Positions 1 through 64,000 of a stretch of DNA of 64,000 nt are shown here, one piece after another (within the stretch, counting starts at the first letter, position 1; each line of letters starts with the position of its first letter). The stretch comes from Elusimicrobium sp. (lineage in GTDB: Bacteria > Elusimicrobiota > Elusimicrobia > Elusimicrobiales > Elusimicrobiaceae), in assembly GCA_015062115.1 (NCBI GenBank), contig SUVG01000002.1, positions 1 through 64,000 of the forward strand, written 5' to 3'. The position numbers and the translations under genes were made by a program. The notes beneath the pieces are model-generated. The model was not told the origin of the DNA. It saw only the letters and a list, made by a program, of their open reading frames with translations, and made no database searches.

Positions 1-35
1 CCCCTTTCTGCTCCGGATCGGATAAAATCGTTTTC

Positions 36-75
36 AAAAAGCCCCGGGGATTTTCGGCCCTGCCGGGGCTTTTTA
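36..75. terminator. Bidirectional intrinsic terminator at left edge
   Basis: Inverted repeat AAAAAGCCCCGG (36-47) and CCGGGGCTTTTT (63-74) with a 15-base loop and T-runs on both strands. It probably closes a gene lying to the left of the window. No coding sequence is recognisable in bases 1-35. Confidence 0.85.
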
Positions 76-269
76 TCATCCTATACAGAAAATTATTTTA
101 ACATCTTAAAATAACTTTCTTCCCCCAAGTTTCTGTTTCCCTTCTCTTGGCTTTTCGCCGGTTTACCCCCGAAACAGGAACCTTATATACTTACAATAAA
201 AAAATCGTTACCCGCAGTAAAGCCAAAAAAAGGGTTAGTTTTTTGCGTTCGGATAACAACCGGGCAATA
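76..269. other. Intergenic stretch without a recognisable gene
   Basis: AT-rich spacer between two terminators. A short open frame here shows no family signature, lacks a good ribosome binding site and runs into the opposite-strand kinase gene, so I treat it as non-coding. No repeat or promoter stands out. Confidence 0.5.
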
Positions 270-298
270 AAAACCCCCGACGGAATTATCGGGGGTTA
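270..298 (-). terminator. Terminator of the WaaP-like gene
   Basis: Hairpin AACCCCCGA (272-280) with TCGGGGGTT (289-297), loop of 8 bases. Read on the minus strand it is followed by a TTTTTATT run, directly behind the stop codon of the kinase gene at 305. Confidence 0.85.
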
Positions 299-304
299 TC
301 AATT

Positions 305-1099
305 TTATTTTCCAAGGGGTTTTCCTAACAGAAGTTTGGAGCCGGGAATTTTTTTCAAAACGCGTTTTGTTTTATCGTAAGCGCGCCGTATTTTGCGTAA
401 GCACAAAATAGGGATATATAGTTTTTGGCTTACACCGCGGCATTTGGCATATTCCAGTACAAATTCTTTTAGCAACGCATCATTGTCATACGGTTTCATC
501 AAGGCTTCAAAGGCAGACCAAGCGGAAATAGGACTGTTTTTGAACTTAAACCGGTTGATATCCACCAACCAAAATTTATATTCTCCGTTTTCTTTGCGGA
601 AAAGGATATTGCCGGGGGTGTAATCTTTATGCAAGCAACCTTTTTCATGCATATCTGCCGTGTATTTGGCGACGGCTTTCAGCAAATCTCTGTCTTCGCT
701 GTTTTGGCGAATCGTTTGCAAGCCTTCCACTTGTTCGCTGAAAAAGTAGGAAAAGCGAATCAGCCAACCGTCTTTTTCAATAATATACGCAAACGGCGCC
801 GGGGTTTGGATACCGCGTTTAAGCAGTTCCAAGGCATTTAAGTAAGTGGTTTTGGCTTTAGGGGTACGCAGACCGACGGAATAAAAAATACGATTGATGA
901 TAGGCGGGATACAGTATTTTTTTACATTGATTTTCGAGCCGTTTTCTATCGGGCTATCGAACACTTTAATCAAGTTGCGGGCTTTGTGAATAGTGGTGCC
1001 GTGTTCTGCAAAATAAAACGGCATATTTTCTACAAAGTCTTTAGGGAGTTGGGTGTTCGGTGCGAAAAAAAACTGGCGTTTAATGGCTTGTTCGGACAT
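305..1099 (-). CDS. WaaP/InaA-like lipopolysaccharide kinase family protein
   Basis: A 264-residue protein with the catalytic core of the Kdo/WaaP branch of protein-kinase-like enzymes. The catalytic loop HKDYTPGNILF lies at residues 157-167 (catalytic Asp159, metal-binding Asn164). The metal-binding Asp180 sits in DIN instead of the usual DFG, as is common in this family. WaaP and InaA relatives phosphorylate sugars of the lipopolysaccharide core at the inner membrane; the substrate here cannot be read from sequence. There is no signal peptide or membrane segment, consistent with a cytoplasmic or peripheral enzyme. The gene stands alone, divergent from the rplJ operon, and has its own terminator. 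The kinase-fold call is firm; the lipopolysaccharide role is inference from the family. Confidence 0.75.
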   Translation of the reverse strand: MSEQAIKRQFFFAPNTQLPKDFVENMPFYFAEHGTTIHKARNLIKVFDSPIENGSKINVKKYCIPPIINRIFYSVGLRTPKAKTTYLNALELLKRGIQTPAPFAYIIEKDGWLIRFSYFFSEQVEGLQTIRQNSEDRDLLKAVAKYTADMHEKGCLHKDYTPGNILFRKENGEYKFWLVDINRFKFKNSPISAWSAFEALMKPYDNDALLKEFVLEYAKCRGVSQKLYIPILCLRKIRRAYDKTKRVLKKIPGSKLLLGKPLGK

Positions 1100-1130
1100 G
1101 GCGATAGGGCCCCTTTTTATGAAAATCGTT

Positions 1131-1136
1131 ATTATA
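1131..1136 (-). promoter_or_regulatory. Candidate -10 box of the WaaP-like gene
   Basis: Minus-strand TATAAT about 30 bases before the ATG at 1099, in AT-rich sequence. No convincing -35 hexamer is found at the proper distance. Confidence 0.4.
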
Positions 1137-1200
1137 TATTTTACTAATTATCTTTCGTTTTGGGCATGGGTATTTATTTGCTTAAAATATAAATGTTTTC

Positions 1201-1229
1201 TTGTTTTGATTGAATAGATTTTATATAAT
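1201..1229 (+). promoter_or_regulatory. Sigma-70 type promoter of the rplJ operon
   Basis: TTGTTT (1201-1206), 17-base spacer, TATAAT (1224-1229). Transcription would start near 1236, at the foot of the first leader hairpin. It is the only good promoter match upstream of rplJ in this spacer. Confidence 0.75.
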
Positions 1230-1235
1230 AATTAT

Positions 1236-1441
1236 AAGAGCCGCGGATAAGACGTTTGCAAAAAGGATTGCAATTGGCGGCTTTTATTGATAAAATATAA
1301 AAGAAGTAATTAACCCGATTTTTAACGAGAACCATGATCCCTCCGACGAGAAATCAAGGAAAGGGGGTCTATGGCTGTCGTTTTCTCTGCTTAAAAAGCA
1401 AAGAAAAAGAGAGCGATTCTCGTTCTAAAACAGGCAAAAAA
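1236..1441 (+). promoter_or_regulatory. Structured rplJ (L10) leader RNA
   Basis: About 205 untranslated bases separate the promoter from the rplJ ATG. The leader starts with a stem AAGAGCCGC (1236-1244) / GCGGCTTTT (1277-1285) that encloses a TTGCA/TGCAA hairpin and is followed by a T-rich stretch. Further on, ACGAGAA occurs twice (1325-1331 and 1346-1352) and both copies complement TTCTCGT (1417-1423), so two alternative long-range helices are possible. Autogenous control of L10 operons by L10 or L10-(L12)n bound to such a leader is established in many bacteria (Rfam L10_leader). That this RNA belongs to that family is inference. Confidence 0.6.
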
Positions 1442-1969
1442 ATGAACCTGACAAAAGACCAAAAGAAACAAAAGTCGCAAGACTTAGCTTCTGAAATTAC
1501 CACTGCCGGCACCTTGTTCTTCACGGCCTATCAAGGCTTGAAGTTCGTGGATATGGCTGCTCTGCGTGCGGAATTGGTTCCTACCGGTGCGAAATTCCGT
1601 GTAGAACGCAACGCTATCGTAGAACACGCCATTCGCCAGGCCAACATTGAAGGGGCTGATTCCAAGCTCTTCCAAGGGCCGACGGCTATTGCGGTAGGCG
1701 GCGATATCGCTGCTGTTGCCAAAGCGTTGGTGGACTTTCAGAAAAAGTTTGCGGCTTTGAAGCTTCGCGCTTGCTATGCGGACGGTGTCTGGTACAACGA
1801 AGAACAGGTTAAACAATTGGCTACCATCGGTACCAAAGAAGAAAACCTTTCCAAATTGGCCGGTACCTTGCACAACTTGGTTGCGCAATCCGCTCAAGTG
1901 TTGCAAGCTCCGATACGGGATTTTGCCTACGTTATTAAAGCTGTTGAAGATAAACAAAACGGCAAATAA
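1442..1969 (+). CDS. rplJ: 50S ribosomal protein L10
   Basis: A 175-residue L10, the usual family length. It forms the base of the L12 stalk on the large subunit and anchors L12 dimers through its C-terminal helix. I place the start at the ATG of MNLTKDQKK: the frame stays open for 36 codons upstream, but that stretch has no L10 similarity and lies in the structured leader. The ribosome binding site before 1442 is weak (AGG), which suits a gene controlled at translation. It is followed by rplL after a 156-base structured spacer. rplK, rplA, nusG and secE, which often precede rplJ, are not here; a divergent kinase gene is. Confidence 0.95.
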   Translation: MNLTKDQKKQKSQDLASEITTAGTLFFTAYQGLKFVDMAALRAELVPTGAKFRVERNAIVEHAIRQANIEGADSKLFQGPTAIAVGGDIAAVAKALVDFQKKFAALKLRACYADGVWYNEEQVKQLATIGTKEENLSKLAGTLHNLVAQSAQVLQAPIRDFAYVIKAVEDKQNGK

Positions 1970-2125
1970 TAACGCGTCAGGTGTCAGTTGGCGTTATGCC
2001 AACTGATGCCCGGTAAAATCTAAACCCGCCAAGAGCGGTAGTAGCCCCGCAAGGGATAAAGGTACGGGCGTAAACTAGGTTTGCGCAGAAGGCCGCTACT
2101 CTATAGTAAAAAAGGAAATAATAAA
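1970..2125 (+). promoter_or_regulatory. Structured rplJ-rplL intercistronic spacer
   Basis: A 156-base gap inside an otherwise tight operon. It contains a perfect 9-bp hairpin, TCAGTTGGC (1984-1992) with GCCAACTGA (1998-2006) and a 5-base loop, not followed by a T-run. A second GC-rich part (about 2030-2100) has complementary blocks such as GCCCCG/CGGGC and AGCGG/CCGCT. It is probably an RNA processing or translational spacing element that lets L12 be made in excess over L10. Confidence 0.45.
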
Positions 2126-2509
2126 ATGGCTAAATTGACCAATGAAGAATTAGTAAATGCTATCGCTGAACTCACCGTTTTGGAACTCTCCGAACTCGTG
2201 AAAGCGATTGAAGAAAAATTCGGCGTAAAAGCCGCTGCCCCGGCCGTGGCCGTTGCCGCCGCTGCCGCCCCGGCTGCTGCTGCCGCTGAAGAAAAAGATG
2301 AATTCAACGTCGTGTTGACCGCTGTTGATGCCGCCAAAAAAATCGGCGTAATCAAAATCGTTCGCGAAATCACCGGCTTGGGCTTGAAAGAAGCCAAAGA
2401 CCTCGTTGAAGGTGCCCCGAAAGCCGTGAAAGAAAACGTTGCCAAAGCCGAAGCTGAAGAACTCAAAAAGAAAATTACTGAAGCCGGCGGTACCGTCGAA
2501 CTCAAATAG
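2126..2509 (+). CDS. rplL: 50S ribosomal protein L7/L12
   Basis: A 127-residue L12. An N-terminal dimerisation domain (residues 1-35) is followed by an Ala/Pro/Val-rich hinge (about 38-58) and the C-terminal globular domain, with the conserved helix around [12 protein letters not shown] that recruits translation GTPases such as EF-G, encoded 9 kb downstream. The start at 2126 is set by AAAGGA about ten bases upstream. An in-frame upstream extension lies in the structured spacer and is not L12-like. The operon continues into rpoB through a strong hairpin. Confidence 0.97.
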
Positions 2510-2530
2510 TTCAACCGATGAATTATTTAA

Positions 2531-2561
2531 TCCCAATCCCCCGGTTTTCCGGGGGTTGGGA
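2531..2561 (+). promoter_or_regulatory. rplL-rpoB hairpin (attenuator or processing site)
   Basis: TCCCAA plus CCCCCGG (2531-2544, with T2537 bulged) pairs with CCGGGGG plus TTGGGA (2549-2561): 13 pairs closing a TTTT loop. No T-run follows, so termination would be partial at most. Its position equals that of the attenuator and RNase III site between rplL and rpoB in Escherichia coli. Confidence 0.65.
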
Positions 2562-2661
2562 TTACGTGCCCTAAACAGGGTGCAACGACGGGCGGCGATT
2601 TTGGCGGCGAGTGCGTGCCGCGAAGAACTCCGACCGTTGACACTAGCAGGAAGAATAAGAA

Positions 2662-6516
<3,855 letters not shown>

Positions 6517-6533
6517 GCCGGGGATTTGAAACC

Positions 6534-9500
6534 ATGCAAACGAAAAAAGTTAAAAAATTAAACGAACTCAACTTCTTTGATTTTGATGCCATCAAATTGG
6601 GCATTGCCAGCCCGGAACAGATTTCGGCGTGGTCTTTCGGGGAAGTAAAAAAACCGGAAACCATCAACTATCGCACCCTTAAACCGGAGCGCGACGGTCT
6701 GTTCTGCGAACGCATTTTCGGGCCTACGAAAGATTACGAATGCTCCTGCGGAAAATACCGCTGGGTAAAATTCAAAGGCATTAAATGTGACCGCTGCGGT
6801 GTGGAAATTACGGAATCTAAAGTCCGCCGCGAACGCATGGGCCACATTGAATTGGCCGTGCCGGTGGCTCACGTGTGGTTCTTGAGAAAGAACCCCTCCC
6901 GCATCGGTATTATCTTGGATATGCGCACCAGCGATTTGGAACGCGTGGTCTACTATGCTTCTTATGTAGTAATTGAAGACTGTGTAGATAGCGTAACCGG
7001 CCGCGTAGACTTCAAAAAAGGCACGCTCCTTACCGACGTGCAAGTGCGCGAAGCCCGCAAAAAACACGGTGCCCGTTTGAAAGTGGACATCGGTGCCCCG
7101 GCTATTAAAACCTTGTTGGAAGGTATCGATTTTGACAAAGAAATCCCTGCCTTGCACGAACAATTGATTGCCACGCAAAGCGAAATGGAACGCACCAAAC
7201 TCATCCGCCGCATTAAAACGATGGAAGAGTTCAAAGAAAGCGGCAACCGCCCGGAATGGATGATTTTAAGTGTTCTTCCCGTTATCCCTCCGGACTTGCG
7301 CCCGCTCGTTCCGCTCGATGGTGGCCGCTTTGCCGCTAGCGATTTGAACGATTTGTACAGAAGAATTATCAACCGCAACAACCGCTTGAAACACATTGAA
7401 TCCTTGCGCGCCCCCGAAGTGATGATTTACAACGAAAAGCGCCTCTTGCAAGAAGCGGTGGACGCTTTGATTGAAAACGGCGCCCGCGGTAAAGTATTCA
7501 TCGGCCCCGGCGGCAGACCGCTTAAATCTTTGTCCGACAGCATTAAGGGTAAACACGGCCGCTTCCGCCAAAACTTGTTGGGTAAACGCGTGGACTATTC
7601 CGGTCGTTCCGTCATCGTCGTCGGCCCGAACTTGAAACTCCACCAATGCGGTTTGCCTAAACTTATGGCCTTGGAACTCTTCAAACCTTTCATCATCGGC
7701 GAACTTATGAAGAAAGAAGGCGTGACCTTGAAATCCGCCAAAAAGATGTTGGAAAGAGTTCGCCCGGAAATTTGGGATATCTTGGAAAAAGTAACCAAGA
7801 ATCACCCCGTTATGTTAAACCGTGCTCCCACCTTGCACCGCTTGGGTATTCAAGCCTTTGAACCGGTACTTATTGAAGGTAAAGCCATTCAGTTGCACCC
7901 GCTTACCTGTGCCGCCTTCAACGCTGACTTCGACGGTGACCAGATGGCCGTACACGTACCGCTTTCTTTGGAAGCGCAAATGGAAGCCCGCACTTTAATG
8001 CTTGCTTCCAACAACATTTTATCTCCTGCTTCCGGTAAACCGATTGCCGCTCCGTCCCACGATATGGTCTTGGGTGTAAGCTTCTTGACCAAAGTGAAAG
8101 ACGGCGATATCGGTGAAGGTTCTATCTTCGGTAGCAAGGAAGATGCCTTAGTGGCCTTGGAATACGGAAAACTTTCCTATCACGCCAAAATTAAAGTGCG
8201 CGGCATCAACGCTATCCCTGAACCGGGTGCGAACGGCAAAGCCGAAACCGATGCTTCCAAATGGAAAGATTATACCTCCGTGGGCCGCATTATTTTCAAC
8301 CAAGCCATGCCGAAAGGTTGGGAATATATCAATAAAACCATCGGTAAAAAAGAATTGGGCGCCTTGGTGGACGAATGTTACAAGAGCAAAAAGTATGGCC
8401 GCTATGAAGCCGTACAACTCTTGGATAAAATCATGAAAATGGGTTATCACTATGCCACCTTGTCCGGCTTGTCTATCTCCATTGCGGATATGACAATCCC
8501 GTCCGTCAAACAAAAATATATTGACGACGCCAAAAAGAAAGTGAAAGAAATTCAAGCCCAAGCCGAAGCCGGTATCATTACCGAAGGTGAACGCTATAAC
8601 AAAGTTATCGATATTTGGACTCGCGTTACGGACGATGTAGCCAACGAACTCTTCAAAGAAATGAAAAAATTTGAAGAATCTAAATACGATCCGTCCAACA
8701 AAGAACACAGCGGTCAACGCTTTAACTCCGTCTATTTAATGGCGGACTCCGGCGCCCGCGGTTCCCGCCAACAGGTACGCCAGTTGGCCGGTATGCGCGG
8801 TCTTATGGCTAAACCGCAAAAGAAACTTACCGGTGGTCAAGGGGAAATTATCGAATCTCCTATTACCGCTAACTTCCGTGAAGGTTTGTCCGTACTCGAA
8901 TACTTTATTTCCACTCACGGTGGTCGTAAAGGTTTGTCCGATACGGCTTTGAAAACCGCCGACGCCGGTTACTTAACCCGCCGTTTGGTGGACGTTGCCC
9001 ACAATGTGGTAGTAACGGAAGAAGACTGCGGTACCCACAACGGTATTGTGGTTAAATCTTTGATGAGCGGTGAAGAAATGGTGGAACCCATTGAAGAACG
9101 TATTTTGGGCCGCACCAGCTTGGAAGATGTCGTGGTGAAAGTGAAAAAAGCCGACGGCACCGAAGAAGAAAAAACCATCATCAAAGAAGGCGATTTAATT
9201 ACCTTGGAACAAAGCAAGCAAGTCAAAAAATATGGTGTGGAATCTGTACGCATCCGCTCCGTATTAACCTGCGAAGCCCCCTTCGGTGTGTGCTCTCGCT
9301 GCTATGGCTTGTCCTTGGCTACTTCTTCCAAGAGCAACCCCGGCGATTCCGTGGGTATCATCGCTGCCCAATCCATCGGTGAACCCGGTACGCAGTTAAC
9401 CCTTCGTACCTTCCACATCGGTGGTACGGCCTCCCGCGTGCTCTCTCGCAGCCAAGCGGTGGCCGAAATCGACGGTAAGGTAACCTTCAAAGATATCAAG

Positions 9501-10709
9501 ATTATTACCAACCGCTACGACAATAAAATTTGTATTTCCAGAAACGGCTCTATCTTTGTTGAGGCCGGAAATGGTACAATAAAAGAATACAAGATTCAGT
9601 ACGGCGCTTCCGTGTACACCGCGGATAAAGCGACCGTCAAAAAAGGCTCGCTCCTCGCGGAGTGGGACCCGCACTCTATCCCCGTGCTCGCGGAAGTTTC
9701 CGGCACGGTCCGTTTGACGGATGTGGTGGAAGGTATCACCTTGCAGGAAGAGCGCAACAAAGTAACGGGCGTAATCGAACGCAAAATTACCGCTAGCCGC
9801 ATGGGTAAGAAAAACCCGCGCATTAGCATCGACGGCAAAGACAAGAAAATCAATTTCCCCTTGCCTATCGATACGATTTTGATGGTAGAAAACGGTGAAG
9901 AAGTGGAACCGGGTGATGTGCTCGCTAAAATCGGGCGCGAAGCCGGCGGTACCAAAGACATCACCGGCGGTCTGCCCAGAATCGCGGAATTGTTCGAAGC
10001 TCGCAGACCCAAGAGCCCCGCTATTATTTCGGAGTTCGAAGGTATTGTAAGCTTGGAAACCTCGCCCAAAGGTTTGATTGAGGTGGTTGTACGCAACGAA
10101 GAAACCAACCAGGTTAAACAGTACAGCATTCCGCAAGGAAAACACCTTGTAGTATATGAAGGCGACCATGTAGGTGTGGGTGAAGCCCTTACCGACGGCG
10201 CCATCGACCCCCACGACGTGCTGCGCGTGAAGGGCGAAAAAGAAGCGCAAGAGTTCCTGTTAAACGCTATCCAAGAAGTGTACCGCTTGCAGGGCGTAAC
10301 AATCAACGACAGACATATCGAGGTTATTGTCCGTCAGATGTTAGGGAACGTGAAAATTCTGGATGCAGGAGATACGCATTTCCTCAAAGGCGAAGTGTTA
10401 AGCCGCGCCAGCTGGCTTAGAGAAAACGCCAAGATGAAAGCTGCCGGCAAACGCTTGGCAGATGCTGAAACGATCCTTTTGGGTATCAGCAAAGCGTCTC
10501 TCGCTTCCGAATCCTTTATTTCCGCGGCTTCGTTCCAAGAAACCACCAAGGTTTTGACGGATGCCGCTATCACGGGCCAGGTAGATGAACTTGCTGGTCT
10601 GAAAGAAAACGTAATCGTAGGCCATTTGATCCCCGCGGGAACTGGTATTTCCGCCAGACAAATTGCTGAAGAATTTGAACAAAAACGCAAAGAAACAGGA
10701 GAGAAGTAA
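6534..10709 (+). CDS. rpoC: DNA-directed RNA polymerase subunit beta'
   Basis: Full-length 1391-residue beta' subunit in one piece. The N-terminal zinc ribbon has Cys70, Cys72, Cys85 and Cys88. The catalytic loop NADFDGDQM places the three magnesium-binding aspartates at 465, 467 and 469. The second zinc site is [13 protein letters not shown] (about 909-921), followed by the trigger-loop region and the [15 protein letters not shown] block (about 945-959). The ribosome binding site before 6534 is modest (GGGGA), as expected for a gene translated closely behind rpoB. The stop codon is two bases before the rpsL start, so beta' and S12 are tightly linked. Confidence 0.98.
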
Positions 10710-10711
10710 TA

Positions 10712-11092
10712 ATGCCGACAGTAAACCAATTAGTAAAATACGGCCGGGCTAAAGAGTCCACTCGGACCAAATCCCCGGCGTTGCAGGCCTGCCCGCAAAG
10801 ACGCGGCGTCTGCACCCGTGTTTATACCACGACCCCTAAAAAACCGAACTCTGCTTTAAGAAAAGTAGCGCGTGTAAAACTCACCTCCAAAGTGGAAGTA
10901 ACCGCTTATATTCCGGGTGAAGGACATAACTTGCAAGAACACTCCATCGTGCTCGTGCGCGGTGGCCGTGTGAAAGACTTGCCGGGTGTGCGCTATCACA
11001 TCATCCGCGGTGCGCTGGACGCTTCCGGCGTAGAAAACAGAAAACAAGGCCGCTCTCTTTATGGTGTAAAGAGACCGAAAGCCGGAAAATAA
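10712..11092 (+). CDS. rpsL: 30S ribosomal protein S12
   Basis: A 126-residue S12, a decoding-centre protein of the small subunit. The conserved [12 protein letters not shown] and [16 protein letters not shown] loops, where streptomycin-resistance changes fall in other bacteria, are both intact and of the usual susceptible-type form. The ribosome binding site AGGAGAG lies within the end of rpoC. It begins the str cluster (rpsL-rpsG-fusA), here read through from the RNA polymerase genes. Confidence 0.97.
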
Positions 11093-11115
11093 TTTTTTAG
11101 GAGTTGAATAGTAAT

Positions 11116-11595
11116 ATGCCGAGAAAAGGTTTAAGACCCAGAGACAGAAGACCGCAGCCCGCGCCGGACTACAAATATAATTCCGTGCTCGTTGCCCGGT
11201 TCATTAACAAATTGAATTTTGAAGGCAAAACCGCCACCGCCACCCGCATTTTGGATGACGCCATGGCCATCATTGCCGAAAAAACCAACGAAAACGCTTT
11301 GGAAGTTTTCAACAAATGCATTGAAAACGTTCGCCCGCTCGTTGAAGTAAAAGCCCGCCGCGTAGGTGGTGCTAACTACCAAGTACCCACTGAAGTAAAA
11401 CCCTTGCGCAGCACCTCTTTGGCCATGAGATGGTTGATTGGTGCCGCTCAAAGCCGCAAAGGCCGCCCGATGGCTGAAAAATTGGCCGAAGAAATTATTT
11501 TGGGCTCCAAAAAAGAAGGTACTGCCTTTAAGAAACGCGAAGATGTGCACAAAATGGCCGAAGCCAACCGTGCCTTCGCCCACTTCAAATGGTAA
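11116..11595 (+). CDS. rpsG: 30S ribosomal protein S7
   Basis: A 159-residue S7, primary binder of the 3' major domain of 16S rRNA. The start is the ATG of MPRKGLRPR. AGGAG at 11099-11103 sits 12 bases upstream, and an in-frame TTG four codons earlier directly abuts that site, so it cannot be used. The conserved stretches ARRVGGANYQVP and RPMAEKLAEEI are present. In Escherichia coli S7 represses the str operon; no obvious S7 operator is visible in the short gap from rpsL. Confidence 0.96.
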   Translation: MPRKGLRPRDRRPQPAPDYKYNSVLVARFINKLNFEGKTATATRILDDAMAIIAEKTNENALEVFNKCIENVRPLVEVKARRVGGANYQVPTEVKPLRSTSLAMRWLIGAAQSRKGRPMAEKLAEEIILGSKKEGTAFKKREDVHKMAEANRAFAHFKW

Positions 11596-11609
11596 TTGGG
11601 AAATAAGAT

Positions 11610-13712
11610 ATGGCTGAATTTAAAACCTATCCGTTAGACAAAATCAGAAACATTGGTATTATCGCTCACATTGACGCGGGTAAAACCACCACTTCCGAAC
11701 GCATCTTGTACTACACCGGTAAAGTGCATAAAATCGGCGAAACGCACGATGGTGCTTCCGTTACCGACTGGATGGAACAAGAAAGAGAAAGAGGTATCAC
11801 CATTACCTCCGCCGCTATTTACTGCGTATGGAAAGATTGCCAACTCAACATTATTGACACTCCCGGCCACGTGGACTTCACCGCCGAAGTGGAACGTTCT
11901 TTGCGTGTGTTGGACGGCGCCGTCTGCTGTTTCGATGGTGTGCAGGGTGTAGAACCCCAATCTGAAACCGTGTGGCGCCAGGCGGACAAATACCATGTTC
12001 CCCGTATCGCTTACATCAACAAAATGGACCGCATCGGCGCGGACTTTATCCGCTCCGCCAACTCCATTAAGGAAAAATTGGGCGGTAACGCCTGCCCGAT
12101 CCAACTTCCTATCGGTGCCGAAGACAAATTCATCGGTATCGTGGACTTGGTAAAAATGAAAGGTATTATTTGGGACGGCGACCACAACGGTGCTACTTTT
12201 AACGAAGTAGAAATTCCGGCTGACCTCGCGGACGCTGCCCAAAAAGCCCATACGGAAATGATTGAAAAACTCGCCGATTTCGACGAAGTCATCATGGAAC
12301 GCTACTTAAACGGCGAAACGGAATTTACGGTTGAAGAAATCAAAGCCGCTATCCGCAAAGGTACGCTTACCGGTAAATTCTTCCCTGTAATTTGTGGTTC
12401 TTCCTACAAAAACAAAGGCGTGCAACCGCTTTTGGACTGCGTAAACGATTATCTACCCTCTCCTGTAGATGTACCCGCAGTCAAAGGGACTAACCCCAAC
12501 ACGGGCGAAGAAGTATTCCGCAAACCTGAAAACAAGGAACCTTTCTGCGGTCTTATCTTCAAAGTACAAACCGACCCCTTTGTGGGTAAACTCAGTTTCT
12601 TCCGCATCTATTCCGGTACTATCAAAGCCGGTGATGCTGTATTCTTCCCGGGCAAAAACGCCACGGAAAGATTCGGCCGTATGATGCGCATGATGGCCGA
12701 CAAACGCGAAGAAGTAAAAGAACTCGGTGCCGGTGAAATTGCCGCTACCGTGGCTATCAAAAACTCTCGCGTAGGCCAAACCATCTGCTCTCCCGAACAT
12801 CCGATCGTGCTTGAAAGCATTTCCTTCCCGGAACCGGTAATTTCTATCGCCGTGGAACCGAAATCTAAAGCCGACGAAGAAAAAATGTCCAACGCGTTGG
12901 CCCGCCTCGCCGAAGAAGACCAAACCTTCCGCGTCCGCACCGACGAAGAAACCGCCCAAACCGTTATCAGCGGTATGGGTGAACTCCACTTGGACATCAT
13001 CGTGGATCGCATGAAACGCGAATTTAACGTGCAAGCCAACGTAGGCGCTCCGCAAGTAGCCTATCGCGAAACCATCACCAAAACGGTGGAACAAGAAACC
13101 AAATTCGTCCGCCAGTCCGGTGGTCGTGGTCAATACGGGCACGTATTCTTGCGCCTCGAACCGCAGGAAAAAGGCAAAGGGTTTGAATTCGTTAACGAAA
13201 TTACCCAAGGCCGCATTCCGAAAGAATACATCCCTGCCATCGAAAAAGGTTGCCGCGAAGCGTTGGACTCCGGTGCTATGGCCGGTTACCCCTTGGTGGA
13301 TATTAAAGTGGCCGTATTTGACGGTTCTTTCCACGAAGTGGACTCCTCCGAAATGGCCTTCAAAATCGCTGCTTCTATGGCCTTGAAAGACGGTGCCAAA
13401 AAAGCCAACCCGGTTATTTTGGAACCGATCATGAAAGTAGAAGTTGTGGCTCCGGAAGCCAACTTGGGCGACATCATCGGTGACCTCAGCTCCCGCCGCG
13501 GTCAAATCGGTGAAATGGGTGTGCGCGGTAACGTGCGCTACGTAAAAGCCGAAGTTCCGCTCGCTGAAATGTTTGGTTATGCTACGAACGTACGCTCCTT
13601 GTCTCAAGGTCGTGCTTCGTTCACCATGGAACCCAGCCACTATGCTGAAGTTCCGGCCAACGTTGCCAAAGCGATTGTGGAAAAACGCACTGCTGAAAAA
13701 GTGGCCGCGTAA
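11610..13712 (+). CDS. fusA: Elongation factor G
   Basis: A 700-residue translocation GTPase of normal size. The G domain shows AHIDAGKTT (19-27), [17 protein letters not shown] and NKMD. Domains II to V follow, with the domain IV segment [13 protein letters not shown] intact. It drives movement of tRNA and mRNA after peptide bond formation and also helps recycle ribosomes. It sits 14 bases behind rpsG and is the last gene of this transcription unit; a strong terminator follows. tuf, often next in the str operon, is absent from the window. Confidence 0.98.
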
Positions 13713-13734
13713 TTCACGCAAGCATTTAACAATA

Positions 13735-13772
13735 AACTCCCCGATATGCCATTGGCTATCGGGGAGTTTTTT
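13735..13772 (+). terminator. Terminator of the rplJ-fusA operon
   Basis: Perfect 12-bp stem AACTCCCCGATA (13735-13746) / TATCGGGGAGTT (13757-13768) followed by six T. It ends the first translation and transcription block. Confidence 0.93.
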
Positions 13773-13816
13773 GTTGGCAGAAGAACTAAAAATAAGAGAG
13801 GAGAAACTTTTGTATT

Positions 13817-13825
13817 TGGTATAAT
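13817..13825 (+). promoter_or_regulatory. Extended -10 promoter of the lipoprotein pair
   Basis: TGGTATAAT, an extended -10 element, with no -35 match at 16-18 bases. The start codon follows about 28 bases downstream, with AAAGGAG before it. Confidence 0.7.
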
Positions 13826-13853
13826 ATCTCATACCTAAATAAAGGAGAAAAGA

Positions 13854-14210
13854 ATGAAAGTAATCGCTTTATTGTTTGCTGCCTTGTTATTCGTGGGATG
13901 TGGCACGGTGGAAAAAGGTTATTCGCCGATTGATTTGAAGGCCAAAAATTATGCCGAAGCCTTGAAATCTGCAGATAAATCTTGCCAAATCGATGCCGAT
14001 TGCACCTCTGTTTCCAAGGGTTGTTGTTTGTGCCACGGCAAAGAAGCCGTTAATAAAGATGCCGCCAATGCGCTCAAATCGTTTTGGTTGAACGAATGTG
14101 CCACTGCCGCTTGCACCTTGCAAATGTGCTATGTGGAAATTAACACTTCCTGCCAAAAAGGCCAATGTGTAGGTACACCGAAACCCATGCGTGAGTACGC
14201 CGCCTTCTAA
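13854..14210 (+). CDS. Cysteine-rich lipoprotein, copy 1
   Basis: A 118-residue secreted protein of unknown function. The signal peptide MKVIALLFAALLFVGC ends in a lipobox (LFVGC), so the mature N-terminal Cys should be lipidated and membrane-anchored. The mature part carries ten further cysteines in the pattern KSC-x5-C ... GCCLC ... C-x5-C-x4-C, likely disulfide-bonded outside the cytoplasm. The next gene encodes a paralogue with the same cysteine spacing and the shared words ADKSCQ, DADC, EAVNK and MCYV. The pair has its own promoter and terminator. Similar DxDC ... GCC proteins occur as uncharacterised secreted proteins in other phyla; I assign no function. Confidence 0.75.
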   Translation: MKVIALLFAALLFVGCGTVEKGYSPIDLKAKNYAEALKSADKSCQIDADCTSVSKGCCLCHGKEAVNKDAANALKSFWLNECATAACTLQMCYVEINTSCQKGQCVGTPKPMREYAAF

Positions 14211-14219
14211 GGAGAAAAA

Positions 14220-14564
14220 ATGAAAAAACTATTATTGTTAACTTGCTGTGCGGCTGTTCTTTCCGCGTGTGCGGCCTCTAACCCCGGCATCAATGCCGTT
14301 CCTGCCAAACTAACCGCCGCTATTAAAAAAGCCGACAAATCTTGCCAAGTAGATGCCGACTGTGTGGCCGTTCAAAAAGGTTGCTGTATGTGTGCCGGTT
14401 ACGAAGCCGTCAACAAAAATGCCGCTACCAAAGTGGAAAGCGTGTTTGAAAAACAATGTGCCAGCGGTGCTTGTACGCGTGAAATGTGCTATGTGCAAAT
14501 CGAGCCCATTTGCAAACAAAATGTTTGTACCGGAAAACTTATTTTGCCCAAAGGCCAAAACTAA
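14220..14564 (+). CDS. Cysteine-rich lipoprotein, copy 2
   Basis: A 114-residue paralogue of the preceding gene, nine bases after it with its own ribosome binding site (AAGGAG). The lipobox is LSAC at the end of a 17-residue signal peptide. Shared with copy 1: DKSCQxDADC, KGCCxC, EAVNK, the central Cys pair and MCYV. The tails differ. It is clearly a tandem duplication that has since diverged. The mature N-terminus has a short Ala/Ser/Pro-rich linker before the cysteine domain. Function unknown; a surface or periplasmic binding, inhibitor or redox role would fit the cysteines, but nothing in the sequence decides. Confidence 0.75.
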   Translation: MKKLLLLTCCAAVLSACAASNPGINAVPAKLTAAIKKADKSCQVDADCVAVQKGCCMCAGYEAVNKNAATKVESVFEKQCASGACTREMCYVQIEPICKQNVCTGKLILPKGQN

Positions 14565-14580
14565 TTACTGTCTTGATTTA

Positions 14581-14612
14581 AAAAACCCCGCCTATTAACA
14601 GGCGGGGTTTTT
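14581..14612. terminator. Bidirectional terminator
   Basis: Perfect stem AAAAACCCCGCCT (14581-14593) / AGGCGGGGTTTTT (14600-14612). It ends the lipoprotein pair on the plus strand and the ankyrin gene on the minus strand; the stop codon of the latter begins in the loop. Confidence 0.93.
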
Positions 14613-15374
14613 TGTATCTTCCAGTAACTGGATAATTCCCGTCAAATTTTTTTCTTTGGCTAGATCCAAAGCGGTCTTACCTTCGTTGTTCTTAATTCGG
14701 GAATCAATGGTGGGTTGTTGTAATAAAATTTCCACTATATCTTTATGTTCGTTCCATACTGCCACATGCAAAGGGGTGTTGCCATTGGCGGCATAGGGAG
14801 TGTTCACAAATTCGGGGTATTCGGCCAAAGTAGTGCGCAGGGTTCTTTCGTCCTTATCAATAACCGCCTGAAGAACAGGGGAGATAAAATTAGGTTTTTT
14901 AAGTCCCTTTTCCTCTTTCTTGGATTGTTCTGCTTGTTGTTTTCTTCGTTTTTTCTCGACTTGTTGAAACTCTTCCCATTTAAGGCGCTCTTCTTTTGGC
15001 GTCTTCATTTTTTTCCAATAGTAGGTAATGCCAAATATAGTATTGACGATGAAAGCAATAAATAAAACAGGGCTTAACACAAACAGCAAAAATATCATTA
15101 ACCAACCTGCACCTTGAGAGGCTGTTGGGTCGTTTGGATAGTTCATTTTTGCCAAAACACCACAACCATAAGGAAACACAAAAATAATGCAAAATAAACC
15201 TATGAGAATATAACGGCTGATTAAATATTTTCTTTTAATGCGCACATAAGAAGGTTCGGGAATAGTATCCGGAGCTTGCTGTTTGGTCAAATGCGGAATG
15301 GGCTTTTTCTTGGCTGCGCAAAAAAAAGCAATGAGAAGGCCTAAAGGAATGATGGCTGATATTAAAAGAATCAT
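14595..15374 (-). CDS. Membrane protein with C-terminal ankyrin repeats
   Basis: A 259-residue protein. Hydrophobic segments lie at about 2-20, 52-75 and 90-120, with a charged Lys/Glu/Gln-rich coiled segment (about 122-160) next. The C-terminus holds about two ankyrin repeats: NGNTPLHVAVWNEHKDIVEI (about 197-216) followed by NNEGKTALDLAKEKNL (about 228-243). Ankyrin repeats bind other proteins; the partner is unknown. The gene is monocistronic, on the strand opposite its neighbours. Its stop lies inside the shared terminator. I do not recognise a named family. Confidence 0.65.
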   Translation of the reverse strand: MILLISAIIPLGLLIAFFCAAKKKPIPHLTKQQAPDTIPEPSYVRIKRKYLISRYILIGLFCIIFVFPYGCGVLAKMNYPNDPTASQGAGWLMIFLLFVLSPVLFIAFIVNTIFGITYYWKKMKTPKEERLKWEEFQQVEKKRRKQQAEQSKKEEKGLKKPNFISPVLQAVIDKDERTLRTTLAEYPEFVNTPYAANGNTPLHVAVWNEHKDIVEILLQQPTIDSRIKNNEGKTALDLAKEKNLTGIIQLLEDTKNPAC

Positions 15375-15507
15375 AAAATCACCTTTTCTCTATTTACAAA
15401 AAGCTCCAGTTATTATACAATATACTAAGCGAATTTTAGTGCTAAAACATTGAAAGCGAAAGGGTGAAACACGCGAGTAAAATGTATAGCGCAAAAGCCC
15501 GTAAATT

Positions 15508-15516
15508 TGGTATAAT
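15508..15516 (+). promoter_or_regulatory. Extended -10 promoter of the S10-spc-alpha operon
   Basis: TGGTATAAT at 15508-15516 with no -35 match. It is the same form as the lipoprotein promoter at 13817. It lies 122 bases before rpsJ and is the only good promoter match ahead of this large ribosomal cluster. Confidence 0.7.
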
Positions 15517-15522
15517 AAAATG

Positions 15523-15638
15523 TACTGAATTGGACTTAGGTAAGAAATTCCTAGCACCGGCTCGTCGAGGATAACGAACCGGAGTAGGGATTTCTGCCGA
15601 ATAATTTTTTTGTAAAAAACATTTAAGGAAAACCAAAA
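15523..15638 (+). promoter_or_regulatory. Structured leader of the S10 operon
   Basis: The leader contains AGAAATTCCTA (15543-15553) paired with TAGGGATTTCT (15585-15595), 11 pairs with one G-U. An inner CCGG (15557-15560) / CCGG (15579-15582) helix caps a loop holding CTCGTCGAG. After it come a T-rich run and AAGGA before the rpsJ ATG. S10 operons are controlled by L4 binding to the leader in Escherichia coli; a similar role here is inference. Confidence 0.55.
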
Positions 15639-15983
15639 ATGGCAGAAAAAACAGAAAAAAAGGCTAAAGTATTGAGCCAAGAAAGAATCCGCATTAAATT
15701 GCGTTCTTACGACCATCGCATGTTGGACGCCTCCGTTTCCCGCATCGTGGAAACCGCGCAGAAAACCGGCGCCATCGTGGCGGGTCCTGTTCTTCTCCCG
15801 GTTCGGATTAAGAAGTACACCGTGCTTCGCTCTCCCCATACCGATAAAAAGAGCAGAGAACAATTCGAAATGCGTATTCATAAAAGACTCATTGATCTGA
15901 AAAGTCCCACCTCTAAAACCGTCGATGAATTGATGAAACTCGACTTGCCTGCCGGCGTAGATGTGGCAATCAAAAGCAACTAA
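15639..15983 (+). CDS. rpsJ: 30S ribosomal protein S10
   Basis: A 114-residue S10 with a short Lys/Glu-rich N-terminal extension of about ten residues before the conserved [15 protein letters not shown]. The loop [25 protein letters not shown] matches the family; its tip is written here in full only to about 20 residues in other members. S10 binds the head of the small subunit and, with NusB, takes part in transcription antitermination. It is the first gene of the S10 cluster, behind a structured leader, and 21 bases before rplC. Confidence 0.96.
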
Positions 15984-16004
15984 TTAATTAGGAACTGAAG
16001 AGAT

Positions 16005-16796
16005 ATGACAGAAGAAATCAAAAATGCTGCTGGTGCCCAAGAGGCAACCCCTGTTGCTGAAGTGGCCAAAGCAGAAACTGTCAAAGAAGCGCCCGAAACT
16101 TTCCGCTTTGTATTAGGCGAAAAACTCGGTATGACGCAAATCTTTGATGAAAAAGGCAATCTTCATGGCGTTTCCGTTGTAAAAGCGGGCCAATGCAAGG
16201 TTGTGCGTGTCAGAACCCAAGAAAAAGACGGCTATACCGCCGTATGCGTGGGTTTTGGCGAAGTGAAAGAAAGCAAACTTAACAAACCGGAACTCGGTTA
16301 CTTCAAAAAAGCCAACGTCGCTCCGGTCAGACACATGAAGGAATGCCGTGTCGCGGACGTGAACGGTTTTGAAATCGGTCAAGTCATTTCACTCGAAAAA
16401 ATCTTTAAACCCGGTGATTATGTAGACGTACAGGGTAAAATCAAAGGCCACGGTTTTGCTGGCGCCATGAAACGCCACGGCTTTGCCGGTCAGCCCGCTT
16501 CGCACGGTGCTTCCGACAGAGAAAGAGCCCCGGGTTCTTTGGGTTCCCGCCGTTCTTTGGGTAAAGTGCTCTCCGGTCAACGCATGGCTGGTCACTACGG
16601 CACCACCACCCACACCGTATCCAAAATTGAAGTTGTAAAAGTGGACAACGAAAACGGACTTATCTTCTTGAAAGGTTCCGTGCCCGGTGCCAAAGGCTCC
16701 ATCGTGTCCGTCTTGGAAACTTCCAAATACAAAAAACACTATGTGGCGCCTCAGGAACATAAAGTATCCGCTTCCAAGGCTGCTAACAAGAAGTAA
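16005..16796 (+). CDS. rplC: 50S ribosomal protein L3 with N-terminal extension
   Basis: A 263-residue L3, longer than the usual 205-220. The first 35 residues are an Ala/Glu/Val/Lys-rich extension before the conserved LGEKLGMTQIFDE. A short basic tail also follows the usual end. The central loop reaching the peptidyl transferase centre is recognisable as HGFAGAMKRHGF and HGASDRERAPGS. L3 is an early assembly protein of the large subunit. The ATG at 16005 is the only start after the upstream stop that gives a good ribosome binding site; a shorter start near residue 35 is not available as ATG. Confidence 0.95.
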   Translation: MTEEIKNAAGAQEATPVAEVAKAETVKEAPETFRFVLGEKLGMTQIFDEKGNLHGVSVVKAGQCKVVRVRTQEKDGYTAVCVGFGEVKESKLNKPELGYFKKANVAPVRHMKECRVADVNGFEIGQVISLEKIFKPGDYVDVQGKIKGHGFAGAMKRHGFAGQPASHGASDRERAPGSLGSRRSLGKVLSGQRMAGHYGTTTHTVSKIEVVKVDNENGLIFLKGSVPGAKGSIVSVLETSKYKKHYVAPQEHKVSASKAANKK

Positions 16797-16808
16797 GGAC
16801 TTTGACCC

Positions 16809-17441
16809 ATGGAAACTAAAGTTTTAGATATTAAAGGTAAAGAAAAAGGGACTGTCGCTCTTCCGGATAGTTTGTTTGCCGTAAAAGCCAACCCTACCTT
16901 CCTGCACGAAGTCATCACCGCCTTTTTGGCTAACCAAAGACGCGGCACCGCTGATGTAAAAACCCGCAGCGAAGTTTCCGGTACCGGTAAAAAACCGTGG
17001 AAACAGAAAGGCACCGGCCGCGCCCGCCAAGGCAGCCTCCGCGCCGTTCAATTCCGCCACGGTGGTATCGCTTTTGGTCCTACCCCGCACTCCTATCGTC
17101 AGGACTTGCCGGCCGCCAAAAGAAGAACCGCTCTTGCGATGGCTTTGTCCACCAAACTCGCCGAAGGCAACTTGGTTGTACTCGATTCTTTGACCCTCAA
17201 AGAACCCAAAACCAAAGCTTTCGCCGAAATTTTGGAAGTATTGTCCGCCGGACGCAAACCGCTCGTGTTGGATAACTTCGCTGATGCTAATGCCGCTTTG
17301 GCTTGCCGCAACGTGGCGGGTTTAACCCACATGCAAACGCAAGACATCAACGCTTATGTAGTGTTGAACAGCAGCAAAGTCATCTTGACCCAAGATGCTG
17401 TAGCCAAACTCAGCGATACGTTTGCTAAGGAGGCCAAATAA
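16809..17441 (+). CDS. rplD: 50S ribosomal protein L4
   Basis: A 210-residue L4. The extended loop that lines the exit tunnel shows TGKKPWKQKGTGRARQGS (about 61-78) and the FGPTPHSYRQDLP stretch. In gamma-proteobacteria L4 represses its own operon at the S10 leader; the structured leader at 15.54 kb is a possible target. The AAGGA ribosome binding site overlaps the end of rplC, and the stop overlaps the rplW start by one base (TAATG). Confidence 0.96.
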   Translation: METKVLDIKGKEKGTVALPDSLFAVKANPTFLHEVITAFLANQRRGTADVKTRSEVSGTGKKPWKQKGTGRARQGSLRAVQFRHGGIAFGPTPHSYRQDLPAAKRRTALAMALSTKLAEGNLVVLDSLTLKEPKTKAFAEILEVLSAGRKPLVLDNFADANAALACRNVAGLTHMQTQDINAYVVLNSSKVILTQDAVAKLSDTFAKEAK

Positions 17442-17734
17442 TGACCACCTATACTACGCTTAAAAAACCCCTTTTGACTGAAAAAAGCTTAATTGAACGC
17501 GATACCCACAACCGCTATGGTTTTGTGGTAGCCAAAAACGCGTCCAAAGGTGAAATTAAAACTGCGGTTGAAAAAATCTTCAATGTAACCGTAGTGAAAA
17601 TCAACACCATTTCCGTCACGGGTAAGACCCACCGCATGGGTCGTTTTGAAGGCAAAAGACCTGATTACAAAAAGGCTTTTGTAACCTTGAAAGAAGGCGA
17701 TAAAATCGAATTGGTGGAAGCCTCTTCGAAGTAG
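17441..17734 (+). CDS. rplW: 50S ribosomal protein L23
   Basis: A 97-residue L23, the tunnel-exit protein that docks signal recognition particle and trigger factor. The conserved KPLLTEKS (residues 8-15), NRYGFVVAKNASK and the basic loop TGKTHRMGRFEGKRPDYKKA are all present. It is translationally coupled to rplD through the TAATG overlap. Confidence 0.96.
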   Translation: MTTYTTLKKPLLTEKSLIERDTHNRYGFVVAKNASKGEIKTAVEKIFNVTVVKINTISVTGKTHRMGRFEGKRPDYKKAFVTLKEGDKIELVEASSK

Positions 17735-17756
17735 ATGAAAGGAGAAACTACTAACT

Positions 17757-18596
17757 ATGCCTATTAAGTCATTTAGACCTTACACCCCTTCCCGCAGAAC
17801 GATTACGGTTTCGGATTACTCCGATATTACCAAAACCACTCCGGAGAAGAGCCTTACCAAAGGTCTGCGCAAAACCGGCGGTCGCAACAACACCGGTATG
17901 ATCATGGTTCGCCACATCGGCGGTGGTCACAGACGCGCATACAGACAAATTGATTTCAGACGGGAAAAATTCGGGATTCCTGCTAAAGTCGTATCTATCG
18001 AATACGATCCGAACAGAAGCGCCCGCATTTGCCTGTTGAACTATGCCGACGGTGAAAAAAGATATATTCTTCACCCCCTCGGTGTAAAAGTGGGCGACGT
18101 ACTTATGTCCGGCCCGGCCGCTGATATTAAAGTGGGTAACTGCCTTGCTCTTAAAAACATTCCCGAAGGTACTTTTATCCACGCCATTGAACTGAAAGTC
18201 GGTAAAGGTGCGCAACTTGCGCGCAGCGCCGGCAGCCAAGCTCAACTTATGGCCAAAGAATCGGACTATGCCCATATCAAAATGCCGTCCGGCGAAATCC
18301 GCTTGGTACCCAGCGCTTGCTGTGCCACCATCGGTCAAGTTGGCAACGTGGATCACTCCAACATTGTCATCGGTAACGCCGGCCGCAACAGACACCGCGG
18401 TCAAAGACCTACCGTCCGCGGTAGCGCCATGAACGCTGTTGATCACCCGATGGGTGGTGGCCGCGGTCACGGTAAAGGTGGCAACATTCCGCGCTCTCCG
18501 TGGAACCAACAAACCCGCGGTTTGAAAACGCGCTCTACTAAGAAAGCGTTTGGCTGGATGATTGTCAGCGACAGAAGAAAAAACAAGGCTAAGTAA
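17757..18596 (+). CDS. rplB: 50S ribosomal protein L2
   Basis: A 279-residue L2 of normal length. Diagnostic stretches are [10 protein letters not shown] at the N-terminus, [20 protein letters not shown], and the C-terminal [18 protein letters not shown] whose histidine lies near the peptidyl transferase centre. L2 is needed for subunit joining and catalysis. AAAGGAG precedes the ATG. It lies two bases before rpsS. Confidence 0.97.
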
Positions 18597-18598
18597 TT

Positions 18599-18883
18599 AT
18601 GGGAAGATCAACTAAAAAAGGTCCTTTTGTGGATTTAAACCTGTTGGAAAAAGTTCAAGCGATGAACGCTTCCAACGAGAAAAAACCTATTAAGACGTGG
18701 GCAAGAGCCTGCACCATCGTGCCGGAATTTGTAGGACACACTTTCCTCGTGCACAATGGCAGAAAATTTCTTCCCATTTACGTTTCCGAACGTATGGTAG
18801 GTTATAAACTCGGTGAATTTTCTTTCACCCGTTTGTTCAAAGGTCACGGTGGCATGACGAAAGATTCCACCGCCCTGAAATAA
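18599..18883 (+). CDS. rpsS: 30S ribosomal protein S19
   Basis: A 94-residue S19 from the small-subunit head. [10 protein letters not shown] at the start, [20 protein letters not shown] and [16 protein letters not shown] identify it. It is separated from rplB by only two bases, so the two are probably translationally coupled; no strong ribosome binding site is seen. Confidence 0.96.
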
Positions 18884-18899
18884 GAGTTGAGGATTTGAT

Positions 18900-19259
18900 A
18901 TGGAAGCTTGTGCAAAAGCTAAATTTCAACGGTTTGGTAGCCGCAAGGTGAACCTGGTGTTGGATCAAATTCGTGGTAAAAACGTGAAAGCGGCGGAAGA
19001 TGTATTGCCTTTCGTTGCCAAACGCACCGCTGATTTGGTTGCCAAAACCCTTCACAGCGCCGCTGCTAACTTGGAAGTGAAAGCCGGCAAAAAACTGGAC
19101 TTCAGCAAAGTCTTCATTAAAGAAGCGTTTGCGAATCTCGGCCCCAGCGGCCATTTGAAAAGAGTGCAGCCCGGCCCTCAAGGCCGCGCTATGCCCTACA
19201 AAAAGAGCATGTGCCACTTGACTGTTATCGTCACTGACGAAAAAAAGGGAGGTCGCTAA
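18900..19259 (+). CDS. rplV: 50S ribosomal protein L22
   Basis: A 119-residue L22 whose long beta hairpin reaches the exit tunnel; its tip lies around [20 protein letters not shown]. The fold starts at [20 protein letters not shown]. There is no deletion in the hairpin of the type that confers macrolide resistance elsewhere. The start at 18900 follows GAGGA. Confidence 0.95.
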
Positions 19260-19262
19260 TTT

Positions 19263-19988
19263 ATGGGACACAAGATTCACCCCCGGTCCATTAGACTTGG
19301 TTATATTCAGGACTGGCGCTCCAGATGGTTTGCCCCTAAAAATATGCCTGCGTTGATTATGGAAGATTTCCAAATCCGCAAGATGATTGAAGACAAATTC
19401 AAAATGGCGGCCGTTAGTTATGTAGGTATCGAAAGAGCCGGCGCGTTCTTGCGCGTCAATGTTCACACCGCCCGCCCGGGTGTGGTGATCGGTAAAAAAG
19501 GTGCCGACATTGAAGCCCTTCGCAAAGAATTGGAAGCCTTTACCGGCAGCAAAACCTTTGTGAACGTAATTGAAATCAAGAACCCGGAAACGGATGCTCA
19601 GTTGGTGGCTCAAAACATCGCTATGCAACTCGAAAAACGCGCCCACTACGGTGCCGCGATGAAAAAAGCGATTGAAAAAGCCCTTTCCAGCAAAGCGCTT
19701 GGTATCAAAATTATGGTGTCCGGCAGACTCGGCGGTGCTGAAATTGCCCGCACAGAATGGAAACGCGAAGGCCGCGTTCCGCTGCACACCTTGTGCGCCG
19801 ATATTGACTACGGTTTCACCGAAGCCAACACCATCAGCGGTAAAATCGGCATTAAAGTCTGGATTTTCAAAAGAACTCACTTCGCCAAATCTCCGAAAGA
19901 GATTATGAATGAACTTAAGAAACATCGCGACATGGAAACCGGTTCCACCGAAGGCGTAACGGAAGTTGCCGCCCCGGAAACCAAATAG
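19263..19988 (+). CDS. rpsC: 30S ribosomal protein S3
   Basis: A 241-residue S3. The N-terminal MGHKIHPRSIRLGYI, the KH domain with RPGVVIGKKGADIEALRKEL (about 76-95) and the C-terminal S3 domain with MVSGRLGGAEIARTE are clear. The last 15 or so residues are an acidic Thr/Glu/Ala tail not found in most S3 proteins. S3 forms part of the mRNA entry channel. The start lies three bases after rplV, with GGGAGG inside the rplV end. Confidence 0.96.
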   Translation: MGHKIHPRSIRLGYIQDWRSRWFAPKNMPALIMEDFQIRKMIEDKFKMAAVSYVGIERAGAFLRVNVHTARPGVVIGKKGADIEALRKELEAFTGSKTFVNVIEIKNPETDAQLVAQNIAMQLEKRAHYGAAMKKAIEKALSSKALGIKIMVSGRLGGAEIARTEWKREGRVPLHTLCADIDYGFTEANTISGKIGIKVWIFKRTHFAKSPKEIMNELKKHRDMETGSTEGVTEVAAPETK

Positions 19989-20001
19989 AGGACTTTGACT
20001 T

Positions 20002-20412
20002 ATGTTAATGCCTAAAAGAGTAAAATACCGCAAGCCCTTCAGCGCGCCCCGCATTAAAGGTAATGCCAAACGCGGCACGGAAGTGGTATTCGGTGAATTT
20101 GGGTTGAAAGCCTTAGAACCCAAATGGATTACCGCCCGGCAGATTGAAGCTGCCCGTATTACTTTGTCCCGCTTCATCAAGAAAAAAGGTAAACTTTGGA
20201 TCCGTGTATTTCCGGACAAAGCCATTACCAAACACCCCGCCGAAACCCGTATGGGTAAAGGTAAAGGTGCGCCCGAATACTGGGCCGCTGTGGTGAAGCC
20301 CGGCAGAATTTTGTTCGAATTGGAAGGCGCTACGCTGGAAGATACCAAAAGAGCCATGCGTTTGGCTTCCGACAAACTGCCGATCAAAACGAAACTGGTA
20401 ACCAGAAGGTAG
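20002..20412 (+). CDS. rplP: 50S ribosomal protein L16
   Basis: A 136-residue L16, a late assembly protein near the A-site tRNA elbow. Two starts are possible (ATG at 20002 and 20008). The first is kept because AGAGGA (19987-19992) has the better spacing and because [11 protein letters not shown] matches the usual N-terminus. The conserved [13 protein letters not shown] and [10 protein letters not shown] are present. Confidence 0.95.
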
Positions 20413-20415
20413 TTT

Positions 20416-20619
20416 ATGAAAACGAACGAAAAAGAAGTTTTGAAGAAAAAAACGTTGGCCGAACTGAACGAAGCGCTCGGCAAAGCCCAAGAAAAGAAAT
20501 TTAACCTTCTTTTCAAACACAGCACCACTCCCATCGCCAACCCGATGGAAATTAGAGCGGTAAGACGCGAAATTGCCCTTTTGCAAACGCTGATCAACCA
20601 GAAAAAAGAGCAAAAATAG
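20416..20619 (+). CDS. rpmC: 50S ribosomal protein L29
   Basis: A 67-residue two-helix L29 beside the tunnel exit. The LAELNEALGKAQEKKFNL helix and the RAVRREIALLQTLINQ helix are as in the family. It starts three bases after rplP, with AGAAGG inside the rplP end. Confidence 0.93.
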   Translation: MKTNEKEVLKKKTLAELNEALGKAQEKKFNLLFKHSTTPIANPMEIRAVRREIALLQTLINQKKEQK

Positions 20620-20628
20620 AGGTTCAAA

Positions 20629-20898
20629 ATGGAAAATAAAGAAACCCGTGCCAAAAGAAAAGTGCTGAGCGGTGTGGTAGTGTCCGATAAAATGGACAAA
20701 ACCCGCACGGTATGTGTAGAACGCTTGGTGCATGATGAACGCTATGGCAAAACGCTTAAAAGAGCGGCTAAATTCCATGCTCACGACGAGGCCAACGAAA
20801 CCAAAATCGGTGATAAAGTGGAAATTATGAGCACCCGCCCCGTTTCCAAAACGACGAAATGGCGCATTTCCAAAATTGTGGAAAAAGCCAGAGCTTAG
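20629..20898 (+). CDS. rpsQ: 30S ribosomal protein S17
   Basis: An 89-residue S17 with the OB-fold markers LSGVVVSDKMDKTRTVCVER and KIGDKVEIMSTRPVSKTTKW. It binds 16S rRNA early in assembly. About nine residues at the N-terminus precede the conserved core, which is normal variation. GAGG stands upstream of the ATG. Confidence 0.95.
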   Translation: MENKETRAKRKVLSGVVVSDKMDKTRTVCVERLVHDERYGKTLKRAAKFHAHDEANETKIGDKVEIMSTRPVSKTTKWRISKIVEKARA

Positions 20899-20926
20899 TT
20901 TCTAAAAACTACGGAGTTATTAAAGT

Positions 20927-21295
20927 ATGATTCAATTAAGAAGCATCGTCAATGTGGCCGACAATTCCGGCGCGCGTAAAGTTCAATGCTTTAAAGTGCG
21001 CGGCGGCCACCACCGGGATATCGCAACTTTGGGAGACGTTATTATGTGCTCCGTCAGAGATGCGATCCCTACCTCCGCCATTAAAAAAGGCGACGTGGTC
21101 CGCGCCGTAGTAGTTCGCGTGGCCCGCGAAAGAAGAAGAAAAGACGGTTCCTACATTCGTTTTGATGACAACGCCGTTTGCATCATCAACGATAATGGGG
21201 AACCCAAAGGCACCCGTGTATTCGGTCCTATTGCCAGAGAGCTGCGCGAAAAGAATTTCTTGAAAATTATTTCCTTGGCTCCTGAGGTGGTATAG
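20927..21295 (+). CDS. rplN: 50S ribosomal protein L14
   Basis: A 122-residue L14 of standard length, beginning [20 protein letters not shown]. It forms bridges to the small subunit and is the docking site for the silencing factor RsfS in other bacteria. The conserved [10 protein letters not shown] and [22 protein letters not shown] end are intact. Its stop is one base before the rplX start. Confidence 0.97.
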
Positions 21296-21296
21296 T

Positions 21297-21605
21297 ATGA
21301 TCATCAAGAAAAAAGATACCGTTTTAGTATTGTCCGGTAAGGACAAAGGCAAGAAGGGCGAAGTGAAATCTGTTAACCCGTCCAAAAACAAAGTAGTAGT
21401 AGCGGGTGTAAACATGGTTTCCAAACACGTGAAACCTTCTCAAAACAAGCAGGGCGGCATTGTACAAGTAGAAGCCGCGTTGGACGCTTCCAACGTAGCC
21501 ATTGTCTGTGGCAAATGCAAAAAAGCCATGACGCCCAAAGTGCAAATCTCGGCTGACGGCACCAAAACGCGCGTCTGCCGCAAATGCAATGAGCCGATCA
21601 TTTAA
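21297..21605 (+). CDS. rplX: 50S ribosomal protein L24, zinc-ribbon form
   Basis: A 102-residue L24 with the KOW motif at the N-terminus (KKDTVLVLSGKDKGKKGEV) and a C-terminal CxxC pair set, Cys71/Cys74 and Cys94/Cys97, that can bind zinc. L24 starts large-subunit folding. The gene follows rplN after one base, so coupling is likely. Confidence 0.95.
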   Translation: MIIKKKDTVLVLSGKDKGKKGEVKSVNPSKNKVVVAGVNMVSKHVKPSQNKQGGIVQVEAALDASNVAIVCGKCKKAMTPKVQISADGTKTRVCRKCNEPII

Positions 21606-21622
21606 TCTAGGTACAGTTAAAA

Positions 21623-22216
21623 ATGACTAAGAAAGAAACTAAAAATGTAACGAAGGCGCCCGAAGGCTATACGCCCAAATTGCAGGCCCTTTACAGAGAA
21701 AAAGTGCTTCCGGCCTTGCTCAAAGACATGAACGTCAAAAGCCCCATGGCCGTGCCGAAACTCACGAAAATCGTGATTAACATCGGCGTCAAAGAAGCTC
21801 GCGAAGATATCAAAGCGCTGGAAATCGCCAAAGACGATTTGACCGCTATTGCCGGTCAAGCCGCTCAAATCCGCCGTGCTAAAAAATCTATCTCTAACTT
21901 CAAACTTAGAGAAGGTATGCCCATCGGTGTGCGCGTAACCTTGCGCGGTGCCAGAATGTATGAATTCTTGGAACGCTTCATCTGCATTGCTTGCCCCCGC
22001 ATCCGCGACTTTCAGGGCTTCAATGCCAGCTTTGACGGTAAAGGCAATTTGAACCTGGGTATTAAAGAACATTATATCTTCCCGGAAATTGATGTTGAAA
22101 AATCGCCTAAAGCCCATGGTATGAACATTACGTTCGTCACCACTGCCGCCGACAACGCCAGCGGTCGCTTGCTCATGGATTACATGGGTATGCCTTTCCG
22201 CAAAGCGGCTAAATAA
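21623..22216 (+). CDS. rplE: 50S ribosomal protein L5
   Basis: A 197-residue L5 with an N-terminal extension of about 15 residues before [19 protein letters not shown]. Conserved pieces include [26 protein letters not shown] and the C-terminal [14 protein letters not shown]. It binds 5S rRNA and contacts P-site tRNA. The extension is modest and basic. Confidence 0.95.
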
Positions 22217-22233
22217 AAGGAGCAAGAAACTTT

Positions 22234-22419
22234 ATGGCTACTAAAGCATGGGTTGCAAAAATGGCTAAAGACCAAAAGTTCGCCGTGCGCTATCACAACA
22301 GATGTCAAGTCTGTGGGCGCGCGAGAGGTTACTACCGCGACTTCGGCCTTTGCCGTATCTGCCTGAGAAAAATGGCACACCAGGGTTTAATCCCGGGTCT
22401 TAGAAAATCGAGTTGGTAA
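22234..22419 (+). CDS. rpsZ: 30S ribosomal protein S14, zinc-binding short form
   Basis: A 61-residue S14 of the short, zinc-binding type. Cys24, Cys27, Cys40 and Cys43 form the C-x2-C ... C-x2-C site, and the family ending GLRKSSW is present. It sits at the standard place in the spc cluster between L5 and S8. AAAGGAG precedes the start. After it comes an unusually long (72-base) structured gap. Confidence 0.96.
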
Positions 22420-22491
22420 TTTAAGGAGGAGGTACCTTTTTCGGGCCAACTCCGTATAACGGAAAGTGGTTTGGAGAGGTAACCTATACAC
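22420..22491 (+). promoter_or_regulatory. Structured rpsZ-rpsH spacer, possible S8 operator
   Basis: By far the longest gap within the spc block. GGTACCT (22431-22437) can pair with AGGT-A-ACC (22477-22484) around one bulged A. An inner stem pairs CC-ACT-CCG with CGG-AGT-GG around bulged adenines. S8 binds a helix with bulged adenines in 16S rRNA and represses the spc operon through a mimic of it in Escherichia coli. That this is such a mimic is inference. Confidence 0.4.
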
Positions 22492-22884
22492 ATGGATCCG
22501 ATCGCAGATTTCTTAACCAGAGTAAGAAACGCTAACATGAAAAAGAAAGAAAAAGTGGATATCCCTTTTTCTAAAATTAAAACCGAAATTGCGCGTGTAC
22601 TGAAAGAAGAAGGCTACATCGCCAATTTCAAAGCCGTCCACAACGAAACCAAAGGCGGCGTCGTCAGAGTGTTCTTGAAATATACGCCTGAAAACGAATG
22701 CGTAATCCAAGGTTTGAAACGTATTTCCAAACCCGGTTCCCGCGTTTACAGCGCTTACAACAACATTCCGAAAGTACGCGGTGCTTTTGGCGTAACGATT
22801 CTTTCCACCTCTAAAGGTGTAATGACGGACGCTCAAGCCAAAGCCGAAAAAATCGGCGGCGAATTGTTGTGCCAAGTTTGGTAA
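22492..22884 (+). CDS. rpsH: 30S ribosomal protein S8
   Basis: A 130-residue S8, a key organiser of the 16S central domain. It starts [15 protein letters not shown], and the C-terminal [20 protein letters not shown] is diagnostic. The best ribosome binding site (GGAGAGG, 22471-22477) is 14 bases from the ATG and overlaps the base of the structured spacer. Folding of that spacer could therefore regulate translation. Confidence 0.96.
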
Positions 22885-22893
22885 GGGGGGAAT

Positions 22894-23445
22894 ATGAGCA
22901 GAATTGGTAAAAAAATCATCAATATTCCCGCCGCTACCAAAGTGGAAATTAAAGACAGCGTAATCACCGCCACCGGCGCTTTGGGCACCTTGTCTTATTC
23001 CATTCCGGAAGGCATTACCCCGAACTTGGAAAACGGCGTATTGACTTTCTCCGTAGCCGAAAACCGCGTGAAAGAACTCAACGCTTTGCATGGTACTACC
23101 CGCGCTAACGTTTTCAATATCATTGAAGGCGTAACCAACGGTTTTACCAAAGTGTTGGAAATCAACGGTTTGGGTTATCGTGCCAATGTGGCCGGTACCA
23201 AACTGAACTTGGAACTCGGTTTCTCTCACCCCGTCAATTTGGATATCCCCGCCGGCCTTACGGTCGTGGTGGATCCCAAATCCGGCGCGGTATCGATTAA
23301 AGGTAGCGATAAGTTCAAAGTGGGCGATTTCGCTGCTAAAATCAGAAGACTTAGACCGCCGGAGCCCTACAAAGGCAGTGGTATCAAATATCAGGGCGAA
23401 CATATTACTCGCAAAGCTGGTAAAACTGCGGCGGGAGGTAAATAA
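22894..23445 (+). CDS. rplF: 50S ribosomal protein L6
   Basis: A 183-residue L6 made of two repeated domains, with [13 protein letters not shown] at the start and the closing [19 protein letters not shown] motif. L6 lies near the sarcin-ricin loop and the factor-binding site. GGGGGG precedes the ATG. It is two bases ahead of rplR. Confidence 0.96.
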
Positions 23446-23447
23446 TT

Positions 23448-23813
23448 ATGGCTACTAAACAAGAAAGATACCAATACAGAAAAGACCGCAGCCGCGGACA
23501 TCTTTTGAGAAACGGTGCCGTCCGCCCGAGACTCTCCGTTTACAGAAGTCTTAAATACATTTACGCCCAAATTATTGACGACAACACCCACAGCACTTTA
23601 GTGTCTGCTACCACGTTGTCTAAAGAATTTGAAGGCAAGTTTGAAACCTCCGCCAAGAGCATCGAAGCGGCGAAAGCCCTGGGTGCCGTCATCGCCAAAA
23701 AAGCGATTGAACAAGGCATTACGGAAGTAATGTTTGACCGCGGCGGACGCGTTTACCATGGCAGAATCAAAGCTCTTGCTGATTCCGCCAGAGAAGCAGG
23801 ATTGAAATTCTAA
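23448..23813 (+). CDS. rplR: 50S ribosomal protein L18
   Basis: A 121-residue L18 that binds 5S rRNA. The motifs [40 protein letters not shown] and the terminal [13 protein letters not shown] are standard. The ribosome binding site GGGAGG lies at the end of rplF. Confidence 0.96.
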
Positions 23814-23830
23814 GGTCATAGGTGAATTTA

Positions 23831-24424
23831 ATGTCCAATGAAACGCTCGTGAAAAGCGACAACAGAAAAGAAGCGAAAGGCAAAAGAGCCGAGTTTCAAA
23901 AAGCAAAACCGGCGGTAGAAGGTAAAACCACGGTTATCCACGTTGCCAGAACGGCCAAGGTAGTCAAAGGCGGTAAACGCTTTGGCTTCCGCGCGCTCGT
24001 AGTAGTCGGAAACGGCTTGGGCAAAGTGGGCGTTGCTATTGGCAAGGCGAATCAGGTTCAGTTGGCTATTGCTAAAGCTGAATCCCATGCGCGCAAACAC
24101 ATGATCACGTTCCCGATCGTGGGCGAAACCATTCCGCACGAAACCATCGGTAAATTCGGTGCCGCTTCCGTGTGGATGAAACCCGCGGCCCCCGGTACCG
24201 GTGTAATCGCCGGTAGCGGTGTGCGCTTGTTGTTTGAAGCTGCCGGTATCAAAGACGTGTTGGCCAAAAGCCTTGGCAGCACGAACCCGTGCAACTTGGT
24301 CTATGCGACCTTGGAAGCTTTCAAACAATTGAAAAGCAAAGAAACCGTGAACGCTGTGCGCGGTAAAGCCGCCCCTGTGGCTGAAGCCCCCAAAGCGGAA
24401 ACCGAAGCCGCGAAGGCCGAATAG
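23831..24424 (+). CDS. rpsE: 30S ribosomal protein S5
   Basis: A 197-residue S5. The start at ATG 23831 is preferred over an in-frame GTG at 23822, because AGGTG lies six bases before the ATG. The core runs from [19 protein letters not shown], through [15 protein letters not shown], to [20 protein letters not shown]. Both ends are extended: a Lys/Glu-rich leader and an Ala/Glu/Lys-rich tail of about 25 residues. S5 contributes to accuracy and mRNA unwinding. rpmD (L30) would normally follow but is absent; rplO starts 18 bases later. Confidence 0.95.
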
Positions 24425-24442
24425 TTTTGTGGAGAGATAAAA

Positions 24443-24904
24443 ATGGTAACTTTGAATAAACTTTTCCCTAAACATGGGTCTAGAAAAGAAAAAAGACGCT
24501 TGGGCTTAGGCCCCGGTTCCGGTTTGGGCAACTACTGCACCAAAGGGATGAAAGGTCAGTCTTCCCGCTCCGGTAACACCCGCAAAGAAAGTAAAGAAGG
24601 CGGACAAATGCCTCTTATCCGCCATACGCCGAAAAGCGGCTTTTCCAATAAAGATTTTGCCAGACGTTTTGATTATGTAAACGTTGGCTCTTTGGAAAAA
24701 GCCTTTGCGGCGGGTGCCGAAGTAACCCCCGAAGCCTTGAAAAAAGCCGGTATCATCCATGATGTTACCCGCGTGAAAGTGTTGGCCAATGGTACCATCA
24801 CGAAGGCTTTGAAAGTGTCTGCTCACGGTTTTTCTGCCACCGCCAAAGCGGCGATTGAAAAAGCCGGCGGCACTGTAACTGTTATTGAACAAAAGACCAA
24901 ATAA
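24443..24904 (+). CDS. rplO: 50S ribosomal protein L15
   Basis: A 153-residue L15. The basic N-terminal part contains KRRLGLGPGSGLGNYCTKG and GQSSRSG; the globular end shows KVLANGTITKALKVSAHGFS. It is a late large-subunit assembly protein. The stop overlaps the secY start (TAATG). Confidence 0.95.
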   Translation: MVTLNKLFPKHGSRKEKRRLGLGPGSGLGNYCTKGMKGQSSRSGNTRKESKEGGQMPLIRHTPKSGFSNKDFARRFDYVNVGSLEKAFAAGAEVTPEALKKAGIIHDVTRVKVLANGTITKALKVSAHGFSATAKAAIEKAGGTVTVIEQKTK

Positions 24905-26241
24905 TGTCTAACAACACAGTTGCAAATATCTTTAACGCCCCCGAACTCAAGAAGAGACTTCTCTTCTTGATCGGGGCGTTGGCTGTTTTCCGGATTGCCG
25001 CTGCAATCCCAATACCCGGTATCAATACGGAAGTTTTGAAACAAATGTTCGCTGCCCACCAAAACGGTATTCTCGGTTTTATGAATATCTTTTCGGGCGG
25101 TGCTTTGGGCAGATTTTCCATTTTGGCTTTGGGTATCATGCCGTACATTAACGCCTCCATCATTATGGGGTTGGTGCGCGGGGCTCACATTTTCCCGGCA
25201 TTAGACCGCATGCATAAAGAAGGTGAATCCGGCAGAAGAAAAGAAAACCAGATTACCCGTATTTTTGCACTGTTTTTGGCCCTTTTACAAGGGTCTATGA
25301 TGACTTTTGCCATCACGCGTGTGGAAGGCGCGGGCGGCGTATCGGCGGTAGTGAATCCGTCTTTTATGTTCTTCGTCACCACTGTGCTCACCCTGGCGGC
25401 GGGCACGATGTTTGTTATGTGGTTAGGTGAACAGATTACCGAAAAAGGGGTAGGGAACGGTATTTCTCTTATCATCTTTGCGGGAATCGTAGACCGCTTG
25501 CCCGGTGCTATTATGGAAGTGGTCAACCGCGTGAAAACGGACGAAATGGACTTTTTTATGGCGCTCGTTATTTTCGGTGCGGCTATTGTTATTACGGCTT
25601 TGGTGGTGTGGTTGGAAACGGCCCAACGCCAAATCCCGGTGCAATATGCCAAACGCCAGGTAGGGAACAAAACCTATGGCGGGCAAACCAGTTATTTGCC
25701 GCTTAAAATCGATCAAAGCGGTGTAATTGCCGTAATCTTTGCCTCCTCCGTTATTTCCTTGCCGTTAACGATTGCCAGTTTCAACCAAGAAGCTCCTTGG
25801 GCGCAAAAGTTGTTGGAATCTATGAATCATAGCAGCGCGCTGTATATGATTCTGTTTTCCGCGCTCATCATTTTCTTCTGCTATTTCTACAATTCGATGA
25901 CGATTAACCCGTCCGATTTGGCTGATAACATGAAGAAATGGGGCGGTTTTATTCCGGGTATTCGCCCCGGAGAACCCACCAAGAATTACATTGAATGGGT
26001 GATGAACCGCTTGACCTTCTGTGGGGCTATCTTTGTGTGTTTAATTGCGGTCATGCCGGACGCTTTCCGTGCGAAATTCGGCGTGGACTTTTATTTTGGC
26101 GGAACGGCGCTCCTCATCGTTGTAGGGGTAGCGTTGGATACGGTCGGCCAAGTACAAGCCCACTTATTGGCCCGCAACTATGAACCGTTGATGAAAGGCT
26201 CCAAACGGATTAAAGGCCGCTGGTTTAACGTCGGTCAATAA
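24904..26241 (+). CDS. secY: Protein translocase subunit SecY
   Basis: A 445-residue, ten-helix channel of the Sec translocon in the cytoplasmic membrane. The N-terminal amphipathic segment LKKRLLFLIGALAVFRIAAA leads into helix 1. Helix 2 with its plug region reads GILGFMNIFSGGALGRFSIL. The cytoplasmic loops with VVWLETAQRQIPVQYAKR and GIRPGEPT are typical. The end RNYEPLMKGSKRIKGRW is as usual. It is coupled to rplO and followed by a 181-base gap containing two large hairpins before adk. Confidence 0.97.
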   Translation: MSNNTVANIFNAPELKKRLLFLIGALAVFRIAAAIPIPGINTEVLKQMFAAHQNGILGFMNIFSGGALGRFSILALGIMPYINASIIMGLVRGAHIFPALDRMHKEGESGRRKENQITRIFALFLALLQGSMMTFAITRVEGAGGVSAVVNPSFMFFVTTVLTLAAGTMFVMWLGEQITEKGVGNGISLIIFAGIVDRLPGAIMEVVNRVKTDEMDFFMALVIFGAAIVITALVVWLETAQRQIPVQYAKRQVGNKTYGGQTSYLPLKIDQSGVIAVIFASSVISLPLTIASFNQEAPWAQKLLESMNHSSALYMILFSALIIFFCYFYNSMTINPSDLADNMKKWGGFIPGIRPGEPTKNYIEWVMNRLTFCGAIFVCLIAVMPDAFRAKFGVDFYFGGTALLIVVGVALDTVGQVQAHLLARNYEPLMKGSKRIKGRWFNVGQ

Positions 26242-26422
26242 GGTTTTAATCAATTTTGCTTTTGTGCTTTGTGTCGGTTTTTAATCGCACTTGGCACAAA
26301 AGCAACTTTTGTGAAATACTGTTTTTTGAAAAGTTTTAATTTGCCGTAAGGACGATTTTGCGTTTGGGTCTGTGAGGGCCTAAACGCAAAGTTGTCTGTA
26401 AGTTAATGAGGATTGATAGAAA
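26242..26422 (+). promoter_or_regulatory. secY-adk spacer with two long hairpins
   Basis: Hairpin A: TTGCTTTTGTGC (26256-26267) pairs perfectly with GCACAAAAGCAA (26294-26305). Hairpin B: TTTGCGTTTGGG (26357-26368) pairs with CCTAAACGCAAA (26379-26390), including one G-U. Neither is followed by a real T-run. They may stabilise or process the message, or set adk expression apart from secY. No clear promoter is seen. Confidence 0.5.
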
Positions 26423-27061
26423 GTGAATATTGTTTTGATGGGCTGTCCGGGTGCGGGAAAAGGCACCCAATCAGCAAAGTTGCAACAAAAGTTTGATTTA
26501 CAACATATTTCCACGGGAGAAGTCCTTCGTAAAGAAATTGCATCCGGTTCGGAGTTAGGCAAACAAATTGCCGGGATTATCAATAACGGAAATTTAGTAC
26601 CGGACGAAATGATTGCTTCCATGTTGGAAAACAAAGTCAAGAATACGGAAAAAGGAATTATTTTTGACGGATTCCCCAGAACGGTGGCACAAGCCCGGGT
26701 GTTGGACGAAATGATGAAACGGTTGGGCCGCGATCTTACCCATGTGGTAATGATTGATTTGCCGGAAGGGGAAGTGATAAACCGTATTTGTTCCCGCCGT
26801 CAATGCAAAAAATGCGGAGCAATTTTGCATGTGGATATAAAGGCTCCGTTGGCGAACTGCCCCGTATGTGAGGGGGAATTATACACCCGTGCAGATGATA
26901 CGCCGCAAAGCGCCAAACACCGCTTGGAAGTATATCATCGCGATACTTTACCGGTGAAAAATTATTATCTAAACAGCGGGAAATATGTGGAAGTAAAAGG
27001 GGATCAAACCCCCGAACAGGTTTTTGAGGACATTGTAAAAGTCCTTGAGAAGGTAAAATGA
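26423..27061 (+). CDS. adk: Adenylate kinase
   Basis: A 212-residue long-form adenylate kinase (ATP + AMP to 2 ADP). The P-loop is GCPGAGKGTQ (about 7-16), the AMP-binding part is STGEVLRKEI, and FDGFPRTVAQA and the lid follow. The lid carries a four-cysteine zinc knuckle (Cys128, Cys131 and the CPVC pair), as in Gram-positive and many other anaerobic enzymes. The start is GTG at 26423: GAGGA lies ten bases before and the P-loop spacing fits. The stop overlaps the map start (ATGA). Confidence 0.96.
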   Translation: MNIVLMGCPGAGKGTQSAKLQQKFDLQHISTGEVLRKEIASGSELGKQIAGIINNGNLVPDEMIASMLENKVKNTEKGIIFDGFPRTVAQARVLDEMMKRLGRDLTHVVMIDLPEGEVINRICSRRQCKKCGAILHVDIKAPLANCPVCEGELYTRADDTPQSAKHRLEVYHRDTLPVKNYYLNSGKYVEVKGDQTPEQVFEDIVKVLEKVK

Positions 27062-27810
27062 TTGAAGTAAAAAACGAAAGCGAAATCCAAAAAATGCGTG
27101 AAGCCGGCAAAGTTACCGCGGCGGTTCTTAAGTTGATGACCGAAATGGTAAAGCCCGGTGTGTCCACGCTTGAGTTGGACATCGCAGCCGAAAAAACGAT
27201 TCGTTCCTTCGGAGCGACACCGCTTTTTCTCGGTTATTACGGGTTTCCGGCCAGCATTTGCGCCTCGGTAAATGAAGAAGTCGTGCACGGAATCCCAAAA
27301 AAAGATAGAATATTAAAGAGTGGTGATATTATCAGTATAGATACAGGAGCCCGCCTTGACGGTTTCTGTTCTGATGCCGCAATCACCCTCGGCGTGGGAG
27401 AAGTTTCTGATGAGGCCCAAAGATTGATGGACGTTACCAAAAAATCTTTGTATAAAGCAATCGGCCAAATCAAACCGGGCCGTCGTTTAGGCGATGTGCA
27501 AAACGCGGTGGAAACTTTTGCCAAGTTACATAATATGGGTTTGGTTCGCGATTATTGCGGGCATGGTATTGGCCGTAATATGCACGAAGAACCGAGCATA
27601 CCGAACTTCGGTAAGCCGGGTACCGGCCCTGTGTTACAAGCGGGAATGGTACTCGCAATAGAACCCATGTTGACTGCGGGAACTTATAAAGTCAGGGAGT
27701 TGGATGATGGCTGGACGGTGGTTACAATGGACGGCAAATATGCGGCCCATTTTGAACACACGGTAGCCGTTACCGCTAACGGCAGCGAGATTCTCACTGC
27801 TTTTGAATAA
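27058..27810 (+). CDS. map: Methionine aminopeptidase, type I
   Basis: A 250-residue type I enzyme that removes N-terminal Met from new proteins. The metal ligands are recognisable in IDTGARLDGFCSDAA (two Asp), CGHGIGRNMHEEP (His), LAIEPML (Glu) and HFEHTVAVT (Glu). GFPASICASVNEEVVHGIP is the usual substrate-pocket block. There is no N-terminal zinc-finger extension. It is translationally coupled to adk, a pairing common in ribosomal clusters. Confidence 0.97.
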   Translation: MIEVKNESEIQKMREAGKVTAAVLKLMTEMVKPGVSTLELDIAAEKTIRSFGATPLFLGYYGFPASICASVNEEVVHGIPKKDRILKSGDIISIDTGARLDGFCSDAAITLGVGEVSDEAQRLMDVTKKSLYKAIGQIKPGRRLGDVQNAVETFAKLHNMGLVRDYCGHGIGRNMHEEPSIPNFGKPGTGPVLQAGMVLAIEPMLTAGTYKVRELDDGWTVVTMDGKYAAHFEHTVAVTANGSEILTAFE

Positions 27811-27882
27811 AATGCTTCGCGCTTCCGTAAAAGGAAAAGCGCGGATTGCGTTTGTTCTGGATTTATCCGCACTCGGAGTTGT

Positions 27883-28095
27883 ATGAGCGATAAAATCGAA
27901 ATTGAAGGTAAAGTTCTGGAAGCCCTGCCCAACGCAATGTTCAAAATTGAAATACCGGGCGGTAAAGTAATTCTGGGACACATATCCGGCAAAATGAGAG
28001 TTCATCATATAAGAATTCTTCCGGGCGACAAGGTGAAGTTGGAACTTTCCCCATATGATCTGACCCGCGGAAGAATAACTTATAGGGAGAAATAA
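27883..28095 (+). CDS. infA: Translation initiation factor IF-1
   Basis: A 70-residue OB-fold protein, close to the usual 72. [20 protein letters not shown], the HISGKMR loop and [20 protein letters not shown] are diagnostic. IF-1 occupies the A site during initiation. GGAG lies six bases upstream. The 72-base gap before it holds an imperfect hairpin (CGCGCTTCC with GG-AA-AAGCGCG). rpmJ starts on the base after its stop. Confidence 0.96.
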
Positions 28096-28209
28096 ATGAA
28101 AGTTAGAGCCAGTGTAAAAAAGATATGTCAGAAATGCAAAATCATTAAACGCAACGGCGTCGTCCGTGTGGTTTGCGAAGTCGCGAAACACAAACAGCGC
28201 CAAGGTTAA
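28096..28209 (+). CDS. rpmJ: 50S ribosomal protein L36, zinc-binding form
   Basis: A 37-codon gene directly after the infA stop. The product starts [20 protein letters not shown] and ends KHKQRQG, an almost canonical L36. Cys11, Cys14, Cys27 and His32 form the zinc site (C+ form). GGGAG inside the infA end serves as ribosome binding site. Its place between infA and rpsM is standard. Confidence 0.97.
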
Positions 28210-28230
28210 TTTATAGGAGTTTTATAAAAT

Positions 28231-28605
28231 ATGGCTAGAGTCGCAGGTATTGATTTACCGAAAAACAAAAGAATAGATGTCGCGTTGGAATACATTTATG
28301 GCATCGGCAAGAAAAACGCGAAAGAAGTGCTTGCCAAATTAGAAGGCCAAATTGATCCCGCCACCCGCGTGAAAGATTTGACCGAACAACAAGCCGGTCT
28401 CTTGAACACGATCTTGCAAAAAGAATACAAAGTTGAAGGTGAACTTCGCCGTGAAGTTGCCCAAAACATTCACCGCATGATCGAAATTGGTTCCTACAAA
28501 GGCCAGCGCCACCGCCGCAATCTGCCCGTCCGCGGCCAACGCACCAAAACCAACAGCAGAACCCGCCGCGGCAGAAGAAAAACCGTGGGTTCCAAAACCA
28601 AATAA
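28231..28605 (+). CDS. rpsM: 30S ribosomal protein S13
   Basis: A 124-residue S13 from the small-subunit head. [20 protein letters not shown], the YIYGIG turn and the basic C-terminal [18 protein letters not shown] are as expected; the tail reaches the P site. TAGGAG precedes the start. Confidence 0.97.
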
Positions 28606-28624
28606 CTTTAGAAGGATTTAATAT

Positions 28625-29041
28625 ATGGCAGAAGAAAAAGTAACAACGTCCGCGGCTAAAACTGCGGCGAAAGGTAAAAAGAAAAACGCGAAAGCCCCTG
28701 CTTTCGGTGTCGTGCACATTTACTGCTCGTTCAACAACACGATTGTAACCGTGTCTGACGATAAAGGTAACACGATTGCTTGGTCTACCGCCGGTTCTCA
28801 CGGCTTCAAAGGCACCAAGAAAAGCACTCCGTTTGCTGCGCAAATCACCAGCAACAAAGCGGCCGAAAAAGCCGTTGCGCTCGGTATGCGCGAAGTAGCC
28901 GTTAAGGTCTGCGGGCCTGGTCAAGGCCGCGAAACCGCCGTGCGTGCCGTACAACAAGCCGGCCTTATCGTGTCTTCCATTAAAGACATTACCCCCATCC
29001 CCCACAACGGATGCAGACCGCCCAAAGCCAGGAGAGTATAA
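28625..29041 (+). CDS. rpsK: 30S ribosomal protein S11
   Basis: A 138-residue S11 from the platform. A Lys/Ala-rich leader of about 22 residues precedes [18 protein letters not shown]. The isoaspartate-prone loop region and the terminal [17 protein letters not shown] are standard. Its 3' end carries the ribosome binding site of rpsD. Confidence 0.97.
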
Positions 29042-29046
29042 AATTT

Positions 29047-29676
29047 ATGTCTAGATATACAGGACCCAGCTGCAAAAAATGCAGAAAATTAGATTGCAAA
29101 CTTTTCTTAAAAGGAACCAAATGTTACACCAACTGTGTGATTGACAAATTGGCCGCCGTTACCAAACGTGGCGGTAAAGTAAGAAAAGCCAAAATTTCCG
29201 AATACGGTATCCGCTTGCAAGAAAAACAAAAAGCCAAATTGCAATCCGGTATGTCGGAAATTCCGTTTCACAATATGTTTGCCGCCGCGGCCAGAGCCGA
29301 AGGCCAAACCGGTGAAAACTTCCTTCGCAAATTGGAAACCCGCTTGGATAACATTGTGCGCCGCTTAGGTTTTGCCGTTTCTTTGAAAACCGCCCGCCAA
29401 ATCGTTCTCCACGGTTATGTGACGGTAAACGGTAAATCGGTAAATGTTCCTTCTTACCAATTGCGTATTGGTGATAAAGTAACCTTGGATAAATCCTTGG
29501 CCGAAAACGTACAAGTGAAACAAGGTTTAACCGAAACCGAAAAACGCAACCAGCGCCCCAGTTTCTTGGAATATGACGCGGAAAAATTAACCGGTAAACT
29601 TTTGAGATGGCCCGACAGAGCGGAAATGTCCTACCCTGTCAATGAGCAGCTGATTGTAGAATACTATTCTAAATAG
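29047..29676 (+). CDS. rpsD: 30S ribosomal protein S4, zinc-binding form
   Basis: A 209-residue S4, primary binder of the 5' domain of 16S rRNA. The ATG at 29047 follows AGGAG with normal spacing. The frame is open 12 codons further up, but that part overlaps rpsK and is not S4. Cys9, Cys12, Cys26 and Cys30 give the zinc site of the C+ type. The S4 RNA-binding domain is LETRLDNIVRRLGFA through VTVNGKSVNVPSYQL. S4 regulates the alpha operon in Escherichia coli; no pseudoknot was verified here. Confidence 0.96.
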   Translation: MSRYTGPSCKKCRKLDCKLFLKGTKCYTNCVIDKLAAVTKRGGKVRKAKISEYGIRLQEKQKAKLQSGMSEIPFHNMFAAAARAEGQTGENFLRKLETRLDNIVRRLGFAVSLKTARQIVLHGYVTVNGKSVNVPSYQLRIGDKVTLDKSLAENVQVKQGLTETEKRNQRPSFLEYDAEKLTGKLLRWPDRAEMSYPVNEQLIVEYYSK

Positions 29677-29690
29677 TTTGGAGGCTTATA

Positions 29691-30686
29691 ATGGCTTTGA
29701 ACGAAATTAAACTTCCCCAGGCGATTCAATTAGAAGAAAAAACCGCGTCCGACTTTTACGGCAAATTCATTGCCGAACCGTACGAAAGCGGCTATGGCCA
29801 CACTGTAGGTAACTCTCTGCGCCGGATTTTGCTTTCCGGTATGGAAGGTGCCGCTGTTACCGCCGTCAGAATCGCCGGTGCCGTGCACGAATTCAGCACG
29901 GTTCCCAATGTCCGGGAAGATGTTATCAACATTTTGCTCAACCTCAAACACCTTCGCGTGAAGATGGAAGGCAAAACTCGTGAATATTTGCAATTACACG
30001 CCGCCAAACCCGGTGTTGTAACGGCCGCCGACATTGAAGAAACCGACGGGGTTGAAATTGTCAATAAAGACCTGGTTTTGGCTACCTTGGAAGTAGGTGG
30101 CAGTCTGGAAATGGAAATTGAAATTTCCCGCGGTAAAGGCTATGTTCCCGCTGAAGATTTGGCCAAAGTCCAACGCCCGGCCGGGTTTATCCCCATGGAC
30201 GCGTTGTTTTCCCCGATTGTGAAGGTTCACTATGATGTGGAACCTGCCCGTGTCGGCCAGAAGACGGACTATGACCGCTTGATTTTGGAAATCACCACGG
30301 ACGGCACCTTGGCTCCTGCTAAAGCGCTTCACCGTGCTGCGGTGTTGTTGTCCAAATCCTTGCACATTTTCACGATTGAAGGAGAAGAAGATTGCGTAGC
30401 TACCACTAGCGATGAAGCCGTGGTAGAAGAAACCGTCGCTACCGGGGTAAACACCTCCAGCGCCGCTTCTAAGCAAGATGAGTTGTTGAACCAATCTATT
30501 GAATTCATCGAACTCTCTTCCCGCTCCATCAATTGCCTCAAGTCCGAAAACATCAACACGGTGCGCGACTTGGTGAAAATGACCGAAGATGACTTGAAAA
30601 TGATTAAGAACTTCGGTGCCAAATCTATGGACGAAATCAAAGAAAGACTCGCCGAAATGAATCTTTCTTTGGGTATGAAATTTTAA
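29691..30686 (+). CDS. rpoA: DNA-directed RNA polymerase subunit alpha
   Basis: A 331-residue alpha subunit. The N-terminal assembly domain (about 1-235) has GYGHTVGNSLRRILLSGMEG; a flexible linker of about 20 Ser/Thr/Val/Ala-rich residues follows. The C-terminal domain (about 260-325) has ELSSRSINCLKSENINTVRD and the helix-hairpin-helix MIKNFGAKSMDEIKERL that contacts upstream DNA and activators. A complete C-terminal domain matters here because several promoters in the window lack a -35 box. It is followed by rplQ. Confidence 0.97.
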   Translation: MALNEIKLPQAIQLEEKTASDFYGKFIAEPYESGYGHTVGNSLRRILLSGMEGAAVTAVRIAGAVHEFSTVPNVREDVINILLNLKHLRVKMEGKTREYLQLHAAKPGVVTAADIEETDGVEIVNKDLVLATLEVGGSLEMEIEISRGKGYVPAEDLAKVQRPAGFIPMDALFSPIVKVHYDVEPARVGQKTDYDRLILEITTDGTLAPAKALHRAAVLLSKSLHIFTIEGEEDCVATTSDEAVVEETVATGVNTSSAASKQDELLNQSIEFIELSSRSINCLKSENINTVRDLVKMTEDDLKMIKNFGAKSMDEIKERLAEMNLSLGMKF

Positions 30687-30701
30687 GGAGTAAGTTTTAG
30701 T

Positions 30702-31046
30702 ATGATTAAGAATACCGGATACAGAAAACTTGGCAAGACTGCGTCCCACCGCAAAGCGATGCTTAACAACATGGCTACCAGCATTATCCTTCACGAAGAA
30801 GTGACGACGACCGTGCAAAAAGCCAAAGAAGTAAGACGCGTGGTGGAAGGACTCATCACTTTGGCCAAGGCCAATAACGAACGCGCCGCTAAAGATACTT
30901 TGAAAGATGCGACCGCCGTTAAAAAACTGTTTGAAGTGTTGGCTGTCCGCTATGCCAACCGCGCCGGCGGCTTCTGCCGCATTTACCGCGCGGGGCTGCG
31001 CAAAGGCGACAACGCCGAAGTAGCCATCATCAAATTGGTTGACTAG
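30702..31046 (+). CDS. rplQ: 50S ribosomal protein L17
   Basis: A 114-residue L17 at the tunnel exit. RKLGKTASHRKAMLNNMATS is the diagnostic N-terminal block and ANRAGGFCRIYRAGLRKGDNA the C-terminal one. It is the last ribosomal gene of the run; mreB begins ten bases after its stop with no terminator between them. Confidence 0.96.
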   Translation: MIKNTGYRKLGKTASHRKAMLNNMATSIILHEEVTTTVQKAKEVRRVVEGLITLAKANNERAAKDTLKDATAVKKLFEVLAVRYANRAGGFCRIYRAGLRKGDNAEVAIIKLVD

Positions 31047-31056
31047 GGGAAACTAA

Positions 31057-32100
31057 ATGGTAATAGACTATCTCGGGGGACTTTTTTCTTCTGACTTGGG
31101 AATGGACCTTGGCACGGCCAACTGTCTTATCTATGTCAAAGACAAAGGGATTGTGCTACGCGAACCTTCTGTGGTTGCCGTGGAAAGAGAAACCGGCGAA
31201 GTGAAGGCAGTAGGCTCTAAAGCCAAGCAAATGCTGGGCAGAACCCCCGCCAACATTGTGGCCGTGCGCCCGATGAAAAACGGTGTAATTGCGGACTTCG
31301 AAGTTACGCAAGAAATGATCCGCTATTTCATTCGCAAAGTGCATAGCCGCAGCAGTCTGTTACGCCCCCGGATTGTTATTGGTATCCCTTCGGACATTAC
31401 CGGCGTAGAACGCCGCGCAGTGGACGACGCCGCCCGTCAGGCCGGCGCCCGGGAAGTATATTTGATCGAAGAACCCATGGCTTCGGCCATGGGTGCCGAT
31501 TTGCCGATTGCGGAACCGCACGCCAGCATGATTGTTGACATCGGCGGCGGCACAACGGAAGTGGCCGTCATTTCGCTGGGCGGAATGGTCGTAGCCAAAT
31601 CTATTGATGTTGCCGGTGACGAGTTGACCGAGTGCATTGTGCAGTATTTCCGCAAAAAATACAATCTGATCATTGGCGAAACCACCGCCGAGGAAGTAAA
31701 GATTAACTTGGGTTCCGTTTATCCCTTGAAAGAAGAAAAATCCATGGAAGTAAAAGGACGCGACCAGACACAAGGTTTGCCGCGCACCTTGACGGTTACT
31801 TCGGAAGAAATCCGTCAGGCTTTAATGGAACCGGTGCGGTTGATTATTGATGTAATCAAAAGCACCTTGGAAGAAACCCCGCCGGAATTGGCTGCTGACC
31901 TCGTAGACAGAGGTTTGGTGGTTGCCGGAGGCGGAAGTCTTTTAAGAGGAATTACGGAGTTAATCCGTAAAGAAACGGATATCCCCGTCCACCGCGCGGC
32001 TGATCCTCTTAGTTGCGTGGCGTTGGGCACGGGTAAATTTTTGGAACAACTGAACGAAAAAGGTTCCCGTTTCTTCGGTTCCCGCAGTAAATCTTTCTAG
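31057..32100 (+). CDS. mreB: Rod shape-determining protein MreB
   Basis: A 347-residue bacterial actin. Phosphate-binding loops are [19 protein letters not shown] (phosphate 1) and [16 protein letters not shown] (phosphate 2); the adenosine motif [12 protein letters not shown] is near residue 290. MreB filaments under the membrane guide the elongasome (RodA and PBP2, encoded next). The gene joins the ribosomal operon with a ten-base gap, so its transcription probably follows ribosome synthesis. A strong terminator follows and separates it from mreC. Confidence 0.97.
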
Positions 32101-32125
32101 CCTAGGGCTTTTGAAACCATTTAAG

Positions 32126-32166
32126 CGGACACGCGTTCTGTAAAAGGGACCGTGTCCGTTTTTTTA
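32126..32166 (+). terminator. Terminator after mreB
   Basis: CGGACACG (32126-32133) with CGTGTCCG (32151-32158), extendable by flanking A-T pairs, followed by seven T. It closes the S10-spc-alpha-mreB unit. The rest of the mreB-mreC gap to 32248 shows no convincing promoter. Confidence 0.88.
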
Positions 32167-32248
32167 TTTGGGCACACAAACCGAAGGCCAAGTGCCTTGA
32201 GATTAAAAACAAACGGGCCGCACCAGCCCTAAAACGATTTTTATTTTT

Positions 32249-33106
32249 ATGTTGCATACCAAAAACAAACAACGCAAAAAAACCTCTTCCGGCGCGCGCA
32301 GACGCTTTTTGTTGCCGGCGGTGTTTTTGTTGCTCTCTTTTTTGCTTATGATTTTGCCGTTGGAAGGCTTTGTTTCTTCCGTCAAGGCGGTTCTATCGTA
32401 TATTTTTATTCCGCAAATTCGCCTTGCGCACGGTACGGCTAAATATGCCGAAAACGTACATCAAACGGTACAGGAGTTGCTCAATACCCATCGGGAAAAC
32501 GGCGAACTGAAACAACAGTTGGAAATGAACCGTTTGGAAGCCCAGCAATCTGCCAGTGTTTTTGCCGAGAACGAACGCTTAACCCAAATGATGAACCTGA
32601 AATCTAATAAAAGATGGAACGGGGTTTGGGCGAAGGTGGCGTATCGGGAGCCCAGCCAGTGGAACTCGGTTATTATCGACAAAGGTTCAGCTGACGGAAT
32701 CAAAGAAAGAAGCGCCGTTATTTCTGTGGAAGCCGGGAAAGAAGGATTAGCCGGCGTGGTGGTGGAAGTGACGGAAAAAACTTCTAAAGTTTTGTTAGTG
32801 CGAGACGAAGATTTTTCTGCCGCCGTCTTTTTGGAAGGCGGTAAAGAGGAAGGCCTTTTAACCGGAAACGGTTTGCGTCCGGTACGCATTAAATATATCC
32901 CGCTTTTGACGAAGGTTCAGCCGGGGGACAAAGTCTATACGGCCGCCACCAGCAGTATTTTCCCGGCGGGTATTTTGGTGGGAGAAGTGAGTGCCGTCCG
33001 CGGCGAAGACGACTTCCAAACCGCCTTGGCGGTGGAGGTTATCCCACAAGTGCGTTCCTCTGCGGTAAAAGAAGTTTTTGTGATTTTGGAAGGAGGGGAA
33101 AAGTAA
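32249..33106 (+). CDS. mreC: Rod shape-determining protein MreC
   Basis: A 285-residue bitopic membrane protein. A basic cytoplasmic leader (1-20) precedes one membrane helix (about 21-42). An alpha-helical coiled coil (about 65-115, HQTVQELLNTHRENGELKQQ onward) and the beta-rich periplasmic domain follow (KVAYREPSQWNSVIIDKGSA; DKVYTAATSSIFPAGILVGEV). MreC activates PBP2 in the elongasome. No ribosome binding site is visible before the ATG at 32249; translation efficiency or the exact start is therefore uncertain. It begins a second unit with mreD, mrdA and rodA. Confidence 0.92.
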   Translation: MLHTKNKQRKKTSSGARRRFLLPAVFLLLSFLLMILPLEGFVSSVKAVLSYIFIPQIRLAHGTAKYAENVHQTVQELLNTHRENGELKQQLEMNRLEAQQSASVFAENERLTQMMNLKSNKRWNGVWAKVAYREPSQWNSVIIDKGSADGIKERSAVISVEAGKEGLAGVVVEVTEKTSKVLLVRDEDFSAAVFLEGGKEEGLLTGNGLRPVRIKYIPLLTKVQPGDKVYTAATSSIFPAGILVGEVSAVRGEDDFQTALAVEVIPQVRSSAVKEVFVILEGGEK

Positions 33107-33109
33107 TTT

Positions 33110-33598
33110 ATGTGGAGTTTTTGTAAACTGATTTTGCTTTTTCTGTTGGCAACCGTATGCCATTGGGCGTTGGCTACCTTGTTCTCTTTCTGCGGTTTAA
33201 GCGTAAATATGATGCTTGTTTTTGCCGTGGCTTTTTGTGCAGTGTTAAAGCCGGTTTTCGGTTATTCCGTTGCCTTTTTATGCGGACTTTTTTTAGATTT
33301 TTTCGGCACAAAATTATTCGGCAACAATGCTTTTTCCTTTACGGTAGCCGCTTGCACGGTATATGCGCTTGCTCAACGGTTTGATTTTGAGGCCGTTTTC
33401 CCGCAAATGTTCAGTGTGTTTGGTTTAACCATCGGGGTTGCCGTATTAAATACATTGCTTTTGTACTGGTTTACTTCGTCTGCCATGTGGCCCGGTTTTT
33501 GGAGTTTGTTAGGCGGGGCGGTGGTAGTTTCTTTGGTGGCGCCGGGCGTTTTTTGGTTGGTTCGCCGGGTGCTGGGGCAAGGAATCGTTTGCCGTTAA
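33110..33598 (+). CDS. mreD: Rod shape-determining protein MreD
   Basis: A 162-residue integral membrane protein with about five hydrophobic helices and no soluble domain. Primary sequence is poorly conserved in this family; the call rests on size, hydrophobicity and its place between mreC and mrdA. GGAGG precedes the ATG three bases after the mreC stop. It is thought to assist MreC and PBP2. Confidence 0.85.
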   Translation: MWSFCKLILLFLLATVCHWALATLFSFCGLSVNMMLVFAVAFCAVLKPVFGYSVAFLCGLFLDFFGTKLFGNNAFSFTVAACTVYALAQRFDFEAVFPQMFSVFGLTIGVAVLNTLLLYWFTSSAMWPGFWSLLGGAVVVSLVAPGVFWLVRRVLGQGIVCR

Positions 33599-33618
33599 CC
33601 TGTCCGGAAGGATAACAA

Positions 33619-35460
33619 ATGGCCGTTACTAAAATTTTCTTTAATATGCGTTTGAAGGTAATGATGGCACTTGCCTGTATGGTATGTGCCGTGATTGCTT
33701 TGCGCCTTATAGATATTCAGGTATTACGCCATCAAACTTACCTGCAAATGGCCGAACGGAACCGTACCCAGGTAATCTATCAAACGGCTCCGCGCGGACG
33801 CGTATTTACCGCAGACGGTGTAGCCGTGGCTTCTAACGAGCCTTCTTTCAGTTTTTATTATCTCGCCGCCGGGAATAAAGATCCGGAGTATTTAAGCCGC
33901 TTGGCGCACGATTTTGCCCCTCATCTTAAAATGACTTCCGAAGAAGTATTGGAAAAATTGGAAAAAGGGGTAAAGAGCGGCAAAGCCACCGTGCTTGCGG
34001 AAAACCTTTCCACCAAAAGCACCGTAGCCTTGCAGGAACTTCAACTGTATTACCCCGGTGTGTATTTGGTGGAAGAAACCAAGCGCAATTATCCGTACGG
34101 CGGTTTTGCCAGCCACTTAATTGGCTATTTGGGAAGTATGGACGACCGCGAGTGGCGCAAACGCGACCTAAAAATGGGATACCGCTTAAATTCCAAATTG
34201 GGCAAGAACGGTATTGAGAAAAAATTTGAAAAAGAACTGAAAGGCCGAGACGGCGGTGTTTATTTGGAAGTAGATTACCGCGGCCGTGTAAAAAGCATTA
34301 TTGAAGATAAAAAATGGGCTGCCGGAAGCGATGTGTATTTAACGCTTAATTTTGATGTACAAAAAGCGGCGGAAGAAGGCCTTAAAAACTCCCTTACCGG
34401 AAGAGGCGCGGCCGTTGCGTTAGATCCCCGCACGGGGGCGGTACTGGCCCTGGCCAGTGCGCCTTCGTACGACCCGAACATTTTTGTTCCGTACAGCGAT
34501 GAAGAATTTCCCAAAAAATCTAAAAAAATCAGCGAATATAACTTGGCAATTCAAGGTATTTATCCGCCTGCCTCCACCTTCAAAGTAATCACGGCCGCTG
34601 CCGCTTTGGAAGGGGGGCATATCCAGGTGGAACGCAAAATCAACTGTCTCGGTCATTACGATTCCGGCCCGCGTGTTTTTAAGTGTTGGGGCACTCACGG
34701 CCCCGTGAACTTTTTTGAAGGCATGAGCAATTCTTGCGATGTTTATTTCTACACGATTGCTTCCCAAATCGGGGCTGCGTCTATTGAGAAAATCCAACGC
34801 AAATTTATGTTCGGCCGCCAAACGGGGATTGATTTGCCGGGGGAAAAGGCGGGCAATATGTACGGCCCCACCCGCCGGGCCCGCAACAAAACTTATTGGT
34901 TTGTGGGAGATACCCTGAACCTTTCCATCGGGCAGGGCGAATTATTGGTAACCCCTCTTAAACTTGCCCAATTTGCCGCTGCTATTGCCAGCCGCGGAAA
35001 TGTGTATAAGCCTTATTATGTGGAAAAAATTGTGAGCAATCAAACGGGTAAAGAAGAAAAACTGGGCAAAACCGAAATTTTACAAAAGGCCGAATTAAAA
35101 CCCGAAACCTACGATTTAATTTTTGAAGCCCTGAAATATACCGTGGACAAAGGTACCGCCGCCCGCGTAAAACTGAAAGGAAAAGATGTCTATGGCAAAA
35201 CGGGTACGGCGCAGAATCCGCACGGAGCCGACCACGGTTGGTTTATGGCTTTTGCCGCCGAACCGGGGCAGGAGCCTTCTATCGCGCTAGCCGTGTTTGT
35301 GGAATTTGGGGAAGGGGGCAGTAGTGCCGCCGGCCCGATTGCCCGCAAAATGCTGGAAGCCTATTTCGGTATGAATAAACCCAAGCCTGCCGCGCCTGCC
35401 CGCACGGCGGAAGATTACCGCGAATTATTGCCGGAGGAAAATATCAATGCTGTCGTTTAA
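33619..35460 (+). CDS. mrdA: Penicillin-binding protein 2
   Basis: A 613-residue class B transpeptidase that crosslinks lateral-wall peptidoglycan. One N-terminal membrane anchor (about 12-32) is followed by the pedestal domain with RNRTQVIYQTAPRGRVFTAD and SHLIGYLG. The transpeptidase domain has the active-site motif STFK (Ser near 318), SNS (near 370) and KTG (near 527). The tail is Pro/Ala-rich. The last 14 bases overlap rodA, so both are coupled; the pair forms the elongasome polymerase-crosslinker. Confidence 0.96.
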   Translation: MAVTKIFFNMRLKVMMALACMVCAVIALRLIDIQVLRHQTYLQMAERNRTQVIYQTAPRGRVFTADGVAVASNEPSFSFYYLAAGNKDPEYLSRLAHDFAPHLKMTSEEVLEKLEKGVKSGKATVLAENLSTKSTVALQELQLYYPGVYLVEETKRNYPYGGFASHLIGYLGSMDDREWRKRDLKMGYRLNSKLGKNGIEKKFEKELKGRDGGVYLEVDYRGRVKSIIEDKKWAAGSDVYLTLNFDVQKAAEEGLKNSLTGRGAAVALDPRTGAVLALASAPSYDPNIFVPYSDEEFPKKSKKISEYNLAIQGIYPPASTFKVITAAAALEGGHIQVERKINCLGHYDSGPRVFKCWGTHGPVNFFEGMSNSCDVYFYTIASQIGAASIEKIQRKFMFGRQTGIDLPGEKAGNMYGPTRRARNKTYWFVGDTLNLSIGQGELLVTPLKLAQFAAAIASRGNVYKPYYVEKIVSNQTGKEEKLGKTEILQKAELKPETYDLIFEALKYTVDKGTAARVKLKGKDVYGKTGTAQNPHGADHGWFMAFAAEPGQEPSIALAVFVEFGEGGSSAAGPIARKMLEAYFGMNKPKPAAPARTAEDYRELLPEENINAVV

Positions 35461-36787
35461 AAACAAAACCGCATCCGGCCGAAGCCGTATGGATTTTTTA
35501 CTTTTCGGAGCCATGATTGGACTTGTAATCATGGGGGCTTTGTGCATTATGTCGGCGGTGAACAGTTTGTCTTTTACAAACCCGGTCGTGCGTACTCACT
35601 TGGTGGCGCTGCCTATCGGGGCATTTGCCTTTTTTGTAGGGTGGAGTTTTAACTATCAAATTTATGACGAACAATGGAAAGCCCTGTATGGTTTTATTTT
35701 GATGTTGTTGGTGGGAGTATTGCTGTTCGGCTCGTATCAGCGGGGTTCTCGCTCTTGGTTTGTATTGCCGTTTTTCTCTATGCAACCTTCCGAAATTTGC
35801 CGTGTGGCTACTATTTTGGTGGCAGCCGCTTTTTTGGATAGACGCGGGCGCCGTATTCGGGAAGTGCCCACGCTGTTTGGGTTGGGAGCAATCCTCTTAC
35901 CGATTTTCGGGCTGATTATGATGCAACCCGACTTCTCTTCCGTAGTGGTTACTTTGCCTGCGTTGGCGGTGCTCCTGTTTTGTACCGGGGTGAATATTTT
36001 TTATCTTATTTTGGCGGGCCTTTTTGCCGGGGTAACCGGGTTTTTTACGATTACTTGGACCTATCTTTATCTGCACCCCGAACTCATGGATTTTTGGCTG
36101 TTTAGAACTTTTTATGAACTTGGGCACAACGGGTGGTATATTACGGGTTTTTGTGTGCTTGTTATGTTGTTGGGGTACGCGGCTTGGTGGTTTTTTAAGC
36201 AACTTCGTATTTTTCTTCCGTCTATCTATTTCGTTTTGGCTACGCTTGTGGTGTTGGCGGGCTTATTCGGCGGAATGTTTGTGGATCACCAGATGAAACC
36301 GCACCAACGCAAGCGCGTGGAAACTTTTTTGGCCCCTACCGCAGACCCCCAAGGGGCGGGATACAACGTGTTACAAGCGCAAATTGCCATGGGGGCGGGT
36401 GGTGTGTTTGGCAAAGGGCTTTTTTCGGGTACCCAATCGCGCCTCGGTTTCGTGCCGGAAAAACATACCGATTTTATTTTGGCTGTAGTAGGTGAAGAGT
36501 TAGGCTTGTGGGGCACTTTGGGCGTTTTGGGGCTTTATTTGCTCATTTTATGGCGCATCATCGTGGTAGCCTACAGTTCCAGTGACCGATACGGATATTT
36601 GGTTTGTTCCGGCGTTTTCGGTATGTTCTTTACTTATGTGTTGGTAAACTTCGGCATGCTTATCGGCATTGTGCCGGTGGCAGGGATTCCGCTGCCGTTT
36701 ATCTCGTACGGAGGGTCTAACCTGGTGGCCAGTTTTTGGGCACTTGGGGTAGTGCAATCTGTGTACGCAAGGCGGATTCGGGCATAA
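35447..36787 (+). CDS. rodA: Peptidoglycan glycosyltransferase RodA
   Basis: A 446-residue SEDS-family membrane protein with about ten helices. The family blocks QPSEICRVATIL, MQPDFSSVVV, QAQIAMGAGGVFGKGLFSGT, FVPEKHTDFILAVVGEELG and the closing PLPFISYGGSNLVASF are all present. The Asp of the HTDFI block is the usual catalytic one. It polymerises glycan strands together with PBP2, whose gene overlaps it. The loop between the middle helices is somewhat longer than in short RodA forms. Confidence 0.95.
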   Translation: MLSFKNKTASGRSRMDFLLFGAMIGLVIMGALCIMSAVNSLSFTNPVVRTHLVALPIGAFAFFVGWSFNYQIYDEQWKALYGFILMLLVGVLLFGSYQRGSRSWFVLPFFSMQPSEICRVATILVAAAFLDRRGRRIREVPTLFGLGAILLPIFGLIMMQPDFSSVVVTLPALAVLLFCTGVNIFYLILAGLFAGVTGFFTITWTYLYLHPELMDFWLFRTFYELGHNGWYITGFCVLVMLLGYAAWWFFKQLRIFLPSIYFVLATLVVLAGLFGGMFVDHQMKPHQRKRVETFLAPTADPQGAGYNVLQAQIAMGAGGVFGKGLFSGTQSRLGFVPEKHTDFILAVVGEELGLWGTLGVLGLYLLILWRIIVVAYSSSDRYGYLVCSGVFGMFFTYVLVNFGMLIGIVPVAGIPLPFISYGGSNLVASFWALGVVQSVYARRIRA

Positions 36788-36791
36788 AAAG

Positions 36792-37484
36792 ATGATGAAT
36801 ACGCCAAAAATTTATAAAATACGAGTAGTATTCCGTTGGTTGAAAAACCAAGCGGACAGAAACACTTTTAACGCGGTAAGAAAAATGGTGCTTACGGCTG
36901 GGTTGCCGTTTGAGCCGGCCAAAGTAAATAAAAATTGGCCGCGCTTGGCATACGGGCCGTCCCCTGCGTTGGGGCAACGGGCCGAGCGTGAGTACCTGGA
37001 CATTTATTTGCAGAAGTCTATTGCGGCGGAAGAAGTACAAAGCGCATTGGAAAAAGCAGCCCCGTCCGGGCTGGAGTTACTGAGCGTGCGCAGAGTACCT
37101 TATCCGTTGCCTTCCGTGCAGAACTTGGCGGCCGCGGCCCGGTACCGGGTGGAAGGGAATTTTTCTTCCTATCAACCTGGGCGGAAGTTGGAAGAGTTTT
37201 TAAGTTCGGGGCGGGTGGAAATTACCCGTCGGGCGGAAAACGGCCTTTCGTGCGTGAAGGAATTGAGTGCGCATATCGGCCCGTGCCGCACGATATCCCC
37301 GGAAGTTGTATCCCTGACGGTTTTATCCGTGCAAGGGAAATGGATTAACCCGGAAGAAATAATCGCCGCGTGGCTGGGTTTGGAAGTTCCGGCCGGTGAG
37401 GAAAACTTTACGGTGGAAGGTTTAACTTTTATAAGAGAAGGACTTTTTTGGCAAGATTCCCAAGGGGAATTTCACCTGATTTAG
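36792..37484 (+). CDS. DUF2344 / TIGR03936 radical SAM-linked protein
   Basis: A 230-residue protein of the DUF2344 family. The N-terminal strand KIYKIRVVFRWLKNQADRNT, then AGLPFEPAKVNKNWPRLAYG (matching the usual xxGxNPHPRLSFG block) and REYLDIYL mark it. The family is normally fused to, or encoded next to, a B12-binding radical SAM enzyme. It often neighbours ribonuclease G, as here. The radical SAM partner is not adjacent in this window. Function is unknown; a role with tRNA or rRNA modification is only a guess from neighbours. Two ATGs (36792 and 36795) can serve as start, without a strong ribosome binding site. Confidence 0.8.
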   Translation: MMNTPKIYKIRVVFRWLKNQADRNTFNAVRKMVLTAGLPFEPAKVNKNWPRLAYGPSPALGQRAEREYLDIYLQKSIAAEEVQSALEKAAPSGLELLSVRRVPYPLPSVQNLAAAARYRVEGNFSSYQPGRKLEEFLSSGRVEITRRAENGLSCVKELSAHIGPCRTISPEVVSLTVLSVQGKWINPEEIIAAWLGLEVPAGEENFTVEGLTFIREGLFWQDSQGEFHLI

Positions 37485-37510
37485 GGCCTTTTTAAGAGAG
37501 GATTTTTAAT

Positions 37511-38965
37511 ATGAGTAGAAATTTGGAAGGATTACCGACCGTAGAAGTATTGGTCAATACATCTTTTGAAGAAACGCGCATTGCCATTTTGGAAGATGAA
37601 CGCGTCAACGAACTGATTTGGGAACGCCGCGGTTCGCTTAACATTGTGGGTAATATCTACAAAGGTACCGTGGAAAATGTACTGCCCGGTATCTCCAGTG
37701 CGTTTTTGAATATCGGGTACGAAAAAAATGCGTATCTGTACATTTCCGATGTGCTCGGCGGAGACAAAAAGAACATCGATAAAGTACTCCACAAAGGCCA
37801 GGAAGTAATGGTGCAAGTGGTAAAAGATGCCATCAGCACCAAAGGCATGAAGGTAACCATGGATGTTACCCTTCCCGGCCGCTACTTAGTGTTAACGCCG
37901 CATCAAAGTTTTGTGGGCGTATCTAAAAACATTGAAGATTCGGATGCCCGCCACAAACTGAACGATATTATGCAAGAACTTGCCGCCAAACACTTAAACG
38001 GCATGGGTTGTATCGTCCGTACGGAAGCCGAAGAAGCCAGTAAAGAAGAGTTGGAACGCGAAGTCAAATACTTATATCGCCAATGGCAATCTATCGTCAA
38101 AAAATTTGAAACTTCCCGCTCTCCGCGCTTACTGCACGAAGATATGGACGCCGTACTCCAAGTGGCGCGCGATGTGCTTTCCGAAAACGCTAAAGTGTAT
38201 ATGCTTGATAACAAAAAAGACTACGAACGGGTACTCGATTTTGTGGAAAAGAACTCTCCCGATTTGGCTGACCGCGTGAAACTTTATAAAGGCAAAACAC
38301 CGATTTTTGAAGCCTATAACATCGAGCCGGAAATTGACAACCTGCGCAAAACCAAACTTCCTTTGCCCAATGGCGGAAGTATCATTATCCAGGAAGCTGA
38401 ATCTCTTTGTGCTATCGATGTAAACACCGGTAAATTTACGGGTAACAAATCGCAGGAAGAAACCGTTACCCAAACCAATATCGAAGCCGCGCAGGAAATT
38501 GCTCACCAACTTCGCTTGCGTAATATCGGCGGCATCATTGTAATTGATTTTATCGATATGCGCAAAGCCTCCAGCCGCCACCGCGTGGTGGAGGCCTTGG
38601 CCAAAGCCGTTCAGGGAGACCGCGCCAAAATTCGTATCTTGCCGATTACCCGCTTGGGCCTTGTGGAAATGACGCGCGAACGCAAACGCGCCAGCACGGG
38701 CAGTTTTATCAGCGAAGAATGTCCCCAATGCCACGGTTCGGGCCGTGTGCTTTCCGCGGAAAGTATGCGCATTAAAATTCAACGCGAAATTTACGATTTA
38801 ACCAACGGCCGTCCCGGCGGTAATTTGCGCGTGGTGTTACACCCTGTGTTAGCCGAAGCCATCAAACAACGCCAACACGATATCGAACAAAATATCCACC
38901 GCACACTTAAAATTCAGGCCGATCCGCAACTGGCTTGGGAAGATTATAAAATCGTATTGGAATAA
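37511..38965 (+). CDS. rng: Ribonuclease G/E family endoribonuclease
   Basis: A 484-residue enzyme, RNase G-sized, lacking the long C-terminal scaffold of Escherichia coli RNase E. It has an S1 domain (about 35-125, GNIYKGTVENVLPGISSAFL), a 5'-sensor and a DNase I-like catalytic core. Metal-binding aspartates are in CAIDVNTGKFTG and VIDFIDMRK. The zinc-link CPQCHGSGR is near residue 403. It processes 16S rRNA ends and starts mRNA decay. GAGAGG precedes the ATG. A GC-rich hairpin follows the stop. Confidence 0.95.
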   Translation: MSRNLEGLPTVEVLVNTSFEETRIAILEDERVNELIWERRGSLNIVGNIYKGTVENVLPGISSAFLNIGYEKNAYLYISDVLGGDKKNIDKVLHKGQEVMVQVVKDAISTKGMKVTMDVTLPGRYLVLTPHQSFVGVSKNIEDSDARHKLNDIMQELAAKHLNGMGCIVRTEAEEASKEELEREVKYLYRQWQSIVKKFETSRSPRLLHEDMDAVLQVARDVLSENAKVYMLDNKKDYERVLDFVEKNSPDLADRVKLYKGKTPIFEAYNIEPEIDNLRKTKLPLPNGGSIIIQEAESLCAIDVNTGKFTGNKSQEETVTQTNIEAAQEIAHQLRLRNIGGIIVIDFIDMRKASSRHRVVEALAKAVQGDRAKIRILPITRLGLVEMTRERKRASTGSFISEECPQCHGSGRVLSAESMRIKIQREIYDLTNGRPGGNLRVVLHPVLAEAIKQRQHDIEQNIHRTLKIQADPQLAWEDYKIVLE

Positions 38966-38971
38966 TAAACG

Positions 38972-38996
38972 GGGCCCGGCCAACTACCGGGCCCGG
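38972..38996 (+). terminator. GC-rich hairpin after rng
   Basis: GGGCCCGG (38972-38979) with CCGGGCCC (38987-38994), followed only by GGCTTTATG. The T-run is short, so termination may be incomplete and the amidase 12 bases further may be partly co-transcribed. Confidence 0.6.
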
Positions 38997-39007
38997 CTTT
39001 ATGATTT

Positions 39008-40699
39008 ATGAAAAGAGTTTTTAGTTATATTTTATCTCTGCTGCTTTGTTTGTTTTCCGGTGCCGTTTATGCGCAGGACGAAGTGTCGTTTACCGTTGCC
39101 GGGCGCGATAAAGGCTCCGTGGAAGCCATGGAAGCAAACGGGGTAATGTATGTGGATTTGCAAAAAACCGCTCGCAAGTTGGGAGCGGAAGTAGAACTTT
39201 TTGCCCAATCTAAGCAGGCTAAAGTAACGGGGAAGGGCTTTTATGCCATTTTAACGGCTTCTTTGAAGGAAATTATCGTTAATGCCCGCCCAAAAACGCT
39301 CAAAGCACCTATTATCATCAACGGAAGCAAAATGATGGCTCCGGTGGAATTTTTTCTGTTGCCGTCTTTTCAAAAAGCGATAGGGAAAGAGATTTCTTAT
39401 CACAAAAAAACTTTTACGGTGGAACGCCCGTATGACCTGCAACGCACGGAAAATAAACTAAGTAAGCAGGATAGTTTGATTGTTTTTGATAAGCAGAAAA
39501 AATTGACTTGGACGACTTCCCAACCCAACAAACATACCGTACTTGTTACCTTCCCGGGGGCAACCGTTAAGCGGGACGAATTTTTCCGCTTGAAAACAGA
39601 CTTTATTTCGTCTGCCGATATCCGCCAATCGAGCGACAATGCGGTGTTAAAAGTAATTTTAGGTAAAGATGCAAACGATTGGAGTTTTACCGAACAACAA
39701 GGGAAATTGGTGTTTCGGGCCGGGGCCAAAAAGGCCGACCCGGTGCTTACTCCCGAAAAACCGACCGTTCTAACGCCGGAACCTGCACAAGAACCCGCGC
39801 CGAAGGCTCCCTTTGTTCAAGGCCCCAGCGAAGTTGCGCCCAAACCTTCCGTATTGACGGAAGATGACGGGTTTGTAGAAATGTTTGCTGAGGAAAAGCC
39901 CGCCCCTGTGATGTCCCCCGCGCCAAATACGGACGACAAAAACAATCAACCTGCCAAAACCGCGCCCGTTATCAAAACGGAACCGCACCCGTTAGCCATA
40001 AAACCGGCGCACAAAAAAATGCGTATTATGGTGGATCCCGGTCATGGCGGTAAAGACCCCGGCGCTGTGCGTAGCCGCTACCGCGAAAAAAATTGGAATT
40101 TAGATGTTTCCAAAGAACTCGTCCGCTTGCTTAAAAAAGGCGGTTTTGAAGTAAAAATGACGCGCGAAGATGATACTTTTATTTCCCTTTCCGGGCGTTC
40201 TAAAGCCTCCAATACTTTTAAGGCGGATTTATTTGTATCCATTCACACCAATGCGTCTAAAAACCGCCGTGCGCATGGGTTCCAGGTTTATTTCCGTTCT
40301 GAAAAAGCCACCGACGAAGAAGCCGAAGAAGTTGCTGCCTTGGAAAACGAAGCCATGCAGTACGAAGAAGTGCACTATAATTTTGTAGATGCGCTGTTGC
40401 AATCTTTGGCCAAAAACGAATACATTAACGAAAGTTCCAAAGTGGCGGGCTATGTGCGTAATGCCGTTTACAAACAACCCGGCATCGGCATTGCCGTCAA
40501 CCAAAACAGCAGTGTCCGTCAGGCCAACTTTTATGTGTTAAAAGGGGTACAAAGCCCGGCGGTACTGGTGGAAATGGGCTACATCAGCAGCACCAAGGAC
40601 CGCGCTCGCCTGTCCAACTCTACCGTGCGCAAACGCATGGCGCAAGGTATTTATAACGGTATTTACAATTACGCCAAAAAAGAAGGTTGGATAAAATAA
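39008..40699 (+). CDS. Secreted N-acetylmuramoyl-L-alanine amidase (Amidase_3)
   Basis: A 563-residue exported hydrolase. Signal peptide about 1-22 (ending AVYAQ). Residues about 40-120 resemble a copper-amine-oxidase-like or stalk domain, 160-240 an AMIN-like beta domain that would target the septum or wall, and 250-330 a Pro/Ala/Thr-rich linker. The catalytic domain begins at RIMVDPGHGGKDPGAV. Zinc ligands His346 (PGHGG), the Glu of YREKNW (about 361) and His413 (SIHTNAS), with catalytic Glu522 (VEMGYIS), are all in place. It cleaves the bond between MurNAc and the stem peptide during cell separation. It resembles AmiB/AmiC; no LysM domain is seen. Confidence 0.92.
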   Translation: MKRVFSYILSLLLCLFSGAVYAQDEVSFTVAGRDKGSVEAMEANGVMYVDLQKTARKLGAEVELFAQSKQAKVTGKGFYAILTASLKEIIVNARPKTLKAPIIINGSKMMAPVEFFLLPSFQKAIGKEISYHKKTFTVERPYDLQRTENKLSKQDSLIVFDKQKKLTWTTSQPNKHTVLVTFPGATVKRDEFFRLKTDFISSADIRQSSDNAVLKVILGKDANDWSFTEQQGKLVFRAGAKKADPVLTPEKPTVLTPEPAQEPAPKAPFVQGPSEVAPKPSVLTEDDGFVEMFAEEKPAPVMSPAPNTDDKNNQPAKTAPVIKTEPHPLAIKPAHKKMRIMVDPGHGGKDPGAVRSRYREKNWNLDVSKELVRLLKKGGFEVKMTREDDTFISLSGRSKASNTFKADLFVSIHTNASKNRRAHGFQVYFRSEKATDEEAEEVAALENEAMQYEEVHYNFVDALLQSLAKNEYINESSKVAGYVRNAVYKQPGIGIAVNQNSSVRQANFYVLKGVQSPAVLVEMGYISSTKDRARLSNSTVRKRMAQGIYNGIYNYAKKEGWIK

Positions 40700-40717
40700 C
40701 AGTTTACTACGAAAAAA

Positions 40718-40743
40718 CCCTCGGTATTACCGAGGGCTTTTTT
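40718..40743 (+). terminator. Terminator after the amidase gene
   Basis: CCCTCGGT (40718-40725) with ACCGAGGG (40729-40736), three-base loop, then CTTTTTTT. Confidence 0.92.
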
Positions 40744-40801
40744 ATAGTTTGTACATGGTTTGGCCCATTTTACTAAATCCATTTGAGGGATGTAGTCCTA
40801 A

Positions 40802-40984
40802 CATTTTTTTACAGAAACTTCTTGTAACACGGGAGCCTTCGGCAGAATAGAGTTAGACCGTACTTATATGGGAGGAGTAGAGCGCGGGGAGCGAAATTTG
40901 GCTCTTTTGAATATCCGCAAAATTGCACAAGGGCTTGGCATTAGCGTAAGCGAATTATTTTCTTTTTCCGAAGGACTAAAATAG
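40802..40984 (+). pseudogene. Remnant of an XRE-type helix-turn-helix regulator
   Basis: From about 40850 the plus strand reads [20 protein letters not shown] and on to [13 protein letters not shown] before a stop at 40982. This is the C-terminal half of an XRE-family DNA-binding domain (recognition helix plus the following helix). Upstream the frame is degraded: text resembling QEAFAE is readable only after frame changes, and no start codon or N-terminal helices remain. It lies 12 bases ahead of the first chromate transporter gene. A 38-codon ATG frame inside it is unlikely to fold alone. I read it as a decayed regulator gene. Confidence 0.6.
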
Positions 40985-40996
40985 TAAAATAATTGC

Positions 40997-41536
40997 ATGA
41001 AGGCATTACTGAACCTTTTTATTTCGTTTGCCAAAATCGGCCTGTTTACCTTGGGGGGAGGGTATGCTATGCTTCCCCTGATGGAGCAGGAACTGGTGGA
41101 TAAACAACACCTGTTTGAGCGGAAAGATTTTTTGGATATGGTAGCCGTTGCCCAAGCGGCTCCCGGGGTAATGGCTGTTAACTTATCTATTCTCGCAGGG
41201 CATAAAACCAAGGGTTTTTGGGGTGCTTTTTTTGCAGCACTCGGGGCGGCCTTTCCTTCTTTTGTCATTATTCTTTTGATTGCGGTTTTCTTTCGCAAAT
41301 TTGCCGAAAACACATATGTTCAACGCGTATTTATGGGCCTTCGTCCTGCGGTGGTGGCCCTGATTGCCGTGCCTGTTTTTAACTTAGCCAAAACTGCCGG
41401 CGTAAATTGCAAAACGGTTTGGGCTTGTGTGGCCTGTGCATTAGCCGTTTGGCTGATGAAAATTTCTCCCGTTTACATTGTTCTGGTCATGGGCCTCGGC
41501 GGATATTTATTTACCCGCAAACAGGAGGTTAAATGA
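40997..41536 (+). CDS. chrA: Chromate transporter, first half-size subunit
   Basis: A 179-residue CHR-domain membrane protein with about five or six helices. The family marks are FAKIGLFTLGGGYAMLPLME near the N-terminus and AVAQAAPGVMAVNLSILAGH. Short CHR proteins act in pairs, equivalent to the two halves of long ChrA; the second half is the next gene, overlapping by four bases (ATGA). The physiological substrate in anaerobes without chromate stress is not known. No ribosome binding site stands out before 40997. Confidence 0.88.
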   Translation: MKALLNLFISFAKIGLFTLGGGYAMLPLMEQELVDKQHLFERKDFLDMVAVAQAAPGVMAVNLSILAGHKTKGFWGAFFAALGAAFPSFVIILLIAVFFRKFAENTYVQRVFMGLRPAVVALIAVPVFNLAKTAGVNCKTVWACVACALAVWLMKISPVYIVLVMGLGGYLFTRKQEVK

Positions 41537-42057
41537 TTTACCTGAAATTATTTTTAACCTTCTTCAAAATCGGTCTCTTTAACTTTGGCGGCGGATATGC
41601 CATGATTTCTTTTATCCAAAACGAAGTGGTTTATAAACAGGCCTGGCTGTCTACGGCGGAGTTTACCGATGTAGTGGCTATCAGCCAAGTAACGCCCGGC
41701 CCGGTGGGTATTAACATGGCTACTTATACGGGCTATATGGCCGCCGGAGATGCGTGGGGGGCCCTGGTAGCCACCTTGGCGGTTTGCCTGCCTTCGTTTG
41801 TACTCATGATTTTAGCCAGCCGTTACTTTTTGAAATACCAACACACCCGCACGGTGAAATCTGTTTTTAAGGGCCTTCGCTTGGGAGTAGTGGGGCTGAT
41901 TGCGGCGGCGGCCTTATCCCTTTGCAATGCGGAAAACTTTGTGGACTATAAAAGCGTACTTTTATTTTTAGGTGCGTTTTTGGCGGTGTGGAAATGCAAA
42001 AAAGGGCCGATAGCAGTGCTGGCGGTCAGCGCGGTGTTGGGCATTTTGTTCTATTAA
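41533..42057 (+). CDS. chrA: Chromate transporter, second half-size subunit
   Basis: A 174-residue CHR-domain partner of the preceding protein. FFKIGLFNFGGGYAMISFIQ and AISQVTPGPVGINMATYTGY are its signatures; the second has the Pro-Gly-Pro-Gly-type turn seen in this half. It is translationally coupled by ATGA, with AGGAGG inside the first gene. A terminator follows, making a two-gene operon. Confidence 0.88.
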   Translation: MIYLKLFLTFFKIGLFNFGGGYAMISFIQNEVVYKQAWLSTAEFTDVVAISQVTPGPVGINMATYTGYMAAGDAWGALVATLAVCLPSFVLMILASRYFLKYQHTRTVKSVFKGLRLGVVGLIAAAALSLCNAENFVDYKSVLLFLGAFLAVWKCKKGPIAVLAVSAVLGILFY

Positions 42058-42088
42058 AAGATAAATAAAAATGCGTTAGTTGTTTTGT

Positions 42089-42122
42089 AATAACTCCGTT
42101 TTTACGACGGGGTTATTTTTTT
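42089..42122 (+). terminator. Terminator of the chromate transporter pair
   Basis: AATAACTCCGT (42089-42099) pairs with ACGGGGTTATT (42107-42117) with one G-U, followed by seven T. Confidence 0.88.
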
Positions 42123-42132
42123 GAAAAAATAA

Positions 42133-42161
42133 TTGTTAGTCTTGCCTAACTTTTGTATAAT
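42133..42161 (+). promoter_or_regulatory. Promoter of the secreted trypsin-like protein
   Basis: TTGTTA (42133-42138), 17-base spacer, TATAAT (42156-42161). A second overlapping TATAAT lies at 42161-42166. The ATG follows at 42193 behind GAGGGA. Confidence 0.75.
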
Positions 42162-42192
42162 ATAATTATCAAAACGAAAAAGAGGGAATAAA

Positions 42193-42918
42193 ATGAAAAG
42201 AAGATCAGTTGTTTTAGTTGCTTGTATGTTGTTTGCGGGAGGGGTTTATGCACAGGAAAATTCGCAACGCCAATATTTGGCAAACGCTCTTGTGCGTGCC
42301 AGTAAAAAGGCCCAGCAAAATAAATATGCTCAGGTAAATTTATCGTTTGAGTGGGAAAAGAAAATATGGTTGAGTGATATGGTACATCGCCGTCGGCCCG
42401 GGTTTCGCGATGTAGTACTGCAAGTGGAAAAAGATTCCAAACGTTGCGTGGGGGTATTATTGGCCGGGCAACAACGGGTGGTTACGGCGGCTTCCTGCGC
42501 GCAGGGGAAAAAGGGGTTTGAATTAAAAGAAATTTCCTTGGGGTTTGCTAACGGCAAGAAGGGCAATATATCGGCCGACTTCGTGCAAATTAAACAAGGA
42601 GTGGCACATGTGACGGTCTCGCGAGAATTGACCGAAGGGATAGAAGGGGCCGCCTTTGAACAGGTACCGCAAGGTCACTCGTTACGGGAATATTTCGGTT
42701 CTTCCGTTTTGACAGAACTTTCGCAATTTTTTATTTCCAAAGGGGTTCTTTCCCCAAAGGCCCGAGGTTTTAATCGCGAACGCTTAACACTCAAACAAGG
42801 GGAACCTTTTTTCTATCGCGGGAAAGTGGTGGCATTGGTAAACTCGGTTCCTACGCGGTTGCCTATTGCTTTTCCGGGCAGGATTTCGGAAGAGAATTTA
42901 GTGATTCTTAGATCGTAA
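42193..42918 (+). CDS. Secreted protein resembling a degenerate trypsin-like protease
   Basis: A 241-residue protein with a signal peptide (1-20, ending VYAQ). CVGVLLAGQQRVVTAASC (85-102) lines up with the chymotrypsin-fold block CxGxLI...VLTAAHC, including both cysteines of the 42-58 disulfide; the catalytic His is replaced by Ser101. KQGEPFFYRGKVVALVNS (211-228) lines up with GDSGGPL...GIVS, with the nucleophile position occupied by Gln212. The Asp region is also not conserved. So it is probably a non-catalytic member of the S1 fold, acting by binding. It has its own promoter and is followed by terminator hairpins. The fold call is by motif alignment only. Confidence 0.55.
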   Translation: MKRRSVVLVACMLFAGGVYAQENSQRQYLANALVRASKKAQQNKYAQVNLSFEWEKKIWLSDMVHRRRPGFRDVVLQVEKDSKRCVGVLLAGQQRVVTAASCAQGKKGFELKEISLGFANGKKGNISADFVQIKQGVAHVTVSRELTEGIEGAAFEQVPQGHSLREYFGSSVLTELSQFFISKGVLSPKARGFNRERLTLKQGEPFFYRGKVVALVNSVPTRLPIAFPGRISEENLVILRS

Positions 42919-42934
42919 GAAACAAAAAACGCTG

Positions 42935-42958
42935 CCCGTTTTACAGCCATGAAACGGG
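42935..42958 (+). repeat. Small hairpin after the trypsin-like gene
   Basis: CCCGTTT (42935-42941) with AAACGGG (42952-42958), ten-base loop, no T-run. It lies between the stop codon and the main terminator. Confidence 0.5.
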
Positions 42959-42974
42959 AAGTCTCCTATACAAT

Positions 42975-43010
42975 CCCTGTCGGGTTTTGGTCCCGACAGG
43001 GGTTTTGTTT
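42975..43010 (+). terminator. Terminator after the trypsin-like gene
   Basis: Perfect 10-bp stem CCCTGTCGGG (42975-42984) / CCCGACAGGG (42992-43001), then GGTTTTGTTT. Confidence 0.88.
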
Positions 43011-43238
43011 GTTAAATTTTATAACCCGCCAACCCTTAGGAACAACTTATTTTTTGTGCCGTTTGGTCCCGCCATTACCCGGTTTATGAGTACGCTGGGC
43101 ACTATTATTGTTTCTTTTTCTGGTGGCAGAAAAAGAAAGAGTTGTTTTTTAATTGAAGAAAAAAGAGCAACATTTCTAAAACAGTGTGGCTACCCTCGTC
43201 GAAAGAGGGCGGAAAAAGAAGCATTTCTCGCCCAAGGC
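43011..43238. other. Long spacer with a perfect 12-bp hairpin
   Basis: No credible gene: a 95-codon frame through it starts inside the terminator and has a low-complexity, non-protein-like composition. TTTCTTTTTCTG (43111-43122) pairs perfectly with CAGAAAAAGAAA (43127-43138) around a GTGG loop, and CCCTC/GAGGG forms a small second hairpin near 43194-43208. It could be a dispersed palindromic repeat; no second copy lies in this window. Confidence 0.45.
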
Positions 43239-43266
43239 TTGACCCGTTTTTTTTTTTTCTTACAAT
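43239..43266 (+). promoter_or_regulatory. Strong sigma-70 promoter of the first pilin gene
   Basis: TTGACC (43239-43244), 16-base spacer made mostly of T, TACAAT (43261-43266). It has the best -35 match in the window. The T-tract spacer is unusual. Confidence 0.8.
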
Positions 43267-43338
43267 GTACCTAATCGGCAGACAGGAAGGATTGTAGTGT
43301 TGTTTGTTTGCCGAAAACCAGTTTATAAGAGGTTTTGT

Positions 43339-43878
43339 ATGGAAAAGGGTTTTACTTTGATAGAACTTTTGGTTGTAGTGTTAATCATTGGTATATTGTC
43401 TGCGGTGGCGATGCCTCAATACGAAAAAGCGGTTTGGAAATCGCGTACATCTCAACTTTACACCTCTGTTCGCTCTTTAGCCACAGCGCAGGAATCTTAT
43501 TTTATGGCCAATGGTACTTATGCTACTGACTTTGCCAGTTTGGATATTGGTTTTGACGGATTACAAGCAAGTGGTAGTAGTTCTTTCGGTACATCTACTT
43601 CCAGTAACGATTCTGTTCGCTATAATGATCATTTTGAGATGAGCGTTAATAAAAGTTCTGAATTTACTATTTCTCTTGCTTTATTCAAAAAAGGTTCTTA
43701 CAAGGGAGGAGGAATTGGATTTCCTCATGAAACCACAACCAGTGGCATCAAAAATCGTGAATTTTATTGCATAGAATTAACTTCATATCTGACGGCCGGT
43801 GATTTTTGCAAAAAAGTAATGGGGCTTACCGGCACTCCTGTTACTGCATATGCTGCAAGATATTACCTCATAAATTAG
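43339..43878 (+). CDS. Type IV pilin-like protein 1
   Basis: A 179-residue prepilin. The short leader MEKG is cut by prepilin peptidase before FTLIELLVVVLIIGILSA, with the conserved Glu at +5 of the mature chain; the hydrophobic helix builds the fibre core. The C-terminal domain is Ser/Thr/Gly-rich, with a Cys pair near the end (FYC and DFC) that would close the usual D-loop. I choose ATG 43339, behind AGAGG; the frame is open 14 codons upstream but a leader of that kind would be abnormal. The gene is monocistronic with own promoter and terminator, and no pilus assembly gene is nearby. Confidence 0.88.
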   Translation: MEKGFTLIELLVVVLIIGILSAVAMPQYEKAVWKSRTSQLYTSVRSLATAQESYFMANGTYATDFASLDIGFDGLQASGSSSFGTSTSSNDSVRYNDHFEMSVNKSSEFTISLALFKKGSYKGGGIGFPHETTTSGIKNREFYCIELTSYLTAGDFCKKVMGLTGTPVTAYAARYYLIN

Positions 43879-43896
43879 TGTGTTCAAATACTTAAT

Positions 43897-43923
43897 AAAA
43901 ACCCCGCTTGTTGCGGGGTTTTT
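43897..43923. terminator. Bidirectional terminator between pilin 1 and the metallopeptidase
   Basis: Perfect stem AAAAACCCCGC (43897-43907) / GCGGGGTTTTT (43913-43923), five-base loop, T-runs on both strands. It serves the two convergent genes. Confidence 0.92.
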
Positions 43924-43941
43924 GTTTAGTTGGCAGATTCG

Positions 43942-44613
43942 TTAGCGGGAGTTTTCTTTTTCTTGTGTTTCTGCAGGTTGTTCTTCTTCCGTCGGTTCTT
44001 CTTTGTATGTCAGTTCTACATCAGCAAAAATAGAACCTTTATTTTCGTTTAACCAACGGCGGTGCAATTTATAATCGGGGCAGAATTGACCCACCAGTTC
44101 CCAATACTCTTGCCCGTGGTTCATATGCACCAAGTGGCATAGTTCGTGTACCATCAGGTAATCTTGCACGGCAAGTGGCATTTTAACAATGCGGTAAGAA
44201 TAGTTGATATTCTTTTTGCCGGAACAACTGGCCCAGCAGGTGCGTTGGTCTTTTACCACAATGTTGTTAAATTCCACGCCGATTTTTTCCGCCCACTCTT
44301 TCGTTTTATTTTTTAAGGTTTCGTTGGCTTTGTTTTTCAGCCAATCGGTTACCAAGTCGGCGGGGTTGTCGGCCTTGGAGGCTAAATAAATATGGAAAAC
44401 AGTTCCGTCAAATGCCACGCCGGGTTCTTGGTCGGGGGTGAGGTACATGCGGGCTTCGCACAAATTGCCGTTATAAAGCACTTTGTTTTCGCCAGAGGGG
44501 AGAGTGTTTTCTCCCGCGGCCTCGTCCGCCTTGCCAAACACTTCCGGCAGGTCTTTTTTCAACCGTTCAATAAATAGTTTTACATCACTTACAATGCTTT
44601 GTGTATCTGCCAT
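43942..44613 (-). CDS. YgjP-like M48-type metallopeptidase (DUF45)
   Basis: A 223-residue cytoplasmic protein. The zinc motif HELCH is at residues 156-160, followed by His166 in the NHGQEYW block, and the DQRTCWASCSGKKNINYSYR strand is upstream. This is the YgjP/WLM group of small metal-dependent peptidases, whose substrates are poorly known. The tail after about 205 is Glu-rich and low complexity. The only good promoter is seven bases before the ATG, so the message may be leaderless; no ribosome binding site is visible. It is convergent with the pilin gene and divergent from gcvT. Confidence 0.88.
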   Translation of the reverse strand: MADTQSIVSDVKLFIERLKKDLPEVFGKADEAAGENTLPSGENKVLYNGNLCEARMYLTPDQEPGVAFDGTVFHIYLASKADNPADLVTDWLKNKANETLKNKTKEWAEKIGVEFNNIVVKDQRTCWASCSGKKNINYSYRIVKMPLAVQDYLMVHELCHLVHMNHGQEYWELVGQFCPDYKLHRRWLNENKGSIFADVELTYKEEPTEEEQPAETQEKENSR

Positions 44614-44619
44614 AATTTT

Positions 44620-44628
44620 ATTATATCA
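44620..44628 (-). promoter_or_regulatory. Extended -10 promoter, possibly leaderless
   Basis: Minus-strand TGATATAAT whose -10 box ends seven bases before the ATG at 44613. Transcription would then start at or next to the start codon. Confidence 0.55.
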
Positions 44629-44680
44629 ATTTATCCCTTTTTGCCTGATAAAAATAGCGGTTTTATTCTCCATTATTTTA

Positions 44681-44686
44681 TACAAT
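44681..44686 (+). promoter_or_regulatory. Candidate -10 box of the gcv operon
   Basis: TACAAT within TTTTATACAAT, 25 bases before gcvT. The -35 region has no clear match. No glycine riboswitch-like structure fits the short leader. Confidence 0.45.
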
Positions 44687-44710
44687 AAACATATACTTTT
44701 GGAGGCATAA

Positions 44711-45790
44711 ATGACGAGCCACGAACTGAAAAAAACGCCCCTTGCTTCGCATTGCGAACAGGCAGGCGGAAGAATGGTAGATTTTCACGGGTGGTTGATG
44801 CCGGTGCAATTTGCCGGAATCATCGCCGAACATAAAGCCGTGCGCGAAGGGGTGGGAATGTTTGATGTATCCCACATGGGGCAGATTTTCGTAGAAGGAA
44901 AAGATGCCTGGGTCTTCTTGCAACATATCAATTGCAATAACATTAAAAACGCGCCCGCGGCCGGCACTTATTCCCATATCTTAACGGAAAAAGGCACCAT
45001 TATTGATGATGCCATTTCGTTTTGTTTAACCCCCGAAAAATTTTTGGTTATCGTCAATGCTGCTTGCATCGAAGAAGATTTTGCCTGGTTTGAAAAACAA
45101 ACCTCAGGATTTGAGGTAACCGTTCGCAACGAAAGCCCGCTGTGGGGTATGATTGCCGTTCAGGGGCCGCTTGCGCTTGAAAAAGTTTCCGCGCTTATAG
45201 AAGGCGTGCAGGAATTGCCGCGCTTTCATATTCGGGAAATGGAACTCTTCGGCGCAAAAGGTTATGTAACTCGCACCGGATACACCGGCGAAGACGGCGT
45301 GGAAATTATGCTTCCGGCCGAAAAAATCGGCGAGTTGTGGAACGCTCTTTTAGCGGCGGGTATTACGCCTTGCGGTTTGGGCGCGCGCGATGTGTTGCGC
45401 TTGGAAGCAGGGTATCTGCTTAACGGCGCCGATGCCGACCAAACCCGCACCCCCTACGAAGCCAATTGCGGTTGGGTGGTAAAATTGGCGAAAGACAATT
45501 TTGTAGGAAAAGAAGCCCTTGCTTTGCAAAAAGAACAGGGCCTTAAAGAAAAATTGACCGCGTTTGTACTCAAAACGCCGGGCGTGCCGCGTGCAGGATG
45601 TAAAGTGTATGTGGGCACGGAAGAAAAAGGGGTGCTGACAAGCGGCACCTATTCCCCGTTATTTAAGGGAATTGCCGTCGGGTATTTAACTACCGATGTG
45701 GCGCTTGGCAGCGAAGTGGAAATTGAAATCCACGGAAAACGGGCGAAGGCCGAAGTGGTCAAAACGCCTTTTTATAAAAACCGAGTTTAA
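44711..45790 (+). CDS. gcvT: Glycine cleavage system T protein (aminomethyltransferase)
   Basis: A 359-residue folate-binding protein. It releases ammonia from the aminomethyl arm on GcvH and transfers the methylene group to tetrahydrofolate. LASHCEQAGGRMVDFHGWLM, VSHMGQIFVEGKDAWVFLQ, TRTGYTGEDGVEIMLP and GLGARDVLRLEAGY are the family blocks. GGAGG precedes the ATG. It begins a gcvT-gcvH-gcvPA-gcvPB order; the L protein gene is not in the window. Confidence 0.97.
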   Translation: MTSHELKKTPLASHCEQAGGRMVDFHGWLMPVQFAGIIAEHKAVREGVGMFDVSHMGQIFVEGKDAWVFLQHINCNNIKNAPAAGTYSHILTEKGTIIDDAISFCLTPEKFLVIVNAACIEEDFAWFEKQTSGFEVTVRNESPLWGMIAVQGPLALEKVSALIEGVQELPRFHIREMELFGAKGYVTRTGYTGEDGVEIMLPAEKIGELWNALLAAGITPCGLGARDVLRLEAGYLLNGADADQTRTPYEANCGWVVKLAKDNFVGKEALALQKEQGLKEKLTAFVLKTPGVPRAGCKVYVGTEEKGVLTSGTYSPLFKGIAVGYLTTDVALGSEVEIEIHGKRAKAEVVKTPFYKNRV

Positions 45791-45806
45791 TTGTAAGGAG
45801 AACATT

Positions 45807-46187
45807 ATGTATACCGAAGAAAATTGCCGTTTTTTGAAAACCCATGAATGGGCTCATGTAGAAGGCGAAATCGCCACTGTGGGTATCAGCAACCACGCAC
45901 AAGAAGAAATCAGCGATATTGTGTTTGTGGAACTTCCCAAAGTGGGCGCCACGGTAACCGCCGGTCAAAACTGCTGTGTAATCGAATCCGTTAAATCCGC
46001 TTCCGAAATCTATGCTCCCGTCAGCGGGGAAATTGTGGAAGTAAACGAAGCCCTTAACGGGGATCCGGCCTTGGTAAACCGCGAACCGCACGCCGGCGGG
46101 TGGCTTTTTAAGATTAAAATGACCACTCCCGCCGAGTACGAAAACTTGCTCGATTGCGCCGCTTATAAAGCCACTATCCAAAAGTAG
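45807..46187 (+). CDS. gcvH: Glycine cleavage system H protein
   Basis: A 126-residue lipoyl carrier. The lipoylated lysine is Lys63 in ESVKSASEIYAP, and the flanking VTAGQNCCVIESVK and NREPHAGGWLFKIK complete the fold. The start at 45807 follows AAGGAG; the frame is open 37 codons upstream but that part overlaps gcvT. It shuttles the aminomethyl group among P, T and L proteins. A terminator-like hairpin stands between it and gcvPA. Confidence 0.97.
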   Translation: MYTEENCRFLKTHEWAHVEGEIATVGISNHAQEEISDIVFVELPKVGATVTAGQNCCVIESVKSASEIYAPVSGEIVEVNEALNGDPALVNREPHAGGWLFKIKMTTPAEYENLLDCAAYKATIQK

Positions 46188-46200
46188 TTTTATGTGCTTA

Positions 46201-46226
46201 CCCCCGCTTGCGGGCGGGGGTTTTTT
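46201..46226 (+). terminator. Hairpin with T-run inside the gcv operon
   Basis: CCCCCGC (46201-46207) with GCGGGGG (46214-46220), then six T. It looks like a full intrinsic terminator, only 16 bases before gcvPA, and would lower P-protein transcription unless read through. Confidence 0.75.
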
Positions 46227-46241
46227 CTTTACAGAGGTTTT

Positions 46242-47570
46242 ATGTTTACGCCCAATACTCCCAAAGATCAAGAAGAAATGCTGGCTAAAATCGGTGTTTC
46301 TTCCGTCAAAGATTTGCTTAAACAAATTCCGCAGGAACTACTCTATCCGGCTTTAGATTTGCCCAAAGCCCTTACGGAGCAAGAGTTGTCTGCCCATATG
46401 CAGGCCTTAGCCGCCAAAAACCGTCCGCTTAAAAACTTTATCGGAGCAGGTATTTACGAACATTTTATTCCGTCAGCCGTTGGGGCTCTTTCTTCCCGCG
46501 GAGAATTTTTAACCGCTTACACGCCCTATCAAGCCGAAGCCAGCCAAGGCACTTTGCAAACCATTTACGAATTTCAAAGTTGTATTTGCGCGCTTATGGA
46601 AATGGATGTGGCTACCGCCTCGCATTACGACGGGGCAACCGCCTTGGCTGAAGCCGTTTGCGCGTGTCTGCGTGTAAACGGACGCAAGGAAGTGTTAATT
46701 CCCGCCGCGCTTCACCCGCATTACAAAGAGGTGCTAAAAACTTATTTGCGCTATTTTGAAGAAGTGGTATTAAACGAAGTCCCCTTTGACGAAAAAGGAA
46801 CATTGGCCCTTAATTCTTTGAAGGAAAAACTGTCCTCGGGTGTTTCTTGCTTTGTGCTTTCTCAACCCAACTTTTTGGGTGCCTTGGAAGAGGCCGACAC
46901 TGTTTCTGCCCTCGTGCATGAAGCCGGTGCTTTGTTGGTGGCTCTTGTCAACCCGCTTTCGCTCGGGGTGCTTAAAGCCCCCGGAGCCTATCAAGCCGAT
47001 TTTGCCGTAGCAGAAGGGCAACCCTTGGGTAACCCGATGAATTTCGGCGGGCCGGGCCTGGGTATCATGGCCGCCAAAAAGGCTTATATGCGCCAACTCC
47101 CGGGTCGTATTGTGGGAATTGCGCAGGATAAAAATGGCGAACGGGCTTTTGTGCTTACCCTGCAGGCACGCGAGCAACATATCCGCCGCGAAAAAGCCGC
47201 CTCCAACATTTGTTCCAATGAGGCGTTGTGTGCACTCAACGCAGTTATTTATTTAACGCTATTGGGCCCCAAAGGCTTAAAGGAAGTGGACGAACTGAAT
47301 TTGGAACGCTCCCACCGTTTGGCGGAATTGATTTCTCAAGTTCCCGGATATCAAATAAAATTTTCCGCACCGTTCTTTAATGAGTTTGTGGTTAACTGCC
47401 CCAAACCCGCTTGCGAAGTAGTGGAAAAAATGGCCGCAAAAGGAATCGGCGCGGGATATGCGCTCGGTAAAGACTTCCCCGGTATGGAAAATTGCCTGCT
47501 CGTGTGCGCCACGGAAATGCGCACGGAAGAAGACTTAAAAGCCTATGCCGATGCTTTGGGAGGAATTTAA
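46242..47570 (+). CDS. gcvPA: Glycine dehydrogenase (decarboxylating) subunit 1
   Basis: A 442-residue P-protein subunit of the split, two-gene type usual in anaerobes and Gram-positive bacteria. It begins FTPNTPKDQEEMLAKIGV; FIGAGIYEHFIPSAV, TAYTPYQAEASQGTLQTIYE and PLGNPMNFGGPGLGIMA are characteristic. It makes the heterotetramer with GcvPB and lacks the PLP lysine itself. The start at 46242 is set by AGAGG; the open frame further upstream crosses the terminator hairpin and is not coding. Confidence 0.96.
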   Translation: MFTPNTPKDQEEMLAKIGVSSVKDLLKQIPQELLYPALDLPKALTEQELSAHMQALAAKNRPLKNFIGAGIYEHFIPSAVGALSSRGEFLTAYTPYQAEASQGTLQTIYEFQSCICALMEMDVATASHYDGATALAEAVCACLRVNGRKEVLIPAALHPHYKEVLKTYLRYFEEVVLNEVPFDEKGTLALNSLKEKLSSGVSCFVLSQPNFLGALEEADTVSALVHEAGALLVALVNPLSLGVLKAPGAYQADFAVAEGQPLGNPMNFGGPGLGIMAAKKAYMRQLPGRIVGIAQDKNGERAFVLTLQAREQHIRREKAASNICSNEALCALNAVIYLTLLGPKGLKEVDELNLERSHRLAELISQVPGYQIKFSAPFFNEFVVNCPKPACEVVEKMAAKGIGAGYALGKDFPGMENCLLVCATEMRTEEDLKAYADALGGI

Positions 47571-47571
47571 T

Positions 47572-49020
47572 ATGGAAAAAATCTTAAAACATAACGAACT
47601 TTCCATTGAAAAATCCCGCTCGGGCCGCCGCGGAGTGCGCTTTGAAAAAGCACAAAAAGAGGCCTCCGGTTACTTGCCCTCAAACCTGTTACGCACCCAA
47701 GAACCGCGTTTGCCGGAAATGAGCGAGTTTGATACTGTCCGCCATTTTACGCGTCTTTCTCAATTAAACTACTCGCTGGATTCCCAATTTTATCCTTTGG
47801 GTTCTTGTACCATGAAGTACAACCCCAAAGCGTACGATTCTTTAAGCGTATTGCCTGCTTTTGCCGCCGCACACCCATTTGCCCCGGCCCAAGCGGTGCA
47901 AGGATCTTTGGAAGCCTTGTACAATTTGCAGGAACTGCTCAAAACGGTAACCGGCCTGTCGGCTTTTACTTTACAGCCTGCGGCCGGAGCCCATGGAGAA
48001 CTGACCGGCATTTTGACTATTCGCGCTTACCATGATGCCCGCAAAGATTTTGCCCGCACGGAAGTAATTGTGCCGGATACCGCTCACGGAACCAACCCTG
48101 CTACAGCCAATATGGCTGGATATACGGTGGTTAATATCAAATCTGCTGCCGACGGTTGCGTGGACAAAGAGGCCCTGCGCGCGGCTTTGAGCGAAAAAAC
48201 TGCCGCCGTGATGTTAACCGTACCGAACACGGTGGGCCTTTTTGAAAAAGATATTCGCGAGATTGCCGATATGGTGCATAAAGCGGGGGCTTTGTTCTAT
48301 ATGGACGGGGCTAACTTCAACGCGCTTATCGGGATAGCCAAACCGGCTGATTTCGGGGTAGATGTCATGCACTTAAATTTACACAAAACCTTTGCCGCAC
48401 CACACGGCGGCGGTGGCCCCGGTTCCGGCCCGGTGGGAGCGGCGGCACATGTAGCGCCTTACCTGCCTAAACCTTTTGTGGTAAAGAAAGACGGACTTTA
48501 TTCCTTGGAAGATGACCGGGCGGAAAGTGCCGGCAGAATGAAGGCTTTTTACGGAAATGCCGCTATTTGTTTGCGCGGGTATTGCTATTTGCGTCAGTTC
48601 GACGGCAATACTTTGCGCACCGTTGCGGAAAATGCCGTCTTAAATGCCAACTATGTGCGCGAAAGTTTGAAAGGAAAATTCAATGCCTTTTTTGATGCGG
48701 TTTGTATGCACGAGTGTGTATTGAGTATTGTTCCCTCTCAAATGAACGGGATTCATACCTCCGATATTGCCAAACGCCTGTTGGATTACGGTTTCTATGC
48801 GCCCACTATTTATTTCCCGCTGATTGTTCCCGAAGCCATGATGATTGAGCCGACGGAAACGGAAAGCAAAGAAATGTTGGACGCTTTTGTGGCGGTAATG
48901 GAAAAAATTTATAACGAAATTCAAACCGAACCGCAAACCGTGCATGATGCCCCGCACACTCAATGCGTGTGTAGGATAGACGAAGTCTCTGCCGCGCGCA
49001 ACCCGAACCTGAAATGGTAA
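47572..49020 (+). CDS. gcvPB: Glycine dehydrogenase (decarboxylating) subunit 2
   Basis: A 482-residue PLP-bearing P-protein subunit. The Schiff-base lysine is Lys272 in HLNLHKTFAAPHGGGGPGSG. FYPLGSCTMKYNPK and the PDTAHGTNPATANMAGY block confirm it. It decarboxylates glycine and passes the aminomethyl group to lipoyl-GcvH. The ATG is one base after the gcvPA stop, with GGGAGG just upstream, so the subunits are made together. Confidence 0.97.
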   Translation: MEKILKHNELSIEKSRSGRRGVRFEKAQKEASGYLPSNLLRTQEPRLPEMSEFDTVRHFTRLSQLNYSLDSQFYPLGSCTMKYNPKAYDSLSVLPAFAAAHPFAPAQAVQGSLEALYNLQELLKTVTGLSAFTLQPAAGAHGELTGILTIRAYHDARKDFARTEVIVPDTAHGTNPATANMAGYTVVNIKSAADGCVDKEALRAALSEKTAAVMLTVPNTVGLFEKDIREIADMVHKAGALFYMDGANFNALIGIAKPADFGVDVMHLNLHKTFAAPHGGGGPGSGPVGAAAHVAPYLPKPFVVKKDGLYSLEDDRAESAGRMKAFYGNAAICLRGYCYLRQFDGNTLRTVAENAVLNANYVRESLKGKFNAFFDAVCMHECVLSIVPSQMNGIHTSDIAKRLLDYGFYAPTIYFPLIVPEAMMIEPTETESKEMLDAFVAVMEKIYNEIQTEPQTVHDAPHTQCVCRIDEVSAARNPNLKW

Positions 49021-49044
49021 GGTAGCCCGGCAAAAGTTTACTTT

Positions 49045-49080
49045 ACGGCCTCCGTTTTTATTTTAGGCGGAGGCCGTTTG
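49045..49080 (+). terminator. Hairpin after gcvPB
   Basis: ACGGCCTCCG (49045-49054) pairs perfectly with CGGAGGCCGT (49068-49077), followed by only TT before G. It is a weak terminator at best, and the lipoate gene starts nine bases later; partial read-through is likely. Confidence 0.6.
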
Positions 49081-49088
49081 GAAATAAA

Positions 49089-49787
49089 ATGAATTTATTG
49101 GTTTCAACCCCTGCCCTTGATGTATATGAGCAAATGGCATTTGACGAACAAACCGTTCGCCTCCGTCCGCAAGAGATAACCCTTCGCTTTTACCGTTGGA
49201 CGGACGGCTCGGCGGTTACTTTCGGTTATGCTCAGTTTCTGCGCGAAGTGGAAAAGGGGGTGGTCGCGGAAGGGTTTTTCGGCCCTAAAGCCCGCAGACC
49301 TACGGGCGGCGGCCTGGTGTTTCACAGGGACGACTTAACTTTTTCGTTGGTTTTCCCTTCGCAAGAACGCCCGACGGATATTTATAAAAAGTTACATGGT
49401 TTTATTTTGCGTTCATTGGCCGAAGGCGGGCAGAAAAGCCGCGTTTTTGATACTGCTTTGCCTGCTTCCGCTTATACTCCCAGCGTGAATAATCAGGCCA
49501 GCGCGTGTTTTGTGCGCCCCGTGGAAAACGATTTGCTTGCCGAAGACGGACATAAGATCTTGGGAGGAGCTATTCGCCGATTTGGCCAAACTGTGTTGTA
49601 TCAAGGTTCGCTACAATTGTCCGGCGCACGGGAAAATGCCGTCTATAAAAACGCATTGATTCGCGCCGTACGCACTTTTTTGGCTACCGATTTACGACCG
49701 GCCGCGGCCGATGCCGAATGGGTGGAGAAGGCGCGGGCGCTGGCAAAAAACCAATATCAAACCCTCGCTTGGACGGAGAAATTTTGA
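49089..49787 (+). CDS. Lipoate-protein ligase / octanoyltransferase family (LipM-like)
   Basis: A 232-residue member of the LplA/LipB/LipM fold. RRPTGGGLVFH (69-79) and the lysine motif GHKILGGAIRR (Lys156) are present. Cys140 in SACFVRP sits where LipM octanoyltransferases carry their nucleophile (usually CF). Classical LplA has no Cys there. It lacks the C-terminal accessory domain of long LplA. Its place behind gcvPB points to GcvH as acceptor. No lipA is nearby. Either lipoate scavenging or octanoyl transfer is possible; the Cys favours the latter. Confidence 0.75.
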   Translation: MNLLVSTPALDVYEQMAFDEQTVRLRPQEITLRFYRWTDGSAVTFGYAQFLREVEKGVVAEGFFGPKARRPTGGGLVFHRDDLTFSLVFPSQERPTDIYKKLHGFILRSLAEGGQKSRVFDTALPASAYTPSVNNQASACFVRPVENDLLAEDGHKILGGAIRRFGQTVLYQGSLQLSGARENAVYKNALIRAVRTFLATDLRPAAADAEWVEKARALAKNQYQTLAWTEKF

Positions 49788-50470
49788 TGGCTATTCTCAA
49801 AATGTTACTGGCTTTTGTGTTGTTGCCCACGGTTTTTTTTACCTTGGTGGAAACAGGCAGAATTTTGGTCGGGGTGTTGGGGCATTTTGCGGCGGCGGTC
49901 AGTTTTCTGCTCGGGGGATTGATTTACGCGGGTATTCATTACGGATACTATAATTTTTCGCGTATGTATGTGTTTATGCACGAGATGACCCACGCTTTAG
50001 CCGCTTTGTTATGCGGGTGCCGAATTAAGGATATTTCTATCGGGCAAAATAGCGGCTATGTAAAGATGGACCGATGCAACGCTTTTGTTGTGCTGGCCCC
50101 GTATTTTGTGCCGGGATATGTGCTTTTAACATTGTTTGTCTATATGATAGGGGACTTGTTTGTTGATTTAACCCCCTATCGGCAAATTTTTCTGTTTTTA
50201 GTCGGTTTTTTTACTTCTTTTCATTTTATCCAAACCTTCAAAACCCTTTTCGAAGCCGACCAGCCCGATTTGAAACTTGCGGGAGGAAAGATTTTCTCCG
50301 TCGTGATAATTTCTTTGGCGAATTTGGTTATTTTGGCACTTGTTTTGAAGGGGCTTTTCCCCGAGGCTGTTTCGTTGGGGGCCGGGGCAAAAAATGTGTT
50401 GAGGGGAACCCTCAATACCTGGCGAATTTTAGTAAACTATATAATAGAGCGTGTGATTAACGCAATGTAA
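49787..50470 (+). CDS. M50-like membrane metalloprotease
   Basis: A 227-residue membrane protein with about five helices. HEMTH (65-69) inside or beside a helix is a zinc-binding HExxH; SGYVK follows at 89-93 and APYFVPG at 104-110, as in the M50B-like group. FEADQPDL (166-173) could supply the third ligand. Site-2 type proteases cut membrane-embedded anchors, and the substrate here is unknown. The start overlaps the stop of the lipoate gene (TGATG) with GGAG upstream. It is one base ahead of the AsmA-like gene, suggesting an envelope function. Confidence 0.7.
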   Translation: MAILKMLLAFVLLPTVFFTLVETGRILVGVLGHFAAAVSFLLGGLIYAGIHYGYYNFSRMYVFMHEMTHALAALLCGCRIKDISIGQNSGYVKMDRCNAFVVLAPYFVPGYVLLTLFVYMIGDLFVDLTPYRQIFLFLVGFFTSFHFIQTFKTLFEADQPDLKLAGGKIFSVVIISLANLVILALVLKGLFPEAVSLGAGAKNVLRGTLNTWRILVNYIIERVINAM

Positions 50471-50471
50471 T

Positions 50472-52781
50472 ATGGGCAAAAAACATAAAAATAAAAACAA
50501 AAAAAGAAGATTTTTAAGAGGTCTTCGTTGGTTTATCCGCACCTGTTTTGTGTGGTGTATGCGTTTGTTTTTATTTACGGCGATGTTACTGCTTCTTCTT
50601 TTTTCCGCCGTGTGGCTTTTATTTTTAAGAACTTTTAACGCCCAACATATCAGCGAAGTAATTACCGAAGAACTCCAAAAACGCTTAGACCGCCCGGTAG
50701 CCATTTCTTCTTTGGACTTAAAGTTTATAAATACCGTGGAATTGAAGGGGTTTTATGTATTGGATACCGAAGGTGCCCCCGGCCAAGCCTTGTTGGCGGC
50801 CGATTCGGTTACTTTGCGGTTCAAACTTCTTCCGCTTTTGGAACAAAAATTGGTTATTGACGAAGTTTCCCTTCATGCCCCGCGCTTTAGTGTCATCCGT
50901 TCCGTGGATGGTACATACAATATCCCGCAGATTAAGTTGACGGAGTCTTCGGCTGTTTACACCAGTGCGGGTAGCGGAAAAAAATTGACGGTTAGCGTAG
51001 AAGACTGGACGGTTAAAAACGGGGTGCTCAGTTTTAAGGATATAGGCACCGGGGTTACGCATGCGGTTTACGGGTTAGATTTGCATTTCGAAAAACTCCG
51101 CTTTGATGAACTTTCCCGCTTTACCATGGATATGGTGATGCGTACTAAATGGAAAGATAATATTTCCGATGTGGAAATTAAAGGTTCCGGGCATGTGAAC
51201 TTCGCCGATTTCAAATGGAACGAATTTGCCCTTCGCAGTTTGCGCGCCCAAGTGTTTTTATTTCAAAAACCCGTTCATCTGTTGATTGATTTAGATAATC
51301 TGCGTACTCCTTATTTTAATGTGCGCGCAGAAGTGCCTGCCTTTGAAGAAAAAGATTTATCCCTTTTCAAAATAGGGGATACGGCTTTTTCTCTGCCGAA
51401 GTCTTCCATTACGGCTAAAGGGCAGTTGTCTAAAAATTACCATTACCTGAAACTTTCGCAAGCCACGGTTTCTGCTGCAGATGTAAAGGCGGAAGGAAAC
51501 GGCTATTTCGATTTTACGCAAGCCCCGTACACGGCAGATTTATCCCTCTCCACCAACTATTTCAAATTAGCGGGGAAAAACAAATACTATGCTCCTATCG
51601 GGAAATATAAATTGACGGGGCAGGCTTCTCTTTCCGGGCAAGTGTTGCGCAAGGACGGCAAATTTTCGCTTCCGCTTTTTGTGGTAAATGCCAAAGAAGC
51701 CGCCGGAGCCTTCTATGGGTTCCCGGTAGAAAAAGCCACGGGGGAATTTCGCGCCAAGAATAATTTTACCGATTTGTACGCGTCTGTTTCTTCGGGGAAA
51801 GTGACGGTACATAAATCCGTTTTTGACAAACTGAAAATGAGCGGCAGTTGGCGCAAAGGGAATTTGTATGCGTATATTGCTTCCTGCGAACTGAACGATA
51901 TTCCCTTAAAAATGAGTTTATCTGTTAATAACCTAAAAAGTTCCCGCCGCAAAATTCGCACGGCCATTTACCGCAAACATTTAGACCCGATGGCTTTTAT
52001 TGGTACCGTGCAAGATTTTGTTACCGTTATTATGCCGCTTACCAAAGGGAAAGGAAAATTCAAAGCCCCCGTCAGCGGAGATTTGGCGTGGTTGCGCAAT
52101 TTCCGTGATCGGTTGCCTAAATTTATGCCGAACTTTGCTGGCACTTTAACGGCGGATACTTTTTCCAGCCAAGTCCTCTCCGGAAACCGTTTTAATGCCG
52201 AGTTCGATTTTACGGGCCTTCGTGCGGGCATGAAGAATTTGTCTGGGCAAATAGAAGCGCGCTTGGAAGGCGGGGTGATTCACCAAATGGAAAAACTCGC
52301 CGAAGAACAACGCGCGTTAAATGTTACATTTCAACCGTTTATCATTATGCATCGCATGGAACGGGCCGGAAGTTTCAAAGTCGGGCAGGTGCTGAAAGAT
52401 GTTCCGTTTACCGATATGGCGGCTTCTGCTCGCTTTGAAAACGGTAAAATGCAAATTAACAATGCCTATGTGGTAGGCCCCACGCTGTCGGCGGCGGTGA
52501 GCGGTTGGACAGACTGGGTGCACGAAAATTTTGATATTATTATATGGACGATGTTTACCAATACTTCGCGCTCGGGGGCTCTGGCTGAAAACCTGACCGA
52601 CGAATCCGGCAACCCGGCTTTGGCGTTTCGGGTATCGTCTTCCATGTTAAAACCGAAACTGGAAATGTTGCGCGCCAAAAAGACAGGGGCTACTATTCAA
52701 GCCGCGGAAGAAAAAGGGTTGCAAACCAAATTTGAGACGGGACAAGAGTTTATTAAAGGAGAATACCATGCCAAAAAATAA
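50472..52781 (+). CDS. AsmA-family large envelope protein
   Basis: A 769-residue protein. A very basic N-terminus (1-15) and one membrane helix (about 22-55) precede a long beta-rich periplasmic region. LQKRLDRPVAISSLDLKFIN and ADSVTLRFKLLPLLEQKLVI are the AsmA/YhdP-type N-terminal repeats, and the C-terminal half has the AsmA_2-like NNAYVVGPTLSAAVSGWTDW. Such proteins bridge the periplasm and are implicated in phospholipid transport to the outer membrane. That supports a diderm cell. No ribosome binding site is seen; translation is probably coupled to the preceding gene. The end overlaps pyrE by 14 bases. Confidence 0.82.
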   Translation: MGKKHKNKNKKRRFLRGLRWFIRTCFVWCMRLFLFTAMLLLLLFSAVWLLFLRTFNAQHISEVITEELQKRLDRPVAISSLDLKFINTVELKGFYVLDTEGAPGQALLAADSVTLRFKLLPLLEQKLVIDEVSLHAPRFSVIRSVDGTYNIPQIKLTESSAVYTSAGSGKKLTVSVEDWTVKNGVLSFKDIGTGVTHAVYGLDLHFEKLRFDELSRFTMDMVMRTKWKDNISDVEIKGSGHVNFADFKWNEFALRSLRAQVFLFQKPVHLLIDLDNLRTPYFNVRAEVPAFEEKDLSLFKIGDTAFSLPKSSITAKGQLSKNYHYLKLSQATVSAADVKAEGNGYFDFTQAPYTADLSLSTNYFKLAGKNKYYAPIGKYKLTGQASLSGQVLRKDGKFSLPLFVVNAKEAAGAFYGFPVEKATGEFRAKNNFTDLYASVSSGKVTVHKSVFDKLKMSGSWRKGNLYAYIASCELNDIPLKMSLSVNNLKSSRRKIRTAIYRKHLDPMAFIGTVQDFVTVIMPLTKGKGKFKAPVSGDLAWLRNFRDRLPKFMPNFAGTLTADTFSSQVLSGNRFNAEFDFTGLRAGMKNLSGQIEARLEGGVIHQMEKLAEEQRALNVTFQPFIIMHRMERAGSFKVGQVLKDVPFTDMAASARFENGKMQINNAYVVGPTLSAAVSGWTDWVHENFDIIIWTMFTNTSRSGALAENLTDESGNPALAFRVSSSMLKPKLEMLRAKKTGATIQAAEEKGLQTKFETGQEFIKGEYHAKK

Positions 52782-53352
52782 TTTGGACGTTTTATGCCTT
52801 TTGCAAGAACACGGAGCCATTTTGGAAGGGCATTTTGTGATGCCTTCCGGCTTTCATAGCCAAACTTATATTCAAACTTCTCTGCTGATGCAACATCCCA
52901 ACTTAGCCCAGCGTATCGCGGGGGCATTGTCGGATAAATTTACTAAAAAAGCAGATGTAATTATGGCGTTGACTCCTTCGGACTCTGTCCTCGCGCAAGA
53001 AGTAGCCCGCGTGCGCGGCGTGCGTGCCATTTTTGCTTCTAAAGACGATAACGGACAAATGATTTTCAAACACAATTTCACCATTAAAGAAGGGGAAAAT
53101 GTGTTAATTGTGGACGATGTGGCTGTTTCCGGCCGCAAAATTAACAAAGCGATTGAACTTGTGTCCTCTCACGGCGGAAATGTGCTGGGAGTGGGCGTGA
53201 TTGTGGATCGTTCCATGGGATATTTGCCTTTAACGGTTCCGTTAAGAGCGTTGTTGTCGTACCCGATGCAAACTTTTACGGCGAAAGAGTGCCCTCTCTG
53301 CGCTGCCAAAATTCCGTTTACGGAAGTGGAAGAATTAAACAAGGGTAATTAA
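52768..53352 (+). CDS. pyrE: Orotate phosphoribosyltransferase
   Basis: A 194-residue type I phosphoribosyltransferase of pyrimidine synthesis (orotate + PRPP to OMP). The PRPP-binding motif VLIVDDVAVSG is at 112-122, FVMPSGFHSQTYIQTSLLM near the N-terminus is family-typical, and the last part has CPLCAAK. The start at 52768 follows AAAGGAG. The frame is open 12 codons earlier but lies in asmA coding sequence. Context adds nothing about regulation; no other pyr gene is in the window. Confidence 0.93.
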   Translation: MPKNNLDVLCLLQEHGAILEGHFVMPSGFHSQTYIQTSLLMQHPNLAQRIAGALSDKFTKKADVIMALTPSDSVLAQEVARVRGVRAIFASKDDNGQMIFKHNFTIKEGENVLIVDDVAVSGRKINKAIELVSSHGGNVLGVGVIVDRSMGYLPLTVPLRALLSYPMQTFTAKECPLCAAKIPFTEVEELNKGN

Positions 53353-53371
53353 ATAATAAAGGAAAAACCGT

Positions 53372-54544
53372 ATGACAGAAATTAAACTAAAAATAAAAGA
53401 AGAAAGAAGAATACAAGCGGGGCATTGGTGGATTTTTTCCAACGAAATAGACGGCTTGGACACTTCCATTGAACCCGGTACTTTGGTGCGCGTGATGAGC
53501 CACGAAGGGAAACAAGTAGGCATCGGGCTTTTTAATCCGCACAGTTTAATTGCCGTACGGCTTTTGCTAAAAGGCGAAGGGGAATTGGCGGAAGATTTTG
53601 TGTTTGAAAATATTGACGACGCCTACACCCGCCGCAAGGAAATCGGTGTACGCAAATGCGGGCGTATGTGCTACGGCGAAGCCGACCATATGCCGGGCTT
53701 GGTTATCGACCGCTACAACGATGTGCTTGTTATTGATATTTTAACGGCCGGCATGGAAAAATTGAAACCCGAAATTACCAAAGCCGTGCAGAAAATCTTT
53801 AAGCCCAAAGGCATTTACTATAAAAACGACAGTTCCTTCCGTGCTTTGGAAGGCTTAACCAATACGCCGGAAATTATCGGCGAAGTGCCCGAAGAAGTGG
53901 AAATTGAAGAAAACGGCGTAAAATACTTGGTTCCTTTGCGCGGCGGACAAAAAACCGGTTTCTATTTCGACCAACGCGAAAACCGCGAATTTCTAAAACC
54001 GTATTTCAAAGACAAATTAGTGTTGGACTTATACTCTTACATCGGTTCTTTCGGTATCACGGCCGCTTTGGCGGGTGCCAACCAGGTGTGGGGGTGTGAT
54101 TCTTCTGCCGCGGCTGTGGAATATGCCAAGAAAAATGCCGAACTCAACGGTGTAAGCGATACGGTTGTTTTCCACCGCGATGATGCCGAACGCCTGCTTT
54201 CCGCCATGAAAAAAGGTGCCCTGCCCGACGAACCCGATATGGTACTTTTGGATCCGCCCGCTTTTGTAAAAAGCCGCAAAGCGCTTCCTCAGGCGGTGGG
54301 GTTGTATGTAAAACTCGTTAAAATGGCCTTGGAAGGCTTAAAATCCGGCGGTTATTTGGTTTTCTCTACCTGTTCGCACCATGTGTCCCGCGAATTGTTT
54401 GTAGATATTATCCGCCAAGGGGTCAGCAAATCCGGGCGGGAAGCCGTGCTTGTGGAACTGCGCGGCCAAGCGAAAGATCACCCGGTGTTAATCGGTATGC
54501 CGGAAACGGAATACCTGCACTTCGCTTTGGTGCAAGTTAGATAG
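53372..54544 (+). CDS. rlmI: 23S rRNA (cytosine-C5)-methyltransferase, RlmI family
   Basis: A 390-residue class I SAM-dependent enzyme. A PUA-like N-terminal domain (about 1-75) is followed by the RlmI-like middle region (EADHMPGLVIDRYNDVLV). The Rossmann domain has motif I LDLYSYIGSFG (near 217), DPPAFVKSRK (near 294) and STCSHHVS (near 331), whose Cys is the expected catalytic residue. In Escherichia coli RlmI methylates C1962 of 23S rRNA. AAAGGA precedes the ATG. The gene is followed by the structured RNA candidate. Confidence 0.92.
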   Translation: MTEIKLKIKEERRIQAGHWWIFSNEIDGLDTSIEPGTLVRVMSHEGKQVGIGLFNPHSLIAVRLLLKGEGELAEDFVFENIDDAYTRRKEIGVRKCGRMCYGEADHMPGLVIDRYNDVLVIDILTAGMEKLKPEITKAVQKIFKPKGIYYKNDSSFRALEGLTNTPEIIGEVPEEVEIEENGVKYLVPLRGGQKTGFYFDQRENREFLKPYFKDKLVLDLYSYIGSFGITAALAGANQVWGCDSSAAAVEYAKKNAELNGVSDTVVFHRDDAERLLSAMKKGALPDEPDMVLLDPPAFVKSRKALPQAVGLYVKLVKMALEGLKSGGYLVFSTCSHHVSRELFVDIIRQGVSKSGREAVLVELRGQAKDHPVLIGMPETEYLHFALVQVR

Positions 54545-54577
54545 AGGAGGATAGAAGTAAACGCAGTTTTGCGTGAA

Positions 54578-54795
54578 TAGAATTTAATCTGTTTTTGGAA
54601 CCATATACAAGATATGGTGTATGCCGAGTAATCGGCACGCAAACAGGCCAAAAACAGTCGTCTTAGGCGCAAGATAAACGGACTAATTACCCGTTTGTTT
54701 TGTGCCGAGTGTCTGCCGTCCTATGGGCGGCAGGCCACGGCTGTTTCTTATGAGCTACCTGTTTGCGGCTCTGAGAAAACAGCCGTTTTTGTTTT
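54578..54795 (+). ncRNA. Candidate structured RNA upstream of pilin 2
   Basis: Promoter-like TAGAAT at 54578-54583 would start RNA near 54589, exactly at helix P1: CTGTTTTTGG (54589-54598) with CCAAAAACAG (54648-54657). P1 encloses two hairpins, ACCATAT/ATATGGT (54600-54618) and TGCCGA-GTAA-TCGGCA (54622-54637, a GNRA loop). P5 pairs AAGATAAACGG (54671-54681) with CCGTTTGTTTT (54691-54701). P6 pairs CTGCCGTCC (54713-54721) with GGGCGGCAG (54725-54733). It ends in a terminator at 54737-54795. The ATG of a pilin gene lies 30 bases further. It may be a riboswitch or an independent small RNA; I do not recognise the family. It does not look like 6S, SRP, tmRNA or RNase P RNA. Confidence 0.6.
54737..54795 (+). 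terminator. Terminator of the structured RNA
   Basis: Perfect 10-bp outer stem ACGGCTGTTT (54737-54746) / AAACAGCCGT (54777-54786), inner GAGC/GCTC stem, then TTTTTGTTTT. It stands between the RNA and the pilin ATG, so the pilin needs read-through or another promoter. Confidence 0.85.
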
Positions 54796-54825
54796 CTTGA
54801 GCTCGATAAAAAGGGAGAAAGGAAA

Positions 54826-55314
54826 ATGAAAGAAGGTTTTACATTAATAGAATTATTGGTCGTAGTGCTGATTATCGGTATTTTATCAGCGGTGGCTCTT
54901 CCGCAATATACAAAAGCCGTTACTAAGGCCCGTTTTACGGAAGCACTTATTTTGCTGAAGAGTGTTAAACAGGCTAAAGATGTCTGTTTTTTGGCAACGG
55001 GAGAACAGTGTTCTTACTGGGAAGAGTTGGATGTAGAAGTTCCCAATCAAGTTACAGTTCATGGTGCAGAAACAAAATATTTTTATCTGGATGCTATGGA
55101 TGGTTGGAACGGTGCCAATGGCCCTGTGATTGGCTATAAAAAAGAAAAAGTATGTATTTGCTATTATGACGAAGAAGACCCAATTCTAGGAACAAAAGGA
55201 AAATTAGTCCTTTCTCAAGGAGTTGGGGGGTGTTCGACGGACGAACCTACTATGGATTATGCTAAACTATTAAATATTCCCGAGGTTTCGGAAGATAAAT
55301 GTGGTTGTTGTTAG
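54826..55314 (+). CDS. Type IV pilin-like protein 2
   Basis: A 162-residue prepilin with leader MKEG and the mature start FTLIELLVVVLIIGILSA, almost identical to pilin 1 over the first 35 residues and unrelated after that. The C-terminal domain carries ten cysteines, including CFLATGEQC and the terminal CGCC, an unusually high count that suggests several disulfides. GGGAG and AAAGGA precede the ATG. Upstream is a terminator-ended structured RNA, and no terminator is seen before the tRNA gene, so the pilin message may run through tRNA-Phe. Confidence 0.87.
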   Translation: MKEGFTLIELLVVVLIIGILSAVALPQYTKAVTKARFTEALILLKSVKQAKDVCFLATGEQCSYWEELDVEVPNQVTVHGAETKYFYLDAMDGWNGANGPVIGYKKEKVCICYYDEEDPILGTKGKLVLSQGVGGCSTDEPTMDYAKLLNIPEVSEDKCGCC

Positions 55315-55353
55315 AGAGAAATAAAAGGAATATTTCCAAAACCCATTTATTTT

Positions 55354-55362
55354 TGTTATAAT
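55354..55362 (+). promoter_or_regulatory. Extended -10 promoter of tRNA-Phe
   Basis: TGTTATAAT at 55354-55362, 11 bases before the tRNA. There is no -35 match. ACCCAT/ATGGGT can pair around it. Confidence 0.6.
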
Positions 55363-55373
55363 ATATGGGTAAT

Positions 55374-55445
55374 GCCGAGGTAGCTCAGTGGTAGAGCACT
55401 GGTCTGAAAAACCAGGTGTCGACAGTTCGATCCTGTCCCTCGGCA
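55374..55445 (+). tRNA. trnF: tRNA-Phe (anticodon GAA)
   Basis: Acceptor stem GCCGAGG/CCTCGGC with discriminator A445. D arm GCTC/GAGC, anticodon stem CTGGT/ACCAG around CTGAAAA (anticodon GAA), and T arm GACAG-TTCGATC-CTGTC. The CCA end is not encoded. It is 72 bases long because the D loop is short. Confidence 0.97.
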
Positions 55446-55469
55446 TTTCGTTTTTTATATGAGAATTTT

Positions 55470-55497
55470 TAATCCGCCCTTCGGGGCGGTTTTTATT
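55470..55497. terminator. Terminator after tRNA-Phe
   Basis: CCGCCC (55474-55479), UUCG loop, GGGCGG (55484-55489), then TTTTTATTT. On the minus strand it also lies just after the msrC stop, though its T-run there is weaker. Confidence 0.9.
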
Positions 55498-55504
55498 TGA
55501 AAAA

Positions 55505-55954
55505 TTAAGAGAAGATCAGCCCGGCGGCAAATTCCAAAAGTTGTTTTTCGTTCGGGCCGAAACGGGAAGGAATCGGGGAGTCTGCGTCCAGTACGCCCCA
55601 GACATCTTTTCCGTTGAAAACAGGCGTTACCAATTCGCTGCAAGACGAAGGGTCGCAGGCAATGTGTCCTTCAAACTCGTGTACATCGGGCACGATTAGC
55701 GTTTCCTTTTTTTCCCATGCGGCCGCGCAAACTCCTTTGCCGGGATAAAGCACCACGCAGGCGGGTTTTCCTTGGAAGGGGCCCAAAAGAAGAGTATTGT
55801 TGTTTACGCGGTAAAAGCCTATCCAGTTTATCTGTTCCAAAGCCTCAAACAGCGCCGCCGACACATTAGCCGCGCGGGCAATCGGGTCGGTGGAAGTTTC
55901 CACAAGAGCGGAAAGTTGTTTTTCCAACAAAGCATAAGGATAGGTTTTCGTCAT
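55505..55954 (-). CDS. msrC: Free methionine-(R)-sulfoxide reductase (GAF domain)
   Basis: A 149-residue GAF-fold enzyme that reduces free methionine-R-sulfoxide. GPFQGKPACVVLYPGKGVCA and HIACDPSSCSELVTP are the family blocks. Cys66, Cys76 and Cys100 have the same spacing (10 and 24 residues) as the active cysteines 84, 94 and 118 of Escherichia coli. WGVLDADSP closes the pocket. It protects against oxidative damage, which fits an anaerobe needing oxygen defence. The gene is monocistronic, divergent from korD. Confidence 0.94.
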   Translation of the reverse strand: MTKTYPYALLEKQLSALVETSTDPIARAANVSAALFEALEQINWIGFYRVNNNTLLLGPFQGKPACVVLYPGKGVCAAAWEKKETLIVPDVHEFEGHIACDPSSCSELVTPVFNGKDVWGVLDADSPIPSRFGPNEKQLLEFAAGLIFS

Positions 55955-55986
55955 ATTTTTATTCTACAAAATCCTTATATTTTTTA

Positions 55987-56016
55987 TTGCACTTTGTCCT
56001 GAAAAATATATATATT
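55987..56016 (+). promoter_or_regulatory. Promoter of the kor operon
   Basis: TTGCAC (55987-55992), 18-base spacer, TATATT (56011-56016). The first start codon is 50 bases downstream behind AGGAG. Confidence 0.6.
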
Positions 56017-56065
56017 TTATGTATATGGGCTTGCCGGTTTTTATCCCCCGGCCTCTAGGAGAATT

Positions 56066-56272
56066 ATGCCAAGAATTGAAGTAGACCCCAACAAATGCAA
56101 AGCTTGCTATTTGTGCGTAAACGCCTGCCCGAAAAAATGTTTGGGCAAATCCAATACCATAAGCAAAAAAGGATATTTTCCGGCGGTTATGGAACGCCCG
56201 GAAGATTGTATCGGTTGCACCATGTGCTATATGATGTGTCCCGATATTGCCATTACGGTAATTAAAGAATAA
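56066..56272 (+). CDS. korD: 2-oxoacid:ferredoxin oxidoreductase, ferredoxin-type delta subunit
   Basis: A 68-residue 2[4Fe-4S] protein. The two cluster motifs are CKACYLCVNACP (11-22 region) and CIGCTMCYMMCP (about 48-60). It passes electrons from the TPP core to soluble ferredoxin. It is the first gene of a four-subunit set in the order delta-alpha-beta-gamma, as in 2-oxoglutarate and 2-ketoisovalerate oxidoreductases; which 2-oxoacid is used cannot be decided from the sequence alone. The Kor label is a working one. Confidence 0.88.
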   Translation: MPRIEVDPNKCKACYLCVNACPKKCLGKSNTISKKGYFPAVMERPEDCIGCTMCYMMCPDIAITVIKE

Positions 56273-56293
56273 CAATTTTAAGGATTTTTACTC

Positions 56294-57457
56294 ATGAGCG
56301 AAAAAACTTTAAGAAAAGGAAACGAAGCCCTCGCCGAAGGTGCAATCCGCGCCGGGGCCCGTTTCTTTGCCGGGTATCCTATTACCCCGCAAAATGAAGT
56401 GCCGGAATATATGTCTGCCCACATGGCCGAAGCCGGCGGTGCTTTTGTGCAAGCCGAAAGCGAAGTGGCCGCTATCAACATGGTATATGGGGCCGCGGCT
56501 ACTGGTACGCGCAGTATGACATCTTCTTCCTCTCCCGGTATCAGTTTGAAGCAGGAAGGTATTACTTATTTAGCCAGTGCGGACTTGCCGTGTTTAATCG
56601 TCAATGTAATGCGCGGCGGCCCGGGTTTGGGCAGTATCGGCGGAGCGCAGGGTGATTATTTTCAAGCCACCCGCGGCGGCGGTAACGGAGATTACCGCGT
56701 CATTGTTCTTGCCCCGAACTCGGTGGAAGAATTGGGTAATTTTCCGAAACTCGGTTTTGAACTTGCCGAAAAATACCGTATGCCCTGTATGATTTTAGCC
56801 GACGGTATTTTGGGCCAAATGATGGAAAGTATGTCCTTTAATTTTGACCCTATTGACCCCAATACCTTGGGTAAATTTGATTGGGCGGTGGATATTCATA
56901 AAAACGGCCGCCCGAAAAATAAAGTTTTTTCTTATAAAGGCGACGATTTAATTGCCGATGTGACCGAACGCGCCAAACGCTACGGACTGATCGAAAAAAC
57001 CGAATCTCTTTACGAAGAACGCAATACGGAAGATTGCGATGTGTTGTTGGTAGCCTACGGCCTTTCTTCACGTGCGTGCCTGGAAGCGGTCAACAAAGCC
57101 AAAGAGGAAGGCCTAAAAGTGGGGCTTTTCCGCCCGATTACCTTGTGGCCTTTCCCCTCCAAACGCTTAAGCGAACTGGCCGCAAAAACCAAAGCCATTT
57201 TAACGGTAGAACAAAGTTTAGGGCAGTTGGTGCAAGATGTTAAACTCTCTGTCAACGGGAAAACGCCCGTCTATCTAAATGCCTATCCTGCCGGCGGCCA
57301 GCCGGACGGATCTTCTATCCTTACGGCCGTGCGTTCGATTTTTGACGGTTCCAAAGAAGGTCTTTTCGATTTGCAGGAACATGCAGACGGCTTTGCCTAT
57401 GAGTGCAAACGCGACTCTTCGTTAGGAATCCAGGGCGACTGGAAAGGAGGCAAATAG
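56294..57457 (+). CDS. korA: 2-oxoacid:ferredoxin oxidoreductase, alpha subunit
   Basis: A 387-residue subunit with the pyrimidine-binding half of the TPP site. The N-terminal GNEALAEGAIRAGARFFAGY and PITPQNEVPEYM, then ESEVAAINMVYGAAATGTRS and GGPGLGSIGGAQGDYFQATR mark it. The C-terminal half has the usual DVLLVAYGLSSRACLEAV and LTVEQSLGQLVQDV. It works with the beta subunit to decarboxylate a 2-oxoacid and form the CoA ester. Twenty-one bases separate it from korD; three from korB. Confidence 0.94.
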   Translation: MSEKTLRKGNEALAEGAIRAGARFFAGYPITPQNEVPEYMSAHMAEAGGAFVQAESEVAAINMVYGAAATGTRSMTSSSSPGISLKQEGITYLASADLPCLIVNVMRGGPGLGSIGGAQGDYFQATRGGGNGDYRVIVLAPNSVEELGNFPKLGFELAEKYRMPCMILADGILGQMMESMSFNFDPIDPNTLGKFDWAVDIHKNGRPKNKVFSYKGDDLIADVTERAKRYGLIEKTESLYEERNTEDCDVLLVAYGLSSRACLEAVNKAKEEGLKVGLFRPITLWPFPSKRLSELAAKTKAILTVEQSLGQLVQDVKLSVNGKTPVYLNAYPAGGQPDGSSILTAVRSIFDGSKEGLFDLQEHADGFAYECKRDSSLGIQGDWKGGK

Positions 57458-57460
57458 ATT

Positions 57461-58204
57461 ATGACGATTCTTGCCAAAAAACCTCAATGTTTAACCGATT
57501 TACCCATGCACTATTGCCCCGGATGCGGACACGGAATCGTGCACCGTTTAATGGGGGAAACTTTTGATGAACTCCATATCGCTGATCGCGTAATTGGGGT
57601 GGCCCCGGTGGGCTGTGCCGTGTTTGCAGACTCTTATTTTGCGTGCGATATGGTACAAGGGGCTCACGGGCGCGGCCCGGCGATTGCTACCGGCATCAAA
57701 CGCTCCAAACCCGGTTCTATTGTGTTTTCGTACCAAGGAGACGGAGACCTGGCCTCTATCGGCATGGCCGAAATCGTACATGCCGCGGTGCGTAGCGAAA
57801 ATATCACCGTTATTTTTATCAATAATGCCATTTACGGTATGACGGGTGGCCAAATGGCTCCTACCACCTTGGTCGGGCAAGTGGCTACCACTGCCCCCAA
57901 AGGGCGCGATCCGAAACTGCAAGGTTGGCCGATTAACATGTGCGAGATGCTTTCGCAAATTACCGGAGCCAAATACTTGGAACGCGTAGCGGTAGATTGC
58001 CCCCAAAATGTGATGAAGGCCAAAAAGGCTATCAAAAAAGTATTTGAAAACCAAGTAAACGGAGTGGGCTTTTCCATGGTGGAAGTTCTTTCGCAGTGTC
58101 CCACCAACTGGCACGCCAATGTGCCCCAAGCCTTGGAATTTGTGCGCACGAAAATGATGCCGCAATATCCGTTGGGCGTATTTAAGGACGAGGGGGCCAA
58201 GTAA
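57461..58204 (+). CDS. korB: 2-oxoacid:ferredoxin oxidoreductase, beta subunit (TPP-binding)
   Basis: A 247-residue TPP-binding subunit. The magnesium-TPP motif runs from GDGDLASIG (near 95) to NNAIYGMTGG (near 124). The N-terminal MHYCPGCGHGI holds two cysteines that, with a later Cys, may bind a cluster. GGAGG precedes the start. It is the catalytic partner of korA. The complex is anaerobic by nature (oxygen-sensitive) and supplies reduced ferredoxin, likely central to energy metabolism here. Confidence 0.94.
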   Translation: MTILAKKPQCLTDLPMHYCPGCGHGIVHRLMGETFDELHIADRVIGVAPVGCAVFADSYFACDMVQGAHGRGPAIATGIKRSKPGSIVFSYQGDGDLASIGMAEIVHAAVRSENITVIFINNAIYGMTGGQMAPTTLVGQVATTAPKGRDPKLQGWPINMCEMLSQITGAKYLERVAVDCPQNVMKAKKAIKKVFENQVNGVGFSMVEVLSQCPTNWHANVPQALEFVRTKMMPQYPLGVFKDEGAK

Positions 58205-58205
58205 T

Positions 58206-58739
58206 ATGTATCAAGGAATTAGAATAGCCGGTTTCGGCGGTCAGGGTGTAGTTTCCGCAGGTATTTTGCTTGCTCAAGCCGGGGTGGAGGATAAAAAGAA
58301 CGCCAGTTGGCTCCCTTCCTATGGGCCGGAAATGCGCGGCGGTACGGCCAATTGCTCCGTAGTAGTAACGGACGGAGAAGTCTATACGCCGATTGTTTCC
58401 GCGCCCGATACGGTTATCGTGATGAACGAGCCGTCTTTACCTAAGTTTGAACCGCTGCTTAAAAAAGGCGGACTTATGATTATTAACAGTTCGCTTATTA
58501 ACTCCCGCCCTACGCGAGATGATATCAAAGTGGTCTGCGTACCGTGCAACCAAATTGCCGAAGGGTTGGGTATGGATCGAATTGCCAATTTGGTGGCTTT
58601 GGGGGCTTTTATCAAGTTGACGGGGGCCGTTACCTTGGAAAGCGTTACAAACGCCATGAAAAAGGTTTATAAACGCGCTAAACCGGAAATGCTGGAACTA
58701 AACAAAAAAGCACTGCAAGCCGGTTTCGAGGCGGTTTAA
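58206..58739 (+). CDS. korC: 2-oxoacid:ferredoxin oxidoreductase, gamma subunit
   Basis: A 177-residue subunit with the family opening IRIAGFGGQGVVSAGILLAQ and SYGPEMRGGTANCSVVVTD. It binds and positions CoA together with the other subunits. It starts one base after korB. The following terminator closes a four-gene operon. Confidence 0.93.
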   Translation: MYQGIRIAGFGGQGVVSAGILLAQAGVEDKKNASWLPSYGPEMRGGTANCSVVVTDGEVYTPIVSAPDTVIVMNEPSLPKFEPLLKKGGLMIINSSLINSRPTRDDIKVVCVPCNQIAEGLGMDRIANLVALGAFIKLTGAVTLESVTNAMKKVYKRAKPEMLELNKKALQAGFEAV

Positions 58740-58753
58740 CAACAGGTTTAAGA

Positions 58754-58780
58754 AACCCCGGGGAAACCCGGGGTTTTTCA
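58754..58780 (+). terminator. Terminator of the kor operon
   Basis: AAACCCCGGG paired with CCCGGGGTTT around a four-base GAAA loop, followed by TT. The stem is very stable. Confidence 0.88.
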
Positions 58781-58815
58781 CATAGGGCCTAGGAGTTATC
58801 TGGGGCTTTTGGCTC

Positions 58816-58844
58816 TTGTTAAAAAACCCTTAATTGGATAAAGT
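58816..58844 (+). promoter_or_regulatory. Weak promoter of the secreted receiver-like gene
   Basis: TTGTTA (58816-58821), 17-base spacer, TAAAGT (58839-58844), a poor -10. AAGGAG precedes the ATG at 58862. Confidence 0.45.
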
Positions 58845-58861
58845 ATGAGAAAGGAGACTTT

Positions 58862-60055
58862 ATGAAAAAATTGATTTTAGGTGTACTTTGTTGTACTTTA
58901 CCTTCTTTGTTGTTTGCACAAATCTCTAAACATTCCGGCAAGATAATCAAAGCGGGAAAAGCGGCCGGGACATCGTTTGCTGTTCCTAAAATTCCTGCAG
59001 ATGTGGCCGTCGGTTTGCGCCCTGATTATTGGAAAACGGCTACGGTAATTATGGATAAATTAAAAAATTATCAGCCTGCTCCTATTAAAGTTTCCACTCT
59101 TCGTTATGAAGAGGGCTTGGAATTGTACCGCACATTAGATTTTAAGAAGCCGGAAGTGTTACGCGCGGAACTTTTGGCTCACGGAGAAGAGGAAAGTGCC
59201 CGTATTTTCGAACAATACCGCGACGATTTAAAAAACTTTTTAGATATTAAAAAAGAATTTGATATCTTTTTGGGATACCAGAAATTTGAACCCAAACCGA
59301 TTACTTTTTCCGAGCAAACCCGTTTGGTTAAAATGTTGGAAGAAGCCCAATCTGCTTTGTCCGGATTGAGCATGGTGCTGGGAAAAAAGACTCCTGCTAT
59401 TCATTATGCTACCTTGTGGGTAAGAAATGTATATGCTTCTATCAGCCCGATGGCTGCCAGTTTAATGGCTCCGGCGCAGGAATCTTTGTTGGAAAAAACT
59501 TTTCACGAGGGCAGAATTTTTAATGTAGATGAATTTTTGCTTAAAAATCCAAACGGAGCCCCTCTGCGTTCCCCCTTCGCCACTCCTAATGCCGAAGAAG
59601 TTTCCGAAGCGTTAGGGCAAGCGCAGCAACTTCCTGCCCGTACGATTGCCTTTTTGAACGATGACCCTGAAATTTTAGAGTGGGCGCGTGATTGGGGCAT
59701 GAAAGGATATTTCGGCAAAGGGACTCGTGTAGCTACTTTTGATTCCATGGAAAAATTGGTAGATTGGGTAACCAGTGGCGTAAAGTATGATGTGATTTTC
59801 TTGGACTATGTGTTGGAAGACGGCTTGAGCGTGTATGTAGCAGATGAACTGCGCGCGGCCGGCAACATGGAGACGGTGGTTCTCTTAAACAGTGCTTTGG
59901 AACCCCATGAAGTTCCGGCGGAAGATTTGTTCCAGCACGGGGTAGACGGGTTTGTTACCTCCGTAGGTTTCCGTCCCGATACAGGTTGGGTGGGTATTAC
60001 CAACGCTTTGCATAATTATGAAGTATACAAAGCCAAAAACGGTTGGAAACGTTAA
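58862..60055 (+). CDS. Secreted protein with C-terminal receiver-like domain
   Basis: A 397-residue protein. The signal peptide MKKLILGVLCCTLPSLLFAQ is clear, so the protein should leave the cytoplasm. The first 240 mature residues are alpha-helical without a recognised family. Residues about 262-375 look like a response-regulator receiver domain: Asp267 and Asp268 for the acidic pocket, Asp315 in DVIFLDYVLEDG for the phosphoacceptor, Ser344 at the switch Thr/Ser place. The usual Lys is replaced by Ser367 (VTSVGF). Spacings of 47, 29 and 23 residues match CheY (44, 30, 22). A receiver domain outside the cytoplasm would be very unusual. The gene has its own promoter and terminator. Confidence 0.55.
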   Translation: MKKLILGVLCCTLPSLLFAQISKHSGKIIKAGKAAGTSFAVPKIPADVAVGLRPDYWKTATVIMDKLKNYQPAPIKVSTLRYEEGLELYRTLDFKKPEVLRAELLAHGEEESARIFEQYRDDLKNFLDIKKEFDIFLGYQKFEPKPITFSEQTRLVKMLEEAQSALSGLSMVLGKKTPAIHYATLWVRNVYASISPMAASLMAPAQESLLEKTFHEGRIFNVDEFLLKNPNGAPLRSPFATPNAEEVSEALGQAQQLPARTIAFLNDDPEILEWARDWGMKGYFGKGTRVATFDSMEKLVDWVTSGVKYDVIFLDYVLEDGLSVYVADELRAAGNMETVVLLNSALEPHEVPAEDLFQHGVDGFVTSVGFRPDTGWVGITNALHNYEVYKAKNGWKR

Positions 60056-60075
60056 TTTTATTGAAAACTCCAAAC

Positions 60076-60105
60076 AAAAACCTCTGCTTCGGTAGAGGTT
60101 TTTTT
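60076..60105. terminator. Bidirectional terminator
   Basis: AAAACCTCT (60077-60085) with AGAGGTTTT (60094-60102), eight-base loop, T-runs on both strands. It serves the secreted receiver-like gene and the convergent MFS gene. Confidence 0.9.
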
Positions 60106-61312
60106 ATGAAAGGTTTTCTCTGGGGTCTCGTCGTTCCAGACAGGCTGCCAACCAAGTAAATAAAAGCCCGGGAACGGCTGCCAAGCAACAACACAAAACC
60201 GCTATTTTAAGAGTCCAGCCGTCCGAAATACGCCCCACCAAGATGGGGGAAAAAGCATCGCCCAGGGCATGAATAATAAATATATTAACGGCAAAAGCCA
60301 TAGAGTGAACCTTGGTGCGGGTAGAGGATACAATCGCCGCGGAAATCGGCCCTGTAGGCAAAAATAAACAAATAACGGCCAACCCGAAAGAGGCTATTGC
60401 TGTATAAAAATTTTGTGTTTGTATGCCTATCCAGGCCGGGGCGAGTAACCCCACAAGTGATAGCCCCATCACCCAAAAATAGGCTTTTCCTGTTTTCTTT
60501 AATAACAAGTCGGCCAATTTCCCGCCGGTAAAAGTTCCTATAGCCCCGCATACTACCACCAACGCACCGAATACGGTGCCTGCCTGTGCCACGCTCATAT
60601 CCAAATAACGATGCAAATAAGTCGGCATCCAGGCAGAAAGTCCGCCGATAATAAAAGTAATCATGGCATGGGCTAAGCAAATAAACAAAAAAGGTTTGTT
60701 TTTAAGCAGGGCCAAATAATCGGTTAATTTGGGTTTTTCTTCTTTGGTTTGCAATTCGCGCCGTTCGTCTTTAAGCCCGACCCCGGCCCAAAGCCCCAAA
60801 AACACGCCCGGTATGCCTGCCAACATAAAGGCCGCCTTCCACCCCCAATGTTGACCAATAAGCCCGCCCAGCAGGTAGCCAAGCGCACTGCCGGCCGGAA
60901 GTGCCAGGCCGAATAATGCCAACGCGGTGGCGCGCTTTTCCTGCGGATATTTTTCGGCCAAAAACGGTTGGGCAATAGCGGTAAAACCGCCTTCCCCGAT
61001 GCCGATAAAAGCCCGTGCAAACAATAATGAAAAGAAATTTTTGGCAGCGGCACAGAATAGAGTAGCCGCGCTCCACATAAGCGCACTGGTGGCAATCCAA
61101 CGGGGGCGGGGGGTTCTGTCGGCAAAGTAACCCACAAGCGGAGCATAACACATATATACCACTATAAAAACGGAGGCCAAACTGCCGAGTTGCAAGTCGG
61201 TGAGGGCTAAGTCTGTTTGTAATAGCGGAAAGACGGAATAGAGCACTTGCCTGTCAATATAATTTAACAGGTTAAGGCCAAATAATATCCAAAATAATTT
61301 GCGAGTGCTCAT
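60104..61312 (-). CDS. MFS transporter, Spinster-like
   Basis: A 402-residue, twelve-helix carrier of the cytoplasmic membrane. NLLNYIDRQVLYSVFPLLQT, FADRTPRPRW and GIGEGGFTAIAQPFLAEKYP match the bacterial Spinster (Spns) group of the major facilitator superfamily. Substrates in bacteria are mostly unknown; relatives in animals carry lysophospholipids or sphingosine phosphate. The loop between helices 6 and 7 is short and basic. It is monocistronic, with a shared terminator. The specific substrate cannot be stated. Confidence 0.85.
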   Translation of the reverse strand: MSTRKLFWILFGLNLLNYIDRQVLYSVFPLLQTDLALTDLQLGSLASVFIVVYMCYAPLVGYFADRTPRPRWIATSALMWSAATLFCAAAKNFFSLLFARAFIGIGEGGFTAIAQPFLAEKYPQEKRATALALFGLALPAGSALGYLLGGLIGQHWGWKAAFMLAGIPGVFLGLWAGVGLKDERRELQTKEEKPKLTDYLALLKNKPFLFICLAHAMITFIIGGLSAWMPTYLHRYLDMSVAQAGTVFGALVVVCGAIGTFTGGKLADLLLKKTGKAYFWVMGLSLVGLLAPAWIGIQTQNFYTAIASFGLAVICLFLPTGPISAAIVSSTRTKVHSMAFAVNIFIIHALGDAFSPILVGRISDGWTLKIAVLCCCLAAVPGLLFTWLAACLERRDPRENLS

Positions 61313-61351
61313 AAGGTTTCTTTTATTATTCTATAAAATTAAAAATAATTG

Positions 61352-61357
61352 TATAAT
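61352..61357 (+). promoter_or_regulatory. -10 box of pilin 3
   Basis: TATAAT in TTGTATAATG, 21 bases before the ATG. The -35 region is AT-rich without a consensus match. Confidence 0.5.
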
Positions 61358-61378
61358 GAAGTATCTTTAGGAGGAACT

Positions 61379-61831
61379 ATGAAAAAAGGTTTTACACTTA
61401 TTGAACTTTTGATTGTAATGGTTGTATTGGGTATTTTGGTAACGATTGCCATGCCGAAATATCGTGCGTCGTTGGAGCGCGGTCGCGCCATGGAAGGAAT
61501 TACCAATTTGCGCGCCGCCAGCGATGCTATGAATGCCAAATATATTATGAACGAAAATGTGTACACTCGGGATGGAGTTGTAGATTCAAACCAAAATTTT
61601 TTAATGGGAAACATTGCTAAAAGCCGAAGTTTTACTGCTCCTCGGTTGGAAAGCGGTGGGGACACAACAGCCACTATTCGCGTGATTCGGGAAGGCGGAG
61701 AATATGAATTGTGGGCTGAAAATGTAGACGGCGAATTAAAATATATTACCTGTACCGGTGATACGGAACTTTGCCAAGCCATCGGTGCGGAACTCGTCGG
61801 TACTCAATATATCTTTGATTTTAGAAAGTAA
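61379..61831 (+). CDS. Type IV pilin-like protein 3
   Basis: A 150-residue prepilin with leader MKKG and mature start FTLIELLIVMVVLGILVT; the Glu at +5 is present. The short globular domain has a Cys pair near the end (ITCTGDTELC). The ATG at 61379 is set by AGGAGG; an earlier in-frame ATG would give a non-pilin leader. It is unlike pilins 1 and 2 outside the helix. It stands alone between divergent and convergent genes. Confidence 0.87.
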   Translation: MKKGFTLIELLIVMVVLGILVTIAMPKYRASLERGRAMEGITNLRAASDAMNAKYIMNENVYTRDGVVDSNQNFLMGNIAKSRSFTAPRLESGGDTTATIRVIREGGEYELWAENVDGELKYITCTGDTELCQAIGAELVGTQYIFDFRK

Positions 61832-61844
61832 TTTGTTGCTAAAT

Positions 61845-61873
61845 AAAAGGCCCGCTTCGGCGGGCCTTTTTTA
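61845..61873. terminator. Bidirectional terminator after pilin 3
   Basis: AAAAGGCCCGC (61845-61855), UUCG loop, GCGGGCCTTTT (61860-61870) plus T-run. On the minus strand it ends trmL. Confidence 0.92.
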
Positions 61874-61890
61874 TTGCTCAAAACAGTTGA

Positions 61891-62346
61891 TTACTTGCGG
61901 TTTTGGCGCAAGGCCTCGAACAGTACAATAGCCGCCGAGGAGGAAAGATTTAAGGAGCGCACGGGGCCCGTCATCGGGATTGTGAGGAGGCTTTCTTTAT
62001 AGCGTTCGTAAAATTCCTTCGGTAACCCGCAGGACTCGGCCCCAAATACCAAGTAGGCATCGGGGGGAAAGGTTGCGTTCCAAAAGGTTTTTGTTCCTTT
62101 GGTGGATAAGAAAAACATTTGGTTTTCTCGGGGCTGTTCTGCGGTTAGAAAGTCTTCCCAAGTTTCATGGCGTTTGTAATCTAAGTTGGGCCAATAATCA
62201 AGCCCGGAACGGCGAATTTCTTTGGAAGCAATCTTAAATCCCAATTTCCCTACCAAATGAAGGCGCGTGCCGGTTGCCACGCAAGAACGGCCGATATTGC
62301 CGGTATTAAAAGGAATTTCCGGGTTTACAAGTACAATGTTAAGCAT
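61891..62346 (-). CDS. trmL: tRNA (cytidine/uridine-2'-O)-methyltransferase TrmL
   Basis: A 151-residue SPOUT enzyme that methylates the 2'-O of nucleotide 34 in tRNA-Leu. The knot motifs are NTGNIGRSCVATGTRLHLVG (near 14-33), LVFGAESCGLPKEF and MTGPVRSLNLSSSAAIVLFE. It is a homodimer in known cases. AGAGG lies before the ATG. An elaborate hairpin region separates it from glgP upstream on the same strand. Confidence 0.95.
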   Translation of the reverse strand: MLNIVLVNPEIPFNTGNIGRSCVATGTRLHLVGKLGFKIASKEIRRSGLDYWPNLDYKRHETWEDFLTAEQPRENQMFFLSTKGTKTFWNATFPPDAYLVFGAESCGLPKEFYERYKESLLTIPMTGPVRSLNLSSSAAIVLFEALRQNRK

Positions 62347-62358
62347 AAAACCTCTAAA

Positions 62359-62429
62359 GCAAACAGCCGGAAACGGATATTTGCGGCTTGAACGGACATC
62401 CGTTCAAAAATACCTTCCCGGCTGTTTGC
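62359..62429. repeat. Nested perfect inverted repeats between glgP and trmL
   Basis: Outer arms GCAAACAGCCGG (62359-62370) and CCGGCTGTTTGC (62418-62429), 12 of 12 pairs. Inner arms TTGAACGGA (62388-62396) and TCCGTTCAA (62399-62407), 9 of 9, with a two-base centre. On the minus strand the outer arm ends just before the trmL ribosome binding site. It may be a terminator, attenuator or mobile palindrome. Confidence 0.65.
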
Positions 62430-62444
62430 AGGTGTTAAAACTTC

Positions 62445-64000
62445 CTATTCTTCCCAACGGATATACAACGGAGTAAGCACGCTGGGGATATCATTGTTGG
62501 CGGGCAAGATGCGCAAAGCATAATCTTGGCGGCCGCTGTTCAAAGGAGACATGGATATTTCATAGATATACGCATCTCCGTCTTTGCCGGTGCAGTTCAT
62601 ATCGAAGGCTTCTTTTTTCACGATATCACCTAATGTTCCGCGTTGACCCAAGCAAAGTTCCACTTGGATATCTTCCGGGTTCAGACCGCCCAAGTTTACA
62701 CGGGCTTTGAAGCCCACTTTATCACCCATCAAAATGGCGGTTTCGGGTTGAGGCGTAATATCCGTTACGCTGACGCGGTACCAATTTTCCGCAATTCTGC
62801 GGCGCCATTGGGCTACAGCCTGCGCTTTGTTGTCACCGTTTAAGATAATGCCGTAGTTGTTGGCCGGCACATAGAAGCGTTCGTAGTATTCTTTTACCAT
62901 GCGGTTGGTATTGAAGAAGGGCGCAATATGGAAAATAGATTCCTTCATTAAGTTAAGCCAGGTAGCGGAAATACCGTTTTCGTCTTTGGCGTAATAGGCG
63001 GGTGCGATTTCTTGTTCAATTAAACTATACAAGGCATCAGCTTCCACGGTGTTGCGTTCTTCGTCGGATTTGTAATTTTCTTTTCCACCGATAGACCAAC
63101 CGAAATCACACGGGCCCACTTCGTCCCACCAACCGTCTAACACGGAAAGGGCCAACGCACCGTTTAACGCGGCTTTCATACCGCTCGTACCGCTGGCTTC
63201 CATGGGGCGGGTGGGGTTGTTGAGCCACACATCTACGCCTTGTACCATGTAACGGGCGGTGTTCATGTTGTAGTCTTCCACAAAGACGACTTTGCCTTTG
63301 AAGCGCGGATCGTTTTGTGTAAGGCCGACGATGAGTTTAATAAATTCTTTCCCGGCGGTATCGGCGGGGTGCGCTTTCCCGGCGAAAACAAACTGTACCG
63401 GGCGAGCGGGATTGTTGACAATTTTGTCCAAGCGGTTCAAATCTTTGAAGAGCAAAGTAGCGCGTTTGTAGGTGGCAAAGCGGCGTGCAAAACCGATAGT
63501 CAATACATCGTCGCGCAAGACTTGGCTGTTTTTCTTTACCGTCATCATATCAAAGCCTTGGCGGGTCAGTTGGCGTTTCAAGCGGTTTTGTACCAACTTC
63601 ACTAATTTTTCTTTGCGTACGCTATGAATTTTCCACAGTTCTTCGTTGGGAATATTTTTCAAATTATCCCACAAAGGAAGATAAGAGGGATCCAGTTCCC
63701 CGAATTTGTTATCGTTGAAAAGATATTTGCGGTACAAATCGTTGAGTTCGTGGGAAATCCAGGAAGCGCTGTGAATCCCGTTTGTAATGCTGGTAACGGG
63801 GACTTCGCTAATCGGCAATCCGGGCCACAGATTTTTCCACATTTCGCGGCTGACGGCTCCGTGCAATTTGGCTACCCCGTTGCAGAAAGCGGAGAGGCGG
63901 AGTGCTACTACGGTCATGCAGTAGGTGGCAGATTCGGGCGTTTCTTTCCCTAAGGCTAAAAATTCTTCCCAAGAAATATGCATTTCGTCGGCATATTGTT
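62445..64000 (-). CDS. glgP: Alpha-glucan (glycogen) phosphorylase, 3' part
   Basis: The frame stays open to the window edge (64000), so the first part of the protein is missing; about 517 residues are visible. The visible part contains LRLSAFCNGVAKLHGAVSRE, LTIGFARRFATYKRATLLF and the PLP-lysine block SGTSGMKAALNGALALSVLD. The form is the long TIGR02094-type phosphorylase of thermophiles and anaerobes rather than the MalP type. It releases glucose 1-phosphate from glycogen or maltodextrins, so the cell stores or uses glycogen. An internal ATG at 63983 is not the start. Confidence 0.93.
   Translation of the reverse strand, partial: QYADEMHISWEEFLALGKETPESATYCMTVVALRLSAFCNGVAKLHGAVSREMWKNLWPGLPISEVPVTSITNGIHSASWISHELNDLYRKYLFNDNKFGELDPSYLPLWDNLKNIPNEELWKIHSVRKEKLVKLVQNRLKRQLTRQGFDMMTVKKNSQVLRDDVLTIGFARRFATYKRATLLFKDLNRLDKIVNNPARPVQFVFAGKAHPADTAGKEFIKLIVGLTQNDPRFKGKVVFVEDYNMNTARYMVQGVDVWLNNPTRPMEASGTSGMKAALNGALALSVLDGWWDEVGPCDFGWSIGGKENYKSDEERNTVEADALYSLIEQEIAPAYYAKDENGISATWLNLMKESIFHIAPFFNTNRMVKEYYERFYVPANNYGIILNGDNKAQAVAQWRRRIAENWYRVSVTDITPQPETAILMGDKVGFKARVNLGGLNPEDIQVELCLGQRGTLGDIVKKEAFDMNCTGKDGDAYIYEISMSPLNSGRQDYALRILPANNDIPSVLTPLYIRWEE

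What the first reader, a model, noticed from the sequence alone, without database searches (positions are those of the whole stretch)
54578..54825. Multi-hairpin RNA with terminator immediately upstream of a pilin gene
Six helices, several of them perfect, lie in 207 bases: a 10-bp P1 closing a three-way junction, a GNRA-capped hairpin, an 11-pair P5, a 9-pair P6 and a full intrinsic terminator whose T-run ends 30 bases before the pilin ATG. The 5' strand of P1 (CTGTTTT) can also pair with AAAACAG of the terminator's right arm, so P1 and the terminator could be mutually exclusive, as in a transcriptional riboswitch. c-di-GMP riboswitches are known ahead of pilin genes. A CGCAAA stretch after the GNRA hairpin faintly recalls the GEMM-I aptamer, but its other conserved positions are not visible. 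It may be a new aptamer class or a small RNA.
Basis: partly seen in the sequence, partly recalled or inferred. Interest (0 to 1): 0.75.

Follow-up and report, generated by a model that had tools for sequence, protein, structure and literature searches.

The report
New switch-like RNA controlling pilin genes
Upstream of a pilin gene sits one copy of an apparently undescribed structured RNA, found up to about 130 times per genome in gut Elusimicrobiota, that looks like an on/off transcription switch and whose main hairpin loop is almost always self-complementary, as if two copies could pair.

Summary
Window 54581-54796 is one copy of a 210-nt RNA leader family with no Rfam match. A covariance model finds it in 57 of 61 genomes of the same genus, in a sister genus and in a second family of Elusimicrobiota. 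Copy number runs from 3 here to 128 in a 1.7-Mb relative. In a 78-copy alignment, 50 of 62 base pairs show changes on both sides.

The family is a transcription attenuator. The 3' strand of P1 (AACAGYCG) pairs either in P1 or with the terminator's 5' arm (CGGCUGUU). J:L is intact in 94% of copies, although its sequence is unrelated between copies. Energies favour the antiterminator in nascent RNA and P1 plus terminator in finished RNA. Of 227 copies, 164 precede prepilin genes.

The P4 loop carries a palindrome at a fixed position in 193 of 203 copies with a standard-length loop, suggesting kissing-loop dimers. GEMM/c-di-GMP membership is not supported. The trigger is unknown.

The parts
54581..54588 (+). 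conserved 5' flank AATTTAAT
   Evidence: ATTT-type flank in nearly all copies
54589..54598 (+). strand 1, 5' side of P1 (CTGTTTTTGG)
   Evidence: near-invariant in 232 copies
54601..54617 (+). P2 hairpin
   Evidence: all 6 pairs with changes on both sides
54622..54637 (+). P3 hairpin (GUAA loop in this copy only)
   Evidence: all 7 pairs with changes on both sides
54638..54647 (+). J, 5' half of J:L, pairs with 54758-54767
54648..54660 (+). strand 2 (CCAAAAACAGTCG): 3' side of P1, or 5' side of the antiterminator
54666..54706 (+). P4, 16-pair hairpin
   Evidence: all 16 pairs with changes on both sides
54684..54689 (+). palindromic P4 apical loop TAATTA, candidate kissing-dimer site
54711..54735 (+). 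P5 hairpin
   Evidence: all 11 pairs with changes on both sides
54738..54745 (+). strand 3 (CGGCTGTT): 5' arm of the terminator, or 3' side of the antiterminator
54758..54767 (+). L, in the terminator hairpin loop, pairs with J
54778..54785 (+). strand 4 (AACAGCCG): 3' arm of the terminator
54786..54796 (+). T-run of the intrinsic terminator
   Evidence: TTTTT follows the hairpin in most copies
54813..54822 (+). Shine-Dalgarno region of the pilin gene
   Evidence: sequence; for the family
54826..55314 (+). prepilin gene, 162 aa, N_methyl
   Evidence: PF07963 E=1.6e-6

Best explanation
A cis-acting transcription attenuator (candidate riboswitch class) in the 5' leader of prepilin and some other, often exported or surface-related, genes. 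P1 closes a P1-P2-P3 domain. As RNA polymerase proceeds, strand 2 can leave P1 and pair with strand 3, the terminator's 5' arm. This antiterminator is extended by the 10-bp J:L helix and encloses P4 and P5, in a three-way junction whose joining strands are conserved (UUUA, GARU, YR). While it persists, the terminator cannot form and the gene is read. If P1 holds strand 2, strand 3 pairs with strand 4 and transcription stops about 30-40 nt before the start codon. Something that binds one of the two forms sets the choice. Shown computationally: family, helices, alternative pairing, energy ordering, gene context. Inferred: that it switches in vivo, which state is the default, and the trigger. The palindromic P4 loop suggests that two leaders pair loop to loop.
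For: Structure: 62 pairs 95.5% intact, double changes far above shuffles and slid controls. Antiterminator: strand 3 G->A at pair 3 in 8 copies from 4 genomes, all 8 with strand 2 U, where U occurs in about 13% of copies (Fisher p 2.7e-8, not corrected for relatedness). The two positions 3' of P1 are C or U in about 98% of copies although outside P1. On A4, 9 double-change cells against 2.2 shuffled (0 of 500) and 94.9% paired against 26-62% when slid. Strand 3 GUU pairs better with strand 2 (94-99%) than with strand 4 (73-86%). J:L run of at least 9 in 94% of 232 copies, 4.4% in cross-copy control. Energies: nascent RNA favours the antiterminator in 211 of 214 copies by a mean 9.8 kcal/mol; full length favours P1+terminator in 184 of 214 by 5.2. 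Context: 164 of 227 copies precede prepilins, T-run to ATG median 39 nt. Pilins without it lack any such leader.
Against: No expression or probing data. No ligand, and the P1-P2-P3 junction has few conserved unpaired bases, so it may not be a metabolite aptamer. Energies ignore the possible J:L pseudoknot alongside P1 and the terminator, and J:L was chosen as the best run. Double changes in 2:3 rest on two of eight pairs; the last 2:3 pair is intact in only 74-82%. The window copy has no good promoter of its own, so it may depend on readthrough from the upstream gene.
Confidence: 0.8

Rival explanations
1. J:L coexists with P1 and the terminator as a pseudoknot: J, in the P1-P2-P3 junction, kisses the terminator loop. 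The RNA is then one compact fold that modulates termination without strand exchange.
For: J:L is about one helical turn, L fills most of the terminator loop, and P1, P6 and J:L are all conserved.
Against: Does not explain the 2:3 covariation or the conserved YC outside P1. Bridging 10 bp with a loop of about 12 nt looks strained (inference).
Confidence: 0.2
2. A stand-alone small RNA that ends at the terminator and acts in trans (perhaps as a dimer); the downstream genes are incidental.
For: Promoter-like TATAAT close upstream in most copies, strong terminator, discrete ~210-nt unit, palindromic loop.
Against: SD+ATG follows in 193 of 227 copies against 19 on the other side; 164 downstream genes are prepilins; in this window no sigma70-like promoter lies between terminator and ATG.
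Confidence: 0.1
3. A DNA-level repeat (mobile or recombination cassette) that spreads or shuffles pilin genes, its hairpins acting as folded DNA.
For: Up to 128 copies per genome, patchy distribution, linkage to a variable surface-gene family.
Against: Copies are only ~70% alike yet keep every helix by compensatory change, often via G-U pairs; the plus strand folds better; J:L is unique to each copy.
Confidence: 0.05
4. A divergent c-di-GMP riboswitch (GEMM).
For: Pilin context; 2-3 GGDEF proteins per genome.
Against: No GEMM match in cmscan even at E <= 10 for the window copy, nor in four other loci up to E 0.1.
Confidence: 0.04

Closest known systems
Transcription-terminating riboswitches (e.g. 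the purine-sensing yxjA type, PMC9756952)
   Same: aptamer-like P1 stem, antiterminator and terminator compete by strand exchange in a 5' leader
   Different: no known ligand; antiterminator includes a freely drifting 10-bp J:L helix; up to 128 copies per genome; regulates prepilins
GEMM-I / GEMM-II c-di-GMP riboswitches (RF01051, RF01786)
   Same: known ahead of pilin genes (general knowledge)
   Different: no sequence or structure match
Retroviral dimerisation initiation hairpin (DIS)
   Same: hairpin with a palindromic six-base loop flanked by unpaired bases
   Different: bacterial 5' leader; several different palindromes within one genome; dimerisation not demonstrated
Guanidine-II (mini-ykkC) riboswitch
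   Same: loop-loop kissing between hairpins is part of the fold (PMC9094411, PMC9300104)
   Different: those are two small hairpins; here a 16-pair P4 and a separate terminator switch
T-box and protein-dependent antitermination leaders
   Same: leader terminator/antiterminator choice
   Different: no Rfam match; no tRNA-binding features recognised

Membership tests
GEMM-I (RF01051) / GEMM-II (RF01786) | match to the Rfam covariance model | tested here: not met
   (E up to 10)
6S RNA | match to the Rfam covariance model | tested here: not met
Riboswitch (as a kind) | conserved structured 5' leader upstream of same-strand genes | tested here: met
Riboswitch (as a kind) | mutually exclusive terminator and antiterminator with covariation | tested here: met
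Riboswitch (as a kind) | direct binding of a small-molecule ligand | not testable with these tools
   needs in-line probing or binding assays
Intrinsic terminator | G+C-rich hairpin followed directly by a T-run | tested here: met
   CGGC/GCCG base invariant in nearly all copies, TTTTT after it in 166 of 232
Kissing-loop dimer (DIS-like) | self-complementary apical loop at a fixed register | tested here: met
   193 of 203 copies at one register, 0-29 at the nine others
Kissing-loop dimer (DIS-like) | dimer in solution dependent on the palindrome | not testable with these tools
   native gel needed
Stand-alone small RNA | own promoter and terminator, downstream gene independent | tested here: not met
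   downstream gene tightly linked, no promoter between them in the window

The most novel reading that the evidence does not exclude
A new class of self-dimerising attenuator: leaders of dozens to over a hundred pilin genes kiss through palindromic P4 loops, so that RNAs from different pilin loci sense one another (or a shared ligand at the dimer) and coordinate which pilins are expressed.
Probability: 0.25. Interest if true: 0.92.

Novelty: new variant of a known kind. Interest (0 to 1): 0.8.

Why it matters
It adds an apparently undescribed, strongly supported structured-RNA family to a phylum with almost no RNA biology. It gives a concrete, mutable model for how bacteria with 56 to 150 or more pilin genes might control them. 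Up to 128 copies in a 1.7-Mb genome is exceptionally many for a cis-regulatory RNA. The palindromic loop raises the possibility of functional RNA dimers in bacterial leaders; natural RNA oligomers are described as rarely observed (PMC7357161).

Tried and rejected
Rfam at gathering and permissive thresholds: only a tRNA and chance hits. Viral contigs scanned with a terminator pattern: 4 stretches, none matches the model. Strand 1 with strand 4 as the switch: possible but less well kept (87-97% per pair). Hypervariable J:L as a targeting guide: orthologous copies keep it or differ by a compensated change (L001/L009/L010), so drift suffices. Elusimicrobium minutum (76 N_methyl pilins) and G028 (56) carry no copy, so pilin expansion does not require it. 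Model hit counts include antisense shadows of true copies (5 of 49); strict counts come. Literature searches found no report of this RNA, but many subscription papers are not held.

Full report
What is there. Window 54581-54796 (+) folds at -99 kcal/mol, z = -8.7. It contains P1 (54589-54598 with 54648-54657), P2, P3, a 16-pair P4, an 11-pair P5, a terminator hairpin and a T-run, about 30 nt before a 162-aa prepilin (PF07963). No Rfam family matches at gathering threshold or up to E = 10 except chance hits.

It is a family. BLAST found diverged copies in most genomes of the genus. Close protein relatives of the upstream methyltransferase come from MAGs labelled Elusimicrobium, Elusimicrobiaceae or Elusimicrobiales, largely from rumen and other gut samples. 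A covariance model from 27 copies finds it in 57 of 61 genomes of the genus and in 18 listed genomes of one sister genus. In a phylum-wide sample it also occurs in 13 genomes of a second family, f15; that this family is Endomicrobia-like is inference. Strict copy numbers: own genome 3, G084 128, G026 91, G109 48, G064 46, G078 44. The one-contig genome of 1,643,562 bases, probably Elusimicrobium minutum by size (from memory), has 76 N_methyl pilins but no copy.

Structure is real. On 78 aligned copies, 62 pairs are 95.5% intact (79.4% shuffled, 40-51% slid), with 728 double-change cells against 180.5 and 50 pairs changed on both sides. The alignment was fitted to this structure, so absolute values lean towards it. 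P2 to P5 vary freely; P1 and the terminator base are nearly invariant in sequence.

A hidden helix. Ten nucleotides just 5' of strand 2 (J) pair with ten in the terminator loop (L). In the first 27 copies the mean Watson-Crick run was 9.9 against 4.2 for mismatched copies. In 232 copies, runs of at least 9 (G-U allowed) occur in 94% against 4.4% in the control. In 44 copies of one genome all J sequences differ; with one divergent copy left out, mean identity is 0.29, chance being about 0.255. One copy (L175) has an unmatched J and L.

The switch. Strand 2 (AACAGYCG) is complementary to strand 3 (CGGCUGUU). Pairs 1-7 are intact in 97-99% of copies, pair 8 in 82%. Eight copies in four genomes carry CUAUU in strand 3, and all have U opposite in strand 2 (Fisher p 2.7e-8, relatedness not corrected). 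In L272 and L249 the terminator pair at that position is broken while the antiterminator pair is kept. Two positions 3' of P1 are restricted to C/U, facing G. Copies in the distant family also show coordinated changes, e.g. L337 and the second copy in L346. Constrained folding gives an antiterminator advantage in nascent RNA in 211 of 214 copies (mean 9.8 kcal/mol) and a P1+terminator advantage at full length in 184 of 214 (5.2 kcal/mol). The default state in cells is therefore a kinetic question that these energies do not settle.

Context. Of 227 copies with enough flank, 164 precede prepilins, 60 other genes (including lipoproteins, secreted proteins and glycosyltransferases) and 3 no ORF; T-run to ATG median 39 nt. 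In 392 kb of G084, 40 of 66 pilins have the RNA. A TATAAT-like site lies 12-110 nt upstream in 208 of 229 copies, but shuffled sequence gives 147, so this is only mild support.

The P4 loop. At a fixed register the loop tetramer is palindromic in 193 of 203 copies with a 13-nt loop (AATT, TATA, GATC, TCGA, TGCA, AGCT, CTAG); the nine other registers give 0-29. By distinct tetramers it is 7 of 11, binomial p about 1e-6. Hexamers such as TAATTA, TTATAA, TTCGAA and TCATGA dominate, and four of the remaining loops contain GACG. GACG tetraloops kiss in a murine retrovirus (from memory). This is the signature expected of loop-loop homodimers; no dimer has been measured.

Interpretation. Best reading: a transcription attenuator of riboswitch type with an unknown trigger (0.8). 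The conserved joining strands of the antiterminator junction (UUUA, GARU, YR) make it a candidate binding site, which is inference. c-di-GMP is possible in these cells (2-3 GGDEF proteins), but GEMM membership failed. Novelty is judged against Rfam 15 and the held open-access papers only.

Noticed in passing
L183-L202 (G084), e.g. L184 near 17053 on the minus strand: Nearly all G084 pilins without the RNA have promoters TTGACGCG-T12/13-GATATTCT; the homopolymer in the -35/-10 spacer could be a phase-variation tract. One own-genome pilin (L203) has TTGACCCG-T11-GTTATAG.
   Followed up: no
G084, G064, G000, G091: Very large prepilin repertoires: 150 or more, 113, 80 and 76 N_methyl matches per genome of 1.4-1.7 Mb.
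   Followed up: partly
L034, L117, L123, L176, L177 and others: A subclass of copies has an extra 5' hairpin (AAGCC...GGCTT) preceded by an SD-like AAGGAG and a more distant -10; mostly before non-pilin genes. The window copy has a similar hairpin at 54561-54574 after AGGAGG.
   Followed up: partly
L175 253-467: Highest-scoring copy has mismatched J and L; its L (AGGGAAAATG) is the exact partner of J in L176 from another genome, suggesting gene conversion or a chimera.
   Followed up: no
window 61385-61828: A second N_methyl prepilin in the window; no model hit precedes it (the own genome has only three strict copies).
   Followed up: partly

Follow-up and report, generated by a model that had tools for sequence, protein, structure and literature searches.

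A gut bacterium appears to export a domain that normally acts inside cells as a phosphate-operated signal switch. The domain forms the C-terminal part of a protein encoded in the window, i.e. the 64,000-nucleotide stretch of Elusimicrobium DNA that was analyzed (contig SUVG01000002.1, positions 1 to 64,000), and recurs in 115 relatives. Few bacterial domains are as common as receivers, which are regarded as cytoplasmic; an apparently exported family suggests that the fold of the switch serves another purpose there. We estimate a probability of roughly 55% that the exported pseudo-receiver is a binding or structural module, with a pocket that is perhaps cation-dependent, and that it operates outside the phosphorelay.

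From N- to C-terminus, the protein consists of a predicted signal peptide, a bundle of helices and a receiver fold of the (beta-alpha)5 type (Table 1). The host genome has 1.44 Mb (95.6% complete) and the window lies on its contig 2. The gene is flanked on one side by a 2-oxoacid:ferredoxin oxidoreductase operon (56294-58739; Pfam for genes 1 and 3) and on the other by a convergent MFS transporter gene (60104-61312; Pfam), which also adjoins a family gene in five further loci (L006, L008, L010, L045 and L046). No operon partner was recognised, the Pfam-named neighbours being hydrogenase, DUF1646, oxidoreductase and transporter genes. A scan for promoters and terminators gave no excess over shuffled sequences; two terminator-like hairpins seen by eye (58753-58779 and 60080-60106) are absent from the list of the scan. 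Past the MFS gene there is a type IV pilin-like gene (N_methyl, Pfam; 61349-61831), and a cluster of neighbouring genes (c1; 39 genes from 24 loci) that often occupies similar positions may be of the same kind.

Table 1. Features of the gene for the apparently exported receiver-like protein and its product (positions in the window).
Feature	Position	Strand	Basis
AGGAG, likely ribosome-binding site	58852..58856	+	by eye, 5' of ATG
Gene for the predicted exported receiver-like protein, 397 aa + stop	58862..60055	+	ORF list, sequence
Signal peptide, residues 1-19, predicted cleavage LFA↓Q	58862..58918	+	sequence, family pattern
Linker and short helices of low conservation and model confidence, residues 20-91	58919..59134	+	pLDDT block means 39-63
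Helical bundle, residues 92-213	59135..59500	+	AlphaFold2, fold of part alone
Conserved linker motif, residues 217-230, invariant Phe225 (family EFFL..P)	59510..59551	+	family alignment
Receiver-fold domain and C-terminal tail, residues 256-397	59627..60052	+	Pfam, AlphaFold2, Foldseek, VIA-align, profiles
Asn266-Asp267 at receiver acidic-pair place	59657..59662	+	alignment to receivers
Asp315 at phosphoacceptor place, invariant 115/115	59804..59806	+	alignment of 115 relatives
Ser344 at switch Ser/Thr place	59891..59893	+	alignment of 115 relatives
Ser367 at conserved-Lys place	59960..59962	+	alignment of 115 relatives
C-terminal helix tail ending NGWKR, residues 385-397 (family NYFYYRxLxGWxR)	60014..60052	+	family alignment

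The original prediction, a receiver-like domain at the C-terminus, is borne out by structure modelling and by homology. AlphaFold2, supplied with an alignment of 41 sequences (A3), returned a model with a mean pLDDT of 79.0 and a pTM of 0.61, in which residues 261-393 follow the (beta-alpha)5 order, strands 261-265, 289-293, 311-315, 339-344 and 363-366 alternating with helices 269-281, 296-304, 323-332, 353-358 and 375-393; from residue 251 on, pLDDT ranges from 78 to 97 per block of 10 residues. CheY was the top match in VIA-align (Z 14.5, rmsd 2.3, 126 aligned), and Foldseek matched single receivers such as 6ont (target TM 0.75). Against PF00072, the window protein stays below the cut-off of 30.2 bits, with 17.6 bits for the whole protein and 19.8 bits for its C-terminal part; a paralogue from the same genome (C1:226420) exceeds it with 32.1 bits, and PF00072 is matched by each of the 41 A3 members at E<=0.01, with 2.9e-13 as the best value. 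A profile of the family (A1, 49 rows) detected 226 PDB sequences at E<=1, the best 60 of which are almost all response regulators or kinase receivers, with a designed protein on top and one uncharacterized protein among them. As the same profile also recovers ordinary regulators across the phylum, chance resemblance to receivers is ruled out, and the existence of 115 relatives rules out a one-off fusion or frameshift.

Residue counts are based on 143 ORF hits, of which 116 were left after removal of duplicates and 115 after exclusion of L116, aligned with receivers from the genome of the window. L116 (1,873 aa) was removed from the family, as it displays by eye the layout of a protein kinase plus hybrid histidine kinase, without a signal peptide. 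Another candidate, L082 from Deltaproteobacteria, is not a member either, but an ordinary receiver of 137 aa. The second acid and the phosphoacceptor are Asp in all 115 relatives, and the invariance of these two residues argues for a pocket that has been preserved and not lost to decay. The first acid is acidic in none of them (Asn in 102), the switch position is Ser or Thr in 110 and Ala in 5, and Lys occupies the receiver Lys position just once. Selecting members by profile biases the set towards conserved positions; the Lys column nonetheless shows free variation. The single relative with Lys is encoded at L042:8284-9444. Arg331, Gly360 and Asp362 are likewise invariant in the 116-row alignment, and in the window protein Glu and Ser replace the usual Pro at D+4 and the usual Gly at D+8, respectively. 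The original prediction holds with one amendment, its exchange of the conserved Lys for Ser being confirmed. Its acidic pair, probably Asp267-Asp268, has to be moved by one residue: the receiver pair is Asn266-Asp267, its first acid is lost, and residue 268 is Asp in just 49 of 115 relatives.

With PF00072 receivers, i.e. CheY and response regulators, the family thus shares the fold, sequence homology, the second acid, the phosphoacceptor Asp and the Ser/Thr, but it differs in its predicted export, in the missing Lys and first acid, and in having an N-terminal helical bundle in place of an output domain. None of the 115 relatives retains all five active-site residues of a phospho-accepting receiver. 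Pseudo-receivers (PsRs) are defined in a review as recognised receivers in which at least one of the five active-site residues is missing (PMC12632262), and judged by these published residue criteria the family consists of pseudo-receivers. Like the bacterial PsRs treated there, its members are receiver-like and yet devoid of residues needed for phosphotransfer. The pattern of loss differs: according to the same text, the second acid (DD2) is non-acidic in ~80% of PsRs, while D, T and K are each retained in ~65%, whereas the present family keeps D and DD2 invariant and has almost always lost K. In receivers, the metal ligands are the acidic pair, with the second acid in direct contact, and the oxygens of the phosphoryl group are held by T and K (PMC12632262), so that loss of K with DD2 and D kept spares metal binding more than phosphoryl chemistry. 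The invariant phosphoacceptor Asp in a Lys-less pocket separates two pocket roles, metal and phosphoryl binding, and the 115 sequences provide a natural set for testing receiver function without phosphotransfer. How bacterial pseudo-receivers switch on and off is called a mystery in the abstract of the review, whose main text does not contain the words periplasm, signal peptide, extracellular or secreted. In the open-access literature searched, we found no description of exported receivers; apparently new here is a pseudo-receiver by residues and fold that seems to be exported and combines retained and lost residues in an unusual way.

Export of the protein and cleavage of its signal peptide are likely, judged from sequence only. 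The N-terminus consists of MKK, the hydrophobic stretch LILGVLCCTLPSLLF and the junction Ala19↓Gln20, in agreement with the clear signal peptide claimed originally; neither of two outcomes that would speak against the original prediction, absence of a receiver fold or, as judged from sequence, of a signal peptide, was encountered. A simple home-made score assigned a signal-peptide-like N-terminus to 102 of the 105 complete ORFs of the family (106 were scored with four misses, of which one, the non-family L116, was left out); this score is permissive: 104 of 261 neighbours, including transporters and scored at the first start only, were accepted as well, and so were 12 ORFs among 50 ordinary receivers, two of them at the first start. 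Two of the three family members without a signal peptide by score overlap places listed with an in-frame stop. More discriminating is the dipeptide AQ, which 74 of the 105 family ORFs have 14-36 residues past the first start, versus 12 of 117 neighbours. Cysteines are also rare: beyond residue 45 the family has 117 in 45,597 residues as compared to 604 in 42,145 residues of 117 neighbours (hydrogenase genes excluded), and 40 of 105 members versus 11 of 117 neighbours are free of Cys. Ordinary receiver ORFs are fairly poor in Cys too (75 in 12,800 residues), which makes this argument weaker against them than against the neighbours. The very low model confidence of residues 23-43 fits a flexible mature N-terminus.

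The helical part, folded alone (window 59135-59629), reached a pLDDT of 83.8. Foldseek returned no match for it under E 0.001, and its best VIA match (Z 9.3) is within the chance range for helical bundles. For none of the origins weighed, i.e. a PhyR-like sigma part, dimerisation helices of histidine kinases or a sensor bundle, did Foldseek or VIA find an informative relative; PhyR and the sensor domains of McpS and KinB appear in the lists of structure matches, which proves nothing on the origin of this part. PhyR, a cytoplasmic protein, resembles the window protein in that a helical N-terminal part is followed by a C-terminal receiver, and it ranks near the top when the whole model is searched with Foldseek. 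However, whole-chain TM is just 0.26 at an rmsd of ~16, which does not show the helical parts to match.

Queried with the window protein (E<=1e-3), 45 of 90 genomes of its taxonomic family gave a match. These were 43 of the 66 genomes from its own genus and 2 of the 18 from a second genus (g5); the other four genera had none. When profile A1 was run over 294 genomes of the phylum, full-length relatives were confined to the own genus plus two giant proteins of the second genus; among the matches listed elsewhere, the receiver part was covered, in some cases with a slight stretch before it, and the two of these outside cases that were read, L116 and L082, proved ordinary. Of 20 loci, 14 come from records named Elusimicrobi- (MAGs of Elusimicrobiales/Elusimicrobiaceae), five from records labelled just uncultured bacterium and one from a Deltaproteobacterium with an ordinary receiver; two (L077, L079) are titled as from rumen. 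The genome of the window encodes three family members beside seven ordinary receivers. Family members occur as single genes, in tandem arrays and as C-terminal modules of proteins of 1,800-2,360 aa; most have ~370-400 aa in all. The window gene belongs to a separate subfamily, its nine nearest relatives from eight genomes being 41-44% identical over the full length.

In the loci examined, the arrays comprise one to five family genes and are located between a DUF1646 gene and genes for NuoE-like, NuoF-like and [FeFe]-hydrogenase proteins (Pfam). Among the best 30 DUF1646 loci from 66 genomes, 19 adjoin a family gene and 6 adjoin the NuoE-like gene without a family gene, the neighbour lying beyond the stretch examined in the other 5; thus, gain and loss of family copies take place at a fixed site. 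At least four array members carry an in-frame stop (G047:C38:7588-8760, G064:C2:36842-37957, G052:C1:184361-185461 and G046:C59:1143-2237) and are therefore decaying copies beside intact ones. The receiver part is under purifying selection: in 90 pairs of >60% identity, its dN/dS is mostly 0.03-0.2, with part of the pairs saturated at synonymous sites and given no ratio. As these values are usually below those of the N-terminal part, with exceptions, the receiver part is the most constrained section.

These observations support the original proposal of an exported receiver fold with a role other than phosphotransfer, through the fold and the PF00072 homology, the loss of Lys and first acid and the predicted family-wide signal peptide, and they add to it the invariant Asp site and second acid, the tandem expansion and the capping of giant proteins. 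We envisage that export by the Sec pathway and trimming after Ala19, as read from the primary structure, would yield a Lys-less pseudo-receiver joined to a helical bundle. Once exported, the receiver fold would take no part in a phosphorelay and would serve as a binding or structural module. The acidic pocket (Asp267 and Asp315, with Ser344) would be under selection, most plausibly, going by the roles of the residues in receivers, because it holds a divalent cation, although binding of a cation should suffer from the loss of the first acid. The cation would lock the alpha4-beta5-alpha5 face and the aromatic C-terminal helix in one conformation, and these two may form the contact surface for any putative partner. 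The receiver of KdpE, crystallised with bound calcium as shown by the title of structure 1zh2, has the same fold; KdpE is an ordinary cytoplasmic response regulator.

Alternatively, helical bundle and receiver-like fold could constitute a C-terminal module for sorting or attachment to the surface or to a secretion machine that recognises the tail NYFYYRxLxGWxR. This would explain why the module is at or near the C-terminus in all architectures, whether alone, behind longer N-terminal parts or in proteins of 1,819-2,357 aa, and the tail is widely conserved in the family. However, the majority of members, being so short, hold little else to sort, the nearest relatives of the window protein (L004-L011) end differently (ALTPH.. 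or similar), and the arrays had no recognisable secretion genes as neighbours (neighbour clusters, Pfam), so that we regard a sorting function as unlikely.

Still less probable, in our view, is a true switch in which the exported pocket is chemically active, through an Asp phosphorylated by an external donor or through phosphatase-like activity. We know of no ATP-driven donor outside the cytoplasm. The two invariant Asp residues and the well-kept Ser/Thr would suit such chemistry, and phosphorylation can survive changes at DD, T or K (PMC12632262), but Lys and first acid are missing and no kinase recurs beside the arrays. A convergent histidine kinase gene accompanies some long-type members only (449-502 aa; L002, L092, L093, L104, L108 and L121). 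At these loci it is followed by a YrdC-like gene, and the whole arrangement is probably plain synteny. The N-terminus might also be just a membrane anchor or misread, leaving an atypical regulator in the cytoplasm, where ordinary receivers reside; the three members without a recognisable signal peptide and the home-made nature of the score would be compatible with this. Yet the A-Q junction past the hydrophobic stretch is found again and again among relatives of just ~20-45% identity, and Pfam recognised neither a DNA-binding nor an enzymatic output domain in the window protein. According to the positive-inside rule, positive residues before a hydrophobic stretch leave the remainder outside; such residues precede the stretch here, and the rest of the protein should thus be outside. 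A cytoplasmic location therefore appears improbable to us.

Going beyond the binding or structural module that we favour, a tentative extension, to which we give less credence than to the module itself, is an extracytoplasmic switch: a gut lineage of Elusimicrobiota would export diversified Lys-less receivers, which stand alone or end giant exported proteins, and their invariant two-Asp pocket would be worked by divalent cations, or another donor, and not by a histidine kinase. Giant proteins that end in the module are L050 (2,163 aa, 5554-12042), L052 (1,819 aa, 4193-9649) and L101 (1,867 aa, 1755-7355). In their middle parts lies a stretch whose His and Cys are invariant among five aligned copies and which looks caspase-like by eye; Pfam gave nothing convincing on three copies of it. 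The giants of the second genus, L051 (2,351 aa, 9113-16165) and L115 (1005-8075), have ~2,350 aa with the module near the C-terminus, and L051 carries a Trypsin_2 domain (Pfam).
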